From positions 1-33,629 of the forward strand of contig JAFQBB010000006.1 in the NCBI GenBank assembly GCA_017416805.1: 33,629 bases of DNA, written 5' to 3'. Position numbers and translations under genes: made by a program. A model generated the notes under the pieces. The model was given only the letters and a program-made list of their open reading frames with translations, made no database searches and was not told the origin of the DNA. Position 1 is the stretch's first letter, and each line of letters begins with the position of its first letter. Shown here piece after piece: positions 1-33,629 of this stretch. Source of the stretch: Bacteroidaceae bacterium. GTDB taxonomy: Bacteria; Bacteroidota; Bacteroidia; Bacteroidales; Bacteroidaceae.

Positions 1-27
1 CTGAGCCAGGATCAAACTCTTCACTGT
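1..27 (-). rRNA. 16S rRNA, first bases only (partial)
   Basis: The first 20 bases are the reverse complement of the near-universal 16S 5' segment AGAGTTTGATCCTGGCTCAG (E. coli positions 8-27). The gene therefore runs leftwards out of the window and only its 5' end is present. The exact 5' boundary (about 27) is inferred from the usual few bases before this motif. No other rRNA or tRNA part is in the window. Confidence 0.95.
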
Positions 28-231
28 AAATAATATCTTTAATAAGATAACTTATAAGCTGATCTAGAATTCAAGATGATCTCCAATCCTTGTTCATTGT
101 AATCGACGGTTCGTATCTCTTTTACCACATCTCTAACATATCGTAGAAATGGCTCTTGTACTACTTGTCTGTTTTATGTAAATCATTCAAAGAACGCTTC
201 TTTCATAACACTTTCTTTCCGAAAGCGGATG
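28..231 (-). other. rRNA operon leader
   Basis: This is the stretch between the predicted rRNA promoter and the 16S 5' end. It would be the transcribed leader, about 200 nt, removed during rRNA processing. It contains no convincing gene: the short plus-strand reading frame across it has no homology that I recognise. Processing or antitermination boxes are expected here, but I could not assign them by eye. Confidence 0.6.
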
Positions 232-262
232 CAAAGGTACTGCTTATTTCCGAACTGACAAA
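232..262 (-). promoter_or_regulatory. rRNA operon promoter
   Basis: Read on the minus strand there is TTTG (262-259), a 19-base spacer, then TACCTTTG (239-232). This matches both boxes of the Bacteroidetes consensus TTTG-N19/21-TAnnTTTG. Transcription should start about 6-8 bases further left, near 225, and run into the 16S gene. Confidence 0.85.
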
Positions 263-429
263 ACTTTTGGAGAATATTTTTGGGGAAAATACAAAAAACT
301 GGGGCAAAAGCATGGAAATGAGCACTAAGAAAATATGTTTTAAAACATAAAACAAAAAATTGTGTGCGGTAACGGAAAGATATATATACCTTATTATATA
401 TAGGCGTGCGAGAAAGAAGAGAAAAAAAT

Positions 430-512
430 GGGGTTAATGGGTTTGATGGGATGAATGGGAAGAATGGGGAGGATGGGCCGAAAGGGAGGATGGGGCGAAA
501 GGGAGGATGGGG
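430..512. repeat. 9-bp periodic G-run array
   Basis: Runs of three or four G begin at about 430, 439, 448, 457, 466, 475, 484, 493, 501 and 510, an almost exact 9-bp period, separated mostly by ATGGG-type and CGAAAGGG-type spacers. The plus strand could form G-quadruplexes. One frame reads as Gly-X-Y triplets purely because of the period. It lies 170-280 bp upstream of the rRNA promoter. No function is known. Confidence 0.8.
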
Positions 513-559
513 CATCACTGAAGGTCTGCAATTTCTACCTCCATTCGGCACTCTGAGAG

Positions 560-592
560 CCTTCGACAAGCTCAGGGTGACAGAGACGGCAT
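560..592 (+). repeat. Dispersed repeat, TTCGACAAGCTCAGGGTGAC family
   Basis: A 33-base stretch containing TTCGACAAGCTCAGGGTGAC. It recurs exactly, in opposite orientation, at 23670-23702, and diverged relatives lie at 3925-3998. It is non-coding and belongs to a short repeat family scattered in intergenic DNA. Confidence 0.85.
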
Positions 593-652
593 GAACCTAA
601 AGTCTAAATGGCCGTAAAAGTTCTAGCGGATACTAATAATATACAATCGGTT

Positions 653-723
653 TGTCTTATACTGCTATAGGTAGACACATTTACTAACAATTAAAATGTA
701 TCTACCTATAGCAGTATAAGACA
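653..723. repeat. 30-bp-arm inverted repeat (large hairpin)
   Basis: Arms at 653-682 and 694-723 are complementary at 29 of 30 positions around an 11-base loop. A short T-run follows on the plus strand (726-730). No plus-strand gene lies upstream, so an ordinary terminator role is not obvious. It could be a palindromic mobile-type element, a transcriptional insulator before the rRNA operon or a small RNA. No flanking target duplication was seen. Confidence 0.85.
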
Positions 724-796
724 CATTTTTAGGTGATTCACCTGTTTCGGGCGGCCATTCCCTGCAATTTAGTTGAATTCTGCACCAACAGCCACA

Positions 797-860
797 ATAA
801 AAAAAATCAAGGTTTAAAGTTCAGAAGGTTACTGTTTGAACCTTGAACTTTAAACCTTGA
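797..860 (-). terminator. Rho-independent terminator after the 900-aa paralog
   Basis: Arms 807-823 and 844-860 pair over 17 bases (core TCAAGGTTTAAAGTTCA), and the minus strand continues into a run of about eight T (806-799). A second imperfect hairpin (870-906) lies between it and the stop codon. The same arrangement follows the neighbouring paralog. Confidence 0.8.
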
Positions 861-998
861 ACCAAAAGGATACCCGCGAAGTTTCAGCAAAGCGGAAACG
901 TCCGCGCCTAAATCATCTTAATGGAGATTCTATAAATTAGTTTTTAAGTTTATTCAAGCGAATCCTCGCAAGCTAATTCATAGAGCCACCCTTAATAC

Positions 999-3701
999 TT
1001 ATTTCAGACGGGCACCCGTTACGCTATATACGGCATCGCCAACAACGATAACGAGCTTGCCATCAATGACCTTCTTGAGAGGACGAACGGCAACAACCGC
1101 CTCGGGAGCTACTACCACCTCTTCGATACCGGCAGCCAAATCTTCCTTCATAGCGGCAGATTTCTCACCTTGGTTGAACACGTAGATGTCGTGAACGGCC
1201 TGTGAGCTTCCCTTGATAGAAGACAAACGAACGTAAACTTCATCGGTTCCTTCGTAAGCGACCTCAAACTTCTTGTAGAGACGCTTCACGGTTGAAGTCT
1301 GGAGCGTATCGCCCACCTGTGTCCAAGTAGCACTGTCGGCAGAAACCTCTACAGCCAAGCGACCACCTGAACTTACATTGGCTATAATAGCAACCACGTT
1401 GAACGGACCTGCAAATTTTTTGGTTGACTGGATAGCACCCGTATATTGGTCACCCGAGGCAACACCACCAAACTGGATACACTGTGCTGTACCCAAATTC
1501 TCAATATAGTCTTCTGCACGATCGGGATTGTAACCGCTACCATCACCAATAGCACCGCCCAATGAAGTCTTCTGCCAAATCATCACCTGACCACGAGACA
1601 TAAGCAGCCAATCAGGATCATTTACATTTCTTACCACAGAGTAAGGTCTTGGAGTAGTTTCGTACACGGGATTTCCATCACCACCATAAACAGGCTCGCC
1701 ATTTTCGTCGGTCATAATATCGCCTTCTTCGTAGCTCTTCGCAGCAGTCTTACCCCATGAGAAGTAATAGTTGCTATTAACCCAAGCTGTATAAGGTTCG
1801 CCATCGAGTGTCAGGTTCTCCAATGTATTCCACTCGGCACCTGTCACCGTAAAGTGTGCCAACTCATCGCGACGAATCTTATCGACATTGGCAAATATCT
1901 GCTGAGAAACCAGTTCGGATTGGATAAGTCCCAGCGTGTCGCTGATAGCAAAAGCTGTGATGGTAGCACTGATAGGCAATGTGACAGGACCATCGTATTT
2001 GGAGGATTCTGCAATCTTGTCTGAACCGATAAAGTTGTAGTAGATGTCAACCAAGTCAGACTCAGCACTGATAGAAACAACTGCATTTTCGCTCAAACCG
2101 CCTCCAGCACATGTAATGACGGGAGCCTTTGCCTGATGGAAGAGTTCAACATTGAATGTATCGACCGCACTGACAGTATAGCCATCGGCAATGGCAATAG
2201 CCAAAAGGGTAGCCTCCTGAGTGAAGACAACAGGTTCGGTATAAAGAGTACTTGACAAAGTTGGTTCAGAGCCATCGGTTGTGTAATAGAACCGGGCATT
2301 CTTGGCACCTGAAATGGAAACGGTTGTCTCCATCTCCTTGTACTCAGCCGTAAAGCTCGGTTTTGCAGTAGCGGTCACATCGCGCTTGCTGGCAAGAGTC
2401 TGGGCAAAGATACTCTGGACAAGCGTCTCGGTACCAGCTGCAAAATTCTCGCTCACACCATAGTAAGCATATTGGTTATGACCATTGTTATAGACGTATG
2501 CCAACAGCGAGTCAGCATAAGCAGTGTAACCGTCCAATTCGCCAAGACATACATACTTCTTGACATCCTTCTGACCAGTCACCACCATCGGAGAAGAGGT
2601 CACCTCGGAAAGGATACACTTGACAGAGTCACCATAATAAGCCCCAAAGTCTGTAAAGATTGAATTGGTAGGTTCCAACACCCATGCGATAGGAGATTCA
2701 GCCTCGACTACAGTACCAAAGCCAAGAGCCTCGGCCAACTTGCCGTTCACATTGAACACAGGCTGCCAGTAGATGTTCTCCTTCAAGAAAGAGACGAGTT
2801 CGGCATTGTCGGCAGAAAGAGAGCCATCGAGTACAATACCATCGTAAGCCATCAAAGAGTCCTTATGAGGCAGACCATTGTCGATGTTGATGCCCTCGAG
2901 GGTAACACCGGAAGTAGCGCTCAACACACCGTAAAGCGGAAGTTCCTCCATAGCCGTTTCACCGGAATAGAGATAACCGGCATTGTACGAAGGGCCTTCG
3001 CCAGTACCGTCGCCCACCTGAATGTAATAGATATGGCAACCCTTGTTGTTGTGCAAAGTAATATCGTAAGTACCATCCTCGTTGGGAGTATCGGTCAGGT
3101 CTGTAGGCAGATACCAAGAGAGATCCTGGTACGTCGTGGGATATGCAACAGCGTTGCCTTCCTTATCCATCAACTCTGTCCCCGTCTTTCCACGTCCAAC
3201 ATAGAGTTTGACACCACGAGCATCTGAGAACTTGTGAGACTCTACACCAATCTTAATTTCTGTACCGGGCTTTACATTGGGGATTACAATGTAACTCAAG
3301 TCAGACCCGCTGAACCAAAGGTATTGGGGACCGTTGTAAGGCCCGAAGTTCGTACCGTCCAAAGGAGTACAGTCGCCATAATTCACAGCAATGGCCAAGC
3401 TGCGGTCTTTCGTATGAAGGAACAACAAGCCTTCAAGTTCCTTGACGGGTGTACCGCCAATAGCGAGAGGAGCACCCTCGGCTGAGCCGTGAGCCTTCAT
3501 TTCCCAAAAGCAGTTGTCTTTAGCAATGTCGGCAGGAGCTGTCCAAGCCTCCTTTTCAATGTCCGACCATTCAGTTTTATCAACATTCGCAGCCTTCAAA
3601 TTGGCCACAGTCTCAGCACTCCAGTTGGTGAAGTCCCAACGTTGTGCACTCATGCTCATTGCCATAACCAAGGCAACGGCAGAAAGTAAAAGTTTCTTCA
3701 T
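999..3701 (-). CDS. Secreted multidomain protein with chitobiase-C-terminal-like repeats (paralog A)
   Basis: A 900-residue protein of unknown function, probably exported: residues 1-19 form a signal peptide (MKKLLLSAVALVMAMSMSA). Residues 20-235 look like a beta-rich N-terminal domain starting with a WDFT motif that I know from secreted Bacteroides and Prevotella proteins. Residues 240-440 form a domain I do not recognise. Residues about 458-520 and 538-605 resemble chitobiase/hexosaminidase C-terminal-type repeats (YYTTDGSEP, YYNF). Residues 612-850 resemble a carbohydrate-binding-type beta-sandwich. The protein ends in a short tail, VYSVTGARLK. No catalytic domain was recognised. It has a tandem paralog at 4211-6844, nearly identical towards the C-terminus but strongly diverged in the first 200 residues. 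A role in binding surface glycans is a guess only. Confidence 0.85.
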   Translation of the reverse strand: MKKLLLSAVALVMAMSMSAQRWDFTNWSAETVANLKAANVDKTEWSDIEKEAWTAPADIAKDNCFWEMKAHGSAEGAPLAIGGTPVKELEGLLFLHTKDRSLAIAVNYGDCTPLDGTNFGPYNGPQYLWFSGSDLSYIVIPNVKPGTEIKIGVESHKFSDARGVKLYVGRGKTGTELMDKEGNAVAYPTTYQDLSWYLPTDLTDTPNEDGTYDITLHNNKGCHIYYIQVGDGTGEGPSYNAGYLYSGETAMEELPLYGVLSATSGVTLEGINIDNGLPHKDSLMAYDGIVLDGSLSADNAELVSFLKENIYWQPVFNVNGKLAEALGFGTVVEAESPIAWVLEPTNSIFTDFGAYYGDSVKCILSEVTSSPMVVTGQKDVKKYVCLGELDGYTAYADSLLAYVYNNGHNQYAYYGVSENFAAGTETLVQSIFAQTLASKRDVTATAKPSFTAEYKEMETTVSISGAKNARFYYTTDGSEPTLSSTLYTEPVVFTQEATLLAIAIADGYTVSAVDTFNVELFHQAKAPVITCAGGGLSENAVVSISAESDLVDIYYNFIGSDKIAESSKYDGPVTLPISATITAFAISDTLGLIQSELVSQQIFANVDKIRRDELAHFTVTGAEWNTLENLTLDGEPYTAWVNSNYYFSWGKTAAKSYEEGDIMTDENGEPVYGGDGNPVYETTPRPYSVVRNVNDPDWLLMSRGQVMIWQKTSLGGAIGDGSGYNPDRAEDYIENLGTAQCIQFGGVASGDQYTGAIQSTKKFAGPFNVVAIIANVSSGGRLAVEVSADSATWTQVGDTLQTSTVKRLYKKFEVAYEGTDEVYVRLSSIKGSSQAVHDIYVFNQGEKSAAMKEDLAAGIEEVVVAPEAVVAVRPLKKVIDGKLVIVVGDAVYSVTGARLK

Positions 3702-3742
3702 AAGCAGAATATTATAGTTAATAAGATATAGTTAGTTGAGGG

Positions 3743-3750
3743 CAAATTTA
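3743..3750 (-). promoter_or_regulatory. Candidate -7 box upstream of paralog A
   Basis: TAAATTTG on the minus strand matches TAnnTTTG and lies 42 bases before the start codon at 3701. No TTTG is present at the expected distance upstream, so only half of the promoter signature is seen. Confidence 0.4.
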
Positions 3751-3924
3751 TATAAAGACAAGGGGTTACAGAAGATTTTGCACACAAAACCTTCTTTTTT
3801 TTGACATTTTTTAATTATTGGCATCCGAGAAGCATTCTTTAACGACAAATCTTGTTTCTATCTTTTTGTAGAAAAGACAAACTACAAGCTGCTAATTTAC
3901 GGACTATTTGCTATACTCTGAGTT

Positions 3925-3998
3925 CCTTCGACAAGTTCAGGATGAAACAGAGCCCGTCATAATTTGCTCATCATTTGTCACCCTGAGCGGAGTCGACC
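3925..3998. repeat. Converging pair of dispersed repeats
   Basis: TTCGACAAGTTCAGGATGA near 3927 and, inverted, TGTCACCCTGAGCGGAGTCG near 3977 are two variants of the repeat at 560-592 and 23670-23702. The pair faces each other across about 30 bases, so the transcript could fold. Confidence 0.7.
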
Positions 3999-4090
3999 AT
4001 ACCTTGAGTAAAAAAAATCAAAAGAGGTTTTCGATGAGGCAAGGCCGAATAAGGGTCTCAGAGGTAGGATGTCCGATAAACAACTATATA

Positions 4091-4152
4091 AAAAAATTCA
4101 AGGTTTAAAGTTCAGAAGGTTACTGTTTGAACCTTGAACCTTAAACCTTGAA
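4091..4152 (-). terminator. Rho-independent terminator after the 877-aa paralog
   Basis: Arms 4097-4114 and 4135-4152 pair over 18 positions, followed on the minus strand by TTTTTT. Compared with the copy at 797-860 there is one base change in an arm. In the minus-strand RNA it gives a G-U pair, while the plus-strand RNA would have an A-C mismatch. This supports function in the sense direction of the gene. Confidence 0.8.
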
Positions 4153-4210
4153 CCAAAAGGATACCCGCGAAGTTTCAGCAAAGCGGAAACGTCCGCGCCT
4201 GAGTCATCAA

Positions 4211-6844
4211 TTATTTCAGACGGGCACCCGTTACGCTATATACGGCATCGCCGACAACGATAACGAGCTTGCCATCAATGACCTTCTTGACAGGACGAAC
4301 GGCAACAACCGTCTCGGGAGCTACAACCACCTCTTCGATACCGGCAGCCAACTCTTCCTTCATAGCGGCAGATTTCTCACCGTGGTTGAACACGTAGATG
4401 TCGTGAACAGCCTGTGAAGAGCCCTTGATAGAAGCCAAACGAACGTAAACCTCGTCGGTTCCTTCGTAAGAAACTTCAAACTTCTTATAGAGACGCTTCA
4501 CAGTTGAAGTCTGAAGCGTATCGCCCACCTGTGTCCAAGTAGCACTGTCGGCAGAAACCTCTACTGCCAAGCGACCACCTGAACCCACATTGGCTATGAT
4601 AGCAACCACGTTGAATGGGCCTGCAAACTTCTTGGTTGATTGGATAGAACCAGTATATATATCACCAGATTCCACACCACCAAACTGGATATCACCAGTT
4701 GTTCCAAGTTTTTCAAGATAATCTTCTGCACGTTCCGGGTTATAACCACCACCATCACCGATATTGGCACCCAAAGTATTACCCTGATAAATCATTACCT
4801 GACCACAAGAAACAAGTTGCCAGTCGGGGTCTGCACTATTTGTTGTCACCGAGTATGCTTTTGGAGTCTTCTCATACACAAAATTACCCGTTTCATCTAC
4901 CACAGGATCACCATTCTCATCAACCACAGCATCACCTTCTTCGTAGCTCTTTGCGGCTGTCTTACCCCATGAGAAGTAATAGTTACTATTAGTCCATGCT
5001 ACCATCTGCTCGCCATCAAGAGTCAGGTTCTCCAATGTGTTCCATCCTGCACCATTCACCTTGAAGTGAGCCAACTCGTCGCGACGAATCTTTTCAACAT
5101 TGGCAAACACCTGCTGAGAAGCCAACTCGGACTGAACAAGACCTAATGTATCGCTGACAGCAAAAGCATAGATAGTAGCACTGACAGGCAAGGTGATGGG
5201 ACCATCATACAAACTTGACTCGTTTATCTTTTCAGAACCAGTGAAGTTGTAATAGATGTCAACCAATTCAGCCTCAGCCTCCAATGTAATGACAGCATTT
5301 TCAGCCAAGCCATTGCCTGTGCAATTGATAACAGGCATCTTTGCCTGATGGTAAAGCAATACATCGATAGAATTAACTTCACTTACCAAATAACCATCGG
5401 TAATAGCAAGTGCCTTGATGGTCACACCTTCGGTAGTAACGGAGATAGGCTCTGTATATACAGGACTTACACCTACAACAGGTTCTGTACCATCGATGGT
5501 GTAATAGATAGTGGCATTCTTGTTGAGGCAAGAGATAGAGATGACAGACTCCATTTCCTTATAATCGCCAGTAAAGGCGGGTTTCGGAGTTTCAGACACT
5601 TCGGTCTTTGAAGCCAATGTCTGTACAAACAGGTTCTTTACAAGAACTTCTGTGCTACCTGCATACTCCTCACCTACACCGTAGTATGTGTATTGGTTAT
5701 GACCTGCGTTATAAACGTATGCCAAGAGGGAGTCAGAATATACAGTATAGTCTTCAAAGCCACAAAGAGAAACATACTTCTTGATGTTCTTCTGGCCTGT
5801 TACTACCATCGGGCAAGAAGCCGTTTCGGAAAGAATACATTTGAGAGAGTCACCATAATAAGCACCCTCGAAACCTTCAAAAACTGCATCTTTAGGCTCC
5901 AACACCCAAGCAATAGGAGCTTCGGGAGTTACCACTGAACCGAAACCAAGAGCTTCGGCCAACTTGCCATTCACATTGAACACAGGCTGCCAATAGATGT
6001 TCTCCTTCAAGAAAGAGACGAGTTCGGCATTATCAGCAGAGAGGCTACCATCAAGAACAACAGCATCGAGAGCCATCAAAGAATCTTTTACGGGAAGACC
6101 ATTGTCGATGTTGATGCCCTTGAAAGTAAGGTTCTCAACATTTTTCAACATGCCGTAAAGAGGAAGGTCCTCCATAGCCGTTGCTCCAGAATAGAGATAA
6201 CCTGCAGTGTAAGATTCAGCTTCGTCGCCAGCACCAATAATGATATAGTAAATATGGTGACCACTGGTAGAAGAGAGTTTCAAAGTTGACTCCTCGGTGT
6301 TAGAGTTGATGAGTTCTACCTCAACAACGGTGGCGTCAGCCTTACTGGTAAATTGAGTGTTCCCCTCTGCATCAGCAAAACCGCTACTTACCTTAAAACC
6401 ACGAGCTTGTGAATTTGAGTGTGAACAGTAACCAATCTTCACATTCTCACCGGCAGGAACCTTGAAAGAAACATAGTCATAATTTTTGTTTCCATTAATC
6501 CAAAGGCAGGCCAAATCAGGGAAAGAAGAATTTTTCGTGAATCCATCATAAATCTGGACATGAGCCGAGTTTTTCATTGCGCCCAACTCAAGGCCTTCCA
6601 ATTCGGGTACAGGAATCTGTTCGCCATTGTAGTTCATCTTAGCAGTAAGGTCACTGGCTTTACCTGTATTTTGGAAACCGGTACCCTGCACTGTCCAGAG
6701 TTCCGTATCCTGTGCCATAATTTCAAGGGTAGTAGCACTCCATCCTTTAGTAAAATCCCATGTGCGGCGATAACCATCACCTGCACCAAATGCTGACAAC
6801 ACACTGAGCACTGCCAACGAGAGAATCAAGTAAATTTTCTTCAT
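4211..6844 (-). CDS. Secreted multidomain protein with chitobiase-C-terminal-like repeats (paralog B)
   Basis: An 877-residue tandem paralog of the protein at 999-3701. It has a signal peptide at about residues 1-21 (MKKIYLILSLAVLSVLSAFG). The N-terminal domain (22-205) carries the WDFTKGWS motif but is otherwise much diverged from paralog A. The unknown central domain (213-415) is highly conserved between the two, including an identical block around VLDGSLSADNAELVSFLKEN. Two chitobiase-C-terminal-like repeats follow (about 430-500, 515-585; YYTIDGTEP, YYNF). The C-terminal sandwich-like region (590-830) and VYSVTGARLK tail are almost identical to paralog A. It has its own promoter and terminator. 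It probably arose by duplication including the 3' untranslated region. Function and ligand are unknown. Confidence 0.85.
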   Translation of the reverse strand: MKKIYLILSLAVLSVLSAFGAGDGYRRTWDFTKGWSATTLEIMAQDTELWTVQGTGFQNTGKASDLTAKMNYNGEQIPVPELEGLELGAMKNSAHVQIYDGFTKNSSFPDLACLWINGNKNYDYVSFKVPAGENVKIGYCSHSNSQARGFKVSSGFADAEGNTQFTSKADATVVEVELINSNTEESTLKLSSTSGHHIYYIIIGAGDEAESYTAGYLYSGATAMEDLPLYGMLKNVENLTFKGINIDNGLPVKDSLMALDAVVLDGSLSADNAELVSFLKENIYWQPVFNVNGKLAEALGFGSVVTPEAPIAWVLEPKDAVFEGFEGAYYGDSLKCILSETASCPMVVTGQKNIKKYVSLCGFEDYTVYSDSLLAYVYNAGHNQYTYYGVGEEYAGSTEVLVKNLFVQTLASKTEVSETPKPAFTGDYKEMESVISISCLNKNATIYYTIDGTEPVVGVSPVYTEPISVTTEGVTIKALAITDGYLVSEVNSIDVLLYHQAKMPVINCTGNGLAENAVITLEAEAELVDIYYNFTGSEKINESSLYDGPITLPVSATIYAFAVSDTLGLVQSELASQQVFANVEKIRRDELAHFKVNGAGWNTLENLTLDGEQMVAWTNSNYYFSWGKTAAKSYEEGDAVVDENGDPVVDETGNFVYEKTPKAYSVTTNSADPDWQLVSCGQVMIYQGNTLGANIGDGGGYNPERAEDYLEKLGTTGDIQFGGVESGDIYTGSIQSTKKFAGPFNVVAIIANVGSGGRLAVEVSADSATWTQVGDTLQTSTVKRLYKKFEVSYEGTDEVYVRLASIKGSSQAVHDIYVFNHGEKSAAMKEELAAGIEEVVVAPETVVAVRPVKKVIDGKLVIVVGDAVYSVTGARLK

Positions 6845-6885
6845 AAAAGTTTAATAGTTAGTTTAATAATTTGGAAATATTGGCG

Positions 6886-6917
6886 CAAATGTAACAATTT
6901 TATACAAAACAAACAAA
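6886..6917 (-). promoter_or_regulatory. Promoter of paralog B
   Basis: On the minus strand TTTG (6917-6914), a 20-base spacer and TACATTTG (6893-6886) match the Bacteroidetes promoter consensus at both boxes. The predicted start near 6880 leaves a leader of about 36 bases before the ATG at 6844. Confidence 0.8.
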
Positions 6918-7277
6918 AAGTAAGCAGAAAATGAACAATATTAAGTATTTTTTTAACTAACGTGAGGGGTAGCCTCCGCTGCTGAAAACGAGCTGTTATT
7001 GCAAAAAAATCGTCCGATTGACATCCAAATATAAACCGGATAACTACTTAGAGGGAGTGTTTTGGTTACTTTTGCTATTAATGCCCTTATATCGAACCCA
7101 CCTTAAAATACAATCATTTTCTTTTACATCTAACGGTAATAAATCCTGCACAGAAGTATACTGTATTTATTTCACCAGAAGGAAAGGCTGTACAATGGGC
7201 ACATTCTTGCATAAACATACATAAAGATGGAGAGGGAACAGGTTGAGGAAAGCGGCTGCAAATGAGCGTTTCCACTC
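6918..7277. other. Gene-free stretch upstream of paralog B
   Basis: No reading frame here has convincing coding character. A fragment CGTCCGATTG at 7011-7020 matches the arm of the hairpin at 7799-7843, and AACCCACCTTAAAAT near 7097 resembles the repeat edge near 27350. Nothing else is clear. Confidence 0.4.
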
Positions 7278-7403
7278 CTCCTATCCTAAACATCCGCGGA
7301 TGCGTAGGAGAGCTTCCATTTGTGCGCAGTTGCACACCGGTGGAAGTTTAGGAGAGCATCGGCGGACGTTTAGGAGCGATTCCCCGGACGTTTAGGATAG
7401 GAG
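7278..7403. repeat. GC-rich nested inverted-repeat island
   Basis: A 126-bp island more GC-rich than its surroundings. Its ends are a perfect 14-base inverted repeat (CTCCTATCCTAAAC at 7278-7291, complement at 7390-7403). Inside are repeated units of the form CTCCTAAACGTCCG (minus strand), a CATCCGCGGATG palindrome (7291-7302), and a nested hairpin with arms CTTCCA/TGGAAG and TGTGC/GCACA. No gene overlaps it convincingly. Confidence 0.75.
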
Positions 7404-7477
7404 ACTATGAAAAGGCGTCATCAAACGATGACTGCTACCATTCTTGCAACAACCCTAAAATGTATCATTATGACACA

Positions 7478-7497
7478 TTCTGCATAAATATGCAGAA
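7478..7497. repeat. Perfect 20-bp palindrome
   Basis: TTCTGCATA-AA-TATGCAGAA is a perfect inverted repeat with a 2-base centre. It could be a protein-binding site or a short hairpin. No promoter or gene next to it shows which. The rest of 7404-7798 holds nothing I can assign. Confidence 0.5.
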
Positions 7498-7798
7498 CTG
7501 ACCGCGCGAGAATCACGTATATAGGCAAAGGTTTTCTTTCAGACGAAAATAGGCAAGAATTACAACAATACATAAGCACCTGATAACCAACCACAAAGAG
7601 AATCTGCCAAAATTTCCCCATAAAGTTGGCTTAACCTCAAAATAATGCAGGGATAATAAAACTTTTTTCTATTTCTTTACATTAGAAATAGTGAAATGTT
7701 TACAATTTGACAGAAAGAAAAATTGGTGTCTGATACAAATTTCGGAGGGGGTAGCATAATCCGAAAACAATGACAAGATATATGTGTGCATAAAAGTA

Positions 7799-7843
7799 TC
7801 GTCCGATTGGCATTCGAAGAGCATTCGGACACCAATCGGACGA
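7799..7843 (-). terminator. Probable terminator after the GH3 gene
   Basis: A perfect 12-base inverted repeat (TCGTCCGATTGG at 7799-7810, complement 7832-7843) surrounds a 21-base loop, about 55 bases past the GH3 stop codon. The minus strand continues into ACTTTTAT, a weak T-run. The arm sequence recurs singly at 7010-7020. Confidence 0.65.
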
Positions 7844-7896
7844 CTAATTTACAGGGAATCTTTTATTCCTAACTTAATCTGAAAGTAGCCTATTTA

Positions 7897-10488
7897 TCAT
7901 TTAATCACAAACGGAAGTTTCTGCACGTCTTCAGCCCGCGAGCTGCTACCGTACAGAATCTCGTATTTACCGGACATAACGCGCATGGCATTGCTCTTGA
8001 CATCGAAACATTCGAAACGTTCGGCCGGGAGTTCCAGTGCCACTCTTGCAGACTGGCCGGGCTTCAAAGAGATACGTTTGAAAGCCTTCAGACTCTTGAT
8101 AGGACCTTCCCGGTCATCTACACGGCGGATATAGACTTGCACGACCTCCTCACCTGCAATCTTTCCTGAATTTCTTACCGGCACCGTAACTATTACCGAC
8201 TCATCCTTACCCATTGCCATCTTGGAAAGTTCGGCCTTGCCATATTCAAAGGTAGTATAGCTGAGTCCGTAGCCAAACGGATAAAGCGGTTCGCCCAAGA
8301 AATAACGGTAAGTACGGCCACGCATAGAATAGTCCTGAAAATCGGGCAACTGGTCAATCCCCTTGTAGAAAGTGACAGGCAGACGACCCGCAGGATTGTA
8401 ACGTCCCATAAGGACATCGGCCACAGCCGTACCACCTGCCTGACCGGGATACCACGCCTGAACAACCGCTTCGCAATTGCGACTTTCAGGCACAAGCCCC
8501 ATAGCCGAACCTGAGAAATTGACAAATACCACACGCTTGCCAGCATTCTTCAAAGCCTGCACCACCCGACGCTGCACTGCCGGAAGCTGGATATCCTCAC
8601 GGTCGCCACCACGGAAGCCGGGAGCACTGACGGGCATCTCCTCGCCTTCCAGACTGGGAGAGATACCTCCGGCAAAGATAACGACATCGGCTTTCGCTAC
8701 AGTTTTCAACAATGCCGGTATATTGACCGGACGACTGGCTCCCATATCGAAAGTCAGGTATGCCGACTTTTCGATATGGCGGTAACGCAACTCTACATCG
8801 TATGCTTTTCCGGCTTGGGCATCCATCGTATAGAAAACTGTGGTCTGCTTGACAGCGCCCTCATCCTTAGCCACCTCCTTGCCATCGACAAGCAAGGTGT
8901 ATTCTCCACGCATCTTAATCAGGAAATCAACCTTCCCGCTCTCCTTCGGACGGAAAGTGGTGCGATAAACACCTGAGAAATTGGAAAGAGGAATACCCGG
9001 CGCAACAGCCGTGGCACCATCTGTGGTAAAAAGGACGGGAGTAGTTTGGCGGGTTACGGCCGCAGGTTCACCCTCAAAGCGGTTATTGGTCCAGAAACTG
9101 GCATCAAATCCCTGACCATTCTCCGTACCGCATTGGTCGAAAAGACTGACAAAGGTAGTCTCTGCCGTACGGTCACAGGCCGGATGATAGATCAGTTTGT
9201 CGGCCGGAACATATTTCCGCATAGCCTCGAGCAGTGTTACTGTATGAGCCGGAAATCCATTATAGTTACCCCATTGCATCACCGAGTCATTGGCATTGGG
9301 GCCAATGAGTGCAATAGTCTGTCCCTCTTTTAAAGGCAGGATGTTGTTTTCGTTTTCCAACAGGACAATACTCTTGCGTGCCATCTCAAGGGCCAACTGT
9401 TGGTGCTTGCGGCTATTGATGACCGATGATGGGATCGTATCCCACGGAGTGGAGGGATCCATTTCTCCCAATTCAAAACGTGCCTGAAACAAGCGGCATA
9501 CAGCACGGTCGATATCAGCCTCTTTGATTTGTCCGTTCTTTACGGCATCCACCAATCCTTTATAAGAGCTTCCACACTCAAGGTCTGTACCACTCAACAC
9601 TGCAGCGGCTGAAGCATCAGCCCTATCTTTATGTGTTTCATGATGTCCCTCCATGAAGAAATCCCGAATGGCACCACAATCACTGACAACAATCCCCTCG
9701 AAGCCCCACTCTTCGCGCAAAATCTGCATCAACAGGCGGTCGCTCCCACAACAGGGGTCTCCCTCATAACGATTATAGGCACACATCACTTCCTTCACTT
9801 TGGTTTTCTGCACCAGATCCTTGAAGGCCGGCAAATAGGTTTCCCAAAGATCACGCGGACTGATGTCCTTAGCATCAAAACTATGACGATTCCACTCAGG
9901 GCCTGAATGTACTGCAAAGTGTTTGGCGCAAGCATGAGCCTTATCATACTTGCTATCCTCCGGTCCCTGCAAACCGCGCACCACGGCCATCCCCATCCGG
10001 CCCGTATGGAAGGGGTCTTCGCTATAAGTCTCCTGACCACGCCCCCAACGCGGGTCACGGAAAATGTTGATATTGGGTGTCCAGAAAGTCAACCCCTGAT
10101 AGCGTTTGTAACTGTTCTCCTCACGGGCAAGACGTGTCTTTGCACGAGCCTCATCACTGACCGCATTGAACACCTCATAAAGCAATTCGTCATCAAACGA
10201 GGCTCCCATACCAATGGACTGTGGAAAAACTGTGGCCAATCCGGCACGTCCTACCCCATGCAAAGCTTCATTCCACCACTCATAAGGTTTGATTCCCAAA
10301 CGGGGAACTGCTGGTGAAGCATTTTGCATCAGGGCCACTTTTTCCTCCAAAGTGAGCCTGCTCACCAAGTCGGCAGCACGTTCTTTGGGCGACAAAGAGG
10401 CGTTTTTGTACGGTTCGGTCTGTGTGCATGCAGACACTCCCAACATGCATACGCAAAATACGAAAAAATAAAGTCCTTTAGTTTTCAT
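7897..10488 (-). CDS. GH3 beta-xylosidase-type lipoprotein with PA14-like insert
   Basis: An 863-residue glycoside hydrolase family 3 enzyme that should remove terminal xylose (or similar sugars) from hemicellulose oligosaccharides. A lipobox VSAC with Cys21 indicates a lipoprotein. The N-terminal GH3 barrel covers about 30-345, with the nucleophile Asp270 in VVSDCGA and the KHF motif at 189-191. The C-terminal domain (365-745) is interrupted by a PA14-like insert (about 450-585). The motif SLEGEEM (612-618) probably holds the acid/base glutamate. A fibronectin-III-like domain ends the protein (about 785-855). Length and layout match Xyl3A-type enzymes of Prevotella. It lies 33 bases after folE with no promoter seen between them, so it is probably the last gene of a housekeeping operon. 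No susC/susD pair is nearby. Exact sugar specificity is inference. Confidence 0.92.
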   Translation of the reverse strand: MKTKGLYFFVFCVCMLGVSACTQTEPYKNASLSPKERAADLVSRLTLEEKVALMQNASPAVPRLGIKPYEWWNEALHGVGRAGLATVFPQSIGMGASFDDELLYEVFNAVSDEARAKTRLAREENSYKRYQGLTFWTPNINIFRDPRWGRGQETYSEDPFHTGRMGMAVVRGLQGPEDSKYDKAHACAKHFAVHSGPEWNRHSFDAKDISPRDLWETYLPAFKDLVQKTKVKEVMCAYNRYEGDPCCGSDRLLMQILREEWGFEGIVVSDCGAIRDFFMEGHHETHKDRADASAAAVLSGTDLECGSSYKGLVDAVKNGQIKEADIDRAVCRLFQARFELGEMDPSTPWDTIPSSVINSRKHQQLALEMARKSIVLLENENNILPLKEGQTIALIGPNANDSVMQWGNYNGFPAHTVTLLEAMRKYVPADKLIYHPACDRTAETTFVSLFDQCGTENGQGFDASFWTNNRFEGEPAAVTRQTTPVLFTTDGATAVAPGIPLSNFSGVYRTTFRPKESGKVDFLIKMRGEYTLLVDGKEVAKDEGAVKQTTVFYTMDAQAGKAYDVELRYRHIEKSAYLTFDMGASRPVNIPALLKTVAKADVVIFAGGISPSLEGEEMPVSAPGFRGGDREDIQLPAVQRRVVQALKNAGKRVVFVNFSGSAMGLVPESRNCEAVVQAWYPGQAGGTAVADVLMGRYNPAGRLPVTFYKGIDQLPDFQDYSMRGRTYRYFLGEPLYPFGYGLSYTTFEYGKAELSKMAMGKDESVIVTVPVRNSGKIAGEEVVQVYIRRVDDREGPIKSLKAFKRISLKPGQSARVALELPAERFECFDVKSNAMRVMSGKYEILYGSSSRAEDVQKLPFVIK

Positions 10489-10521
10489 TGGAATAATAAA
10501 TTAAGTTCTGTGTAGGAAAAG

Positions 10522-11112
10522 TCAGAAATGACCTCCACGAATCAGATTCATGAATTCTTCACGGGTTTTGGCCTGATTGAAAGCGCCAGTAAAATCAGAG
10601 GTTGTAGTAATGGAATTCTGCTTCTCCACACCACGCATCTGCATGCACATGTGTTTGGCCTCAATGACCACCATGACACCCAAAGGATTCAATGTTTCCT
10701 GTATGCACTCCTTGATTTGTGTGGTCATACGTTCCTGCACTTGCAGACGATGTGAAAAAATATCCACCACGCGAGCTATCTTGCTCAACCCTGTAATGTA
10801 TCCATTCGGAATATAGGCAACATGAGCCTTACCATAAAAAGGAAGCATATGGTGCTCGCAAAGTGAGTAGAAATTGATATCCTTCACGATGACCATTTGG
10901 CGATAATCTTCTTGGAACTTGGCAGAATTCAACACGGCCTTCGGATCCATCCGATATCCTTTTGTCAAGGTCAACATAGCCTTAGCCACCCGCTCGGGGG
11001 TTTTCAACAGACCTTCACGCTCTACATCCTCACCAAGCAAAGATAATATTTCCCTATAATGCTCTTTCAGCCCAACAACAATCTCTGGAGACAAGTTTTC
11101 TTCCGTCTGCAT
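10522..11112 (-). CDS. folE: GTP cyclohydrolase I
   Basis: A 196-residue enzyme that converts GTP to 7,8-dihydroneopterin triphosphate, the first step of folate and pterin synthesis in the cytoplasm. The zinc ligands are visible as Cys85 and His88 in [10 protein letters not shown] and Cys156 in HMCMQMRGV. The motif [20 protein letters not shown] is typical of the family. The length is normal for the compact bacterial form. It starts 12 bases after the stop of the SPOR-domain gene and is followed after 33 bases by the GH3 gene, so it belongs to the tpiA operon. Confidence 0.97.
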
Positions 11113-11124
11113 TTATTCTTATAT

Positions 11125-11583
11125 TTACAAATTGATAATGGAACGTACAATGGAGAGTTCTTTGAAATCACCCGTTGCCTTCAACTGGCGCATAACGACA
11201 TCAGCCTCTTCAATACTCCGATAGTCACCTATACGACAAATCCATCGAGGAGATATAAATTGGGTATAAACTTCCAGTTCTGGAAACAACTTCTTTACCT
11301 CCTCACCAATACGAAGTGCTTCAGTACGGGCATTCTGCGAATTGTTTCCTGCATAGACCTGCACTCTGAATCCCGTCACCTTCTGTGGCTTATGTCCCAC
11401 TTGCGACTCGGAATAAGCCTTGGTCTGACCAACCAGACTCTTCAAACGAGGATCTTGATGAATAATGACAGTACCCTCGCCTGCACGGTTCTCTTCCAAA
11501 CGTTCGAAAATATTCTGCTGGGCAGACACTGTCATTGATCCCAGCAACAAACAAAGCCCAAGTACGACTTTCATCAATTCCAT
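11125..11583 (-). CDS. Exported SPOR-domain protein
   Basis: A 152-residue protein when started at the ATG at 11583 (MELMKVV...). This start is chosen over an upstream in-frame extension because it begins a clean signal peptide (about residues 1-21, ending SMTVSA) and has AGAAGGAT before it. The C-terminal half (about 68-152, GFRVQVYAGNNSQNARTEAL onwards) is a SPOR domain, a family that binds denuded peptidoglycan, often at division sites. It is probably periplasmic. It sits between tpiA and folE in the same operon. The precise role is unknown. Confidence 0.88.
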   Translation of the reverse strand: MELMKVVLGLCLLLGSMTVSAQQNIFERLEENRAGEGTVIIHQDPRLKSLVGQTKAYSESQVGHKPQKVTGFRVQVYAGNNSQNARTEALRIGEEVKKLFPELEVYTQFISPRWICRIGDYRSIEEADVVMRQLKATGDFKELSIVRSIINL

Positions 11584-11668
11584 ATCCTTCTTATTTCTTA
11601 ACATTAAATAAACAAGAGGGATGAAAAGTGAATATGACACACTCTCCATCCCTTTAATCTAAAAAACG

Positions 11669-12424
11669 TTATTTAAAGGCATCAATGATACCCTTGAAGT
11701 CTGCAACCTTCAAAGCTGCACCGCCAATCAAGCCACCGTCCACGTCGGGGTTGGCAAACAACTCCTTGGCATTGCTGGGCTTGCAGCTGCCTCCATAGAG
11801 GATTGAAGTATTATCAGCCACTTCCTGTCCATATTTCTCGGCAACCAATGAACGGATGTAAGCATGGATTTCCTGTGCCTGCTCGGGAGTAGCAGTCTTG
11901 CCGGTACCGATAGCCCATACAGGCTCGTAAGCCAAGACAATCTTACCAAAATCCTCGGCAGAAAGCGAGAATACAGAAGCCAACTGAGCAGCAACGACTT
12001 CATTCTGCTTGTTTGCTTCACGCTCTTCCAGCACCTCGCCGATACAGAAAATAGGCTTCAAGTTGTTTGCCAAAGCCAATTTCACCTTTTCTTCCAAAAT
12101 CTCCACTGTTTCGCCATAATATGCACGACGTTCAGAGTGTCCCAAAATAACATACTGGGCACCTGTTGATGCCACCATCTCAGCAGAAACCTCACCAGTA
12201 TAAGCACCAGACACCTTGTCGGCACAGTTTTCAGCACCCACACCGATTACAGCACTATCCACGATAGGTGTAACAGATGCCAAATGGATAAAAGGAGTAC
12301 AGATTACCACATCGCAATTAGGCTTGTCAGCAGCCAATGCTTCATTCAATTCCTTAGCAAGTGCAATACCCTCCTGAAGGGTCTTGTTCATTTTCCAGTT
12401 TCCTGCAACAATGTTTTTTCTCAT
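11669..12424 (-). CDS. tpiA: Triosephosphate isomerase
   Basis: A 251-residue glycolytic enzyme interconverting dihydroxyacetone phosphate and glyceraldehyde 3-phosphate. Catalytic residues are visible: Lys11 in GNWKMN, His96 in LGHSERR and Glu167 in [11 protein letters not shown]. The phosphate-binding end ILYGGS and GLIGGAAL is also present. The start is the ATG at 12424 ([13 protein letters not shown]). The frame can be extended 12 bases to a TTG, but the family's usual N-terminus favours the ATG. Upstream, 51 bases away, is the MauE/DoxX-like gene; downstream is the SPOR gene. Confidence 0.98.
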
Positions 12425-12475
12425 TTTTCTTTTCAACTTAAATCGTTATACAATATTGTTTATTCCAAATCACAT

Positions 12476-13774
12476 TCAAAAAGAATCTTGATTACGTCTA
12501 ATCCTTCTTACCCGGAATCGAGAATATATCCCGTCCAATATGGCAAAGAAAGCCAATGGCCCTACATACCACCACACGCATAAAAGCACCTCTTTCCACA
12601 TCTTTGCCTCGACCTGCAGGGTCAGAGGCAATTCTTCCAGCCGCCCCGTCAGTTTGTATTCGTCCGGAATATTGCGGTTACTCCACTTGTTGACCACTTT
12701 CCCTTCCTTCAAGAGAATCAGACCCGGATTTGAACGAACCATAGTCTTCAGCATCAATTCGTCCGCATGACAAAAGGGATATTCCCCACCCGTCCTATCC
12801 TGCCACCATTCCACTGCCTCTTCTTGCGAAGCCGTCACTCCATAAAAAGTATAATCATAGGACTGGCAATAATCATAAAGTTCGTTCAAAAGATCCGCAT
12901 ACCCATCATCGGCAGCCTGCAATTGAGGCAGAACCAACAAAAAAGTATAACCGGAATCTGCCAAAACGTCTTCTGTCACATCTTCACCATCAGCCAAACG
13001 CACCAACGAGAAGTCTTGGATAGGAGGCAAAGCCCCTTCTTTCACCAAGATGGTCTTACGCTCTACAAATGTCCAAGCAGAATCAGGATAATCTTCCAAC
13101 AGGAATTCCTGACGCACTCCGTCTTTTTCCATTACAAAACGGGTCTCATAAACCGGCAAATCCGACTCGTCAGAGACTGTCATCCCTTTGGCTATATCTG
13201 CACCCACATGATAAGGACGAAAGTCTATAACCGGAAGTCCTATCTGGGTATAATAAAAGAACACTAATACATACCCGATAGAATAAAAAGAGATGAGCCA
13301 CTCAATACGGCGTGTCACCATTCTGAACATCTCATTCTTCCACCACAAAACCGAAAATGCAGCAAAGGAAATCACTACATTTTTCCAAAATGTCTGCCAA
13401 TTTGTGAGCACTACCGCATCACCAAAACAACCGCAATCAGATACGGGATTCTCCAAAGCCAAATACAACGTAAGCGGAGTCATAACAGACATCATGGCCA
13501 TTACCAACCATGTTGTCAACCTTCTGTTTATCCCAAAGAAAAGATAAACACCTAAAGTAAACTCTACCGTTGCCAGAAATGCCCCTAATATCATCAACAG
13601 GAAATCAGGCAATTCAAAGCCAAACGCACCTGCATACTCAGCCAGTTTGTATTGAAGTCCGAGCGGGTCATTTGCTTTGACAAAGCCAGAAAAGACAAAC
13701 ACTGCCGACAAAAAAAAGCGGCAAACGTTCACATAGGCTTTCAGCAACTTATGTTGTATATTACTCTTCTCCAA
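12476..13774 (-). CDS. MauE/DoxX-like membrane protein with thioredoxin-like C-terminal part (BT_3928 type)
   Basis: A protein of about 432 residues. The N-terminal part has four or five membrane segments (about 15-35, 55-80, 88-108, 125-145, 155-175) and the family's CGCFGD motif at 114-119, resembling MauE/DoxX membrane proteins linked to thiol redox. The soluble part (about 180-390) resembles a thioredoxin fold (TFLLVLPQL, SNPGLILLKEGKVV), but no CXXC pair is visible. A last membrane segment lies near 398-418. The start is uncertain: the best in-frame codon is TTG at 13774, which overlaps the upstream DUF1599 stop by 14 bases and suggests coupled translation. A GTG at residue 15 is the alternative. 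The substrate is unknown. Confidence 0.85.
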   Translation of the reverse strand: MEKSNIQHKLLKAYVNVCRFFLSAVFVFSGFVKANDPLGLQYKLAEYAGAFGFELPDFLLMILGAFLATVEFTLGVYLFFGINRRLTTWLVMAMMSVMTPLTLYLALENPVSDCGCFGDAVVLTNWQTFWKNVVISFAAFSVLWWKNEMFRMVTRRIEWLISFYSIGYVLVFFYYTQIGLPVIDFRPYHVGADIAKGMTVSDESDLPVYETRFVMEKDGVRQEFLLEDYPDSAWTFVERKTILVKEGALPPIQDFSLVRLADGEDVTEDVLADSGYTFLLVLPQLQAADDGYADLLNELYDYCQSYDYTFYGVTASQEEAVEWWQDRTGGEYPFCHADELMLKTMVRSNPGLILLKEGKVVNKWSNRNIPDEYKLTGRLEELPLTLQVEAKMWKEVLLCVWWYVGPLAFFAILDGIYSRFRVRRIRRNQDSF

Positions 13775-14306
13775 AATCCAACTTTATCAATCCAAAAATG
13801 GCATAATTCATCATATCCATATAATTGGCATCAATACCTTCCGATACCAACGTCTGTCCATCAAGCCCTTCTATCTGCTTGGTACGATAAAGTTTCATCA
13901 GTATCAGATCGGTATATGAACTGATGCGCATACCACGCCATGCCTCATCATAATCATGATTCTTTTTCAACATTAGTTCCAATACACGCTTGGCATGGCG
14001 GTCGTAATGCTCAAGTGCCAATTCTGGAGTCATGTCGTCACGCTCGGCATACCCCAATTCTAACTGTATCAGTCCGATGATACTGTAATTGACAATACCG
14101 ACAAATTCGGGGCGTATTCCCTCTCCCACCAAACTTACGCCTTTGGTTTCAAGACTACGGATGCGGCTTGCCTTAATGAATATCTGATCTGTCAATGATG
14201 AAGGACGCATTATACGCCACGCTGCACCATAATCATGCAACTTCTTGGCAAAAAGTTCACGACACGAAGCCAAGACTTGTTCAAACTGTTTCTGGGTATC
14301 TTTCAT
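13761..14306 (-). CDS. DUF1599 protein with two tandem repeats
   Basis: A 181-residue cytoplasmic protein starting at the ATG at 14306 (MKDTQKQFEQ); the longer frame upstream has no family-like sequence. It consists of two copies of the DUF1599 unit: about 15-90 (KKLHDYGAAWRIMRPSSLTD, then IVNYSIIGLIQL) and 105-181 (KKNHDYDEAWRGMRISSYTD, then MMNYAIFGLIKL). The family is listed as nucleotide-modification associated, but I know of no proven reaction. It is the first gene of the tpiA operon, and its stop overlaps the next gene. Confidence 0.88.
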   Translation of the reverse strand: MKDTQKQFEQVLASCRELFAKKLHDYGAAWRIMRPSSLTDQIFIKASRIRSLETKGVSLVGEGIRPEFVGIVNYSIIGLIQLELGYAERDDMTPELALEHYDRHAKRVLELMLKKNHDYDEAWRGMRISSYTDLILMKLYRTKQIEGLDGQTLVSEGIDANYMDMMNYAIFGLIKLDFGEE

Positions 14307-14328
14307 CTTCTGCTGAAATAATTGCGTG

Positions 14329-14359
14329 CAAAGATAATCATTTTGACGGATATAGCAGA
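14329..14359 (-). promoter_or_regulatory. Probable promoter of the DUF1599-tpiA-folE operon
   Basis: TATCTTTG (14336-14329) matches the -7 box exactly and TCTG (14359-14356), 19 bases upstream, matches three of four -33 bases. The start would be near 14322, about 16 bases before the ATG. The palindrome array at 14377-14432 begins about 18 bases upstream of the -33 box. Confidence 0.6.
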
Positions 14360-14376
14360 TAATTAGCCTAAAAAAG

Positions 14377-14432
14377 TATCTTAAGATAAAAGGCAAAGTA
14401 TCTTAAGATAGTTTCCCATTTATCTTAAGATA
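14377..14432. repeat. Three 12-bp palindromes with exact 22-bp period
   Basis: TATCTTAAGATA occurs at 14377-14388, 14399-14410 and 14421-14432. The starts are exactly 22 bp apart. The last two copies are part of the larger hairpin 14389-14442. The array lies between the M23 stop codon and the promoter of the DUF1599 operon. Confidence 0.9.
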
Positions 14433-14442
14433 CTTTGCCTTT
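14389..14442 (-). terminator. Terminator hairpin after the M23 peptidase gene
   Basis: A perfect 22-base inverted repeat (14389-14410 with 14421-14442) around a 10-base loop, 20 bases past the stop codon at 14462. On the minus strand it runs into TTTTATC and, after a third palindrome, TTTTTT. Pairing between alternative palindrome copies is possible. Confidence 0.7.
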
Positions 14443-14461
14443 GAACCTATAATGCCCCAAA

Positions 14462-15358
14462 TCATGAATAACGGAGCATTTGCCCGATACGCAAAGTCGA
14501 GTTTTTTCTGATACCGTTCAACTCACACAAAATGGCAATACTTACACCATACTTCTTGGCAATTCTGGAAAGGGTGTCCCCCGAACGTACCCTATGATAG
14601 CGGACATCAAAATCAGCTGGGAGTTTTTCTCCTCGGGCACGTGCCTGTTGGGCATACCTACGTTTGGCGGCAGGCGAGTAATACATATAGAAATCGCCCG
14701 TAACATCCTGATTAGGGAAATCAAACAATAATTCCGGATTAATTTCCTGCCCCAACAAACGGGTTTCAAAATGGAGATGAGACCCTGTTGAACGCCCCGT
14801 ATTACCTCCCAACCCGATAGGCTGACCGGAACGGACATATTCGTTTTCCGTAACCAACTGCTTTGAAAGGTGGCCATAGATAGTCTCCAATCCATTATCA
14901 TGACGGAGCACTACATATTTGCCGTACCCCACCTTACGCCCCTGATTGGCCACAACACGCACCTTACCATCAAAAGCTGCATAGATTGTATCACCCACAT
15001 ACACTTTCAAATCAAGCCCTTTATGCTGACGGCGGAAACGACGGCGATAGCCAAACTTTGATGTAATTTTCTGACTGGAAGTGGGCATTGTAAAACCACG
15101 CAAATCTATACGAAAAGTATCGGGCACTTTCACATCGTCATAGACATGGACACGCTCGTTATCCCAACTGGGGTAAAGTCCGTATCCCGGATGTTCCATC
15201 TGTTCACGAATAATCTGACGGTGCAATGCCACAGAATCAATAGCACGCAAAGTGCGGTCAACGGGAGCCTGACTTGCCAACAAATCTTGTCCATTGGCGT
15301 TTATCCCGACAGACAAAGCGGCAACCGCAACCCACATTTTAATATTCCTCAAAAACAT
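14462..15358 (-). CDS. M23 peptidase with LysM domain
   Basis: A 298-residue exported peptidoglycan hydrolase (LytM type). Start at the ATG at 15358 (MFLRNIKMWVA), beginning a signal peptide that ends near ANG (about residue 23); a GTG 18 bases upstream is the alternative. The M23 domain (about 95-210) has the zinc motif HKGLD (His112, Asp116), YGHL (His163) and SHLHF (His194, His196), so it should be active. A LysM peptidoglycan-binding domain ends the protein (about 253-298, YHRVRSGDTLSRIAKKYGVS). It begins 25 bases after the ndk stop, so it is probably co-transcribed with ndk. Confidence 0.93.
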   Translation of the reverse strand: MFLRNIKMWVAVAALSVGINANGQDLLASQAPVDRTLRAIDSVALHRQIIREQMEHPGYGLYPSWDNERVHVYDDVKVPDTFRIDLRGFTMPTSSQKITSKFGYRRRFRRQHKGLDLKVYVGDTIYAAFDGKVRVVANQGRKVGYGKYVVLRHDNGLETIYGHLSKQLVTENEYVRSGQPIGLGGNTGRSTGSHLHFETRLLGQEINPELLFDFPNQDVTGDFYMYYSPAAKRRYAQQARARGEKLPADFDVRYHRVRSGDTLSRIAKKYGVSIAILCELNGIRKNSTLRIGQMLRYS

Positions 15359-15382
15359 TCCTCTTTTTTTACACACTTAACA

Positions 15383-15844
15383 TCAATACTCATCATTTGC
15401 ATAAAGATAGCCAAAAGTTGCCTGGCTGTAATCGAACAGTTCCTCCGGTTTGAAGAAACGTTTCAACTCAACGTCTGCCGTTTCAGGTGAATCAGAAGTG
15501 TGAACTATATTTTCCTGAAAACTCATACTATAATCTCCACGAATAGTTCCCGGAGCAGCCAAACGGCCATTGGTAGGACCAGCCAAAGCACGTACGGCCG
15601 AAATGGCATCCACACCTTCGTAGCAACAAACAATGACGGGAGCAGCCATCATTGAATCCTTTACACGCTGGAAAAAAGGTTTGGCACTCAAATGAGCATA
15701 ATGTTCACTCAGCAATTCATCGGTCAATTGCGTCATCTTCATACCTACCAAACGCAAGCCCTTGCGTTCAAAACGATTCAATATTTCTCCTACCAAACCA
15801 CGTTGTAACGTACAAGGTTTCAAGATGACGAGTGTTTTTTCCAT
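15383..15844 (-). CDS. ndk: Nucleoside diphosphate kinase
   Basis: A 153-residue enzyme that transfers the terminal phosphate from ATP to other nucleoside diphosphates. The phosphohistidine is His115 in ENIVHTSDS. The N-terminal TLVILKPCTLQRGL replaces the more common ILKPDAVQRGL. The motif PTNGRLAAPGTIRGDY is typical. The length fits the family's long bacterial forms. It is the first gene of a two-gene unit with the M23 peptidase. Confidence 0.97.
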   Translation of the reverse strand: MEKTLVILKPCTLQRGLVGEILNRFERKGLRLVGMKMTQLTDELLSEHYAHLSAKPFFQRVKDSMMAAPVIVCCYEGVDAISAVRALAGPTNGRLAAPGTIRGDYSMSFQENIVHTSDSPETADVELKRFFKPEELFDYSQATFGYLYANDEY

Positions 15845-15887
15845 GCCTTTTAATCCTTTGAATATTGATTAGATTTTAAAATTCCTC

Positions 15888-15895
15888 CAAAGGTA
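15888..15895 (-). promoter_or_regulatory. Candidate -7 box upstream of ndk
   Basis: TACCTTTG on the minus strand, identical to the -7 box of the rRNA promoter, 44 bases before the ndk start. No TTTG is found at the proper distance further upstream. Confidence 0.5.
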
Positions 15896-15937
15896 ATCTT
15901 TTTTGCCATAAGAGAGCGAGACGATTAACACTCATTA

Positions 15938-15967
15938 AATAAATCTCGTATAATTATAAGATTTATT
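15938..15967 (-). terminator. Possible weak terminator after recG
   Basis: A 9-base inverted repeat (AATAAATCT/AGATTTATT) with a 12-base loop lies about 30 bases past the recG stop. It is AT-rich and lacks a T-run, so the call is tentative. Confidence 0.3.
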
Positions 15968-15997
15968 ATGTATTTTTCTCCAGCTATTCCCATTCCT

Positions 15998-18094
15998 CTA
16001 ACTAATGTCCGACCAATTGACATTGGTTTTCCTCATCTGCTTCAAACGTCTCCACATCATGGCATGGGATGCGGCTGTACCATCGGGGTCATTCTCAACG
16101 ACTTGGCGGGCAACTTCACGCACATGTTGCAAAAGTTGTGCATCGCGGGTGATGTTGGCTATACGCAAATCAAAAGCGACACCACTCTGCTGGGTGCCTT
16201 CCAGATCACCCGGTCCACGAAGTTTGAGGTCGGCTTCTGCAATTTCAAAGCCATCGTTGGTTTGCACCATGATATCAATACGCTTGCGGGTGTCTTCTGA
16301 CAGTTTATAACCCGTAACAAGAATACAATAAGACTGGTCAGCCCCACGACCTACACGTCCACGCAACTGATGAAGTTGGGAAAGGCCAAAACGCTCTGCA
16401 TTCTCAATAACCATTACGGAGGCATTGGGGACATTCACCCCCACTTCAATCACGGTAGTAGCCACCATTATTTGTGTCTCGCCCGTAACAAAACGTTGCA
16501 TCTCAGCATCTTTCTCTGCAGGTTTCATTTTTCCATGCACTTTGCAAACCTTATATTCGGGAAATACCTCACAAACGGTCTGATAACCATCTTCCAGATT
16601 TTTCAAATCCATTTTCTCACTTTCTTTGATGAGAGGATAGACTATATAAATCTGGCGGCCCTCCTGAATCTGGCGACGAATATCGGCATAAAGAGAAGCA
16701 CGCCGGTTATCGAACTGATGCACGGTGCGGACAGGCTTACGTCCAGGAGGCAATTCATCAATGATAGAGACATCAAGGTCACCATAAAGCGTCATAGCCA
16801 ACGTGCGGGGAATAGGAGTAGCAGTCATTACAAGAACATGGGGCGGAGTAGCACTCTTTTTCCACAACTTAGCCCGTTGGGCCACGCCAAAACGGTGTTG
16901 CTCATCAATAATGGCCATACCAAGGCGGGCAAAGGATACGGTGTCTTCCAATAAGGCATGAGTACCTATAAGGATATGTATCTGCCCCGTGAGCACACCT
17001 TCAAGGATTTCAGCACGACGCTTACCTTTAATACTGCCCGTCAGGAGTTCCACCCTGACATTCATCCCACAAAGCATACGGGTAACGGTTTCGTAATGCT
17101 GGGCGGCCAATATCTCGGTCGGTGCCATCATACAAGCCTGGAAACCATTATCCAAAGCTATGAGCATTGACATCAGAGCCACCAACGTTTTGCCACTGCC
17201 AACATCTCCTTGAAGGAGACGATTCATTTGACGGCCGCTACCTATATCCTTACGTATCTCCTTGATTACACGTTTTTGAGCACCAGTAAGCTCAAAAGGC
17301 AGATTTTGTGTATAAAAAGTATTGAACACCTCGCCAACTTTTCCGAACACGAAACCACAATAGCGTTGCTGGCGTTCCTTCATGTAACGTAAAATGTTGA
17401 GTTGCACGAAGAAGAGTTCCTCAAACTTCAAACGAAATTGGGCTCGCCGCAAATCTTCAGGAGTTTTTGGAAAATGAATATTCATCAATGCTTCGGTTAG
17501 CGAAACAAGATGATTTTTTTCGATAATATAATCAGGAAGGGTTTCAGGAAGAGGCTCTTTAATCAGGTCGTGCAGATTGGCCATCAACTTCTCTATAGTT
17601 CGAGAGTTGAGCCAATTATGTTTCATCTTCTCCGTTGTATTGTAATAGGGCTGTAACCCCATACTGGAAAGCACCAGTTCGTCGGCCGGATCAATATCAG
17701 GATGGGCAATGTTCACCCGCCCACCATACACAGCCGGCTTACCAAAAACGATATAAGGAGTACGCACTTTGTATTTACCCGTGACAAATCTCAATCCTTT
17801 AAACCACACAAGGTCAACCACCCCTGTACCATCAGAGAAATGGGCAACCAACCGTTTACGATATCCTTCACCCACCTCCTCAAAACTAAGAATCTGCCCA
17901 CGCAACTGGATATAGGGCATGTTTCCATCTATTTCGTGTACATAGTAAAGACGGCTACGATCAATGTATTTATACGGAAAATAGTATAGCAAATCGTGCA
18001 ACGAACGGATACCAAGCTCCTTCTCCAGTACAGTTGCCCGCTGAGGGCCTACACCGGGGAGAAACTTGATGTCACGTGTTGCAAGATCGAACAT
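15998..18094 (-). CDS. recG: ATP-dependent DNA helicase RecG
   Basis: A 698-residue branched-DNA helicase that remodels stalled replication forks and Holliday junctions. The N-terminal wedge/OB region (about 1-150) includes a FLPGVGPQRA helix-hairpin motif. The helicase core has the Walker A motif GDVGSGKT (296-303), a Walker B/DEQH box (397-400), MTATPIPRTLAM, and the C-terminal QLRGRVGRG motif VI. The length is normal. It is the last gene of the pdxJ operon; a 200-base gap with octamer arrays separates it from ispD, and the array begins directly at its start codon. Confidence 0.98.
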   Translation of the reverse strand: MFDLATRDIKFLPGVGPQRATVLEKELGIRSLHDLLYYFPYKYIDRSRLYYVHEIDGNMPYIQLRGQILSFEEVGEGYRKRLVAHFSDGTGVVDLVWFKGLRFVTGKYKVRTPYIVFGKPAVYGGRVNIAHPDIDPADELVLSSMGLQPYYNTTEKMKHNWLNSRTIEKLMANLHDLIKEPLPETLPDYIIEKNHLVSLTEALMNIHFPKTPEDLRRAQFRLKFEELFFVQLNILRYMKERQQRYCGFVFGKVGEVFNTFYTQNLPFELTGAQKRVIKEIRKDIGSGRQMNRLLQGDVGSGKTLVALMSMLIALDNGFQACMMAPTEILAAQHYETVTRMLCGMNVRVELLTGSIKGKRRAEILEGVLTGQIHILIGTHALLEDTVSFARLGMAIIDEQHRFGVAQRAKLWKKSATPPHVLVMTATPIPRTLAMTLYGDLDVSIIDELPPGRKPVRTVHQFDNRRASLYADIRRQIQEGRQIYIVYPLIKESEKMDLKNLEDGYQTVCEVFPEYKVCKVHGKMKPAEKDAEMQRFVTGETQIMVATTVIEVGVNVPNASVMVIENAERFGLSQLHQLRGRVGRGADQSYCILVTGYKLSEDTRKRIDIMVQTNDGFEIAEADLKLRGPGDLEGTQQSGVAFDLRIANITRDAQLLQHVREVARQVVENDPDGTAASHAMMWRRLKQMRKTNVNWSDIS

Positions 18095-18098
18095 GAGA

Positions 18099-18194
18099 TT
18101 AATGGGTTAATGGGTTAATGGGCTAATGGGCTAATGTGCCAATGGGCTAATGGGCTAATGGGTCAATGGGTTAATGGGTCAATGGGTCAATGGA
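18099..18194. repeat. Octamer array next to the recG start
   Basis: Twelve consecutive 8-base units of consensus (T/C)(T/C)AATGGG run from 18099 to 18194 without a phase break. The array starts 5 bases from the recG start codon. A second array of inverted, related units lies at 18236-18307, so the intercistronic RNA could fold on itself. Confidence 0.9.
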
Positions 18195-18235
18195 CTGATT
18201 GATTACAATGTGGTAATGTACTAGTGCCGCATGGT

Positions 18236-18307
18236 ACATTGGCACATTGGCATATTGACACATTGGCATATTGACACATTGGCACATTAGCACATTAGCA
18301 CATTGAA
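18236..18307. repeat. Inverted octamer array running into ispD
   Basis: Nine consecutive 8-base units of consensus ACATTGGC/ATATTGAC/ACATTAGC, the reverse-complement family of the array at 18099-18194. The last units include the ispD stop codon and the codons for its final residues. Confidence 0.9.
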
Positions 18308-18963
18308 TTACCCACCACAAGGTCGAAGGGCGTAGTTATCTTGATATTCTCACGATTACCCTGCACGAGGGTTACTTCGTGGCCAAGAGCTTCGACCACC
18401 GAGGCATCATCGGTAAAGGCTGGGACGTAGGGCTGTGCGTATGCTTTCTTTAACAGAGCAAGAGAAAACACCTGCGGCGTCTGCACCAGTTTGTAATCAT
18501 CCCTGCTAACGGTGGTACTCCGTCCATTTCCCTCCAGATGGCGCACCGTTTCCACCACATCAATTACGGGCACTACAGCCTCCACACGAGCAGCTTCGGC
18601 ATAACACCGGGCAATGACTCCGGTCGAGACAAAAGGACGAACACCATCGTGCACACCTACCAAAGCATCCTCATCCGCAGGGATAGTATCCAATCCATTC
18701 TTGACGGAGTGAAAACGCGTTTCGCCCCCATTGGCCAAACAGTAAGGCAACGTGAACGCATATTGGGCGCAGAGTTCTTTCCAATACGTTTGCTGAGCAA
18801 CGGGGAGTACCAACACTATCCGTATCTCCGCATCGTACGCATGAAAAGCCTCCATTGTACGCATCAATACAGGCTTACCGCCAACGGGAAGAAACTGCTT
18901 AGGCACCTCACCTCCCATGCGAAGGCCTTTACCACCAGCTACGATGATGATGTATTTGGTCAT
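18295..18963 (-). CDS. ispD: 2-C-methyl-D-erythritol 4-phosphate cytidylyltransferase
   Basis: A 222-residue enzyme of the non-mevalonate isoprenoid pathway, transferring CMP from CTP to methylerythritol phosphate. The N-terminal nucleotide-binding motif [15 protein letters not shown], the loop [12 protein letters not shown], the motif VQTPQVF and TDDASVVE near the C-terminus mark the family. The very C-terminus (SMC) is encoded within an octamer repeat array, so it may be a repeat-derived extension. Upstream in the operon is the DJ-1 gene; downstream is recG. Confidence 0.97.
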
Positions 18964-18965
18964 AT

Positions 18966-19060
18966 AGCTACGAGTTATGAGTTATGAGTTATGAGCTACG
19001 AGTTATGAGTTACAAGCTATTCGCCACTCGTAGCTTGTAGCTAGTAACCCACAACTCATT
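18966..19060. repeat. Facing heptamer arrays in the DJ-1/ispD gap
   Basis: Eight consecutive 7-base units (AGCTACG, AGTTATG and variants) fill 18966-19021 next to the ispD start codon. Five inverted-type units (ACTCGTA, GCTTGTA, GCTAGTA, ACCCACA, ACTCATT) fill 19026-19060 and overlap the DJ-1 stop codon. The inner TACAAGCTA/TAGCTTGTA forms a 9-bp stem. Confidence 0.9.
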
Positions 19061-19607
19061 AATTATACAACATTCCGGCTTTCACCTGAGCAACTATCTC
19101 CTCACCTACCAAGACTTCCGCCAAAGTGTATGCAAAAGGAAGCACCACAGCAGGGCCTTTACCAGTGATGATGTTACCATCTTTCTCTACAGCGACGGCG
19201 GTATAGGTAGAACCAGCCAACTCTCCCTCAAAGCCCGGATAGCAAGTTGCCTTTCTGCCATCAAGCAATCCCATGTGTCCATACACCATAGGAGCGGCAC
19301 AAATGGCAGCCAACCACTTGCCCGCTTCTGCATGAGCAGTTATCAGACGGCGAAGCCCTTCATGGGCATCCAGATTGGCAGCCCCTGGCATTCCTCCGGG
19401 AAGTATCAGCATATCGGCATCGGCATACTGTGCTTGTTCAAACAGGACATCGGCCATTACAGGAATACCATGAGCACCAGTCACCAATCCGGTTGGATTG
19501 ATTGACACTTTTGTCACTTGCACTCCTGCGCGACGCAAGACATCCACGGTTGCCAAAGCCTCAATCTCCTCGAATCCATCAGCAAGAAATAAAAGAACGG
19601 TTTTCAT
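19059..19607 (-). CDS. DJ-1/PfpI family protein
   Basis: A 182-residue cytoplasmic protein of the DJ-1 (YajL/ThiJ) superfamily. The reactive cysteine is Cys103 in AAICAAP, and Glu16 in DGFEEIEA is the acidic partner. Relatives act as protein or metabolite deglycases or oxidative-stress proteins; the exact substrate here is unknown. It starts 4 bases after the tonB stop, so translation is probably coupled, and it precedes ispD. Confidence 0.92.
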   Translation of the reverse strand: MKTVLLFLADGFEEIEALATVDVLRRAGVQVTKVSINPTGLVTGAHGIPVMADVLFEQAQYADADMLILPGGMPGAANLDAHEGLRRLITAHAEAGKWLAAICAAPMVYGHMGLLDGRKATCYPGFEGELAGSTYTAVAVEKDGNIITGKGPAVVLPFAYTLAEVLVGEEIVAQVKAGMLYN

Positions 19608-19611
19608 GTTT

Positions 19612-20448
19612 TTATTTCAATTTAAAATAATAGGTTATCGTACCGCTTTGGTTATTTACCCCATCAGCAGTATTGAATCGGGCTTTGCGGGCTGCATCCA
19701 AAGCAGCCTTACGAAGAGCCGGATTCACCGTATTGGTACGACGATGAATGTCTGCACTGACTACACGTCCGGAAGGATTGACAAGAATTGTCACCACCAC
19801 ACGACCTTCATCAGCCACTCTGTAGTCCGGCTTTGGCAAATCTCCCACCAAACCACGTCCACCCAAGTCGAATGTACCATAACCACTCTCTCCAGCAGGC
19901 TTCCCAGTCTCGCTATTCCCTTCGTTAGAACCTTGTATGCCCGTCTTTGCCTCTGCTTCACCCCGATTGGCCATATCTGAACCCTTTCCAAAGGCGCCGG
20001 CTATACTCTTGGCCGCGCGTTCGGCAGCTGCACGTTCGGCTTCGGCACGAAGTTCTGCCTCGGTCTTTTCTTTCGGACTCTCCACAGGGGTATCTACCGG
20101 CCTTTTAGGGGTTGTTTCCAATTTTTGGGTTTCCTTTTTCTTTTGTTCGATGGATACGGTTTCCTCCATATCCTGAGAGATAATTTCCTCCCCTACCTGA
20201 GAAATATTTTTTTCAGGTGCAGCAGAAATTTTTTCTGCAGAAGGTAGAATATCCACCTCGGTCATCTTGTACCGGTCGCCCTCGCCTTGCGCCAACATCT
20301 CTGTACCCAGCAGGACAGGCACACCACTCTCGACTTGCGGCTCGGATGCCCGTATGAAAAGGAACCACATAAGCAGGAGCAACACACCATGCACAAGCAA
20401 AGTGCCCAACAGACCTATGAGTTTTTCTTTACGATTATCGTTGTCCAT
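19612..20448 (-). CDS. tonB: TonB family energy transducer
   Basis: A 278-residue inner-membrane protein that carries proton-motive energy to outer-membrane receptors. One N-terminal membrane anchor lies at about 10-32 (LLGTLLVHGVLLLLMWFLF). A charged Glu/Lys/Pro/Ala-rich periplasmic linker follows (about 60-165), including an EAERAAAERAAK helix. The C-terminal TonB domain (about 195-278) contains GRVVVTILVNPSGRVVSADI and AALDAARKARFN. It is directly downstream of exbB and exbD, its usual partners. Whether it serves TonB-dependent transport or a Tol-type role cannot be told from sequence. Confidence 0.93.
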   Translation of the reverse strand: MDNDNRKEKLIGLLGTLLVHGVLLLLMWFLFIRASEPQVESGVPVLLGTEMLAQGEGDRYKMTEVDILPSAEKISAAPEKNISQVGEEIISQDMEETVSIEQKKKETQKLETTPKRPVDTPVESPKEKTEAELRAEAERAAAERAAKSIAGAFGKGSDMANRGEAEAKTGIQGSNEGNSETGKPAGESGYGTFDLGGRGLVGDLPKPDYRVADEGRVVVTILVNPSGRVVSADIHRRTNTVNPALRKAALDAARKARFNTADGVNNQSGTITYYFKLK

Positions 20449-20461
20449 TTTTTCAGTTTTT

Positions 20462-20540
20462 AGCTACGAGTGAAGAGCTACAAGTAAGCAACAAATTTGA
20501 CGCCTATCATTTATAGCTCATCGCTTGCCACTATTCACTT
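20462..20540. repeat. Facing heptamer arrays in the exbD/tonB gap
   Basis: Four 7-base units (AGCTACG, AGTGAAG, AGCTACA, AGTAAGC) at 20462-20489 near the tonB start face four inverted-type units (ATAGCTC, ATCGCTT, GCCACTA, TTCACTT) at 20513-20540, which run over the exbD stop codon. Confidence 0.75.
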
Positions 20541-20951
20541 CTTCTCCGGGCGGCGTGTAGCCAGCACCATTTTGAATTGGTTTTCGTTAGCGATATTCAA
20601 CACCTTCACAATCTCGCGATAAGGAATGGTCTCATCAGCATACAGAGCCACATACATCTCCGGCTCTTTAGCGGCACACTCTTGCAAGAAGGCGGGAAGC
20701 TCTTCCCACGTAACAGGCATTTCGTCCTGATTACCAAAAGCCGTGTAGCAATTGAGGTCTTTATCGATAATGACTCGCGTGAGAGGTTTGGCCGAAGTTT
20801 GTTGTTTGCCCTGAGGCAAAAGCACCTTGATAGCATTGGGTGACACCATGGTAGAGGTTATCATGAAGAATATCAGCAACAAGAAGATGATATCCGTCAT
20901 GGAAGCCATGCTGAATTCCGGTTTGATTTTTGTTCTTCGTTTCAGTGCCAT
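20535..20951 (-). CDS. exbD: ExbD/TolR family biopolymer transport protein
   Basis: A 138-residue inner-membrane protein that forms the proton channel stator with ExbB. One membrane segment (about 18-37) carries the conserved proton-relaying Asp20 in MTDIIFLLLIFF. The rest is the small periplasmic domain. The length is normal. It lies between exbB and tonB, separated from each by a gap with heptamer arrays. Confidence 0.95.
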   Translation of the reverse strand: MALKRRTKIKPEFSMASMTDIIFLLLIFFMITSTMVSPNAIKVLLPQGKQQTSAKPLTRVIIDKDLNCYTAFGNQDEMPVTWEELPAFLQECAAKEPEMYVALYADETIPYREIVKVLNIANENQFKMVLATRRPEKK

Positions 20952-20959
20952 AGTTACTT

Positions 20960-21043
20960 AGTTATCAGCTACGAGCTGCAAGTTACGAGTAAAGCTACAT
21001 GACAAAGGACTTATCACTCGTAGCTTGTCGCTCATCACCACAT
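20960..21043. repeat. Facing heptamer arrays in the exbB/exbD gap
   Basis: Five 7-base units (AGTTATC, AGCTACG, AGCTGCA, AGTTACG, AGTAAAG) at 20960-20994 near the exbD start face four inverted-type units (ACTCGTA, GCTTGTC, GCTCATC, ACCACAT) at 21016-21043, which touch the exbB stop codon. Confidence 0.85.
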
Positions 21044-21759
21044 TAATTTACAAAATCCATAAAGGCCAAGGTCTTAGCCTCCATCTCATTGACAATATTA
21101 TCTACTTTTCCTACCAGATAATTGTAGGCAAACATAGCGGCAATACCTACAATCAGTCCGCCCACGGTTGTAATCATGGCTTGATAAATGCCACTCGACA
21201 AAAGGGTTATATCAATATTATTGCCCGCATTGGACATCTCCCAAAAAGCCTGCACCATACCGGTAACAGTACCTAAGAATCCTATCATAGGAGCACCACT
21301 GGCTATTGTGGCCATAACAGGAAGATGACGCTCAAGTTTTGCCACTTCCAGATTTCCCGCATTTTCGATAGCAGCCTGCACATCGGTAGCCGAGCGGTCT
21401 ATACGGCTAAGACCTTTCTCTATCATACGTGATGCCGGTGTATTGGTCATACGGCAATAGTTTACGGCCGACTTCAGTTCGCCCGAATGCACATAGTCGC
21501 GGATACGCTCCATAAAATGCGGATCGTCCTTACTTGCTTTACGTAACGCAGCCAGACGCTCAAAAAATATATAAAAACAAACGATGGACAACAAAGCCAA
21601 TACAGCCATTATCCAACCTCCCTTGAGAGCCATATCCCACAAACTCATTTCTGCAACAACCGGCCCTGTCACCTCTGCAGCCATTTCGTTTACACCGGTC
21701 ACAACTTCTTCTCCCACTTGGGCAGCCGCTTGAGCCACCAACAATAATAACATATTCAT
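21043..21759 (-). CDS. exbB: ExbB/TolQ/MotA-family proton channel protein
   Basis: A 238-residue inner-membrane protein with three or more membrane segments: about 48-68 (WIMAVLALLSIVCFYIFF), 150-172 (PMIGFLGTVTGMVQAF) and 185-210 (ITTVGGLIVGIAAMFAYNYL). The GTVTGM motif is typical. The N-terminus includes an extra hydrophobic stretch (MNMLLLLVAQAAAQ) that may be a signal sequence, as in other Bacteroidetes ExbB proteins. It forms a proton-driven motor with the ExbD encoded next to it. Confidence 0.95.
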   Translation of the reverse strand: MNMLLLLVAQAAAQVGEEVVTGVNEMAAEVTGPVVAEMSLWDMALKGGWIMAVLALLSIVCFYIFFERLAALRKASKDDPHFMERIRDYVHSGELKSAVNYCRMTNTPASRMIEKGLSRIDRSATDVQAAIENAGNLEVAKLERHLPVMATIASGAPMIGFLGTVTGMVQAFWEMSNAGNNIDITLLSSGIYQAMITTVGGLIVGIAAMFAYNYLVGKVDNIVNEMEAKTLAFMDFVN

Positions 21760-21767
21760 AGGTTCAT

Positions 21768-21795
21768 TTACAAATTACAATTTACAAATTATCAG
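21768..21795. repeat. One-sided heptamer array in the pdxJ/exbB gap
   Basis: Four 7-base units (TTACAAA, TTACAAT, TTACAAA, TTATCAG) lie just upstream of the exbB start. No inverted partner array is seen before the pdxJ stop codon. Confidence 0.7.
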
Positions 21796-21817
21796 AGCAG
21801 AATCTACCAACCCGCTC

Positions 21818-22531
21818 TCAAGAAAGGCACTTCTTATATTGCCCAATAGTATCTTTCAAGCCCATATAAAGAGCATCACAAATCAGCGCATGGCCAATAC
21901 TGGCCTCATCAATCCAAGGAATGGTTTCGTGCAGATATTGAAGATTCTCCAAACTAAGGTCATGCCCCACATTCAATCCCAATCCCAACGAGCGTGCCAC
22001 CCGGGCAGCCTCAAGGAAGGGAGCAACAGCTTTCTCACGATTTTCAGCATAAAATGCAGCATACGGCTCGGTGTATAGCTCTACACGATCAGCTCCTATC
22101 TTCGCGGCACACTCGATGAAACGAGGTGTAGTATCCACAAACAGGGAAGTACGTATGCCCGCATCATTAAATTCTCCCACCACTTCGGACAAAAATCCCA
22201 TATTCTTCTCCGTATCCCATCCTGCATTAGAGGTTATCTGATCAGGAGCATCAGGCACAAGTGTCACTTGGTGAGGTTTCACCTTCAACACCAAATCCAT
22301 AAAACTTTCAGAAGGATACCCTTCAATATTGAACTCCGTACGGAGCAACGGACGCAAGTTTACCACATCAGCATAACGGATATGACGCTCATCAGGACGC
22401 GGATGCACCGTAATGCCATCAGCTCCAAAAGATTCACAATCCTGCGCCACCTTCAAAATATCCGGATTATTACCCCCCCGGGCATTGCGAATAGTGGCAA
22501 CCTTATTAATGTTTACACTTAACTTTGTCAT
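21818..22531 (-). CDS. pdxJ: Pyridoxine 5'-phosphate synthase
   Basis: A 237-residue enzyme that condenses deoxyxylulose 5-phosphate with aminoacetone phosphate to make pyridoxine phosphate (vitamin B6 pathway). Family motifs are [14 protein letters not shown] at the N-terminus, [12 protein letters not shown], and [11 protein letters not shown] near the C-terminus. The start is the ATG at 22531 (MTKLSVN); an in-frame TTG 12 bases upstream is less likely. It is the first gene of the operon that continues to exbB and ends at recG, and it is divergent from nadK. Confidence 0.96.
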
Positions 22532-22584
22532 TTTCTTGTCCAATTAAAAAAAATATCGCACTTTTGCGCACGAATAAGATGTTG

Positions 22585-22592
22585 CAAAAATA
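22585..22592 (-). promoter_or_regulatory. Candidate -7 box for the pdxJ-recG operon
   Basis: TATTTTTG on the minus strand fits TAnnTTTG, 54 bases upstream of the pdxJ ATG. There is no good -33 box. It lies in the 134-base gap shared with divergent nadK, for which no clear promoter was seen. Confidence 0.4.
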
Positions 22593-22665
22593 ACATAAGT
22601 TCGTGAAATGGCATACATCTATCCTAAAAAGATAGGTAAAATTAATAAAGTAATACAAGTTTGAA

Positions 22666-23538
22666 ATGAAATTTGCATTGTTCGGAAATACTTTTCAGGC
22701 AAAAAAGTCGGCTCATGCCAAGCATCTCATTACACTCTTGCAGGAACACGGAGAGGAAGTCCACATTTCTGAGGATTTCTATAAGTTCCTGGTCGAAGAC
22801 CAAGGCATGAAGATACAACCTGACAACCTGATTACATGCGATGACTTTACCGCCGACATGGCCATCAGTATGGGAGGAGACGGCACATTCCTGAAAACAG
22901 CCAGCCGAATCGGCCACCGAGGAATACCCATCATAGGAATAAACACCGGAAGGTTAGGATTTCTGGCAGATGTCTCACCCGAAGACATTGACCGCGCATT
23001 CGAAGAAATCATTAACGGACAATACCAAATCGAAGAACGTGCCACCCTACACCTTCATGCCGAAGGACACAAACTGAAAGGCTACCCGTTTGCCTTAAAC
23101 GAGATTGCTATCCTGAAACGTGACAGTTCGTCCATGATCAGCATACGCACCTCCATAGCAGGCAACTATCTGACCACATATCAGGCTGACGGATTGGTAA
23201 TAGCAACGCCAACAGGTTCAACAGCTTATTCACTCAGCGTAGGAGGCCCTATCATGGTACCACGGGCAGGTACGACAGCCATCACCCCCGTAGCCCCACA
23301 CAGTCTGAACGTGCGTCCTATCGTAGTACGCGACGATTGGGAAATCACTTTGGAAGTGAGCAGCAGAAGCCACAATTTTCTTGTAGCCATTGACGGTCGT
23401 AGTGAAACATGCTCTGAGGGGACTATACTCACCATCCGCCGCGCACCTTTCACCACCCGAGTGGTAAAGAGTAACGACCGACACTTTTTCGACACACTAC
23501 GCGAAAAGATGATGTGGGGAGCAGACTCCCGGGAATAA
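22666..23538 (+). CDS. nadK: NAD kinase
   Basis: A 290-residue cytoplasmic enzyme that phosphorylates NAD to NADP. The GGDGT motif (70-74, with catalytic Asp72), the LNEIAI motif (about 143-148) and the glycine/serine-rich [15 protein letters not shown] motif are all present. The length is normal. It is the only plus-strand gene in the window, divergent from pdxJ and convergent with ompA. A long palindrome and a 22-bp periodic palindrome array follow its stop codon. Confidence 0.97.
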
Positions 23539-23572
23539 GAATCTATTTTCAGTTATTTACAGTCTATAATAT

Positions 23573-23606
23573 ATATATAATAATGTACGCGTACATTATT
23601 ATATAT
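23573..23606 (+). terminator. Perfect 34-bp palindrome after nadK
   Basis: The arms pair over 17 bases with no loop (centre between 23589 and 23590, core GTACGCGTAC, AT-rich flanks), 34 bases after the nadK stop. It can form a hairpin in either strand's RNA. There is no T-run, so it may be a terminator or a protein-binding palindrome. Confidence 0.6.
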
Positions 23607-23669
23607 TATTTATTCAAGTTCAGTTCAAGCTAAGCTCTCATCAGTTTCACTGTCGTATGTAGATTTACC

Positions 23670-23720
23670 ATGCCGTCTCTGTCACCCTGAGCTTGTCGAA
23701 GGGTGTGACAGGAGACGGCA
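23670..23720. repeat. Dispersed repeat with hairpin arms
   Basis: It contains the inverted copy of the 33-base repeat seen at 560-592. Here it is extended into a hairpin: the left arm starts TGCCGTCTC and the right arm ends GAGACGGCA, with one- or two-base bulges and the CTTGTCGA centre as the loop. Confidence 0.85.
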
Positions 23721-23730
23721 GACGAAATAA

Positions 23731-23808
23731 GAACATATGTTCGTTGGCACTTGAACATATGTTCATTGGCACTTGGACATATGTTCGTTGACACTTGAAC
23801 ATATGTTC
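23731..23808. repeat. Four 12-bp palindromes with exact 22-bp period
   Basis: GAACATATGTTC (one copy GGACATATGTTC) starts at 23731, 23753, 23775 and 23797, exactly 22 bp apart. The 10-base spacers are also similar (GTTGGCACTT, ATTGGCACTT, GTTGACACTT). The last copy is followed by a T-run (ATTTTTTTTCCC). A degenerate copy lies at 23833-23844. The array is between the ends of convergent nadK and ompA. Confidence 0.92.
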
Positions 23809-23897
23809 ATTTTTTTTCCCTATTTCTTGTATGGACATATTTTCAACCAAATTGCAGAAGAACCAATAGAGTTGGTGGGGAGGAGAAATAAAAAAAA

Positions 23898-23927
23898 CAA
23901 TGCCGATGAGTAAACTCACCGGCATTG
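23898..23927. terminator. Bidirectional terminator between nadK and ompA
   Basis: A hairpin with arms CAATGCCG-A-TGAGT and ACTCA-C-CGGCATTG around an AA loop. The minus strand continues into a long T-run (revcomp of 23890-23897), fitting ompA, whose stop is about 20 bases away. The plus strand continues into CTTTTTATT. Confidence 0.85.
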
Positions 23928-23947
23928 CTTTTTATTCAAAAGTACTA

Positions 23948-25048
23948 TTACTTAATTTCAACAATCACGCGACGGTTGTAAGAAGCAGGCTTCAAAGCTG
24001 CTACACCACCCTTACCTTCGATAACCATATTGTCACGGCTTACACCCAATTTCTCGAGTTCCTTAGCAACAGTTTCAGCACGTTTTTCTGACAACTTCTG
24101 GTTGTAAGTAGCACTACCAGTTGCGCTATCAGCATAACCTGTTACGTAAACCTTCACATTGTTTTCCTTAGCTACGTTAGCAATAGCTTCGAGGTTAACG
24201 ATTTCCTTCTTAGAAACGAGCTTAGAAGAACCGATGTTGAAGAATACAGACTGAGGAGCACCTGTAGCCTTGTAAACCTCCTGAACCTTAACCACTTCTT
24301 TAGGTTTCTTAGCCAATTCGCTCTTCAACTGAGCATTTTCAGCCTGTTGGTCAGCCAATGAAGCATTCAACGCATCGAGCTGAGCAGCATTCAAAGCCAT
24401 GATAGCATCTACATCCGGAGTCTTCTTGAAACCGGTCTTACCCAAATTGTAAGTCAAACCGATAGAAAGGTCCAAGAAACGGTTGTAGCTATCCTTGAAC
24501 TCATAGAGCTTTCCGTGACGGTCAGCAAAGAACATGGTACCTTCAGCGAAAATGCTCCAACGCTTGCTCAAGTTCCATACAGACTGCAAGCCCAACTGCA
24601 TAGAGTTATAACCACCGATTGAACCACCACCGGCAATCAAACTCATGTTCCATACGCGAGTATCGCTATAGCCACAGAACAGATTGCTCAAGTTGAACAA
24701 AGCCTCAGCACGGTATGCACGCAAATCGAAATCTTCACCTTCGTATGCACCATCCAAACCGTTGAACTTCAATCTCAATCCAAGACCGGGAGTAAACCAT
24801 TTACCTACAGCCACATTGAATCCGAACTTACCATTGTCTCCATTGAAGAACAAATCACCCCAATCAGCTCCATGAGGGGCAGTTGACATAAAGTCACCAC
24901 CAACACTGATGAACCAGTTGTTCCAGAACTTGTTTGTCTGTACACTATACTTCTCAGTAGGAACTTCAACAACTTCTACTGTTTCAGTCTGAGCATAAGA
25001 AGCTACAGACATGCTGGCAACCGCCAGCGCAACCATTAACTTTTTCAT
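23948..25048 (-). CDS. OmpA-family outer membrane protein
   Basis: A 366-residue outer-membrane porin-like protein. Signal peptide about 1-20 (ends SVASYAQ). Residues 22-205 are a beta-barrel region with alternating hydrophobic strands. A short helical linker (215-248, LNAAQLDALNASLADQQAEN) joins the C-terminal OmpA peptidoglycan-binding domain (264-366). The contact residues are Asp307 in GYADSATG and Arg323 in LSEKRAETVAKEL, and the typical NRRVIVEI end is present. It links outer membrane and cell wall. It is a single gene with its own terminator and probably a long leader. Confidence 0.95.
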   Translation of the reverse strand: MKKLMVALAVASMSVASYAQTETVEVVEVPTEKYSVQTNKFWNNWFISVGGDFMSTAPHGADWGDLFFNGDNGKFGFNVAVGKWFTPGLGLRLKFNGLDGAYEGEDFDLRAYRAEALFNLSNLFCGYSDTRVWNMSLIAGGGSIGGYNSMQLGLQSVWNLSKRWSIFAEGTMFFADRHGKLYEFKDSYNRFLDLSIGLTYNLGKTGFKKTPDVDAIMALNAAQLDALNASLADQQAENAQLKSELAKKPKEVVKVQEVYKATGAPQSVFFNIGSSKLVSKKEIVNLEAIANVAKENNVKVYVTGYADSATGSATYNQKLSEKRAETVAKELEKLGVSRDNMVIEGKGGVAALKPASYNRRVIVEIK

Positions 25049-25230
25049 ACTTTTCCTATTAATAAATTACCAAAATTATTCACACTAACCAAGAAGAACA
25101 ACAATTTACCATTTATAATGTTCTCTTCAGAACCGTTTTTTGCCCTAATACTCATCATCAGCCAGCTCTATTTCAACTATAAAGCAAGAAGAACTACAGG
25201 CAAACTAATCGTATATTCTCTTTTAGGCTG

Positions 25231-25238
25231 CAAAAATA
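25231..25238 (-). promoter_or_regulatory. Candidate -7 box of ompA (distal)
   Basis: TATTTTTG matches TAnnTTTG and would give a leader of about 175 bases. A second match, TAATTTTG at 25078-25071, has a three-of-four -33 box (GTTG) 20 bases upstream but would leave a leader of only about 16 bases. The gap 25049-25308 otherwise holds no feature I can assign. Confidence 0.35.
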
Positions 25239-25308
25239 ACTATTTTTTTTTAATATGACTAACATTCATTAAAAATATAGCATTTTTTAGTAACAAATTC
25301 TCAAAAAA

Positions 25309-27171
25309 TCATCCAAAATTCCGTTCAACCTCTTCCAAAGGAATTATATGGATAACCTTCTTGCCATCTGGGGTATAATTGGGCACACTGCAAGTAAACA
25401 AAGAAGTTACCATTTCGTTCATTTCGTCCGCATTCAAGACCTGCCCGGCCACCATTGCTGCAGACTTTGCCAAAGACAGGGCCATAATAGAACGGACCTC
25501 CGATTTCACATCACTCCCTTTTCCACGGGCCGCATCCAACATACGACGAACCAAGTCTGCCGCATGTAGCCCTTCTGTACCGGCAGGAATCCCATTAATG
25601 GAGTAACTTCCCCCTCCTATATTGGTCAATTCAAATCCAACCGCAGCCATATCATCCTGAAGGCTTTCCAACATGACACATTCCGCTTGGGTCAATTGGA
25701 GTATTTCCGGGAACAACAAGCCTTGCGAAACGCCTTTCTGTCCTTCTATCTGGGCCATATAACGGTCATACAATATCCTGACATGAGCACGATGCTGATT
25801 GACAATCATCAAACCCGACTTGACCGAGGCCAATATATATTGCCCTTTAAACTGGTAATGGGCGCCTGAAGCAAATGCCATATCACGGTGATCCTTTTCA
25901 GAAGGAGAAATAGGGAACAATTCTTCTGCTTCGGTTCTGTCCATGTTTAATGCCTCTTGTCCTATACGGCTCTCCCTATATAAACCTGATTCTTTTTCCA
26001 ATCCCTTATAAGCATATTCCCAATCAATCGAGGGACGAGAATAATTCCTTTCAGAAGAAGAAGTCTTGAATGGGTTATAATCCGGATTGTAATTGACCTT
26101 CGGAGGTTCCAATTGGGCCACGCCTTCAAATGACGGGATATCGGGCATTCCTTCTGTATCAAAATCAATAGACGGTACTTCATTAAATTTCCCCAACGCT
26201 TCTTTGACTGCCGCTGCCAGGATTTGCCAAATGGCCTGCTCGTTTTCGAACTTTATTTCAGTCTTTGTCGGATGAATATTCACATCTATATTTGCAGGGT
26301 CAACCTCCATATAAATGAAATAAGAGACCTGTTCCCCAACAGGAATCAAACGTTCGTAAGGCTCCATTACTGCTTTATGGAAATAAGGATGACGCATGTA
26401 TCTGCCATTGACAAAGAAATATTGATGAGCTCCCTTTTTACGAGATGACTCAGGCTTAGCCACATAGCCAGACACCTTTACCAATGTAGTATCTACCTCG
26501 ACTGCCAGTAATTGCTCATTAAGTTTCTTGCCAAATACATTCATCAAACGCATCCTCAGAGAGGTTGCCGGCAATCGATACAGTTCATTCCCATTGTGGG
26601 AAACCACAAAAGAAATATCGGGATGAACCAATACTATACGGTCTATCTCTGTCAATATATTGCTCAGTTCCGTCTGATTGGATTTGAGGAATTTACGACG
26701 TGCCGGAACATTGAAGAAGAGATTCTTTACAGAGAAATTAGATCCATGCGCACATGCCACAGCCTCCTGGCTCTCCACCTTCGAACCGGAAATCGCAATG
26801 CATGTGCCTAATTCGTCTTCCTTACGACGCGTACGAAGTTCAACCTGTGCAACTGCGGCAATAGAAGCCAATGCTTCTCCACGAAACCCCATTGTGGTCA
26901 AAGCAAAAAGGTCAGACGCTTCACGGATTTTGGACGTTGCATGACGCTCAAAGGCTAACCGGGCATCCGTTTCAGACATTCCTTTCCCGTCATCAATCAC
27001 CTGAATGCTTGTTTTACCGGCATCCATAACAAGTATTTCTATTTGACGGGCACCTGCATCAATAGAATTTTCTACCAACTCTTTTATAACTGATGCCGGA
27101 CGTTGTATCACCTCACCAGCCGCAATCTGGTTGGCAACAGAGTCCGGTAACAAATGAATTACATCGCTCAT
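25309..27171 (-). CDS. mutL: DNA mismatch repair protein MutL
   Basis: A 620-residue mismatch-repair ATPase linking MutS to downstream steps. The N-terminal GHKL ATPase is intact: [10 protein letters not shown] (31-40), DDGKGM (60-65), [12 protein letters not shown] (93-104) and [10 protein letters not shown] variable linker (about 335-430) precedes the C-terminal dimerisation domain (435-620). Where many bacterial MutL proteins have the endonuclease motif DQHA(X)2E(X)4E, this one reads [12 protein letters not shown] (458-469), lacking the first Asp and the first Glu. ACHAA- and CPHGRP-like motifs are also missing. It is the last gene of the PPIase/OstA operon, after a 186-base gap with a possible RNA structure. 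Confidence 0.97.
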
Positions 27172-27189
27172 ATTTCCTACAGAATTAAA

Positions 27190-27358
27190 GGTGGGTTCTA
27201 TAAATCATTCGAGCACAGCTCTCATCAACTCGTCCCACAGATTAATAACAACACCATACCGCTATTTAATCATCAAAAGAAGTTTTCGATGAGCGTAGCG
27301 AATAAAATTATTCTGGATAAAGCCCGAATTTTTGACAAAGTGGATTATAAAACCCACC
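27190..27358 (-). other. Candidate structured RNA element between the small membrane protein gene and mutL
   Basis: In the minus-strand transcript, GGTGGGTTTTATAATCC (27358-27342) can pair at 14 of 17 positions with the reverse complement of 27190-27206, closing a 169-base domain. Inside are a 9-bp hairpin with a four-base loop (TCATCgAAAA/TTTTGATGA, 27271-27293), a GAGC/GCTC hairpin (near 27208-27220) and an AT-rich stem (AAAATT/AATTTT). The element covers part of the stop codon of the small gene and ends about 18 bases before the mutL start. No known RNA family was recognised. Confidence 0.4.
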
Positions 27359-27651
27359 TAAAAAGAGAAATCACCTGTCACCAGATAATGCAAAATAAAA
27401 AGCATTGCAGCCAGTAAAATCAGCAACACAGCAAACCCTACCGGCTTTTTCTCTTTGCGCCGCTTCAGATGCTTGGTATTCTCCACAAAAGTTCCTCTGA
27501 TACGGTCTGCAGGAGTTGTTTCTTCCGGAGGCAACAATCCCAATTCGCGTTTGGCCTTATCCTCCATTTTCTGCAAACGTTCTTTACGTTCGTCAACATA
27601 AATCCAATCATGTTGGAAACCGCGCGGTTTCCTCTGTTTGAAAAATCCCAT
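27358..27651 (-). CDS. Small membrane protein of unknown function
   Basis: A 97-residue protein: a basic, charged cytoplasmic part (1-68, with RKERLQKMEDKAKREL as a probable helix) and one C-terminal membrane segment (about 70-92, VGFAVLLILLAAMLFILHYL). The family is not recognised beyond a general likeness to conserved Bacteroidetes hypothetical proteins. It lies 24 bases after the OstA-like gene and therefore belongs to the same operon. A membrane-anchored accessory role is inference only. Confidence 0.8.
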   Translation of the reverse strand: MGFFKQRKPRGFQHDWIYVDERKERLQKMEDKAKRELGLLPPEETTPADRIRGTFVENTKHLKRRKEKKPVGFAVLLILLAAMLFILHYLVTGDFSF

Positions 27652-27675
27652 ACGTTTTTTTGTTTCTAACCCTGC

Positions 27676-29352
27676 CTAAAGAGTGGGCAGCGGAACTTCC
27701 TTCCTTATAATCTTCTTCAATTCCTGTCCGGCTTTCTTCCCACGCCAATAAAAAATATCTTCTTTACTAAGCGGTCTCATATAATCGAACCAGACAAAAT
27801 TTTCCAGTTTCATTTTATTCGGATCAATCAAAAGCATCGGGGTAAAAGTTCCTGTCGGACGGGTTATGAAGACAATGCGTTCCATTTTGCCGTCTTTACG
27901 ATATAAATTCAAACGGCTGGCTTCAATAAAATTCATACCCATCATAACACTATCTTCATCTTCCGGATAAAAGATGGACTGCACATTGCCTATCACGTCA
28001 GCCTTGCGGACATCTTTCCCTTCAAAATAGAATTTCATCTCACGTCCGGCCACCTGATTGAAATGTACCGTATCTTTTTGCTCTACAGTCAGAGCCTGAT
28101 TGATGATATGCGCCCAATCCAACGTGCTGTCATTCATGTAGATTTTTATCTCTTCACCCAACATCTGTTGTCCGGAATTCCACAATACCGGGTCATAATA
28201 CATTGTCAGACAGGAATCCTGCGAGTTGAACACCAACGAATCGCACACTCCCTGAATATCCGTCCTGTAGAAACGCACTTTATGAAACACTTGCAACTGG
28301 CGATACATGGAATCTGTGTCGATATGGAATGTTACAAGCTTTAATGTATCGCCATGCATGTACAGACTGTCCCCCTGTGAATATTCTATAGCCACGGCAC
28401 TATCTGTAGCGAATGCATAGCCCGTCAACTCGTTGGAATAACAATACTCTCCCAAAAGCATGGCCCGATTAAGAGTATCGTCCATTTCCACATTGCCGAA
28501 TGCCTCACCATATTTCCGGGCTTCATCATAAAACACACTATCACCTATCAGCACCTTACTTTGGTTCGTCAACACCGAACGATTCAACAAGTAGGCTTTT
28601 CTGGCATCCGTATCATAATAACCCAATTCCGAATAGATATAACTTTGACCGCTCTCTATATCCGAAGGACCTACTATATTAGCCACACGGGTTAACGTAC
28701 TGTATATCAAAGTATCAGACTTCAACACAAACTGAGGGTTCTCCAATTCCACATCATAGTTGAAGACTGCAACCTTCGTTTGCGGACTGTATTCGCCCCA
28801 TTCCGAAACCAACACATTGGATGAATCTTCCAAAGTCCCACCATCAAAATAATAGCCCAGATTACGTACACGATCATAATTCAAACTATCCGTCAAGAGC
28901 ACAACATTCTTATTCTCCATGCGCACGCTGTTTATCCCATCTTTCTCGCGCACACGTACCAACCGCTTGTCGCCGTCATAATCGAGATAATCCCCATATA
29001 GGAACAACGTATCCCCCTGGTTCATCCGCACATTCCCGAATGCTTCGAAATAATTCCGATTATTATAGTTGTAAGCAGTATCGCAGTACATTCGGATACT
29101 GTCATACAAGAACTCTACATTACCGATAAGAATCTGCACATTCTTATTGCTTGCACGTTGTACAGTACGGTCAGCATGAATGAGTTCTACCCTCATTTGT
29201 TTTTTCGGAGCGGCAGTGTTTTCCTCCTGCTGCAAATCCAAAGCCCATCCGGAAGCCGTCAGGGTTATCCCAAACAAGCATAAAAAGGCAACCAAAAGGA
29301 TTCGGTGCCTTTTTACTCTTACTGCATATTTCTCTTCTGTTTTCGATGCCAT
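27676..29352 (-). CDS. OstA/LptA-like envelope protein
   Basis: A 558-residue exported protein with OstA (LptA-type) beta-jellyroll repeats. A long basic N-region precedes the signal or anchor segment (about 18-37, ILLVAFLCLFGITLTASGWA). The first OstA domain (about 50-165) has the repeated beta pattern (NVQILIGNVEFLYDSIRMYC, NYFEAFGNVRMNQGDTLF). Further similar repeats run to about 480. In LPS-producing bacteria such folds bridge the periplasm to carry lipopolysaccharide to the outer membrane, but this protein is much longer than E. coli LptA. It lies 18 bases after the SurA-like gene, which also serves the outer membrane. Confidence 0.85.
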   Translation of the reverse strand: MASKTEEKYAVRVKRHRILLVAFLCLFGITLTASGWALDLQQEENTAAPKKQMRVELIHADRTVQRASNKNVQILIGNVEFLYDSIRMYCDTAYNYNNRNYFEAFGNVRMNQGDTLFLYGDYLDYDGDKRLVRVREKDGINSVRMENKNVVLLTDSLNYDRVRNLGYYFDGGTLEDSSNVLVSEWGEYSPQTKVAVFNYDVELENPQFVLKSDTLIYSTLTRVANIVGPSDIESGQSYIYSELGYYDTDARKAYLLNRSVLTNQSKVLIGDSVFYDEARKYGEAFGNVEMDDTLNRAMLLGEYCYSNELTGYAFATDSAVAIEYSQGDSLYMHGDTLKLVTFHIDTDSMYRQLQVFHKVRFYRTDIQGVCDSLVFNSQDSCLTMYYDPVLWNSGQQMLGEEIKIYMNDSTLDWAHIINQALTVEQKDTVHFNQVAGREMKFYFEGKDVRKADVIGNVQSIFYPEDEDSVMMGMNFIEASRLNLYRKDGKMERIVFITRPTGTFTPMLLIDPNKMKLENFVWFDYMRPLSKEDIFYWRGKKAGQELKKIIRKEVPLPTL

Positions 29353-29370
29353 GCCAATCTTTTAGATTCA

Positions 29371-30717
29371 TCAAAATACCCAACCCGGATATTTAAACTC
29401 ACAATTCCGCCACTTCTCATTAATGCGGACATAAGTGGATTTCTGCTTCTCCTTAATCCAATTTTCCAACTTCTCCACTTGCTTTTTCTGCAAGACCACA
29501 TCCTTCATTGCCTGAAAGTCTTCTGTCAGTGTTGCTTTATGGCCTTTCACACGAGATTTGAGTTTGACAATAGCACAAACCTCTTTTCCTTTTTTATTTA
29601 TCAGGATAAAAGGCTTGGAGATTTCGTTCACATTCAGAGTATTCACGGCACGGGCAATCTCGGAGGGAAGTTCCTGCATCTCAAACTTGGAGGTTCCCGT
29701 ATTGGTATTCGGCAAAAGTCCCTTGTTCATTCGGGTATCCTTATCGCTTGATATGTGAGTAGCCCCTTCTTCGAATGTGAATTTATTATTCCGAATATCA
29801 TCCGCAATAGAGTCCAACCGACTCAATGCTGCCATCAGATCGCCATCTGCCACTCGCGGTTTCAACAGGATATGACGGGTTTTCACACGGTCTCCCCGCT
29901 TCTCAATCAATTGGATGATATGGAAACCAAATTCAGTCTCGACAATCTTTGAGATTTTATTCGGGTCGTTCAGATTGAATGCCACATTGGCATACTCCGG
30001 TGCCAACACGCCTTTTCCCATAAAGTCGAGTTCTCCACCATGGACGGCACTGCCCTTGTCCTCGGAATAGAGGCGTGCCAATGTCGAGAATGAGGTCTCG
30101 CCAGAAGTGATACGCTCGGTAAATTCACGCAAACGAGCCTTGACACGGTCAATCTCCTCGACCGGGATCTTCGGTTCGATTGTTATCAACTGGACTTCCA
30201 CTTGTGTCGGGATATAAGGGATACTGTCTGCGGGCAGATTCTTGAAATAACGACGCACTTCAGCCGGTGTAACCTTGATATTTTCTATCAATTTGCGTTG
30301 CATAGCCTCCATAGTAAGTTGCTTTCGTGCCAACTCGCGCAATTCCTCCCGAATCTGCACCATCGGTTTCCCATAATATTCCTCAAACTTCTCTTTGGAA
30401 CCCATCTGGTTGATATAGCGGTTTATCTGATTCTCTGCAGCCTGCATAACTTCTGCATCACTTGCTTCCACACTGTCAATCGCAGCCTGATTCAAATACA
30501 GTTTCTGCAAAGCCAGTTCTTCAGGAATCACACAATAGGGGTCGCCATCAAACGACCGGCCGGCATATTGTGCCCGCAAGCGTTCGTTCTCAACCTCCGA
30601 CTTCCAGATAGCCTCATCTCCTACAACCCAAACCACTTCATCTATCACATTATCTTGAGCTGACAGTCTCAGCCCCGACAAGGCTACTACCAAAAATATC
30701 AGAATTCTATTTCTCAT
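29371..30717 (-). CDS. SurA-like periplasmic chaperone / peptidyl-prolyl isomerase
   Basis: A 448-residue exported chaperone for outer-membrane proteins. Signal peptide about 1-20 (ends LRLSAQ). A SurA-type N-terminal helical domain covers about 25-160. Two parvulin domains follow: about 172-275 (QVEVQLITIEPK, GGELDFMGKGVLAPEYANVAF, EFGFHIIQLIEKRG) and 278-385 (VKTRHILLKP). A C-terminal helix completes the SurA layout. It is preceded at 28 bases by a lipoprotein gene and followed by the OstA-like gene, consistent with a shared role in outer-membrane assembly. Confidence 0.92.
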   Translation of the reverse strand: MRNRILIFLVVALSGLRLSAQDNVIDEVVWVVGDEAIWKSEVENERLRAQYAGRSFDGDPYCVIPEELALQKLYLNQAAIDSVEASDAEVMQAAENQINRYINQMGSKEKFEEYYGKPMVQIREELRELARKQLTMEAMQRKLIENIKVTPAEVRRYFKNLPADSIPYIPTQVEVQLITIEPKIPVEEIDRVKARLREFTERITSGETSFSTLARLYSEDKGSAVHGGELDFMGKGVLAPEYANVAFNLNDPNKISKIVETEFGFHIIQLIEKRGDRVKTRHILLKPRVADGDLMAALSRLDSIADDIRNNKFTFEEGATHISSDKDTRMNKGLLPNTNTGTSKFEMQELPSEIARAVNTLNVNEISKPFILINKKGKEVCAIVKLKSRVKGHKATLTEDFQAMKDVVLQKKQVEKLENWIKEKQKSTYVRINEKWRNCEFKYPGWVF

Positions 30718-30745
30718 AAATATATATCCAATTTATACTATACAA

Positions 30746-31615
30746 TCAATAATAATAGGTTATCTGATGATCGTCCTGTGCTTCTTTATAAAGTCTGCTT
30801 TTTATCCGCTTCATAAAATCTGCCCGTTTGATATTCATCAATATCTCGCGAATTTCACCTGCTGCATATTCCAAAGGTTTTTGCTGCCCGGATTTCAACA
30901 GGCTGTCAACGTGCAAGAAATAGTAGAAAGCGGTGTCGCGAACCTCCAAATGAGGATTACGGCCGACATAGTCCACAGGATTGCCCGCCTGCAACGGGAT
31001 TTTCTCTACCACATCGGCCAACGGCATCCACCGGTCATAGAAATAGAGATAATCCGCAGCATGCTGCAGACTGTATTTCTCCAACTTCTCCAACACCTCA
31101 CGATCCGTTTGGGCATACCACTTCCGGACGTCATTTACCCCAGCTCCCTTCAACGGGACCTTTATATACAGTCCTTTTGCCAGAGGCTCTTCCAACAAAA
31201 ACAGATTCTCATTCTTCCGATAAAAACTATCAATCTGCTCGTCCTTTATCTCGCGTTCCAATTGCTGTTCCATCAATTCTTCCTGATAAAGATGCAGTAC
31301 CAAAGAATGACGATAAGCAGCCACCAGTTCTTCTATCTCGGAAGCCCTTGACACATTTCGTTCCGCATTGTCCAACAACAGGACATCCTCTATCCAGTTG
31401 CGGATATAATGCTCTGCAAACAAAATACTGTCATCACGCAAACAATTGTCAGGAAGCACCGATCTCAAATCCTCGGCATACAAATAACGACCTGAAACCT
31501 CCACCAATGGTGTACGTCCATGATGATTGACCTGCCCGCCACAAGACACGAGCATGCACAATATGACTATGCCAAATAAAACAACCAATGCTACTAACTT
31601 TTTTTTATGGAACAC
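30746..31615 (-). CDS. Lipoprotein of the PPIase/OstA operon
   Basis: A 289-residue lipoprotein with lipobox LVSC (Cys25). The body is helical and charged and looks like the chaperone (SurA N-terminal) part of a parvulin protein, but I see no intact rotamase motif. The start appears to be GTG at 31615, 13 bases after the stop of the upstream PPIase gene, because no in-frame ATG precedes the signal peptide. It probably works with its two parvulin neighbours at the outer membrane or periplasm. The function is not proven. Confidence 0.8.
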   Translation of the reverse strand: MFHKKKLVALVVLFGIVILCMLVSCGGQVNHHGRTPLVEVSGRYLYAEDLRSVLPDNCLRDDSILFAEHYIRNWIEDVLLLDNAERNVSRASEIEELVAAYRHSLVLHLYQEELMEQQLEREIKDEQIDSFYRKNENLFLLEEPLAKGLYIKVPLKGAGVNDVRKWYAQTDREVLEKLEKYSLQHAADYLYFYDRWMPLADVVEKIPLQAGNPVDYVGRNPHLEVRDTAFYYFLHVDSLLKSGQQKPLEYAAGEIREILMNIKRADFMKRIKSRLYKEAQDDHQITYYY

Positions 31616-31628
31616 CTATCGCCACAAA

Positions 31629-33050
31629 TCAGTGCTTATTCACTGTCTCCAACACTTCGCTATATATTTCTACCTTATATTTTTTGCGAAGAGATTCAAT
31701 CCATTGTTTCTCCAATGTTGTCTGATAATCGGCCGTCACAGGACCACGCACATCGCGGTATGAACCGGGATACTTTTTTTGGACTTTTCCTACGACAACC
31801 GCATGAGGATATTTCTCCATCGGCTTGCCGGCACCCTGTTTGAATACCAGACTGTCCACATTGGCATCGCTACCTATTTTAAAAAGGCCACGCACCATGT
31901 GTACCAACTGGAGAGAATCCCGGTTCACCTCCTTTTGCAGGTAATTGCGCCATTCTTCTTCCGGCATCTTCTTCAAAGCCTTTCCTACACTTGCTGCCAA
32001 TTCGGGGGTAGCGCAATGTACCACAGCACCTTTGAAACGAGGAGCATCCCAAGCATATTTTTTCTTGTTCTTTTTGAAGAATTTCTCCAATCCGGCCTCA
32101 TCGTGAGCAGCTTTGTCCCATACCTGCTGATTGCTCACCTCAAAGAGCAACAGTCCATCATGATACTCCTGCATCAAATGGCGAAACTCGGGGTACTTAC
32201 TTTCCAACAGGCTGTCTTCGTAAGCCAAGACATCCTCCCGTTTTACTTTTCCGCCATATTGCTTGTACAAAGAATCTGCCTTGACCTCGACAGCCTTACG
32301 GCGTATGCCCTGACGTTCAAGGAAAGCATGAATACTCTTTTGGTGGAATTCGTAGGGTTCAAACTGCTTCTTGTCCAACAGTTTCATCACATGGATTCCA
32401 AACGACGAAAGAAACGGTTCAGACATCTCTCCTACCTGCAACGAATAAGCCACCTTGGCATATTCGGGAACCACCTGCTTGCCAAATATCCAACCAAGCA
32501 CTCCCCCCTGACGGGCACTGCCACATTGGGAATGCTTCCGGGCCAACTCACTGAAATCTTCACCATTCTTCAGGCAGGTATATATCGAATCCATCCGGGC
32601 CTTTATCCCTGCTTGGGTGGCAGCATCGGCATTTTGGGGAATCATCAGCAGGATATGTGCCGTATTCACCAATCCATCGGGACCAATATTCTGTTTTGTA
32701 TTCTCATACACCTGGCGGCTCTCGCGCTCAATAAAGGCTGTATCTATCAGATATTCCTGTGCCTGCTGGCTGCGATAGCCGTTGAATTCCTCTATGAACG
32801 AAGGCAATGTATCCATCCGCAAAGCTTCAGCCTCGGCTACTTTTAGTTTGAAATCAACGAACAATTGTACATAATCCTCTAACGACTTCTTGTCCAACGT
32901 ATGTTCGCTGTTATTCTTATTGAAGGAATATTCAAATTCCGAGCGGGTCACATCTTTGCCATTGACACGCATCACCACAGGGTCCGCCTGTTGGGCACAA
33001 GCTACCATTCCCAAGGCCATAGAGGCCAGCAGCGAAAGGGTCTTTTTCAT
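31629..33050 (-). CDS. Parvulin-type peptidyl-prolyl isomerase, possibly a lipoprotein
   Basis: A 473-residue exported protein. The signal peptide ends in MVAC (Cys18), a possible lipobox, or is cut after ACAQ. A helical N-terminal segment (25-120) precedes one parvulin domain (about 128-226) with VNTAHILLM (His132), GGVLGWIFG, QVVPEYAKVAYSL and FGIHVMKL. The long C-terminal part (230-473) has no motif I recognise. It is the first gene in view of the envelope operon leading to mutL. The upstream gap shows only a weak promoter-like match (TATATTCG, 33112-33105). Confidence 0.9.
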   Translation of the reverse strand: MKKTLSLLASMALGMVACAQQADPVVMRVNGKDVTRSEFEYSFNKNNSEHTLDKKSLEDYVQLFVDFKLKVAEAEALRMDTLPSFIEEFNGYRSQQAQEYLIDTAFIERESRQVYENTKQNIGPDGLVNTAHILLMIPQNADAATQAGIKARMDSIYTCLKNGEDFSELARKHSQCGSARQGGVLGWIFGKQVVPEYAKVAYSLQVGEMSEPFLSSFGIHVMKLLDKKQFEPYEFHQKSIHAFLERQGIRRKAVEVKADSLYKQYGGKVKREDVLAYEDSLLESKYPEFRHLMQEYHDGLLLFEVSNQQVWDKAAHDEAGLEKFFKKNKKKYAWDAPRFKGAVVHCATPELAASVGKALKKMPEEEWRNYLQKEVNRDSLQLVHMVRGLFKIGSDANVDSLVFKQGAGKPMEKYPHAVVVGKVQKKYPGSYRDVRGPVTADYQTTLEKQWIESLRKKYKVEIYSEVLETVNKH

Positions 33051-33272
33051 TGTCTTTATCTCACTAATAATGATTAATATTCTGCTTTGTTAAAAATTCG
33101 TCGGCGAATATACGCATAATTTGCGGGTTAGCAGCAATCCATTATGTTTTTTTATTATTGGTGCCCGGTAAACTGCTATAACATCATGCTTTATCGTGTT
33201 TTAAGGTGTACAAGCCCCCCCTATAATATCCTGTTGGTTAATCATGTAGTAGAAGGGTTAAAACACATTTCC
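33051..33272. other. Upstream region of the envelope operon
   Basis: No gene is seen. It should hold the promoter of the PPIase/OstA/mutL operon, but only a weak -7-like match (TATATTCG at 33112-33105) is visible and no -33 box. The operon could also start further upstream, outside the window. Confidence 0.4.
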
Positions 33273-33432
33273 CATCCGTAGATGACGCAGATATTTCTTG
33301 TTTCGACCTGTAGGAGGGTGTGTCATAATTCACTTTTCATCCGCAGATTGCGCAGATGACGTAGATTATTCCTTCCTATTATACCCGACAGGTTATAATT
33401 TATCTGCGTCATCTGCGTCATCTGCGGATGAA
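33273..33432. repeat. 9-mer inverted arrays (ATCTGCGTC units)
   Basis: The right arm 33402-33432 is three tandem 9-base units (ATCTGCGTC, ATCTGCGTC, ATCTGCGGA). The left arm 33336-33366 is its inverse, 28 of 31 bases complementary. A third, partial copy (CATCCGTAGATGACGCAGAT) starts at 33273. The arms can form a large hairpin. Confidence 0.85.
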
Positions 33433-33551
33433 GAATTAAATGGTGGCATTTTTGACACAGCTTCACAAATGCATAGCAGACATCTATTGGGCACCTATAT
33501 ATAATAACCTGTGAATTAGTGTTATAATTTATCTGAAATTATATTCCTTCT

Positions 33552-33629
33552 ATATTTCAAGCCACGAAATATATATTTCATGGTTGGAAATATTCATTTC
33601 GTGGTTGGAAATATTTATTTTGTGCTTTA
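33552..33629. repeat. 21-bp periodic hairpin array, cut by the window end
   Basis: Units of ATATTTC, a 7-base centre and GAAATAT start at 33552, 33573 and 33594, with a degenerate fourth at 33615; the period is exactly 21 bp. The centres are AAGCCAC, ATGGTTG, GTGGTTG and GTGCTTT. The array continues to the edge, so its true length is unknown. Confidence 0.88.

Follow-up and report, generated by a model that had tools for sequence, protein, structure and literature searches.

The window analysed here, a stretch of 33,629 nt, carries on its minus strand an operon in the order pdxJ-exbB-exbD-tonB-DJ1-ispD-recG, whose domains are confirmed by Pfam (PdxJ, MotA_ExbB, ExbD, TonB_C, DJ-1_PfpI, IspD, and RecG). 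The features described below all lie on that strand. The ispD/recG gap (18095-18294) holds two facing arrays of 8-mers, located by TRF. In transcript order, the first arm (18232..18305), of AATGTGCC/CTAATGTG type, spans the ispD stop codon. A joint motif, CCATGCGGCACT (18223..18234), identified by its recurrence in genomes, links it to the second arm (about 18098-18193), an inverted array that reads CCCATTAG/CCCATTGA in the sense direction and adjoins the start of recG. The antisense strand of this second arm satisfies the four-GGG-run rule for quadruplexes with its 8-base units. The DJ1/ispD gap (18964..19058) has facing 7-mer arrays of GAGTTAT/GAGCTAC type, with a TRF core at 18969-19019. 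Degenerate facing 7-mer arrays lie in the exbB/exbD gap (20952..21042; AGCTACG type, beginning at the exbB stop and ending at the exbD start) and in the exbD/tonB gap (20449..20534). The pdxJ/exbB gap (21760..21817) has a one-sided 7-mer array with its core at 21768-21791, found by TRF and the longest-run score, and the tonB/DJ1 gap spans 19608-19611.

Strength of the arrays within the operon

Self-identity by lag was measured over each whole gap at lags 4-12 and compared with 1000 dinucleotide shuffles. The best lag is 7 in DJ1/ispD (self-identity 0.69, never equalled), exbB/exbD (0.50, never equalled), exbD/tonB (0.44, equalled twice), and pdxJ/exbB (0.43, equalled 58 times), and it is 8 in ispD/recG (0.73, never equalled). 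A score based on the longest run is strong in pdxJ/exbB, DJ1/ispD, and ispD/recG (0 of 500 shuffles each) and weaker in exbB/exbD (70 of 500) and exbD/tonB (134 of 500, with a best lag of 11). Ungapped inverted repeats are equalled in none of 200 shuffles in exbB/exbD, DJ1/ispD, and ispD/recG, in 9 in exbD/tonB, and in 15 in the one-sided pdxJ/exbB gap. RNA folding gives z scores of -6.2 for ispD/recG, -6.0 for DJ1/ispD, -2.9 for exbD/tonB, -2.2 for exbB/exbD, and -1.6 for pdxJ/exbB. The evidence for arrays is thus overwhelming in DJ1/ispD and ispD/recG, good in exbB/exbD, and weakest in exbD/tonB.

A sequence-only reading of this DNA had described four gaps with facing arrays, of period 7 in three and period 8 in one, together with a one-sided array in pdxJ/exbB and arms that run from the upstream stop to the downstream start. 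All of this holds, exbD/tonB being the weakest case. Its further claim, that the architecture recurs while the sequence changes, stands when the 8-mer gap is compared with the 7-mer ones. It fails among the three 7-mer gaps, since these have in common, as judged by eye, one family of units of AGCTACG/AGTTATG type. No run of five or more T's occurs in the five array gaps or the 10 bases that flank them, as a hairpin followed by a T run in an intrinsic terminator would need, no Rfam family matches within the window at its gathering score, and a Bacteroides promoter pattern is absent from the gaps.

The same layout elsewhere in the genome and in relatives

Facing arrays are not special to the pdxJ-recG operon. 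In 636 kb sampled from this genome (G000) there are 88 intergenic arrays with units of 7, 8, or 9 bases, as against 7 arrays of the same periods in coding DNA and 8 intergenic arrays of other periods (4 to 12), by a threshold under which the exbB/exbD and exbD/tonB arrays fall. Excluding the window leaves 80 arrays in 603 kb, and the density is unaffected by omitting 1 kb at both ends of the sampled stretches, which start at contig ends. With operon loci left out, densities per 100 kb are 27.4 in G008, 25.7 in G007, 6.4 in G006, and 6.2 in G009. Density was sampled in 9 of the 15 genomes of the genus, and the full set of 80 named loci entered the analysis; unless stated otherwise, the operon loci are counted in both the densities and the placement figures. 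These counts rest on home-made gene calls from codon usage and on thresholds for arrays and arms that I set, and they come mostly from draft metagenome-assembled genomes, in which arrays may be mis-assembled. The arm search covers gaps up to about 880 bases and the gap counts those of at least 25 bases. Related loci are not independent, and the pairs L032/L156 and L058/L152, whose contigs match in length, are probably duplicate records.

In this layout, tandem units of 7, 8, or 9 bases lead through a short joint into similar units in inverted orientation. It is scattered genome-wide, and related species differ in whether a given gap has it, the word changing while the facing layout stays; unit length is constant, and words differ between neighbouring gaps as well as between species. 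At the places seen in nine other congeners, the gaps of the operon are only -16 to +21 bp and hold no array, while sister species have different unit words at the same gap, both arms altered together (words compared by eye). Parabacteroides massiliensis has arrays of yet another 7-mer in four gaps of the same operon. Across genomes, single linkage of arrays by 7-mers in common fused 131 of 137 into one group, so that analysis of word sharing was uninformative.

Placement relative to genes is strongly non-random genome-wide, and not the random scatter that the sequence-only reading had named as counting against it. The arrays prefer gaps between genes of the same direction and shun divergent gaps: of 147 array gaps, 111 are codirectional (75.5%), 23 convergent (15.6%), and 13 divergent (8.8%), where 83, 27, and 37 are expected by bases. 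They often begin at the upstream stop codon, and even in roomy gaps 23 of 61 are adjacent to the stop, against 5.6 expected.

The arms also have a polarity. In facing arrays the G-rich arm comes first in 48 of 52 cases, and in 31 of 34 once the operon loci and the 80 named loci are set aside. Arrays nearer the stop have more G than C in 57 cases and more C than G in 17; those nearer the start have more C in 51 and more G in 16. The bias is weaker in arrays without a partner (22 to 10 and 17 to 13), and inverted repeats in array-less codirectional gaps lean the same way, less strongly (76 to 40). I had considered this polarity a sign of the transcribed strand and dropped the idea: a facing array read on the opposite strand still has its arms in this order. 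Judged by G minus C, convergent gaps are G-first in 5 cases and C-first in 7, and divergent gaps in 3 and 1. Sorted by unit, the arms of these gaps mostly have the same facing (by eye), and I therefore consider the polarity probably intrinsic to the arrays. Nor do I rely on a translational requirement for C near starts, since array-less gaps of this genome and its close congeners show no excess there (77 to 77).

Origin and retention of the arrays

I propose that the arrays belong to a dispersed class of quasi-palindromic micro-repeats that expand and copy themselves and are retained where genes tolerate them, a reading to which I give a probability of about 0.55. Arrays would lengthen when replication slips by a unit of 7-9 bases, and hairpin-guided template switching would copy one arm onto the other, so that both arms would change together. 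Copies would spread between places by some route, and their position would mostly be set by the tolerance of the flanking genes: in tight operons the point where stop meets start would be a safe site, and promoter gaps would be avoided. The repeated expansion that the sequence-only reading had suggested is supported by the genome-wide arrays, by gains at single gaps in single species among congeners, and by a 138-base element in three places, one copy of which is shorter by one 9-base unit. Mere tolerance does not predict the adjacency to stops in roomy gaps or the G-first rule, and to that extent they speak against placement by tolerance only.

An alternative view is that the arms pair in the transcript, between stop and start, and that the resulting hairpins are selected for protecting or processing the cistrons or for uncoupling them, with the layout kept while the letters drift. 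In favor of this view, DJ1/ispD and ispD/recG are predicted to fold strongly, the arrays prefer same-direction gaps and often adjoin stops, and both arms change jointly between species. Facing partner arms are also in excess, found in 30 of 51 array gaps as against 40 of 208 array-less gaps (40-300 bases). By the score that I used, however, at least 41 of 85 codirectional array gaps have no strong partner arm (17 of 39 in this genome, 13 of 28 in close congeners, and 27 of 40 in the named loci). Furthermore, 23 of the 147 array gaps are convergent, and nine congeners, at the places seen, do without the array and almost without the gap. One test compares mismatches in the periodic facing arms, where G.U and A.C are about equal (70 and 72), with those in control inverted repeats from array-less same-direction gaps (165 and 111). 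The contrast has a permutation p of 0.043, with overlapping confidence intervals (0.41-0.575 and 0.535-0.66). Convergent and divergent gaps of this genome, which have no set transcript strand, give 46 G.U to 74 A.C (p 0.013), so the counts can be skewed without a cause in RNA. With G.U no commoner than A.C in the arms, this test, of modest power, gives no support to selection for an RNA helix, the other suggestion of the sequence-only reading. Stable tetraloops are not enriched in sense at the hairpin tips. The orientation of the joint, 9 to 0 in sense when its 8-base core was counted in a first sample, seemed at one time proof of a role in RNA, and it fell to 25 to 15 (p 0.15) with more copies. 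I regard selected hairpins as unlikely, and I take the RNA hairpin that is expected to form in the transcript to be a by-product of the arrays rather than a selected trait.

It is also conceivable, and distinctly improbable, that a transposase or reverse transcriptase encoded by the genome moves the arrays as classical hairpin elements of the REP/REPIN or MITE type. REP, BIME, and REPIN sequences, associated with RAYT, are palindromes scattered through intergenic DNA, and several may combine into a mosaic. The arrays resemble them in being dispersed intergenic palindromes, and they differ in having no fixed palindrome. What suggests movement is that parts of the arrays recur at unrelated places: the joint motif is found at 15 places in G000, at 7-30 in each of four array-rich relatives, and at 0-2 in each of the other ten, in both orientations relative to transcription; an irregular 24-mer stretch of arm appears in 6 contexts of G007; and the 138-base element is itself repeated. 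The 76 distinct contexts of the joint include 17 within a called ORF, 10 convergent and 6 divergent gaps, and 3 contig ends, by a crude ORF caller that erred at least at L146 5748, L147 5680, and L245 1501, all codirectional by gap comparison. Against movement of this kind, array ends show no terminal repeat, by eye, besides the arms, and neither candidate enzyme tracks array density, in a set where several genomes are incomplete. The Y1 transposase typical of RAYT (PF01797) matches in G001, G003, G007, G008, and G012 and has no match in G000 (91% complete) or G006; RVT_1 is found in G000, G001, G007, G008, G010, G013, and G014.

Purely local birth, by slippage at each gap separately, would fit the constant unit length and the differing words of neighbouring gaps and species, and it is made very improbable by the same words, irregular stretch, and joint at unrelated places within one genome.

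A bolder version, which I consider a long shot, is a sequence-independent intercistronic module present in several phyla, with units of 7-9 bases, a G-rich arm at the stop, and a C-rich arm at the start, set in operon joints. Its layout would be kept while the word is replaced from species to species, since a dedicated process would be copying short tandem repeats, together with their mirror image, into the junctions between genes, and the common joint motif and strict arm polarity would then be traces of that process. The templated repeat synthesiser DRT10 makes 9-nt repeats, according to PMC12632851. A synthesiser of this sort is no more than a conceivable source of the arrays.

Heptamer arrays in other bacteria

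Heptamer repeats at gene ends are already known, from Xanthomonas, Nostoc, and Beggiatoaceae, where quadruplexes or one particular word have been associated with them. PMC4692102 describes GGGAATC and GGGGA(T/C)T in Xanthomonas and Nostoc as dispersed, mostly intergenic, and tied to G-quadruplexes. They lie between aligned ORFs and rarely between divergent ones, with the G strand sense near stops and antisense near starts; some overlap stops, convergent pairs number 70 and 75 in two Xanthomonas genomes, and length and sequence differ at the same genes between sister species. The arrays here agree in their preference for aligned ORFs, their rarity between divergent ones, the G strand at stops and starts, and the convergent pairs. 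Similar placement of unrelated heptamers means that no operon-specific function need be supposed. In contrast to those repeats, the units here are of 7, 8, or 9 bases, with many words, a common joint motif, and arm words that are replaced between sister species, and quadruplexes are within reach of few of the arrays: 8 of 229 (6 of 88 in this genome) fit the four-GGG-run rule, the start-side ispD/recG arm among them.

TAACTGA repeats, as described in PMC4679880, occur in Beggiatoaceae, Cyanobacteria, and five Bacteroidetes, as arrays in gene junctions, near starts and sometimes over stops. In this they are like the arrays here, but they consist of one fixed word and are nearly all direct (169 direct sets and one inverted in the main genome), whereas the arrays here face each other and use many words. 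Both papers cite Mrazek et al. as linking the 7-base unit to polymerase slippage. The BrickBuilt MITE of Porphyromonas gingivalis, also of Bacteroidales, is likewise an intergenic tandem repeat within a dispersed element. As presented in PMC4596501, it has a 23-base unit and a terminal inverted-repeat leader and tail and lies 49-591 bases from coding sequences, whereas the arrays here have units of 7-9 bases that touch stops and starts. Apart from the TAACTGA cases, searches of open-licence papers turned up no report of such arrays in Bacteroidales; the wider literature may hold one.

What Bacteroidales add is much the same set of rules for placement and facing, followed by many words, most of them unable to form quadruplexes and some swapped between sister species. 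The question shifts from the word to the process: where the length of 7-9 bases comes from, how one arm comes to mirror the other, and why the G-rich arm is first. Meanwhile, intergenic hairpins in the operons of Bacteroidales should not be taken as regulatory by default.

Short-unit arrays in the operon and across the genome

The short-repeat arrays between the genes of the pdxJ-exbB-exbD-tonB-DJ1-ispD-recG operon are real, and the operon is one case of a wider class. Each of its seven genes, on the minus strand, is confirmed by Pfam. The sequence-only reading had described facing arrays in four of the gaps, and the short-unit arrays are borne out: period 7 or 8 is significant in all four, exbD/tonB being the weakest. 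The DJ1/ispD and ispD/recG gaps carry a very strong inverted repeat besides their periodicity, and the tonB/DJ1 gap is 4 bases long. The source genome (G000) is a draft assembly of 3.16 Mb, 91% complete, in which the window is contig C27. Its pdxJ is 78% identical to the best named match among the matches listed, which are headed by Bacteroides, Phocaeicola and other Bacteroidaceae and may lack records almost identical to the query.

With the exbB/exbD gap sequence as query (E up to 1), this genome gives 98 further matching stretches, often several per array. A sample of 636 kb, made up of 40 contig-start stretches and the window, holds 88 intergenic arrays of period 7-9 (46, 15 and 27 with periods 7, 8 and 9), 8 intergenic arrays of other periods within 4-12, and 7 arrays of period 7-9 in coding DNA. 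Without the window there are 80 intergenic arrays of period 7-9 in 603 kb. Across the genus the density per 100 kb is 32 in G008, 27 in G007, 14 in G000, 8 in G006, 7 in G010, 6 in G009, 3 in G011, 1 in G013 and 0 in G012; leaving out the operon loci lowers it slightly in the array-rich congeners. Other Bacteroidales, represented by 80 named loci, have 6 per 100 kb.

Other repeats occur in the window. Two TTGAACC-type 7-mer arrays (835-863 and 4126-4154), within a common longer sequence, lie beside a pair of similar large genes (999-3701 and 4211-6844), and the whole looks like one duplicated block. An intergenic 22-base unit with an inner palindrome, repeated 3.5 times at 23731-23808, resembles in unit length BrickBuilt of P. 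gingivalis.

Variation and spread among relatives

Among the 80 named relatives, the 342 measurable operon gaps have medians of -1 to 14 bases. Arrays occur in 18 of the 86 gaps longer than 30 bases, with period 7 (15), 8 (2) or 11 (1). Parabacteroides massiliensis (locus L100, 7915-11001) has seven period-7 arrays in 16.7 kb. Operon gaps hold four of the seven, built on a word unlike the window's. I take these to be independent of the window's, since the species is far from its genus.

Operon loci were obtained for 13 of the 14 congeners. The gaps are filled in G006, G007 and G008. G009 combines two longer gaps, of 47 and 97 bases and with no array by our score, with three of 2-9 bases. In the remaining nine, the gaps seen measure -16 to +21 bases (two gaps only in G002 and G014). 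By eye, both arms of exbB/exbD share a word within each genome: AGCTACG-type 7-mers in G000, GTTGACAA-type in G007 and G008, a third kind in G006. Between tonB and DJ1, G007 has an 85-base array where G000, G006, G008 and G009 have 4-12 bases. Array presence and word therefore vary between related species. In G006, G008, G007 and G009 (L146-L149), ispD appears, by eye, to be extended in frame at its N-terminus by about 36 codons, at a site where G000 has the DJ1/ispD array instead.

The two arms of the ispD/recG array are joined by CCATGCGGCACT, which is present in 30 copies in G007, 15 in G000, 10 in G006, 9 in G003, 7 in G008 and 0-2 in the ten other genus members; the same sequence read backward gives at most one copy per genome. 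By eye it connects arms of differing words, and also modules of differing period. An irregular 24-mer arm stretch recurs in six contexts in the sampled stretches of G007 and one of G008, with none in those of G006 and G000. Of 151 family genomes, 5 contain the 8-mer pattern of the window's ispD/recG array, chiefly G000 and G008. A 138-base dispersed repeat enclosing facing 9-mer arrays (GATGACGCA type) lies at 33321-33458 of the window and in stretches L114 (8417) and L120 (11), the last copy being 129 bases, exactly one 9-base unit shorter. A fourth pattern match proved unrelated. Together the joint, arm stretch, 8-mer pattern and 138-base repeat show spread and change of unit number, not an enzyme. 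Neither the Y1 transposase family nor the reverse transcriptase family varies with array density across the genus genomes. The G010 genome has 13 reverse-transcriptase (RVT_1) matches (E-values 6e-45 to 2e-43), perhaps a multiplied mobile intron.

Placement and the known heptamer repeats

Placement was judged in the G000 sample, four close and four more distant congeners, and the 80 named loci. The 147 array-bearing gaps comprise 111 codirectional (75.5%), 23 convergent (15.6%) and 13 divergent (8.8%), where gap bases predict 83, 27 and 37 (p 3e-6) and gap number 100, 21 and 26 (p 0.017). Fifty codirectional elements fill their gap to fewer than 30 bases remaining. The other 61 have more room. 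Of these, 23 are at most 8 nt from the upstream stop and 10 equally close to the downstream start, with 5.6 expected at each; outside the operon and named loci, 18 of 37 are stop-adjacent. A facing partner occurs in 30 of 51 array gaps vs 40 of 208 array-less ones (40-300 bases; G000 and close congeners). The G-rich arm precedes the C-rich arm in 48 of 52 facing arrays of codirectional gaps; with the operon and named loci left out, the figure is 31 of 34. Other inverted repeats also lean this way, 76 to 40.

The closest description among the open-licence papers searched is that of the GGGAATC and GGGGA(T/C)T heptamers of Xanthomonas and Nostoc (PMC4692102). In the two Xanthomonas genomes these are 89-93% intergenic and lie mostly between aligned ORFs (16% between convergent and 7-8% between divergent ones), with 70 and 75 convergent pairs of repeats. 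The G strand is in sense close to stops and in antisense close to starts. The present arrays obey the same rules of placement and facing and work alike, but the quadruplex unit that defines the heptamers is mostly absent: only 8 of 229 arrays satisfy the four-GGG-run rule, a sequence criterion for a possible quadruplex. Because one of the eight is the antisense strand of the window's start-side ispD/recG arm, a quadruplex is possible there. A G-rich 9/17-base array at 427-513 of the window also has the four runs; a similar one lies in stretch L206 (308-370).

RNA helix or DNA-level origin

The sequence-only reading offered a selected intercistronic RNA structure as one explanation. If RNA pairing matters, then arm mismatches on the transcript strand should be G.U more often than A.C. 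No such excess is seen in the periodic facing arms (70 G.U, 72 A.C; 55 segments), whereas inverted repeats in array-less codirectional gaps have 165 and 111 (160 segments; permutation p 0.043 for the contrast). A first count, with the segments grouped differently, came to 79 to 83 and 169 to 108, and to 46 to 74 in the convergent and divergent gaps of G000, which have no set transcript strand. These counts speak, with modest strength, against long-term selection on the helix. An RNA role for the arrays is the main rival and is rather unlikely; I favour, at a probability of roughly 0.55, an origin at the level of DNA with placement governed by tolerance. Tolerance by itself would not predict the adjacency to stop codons or the precedence of the G-rich arm, and these two features are the best reasons for studying these arrays further.
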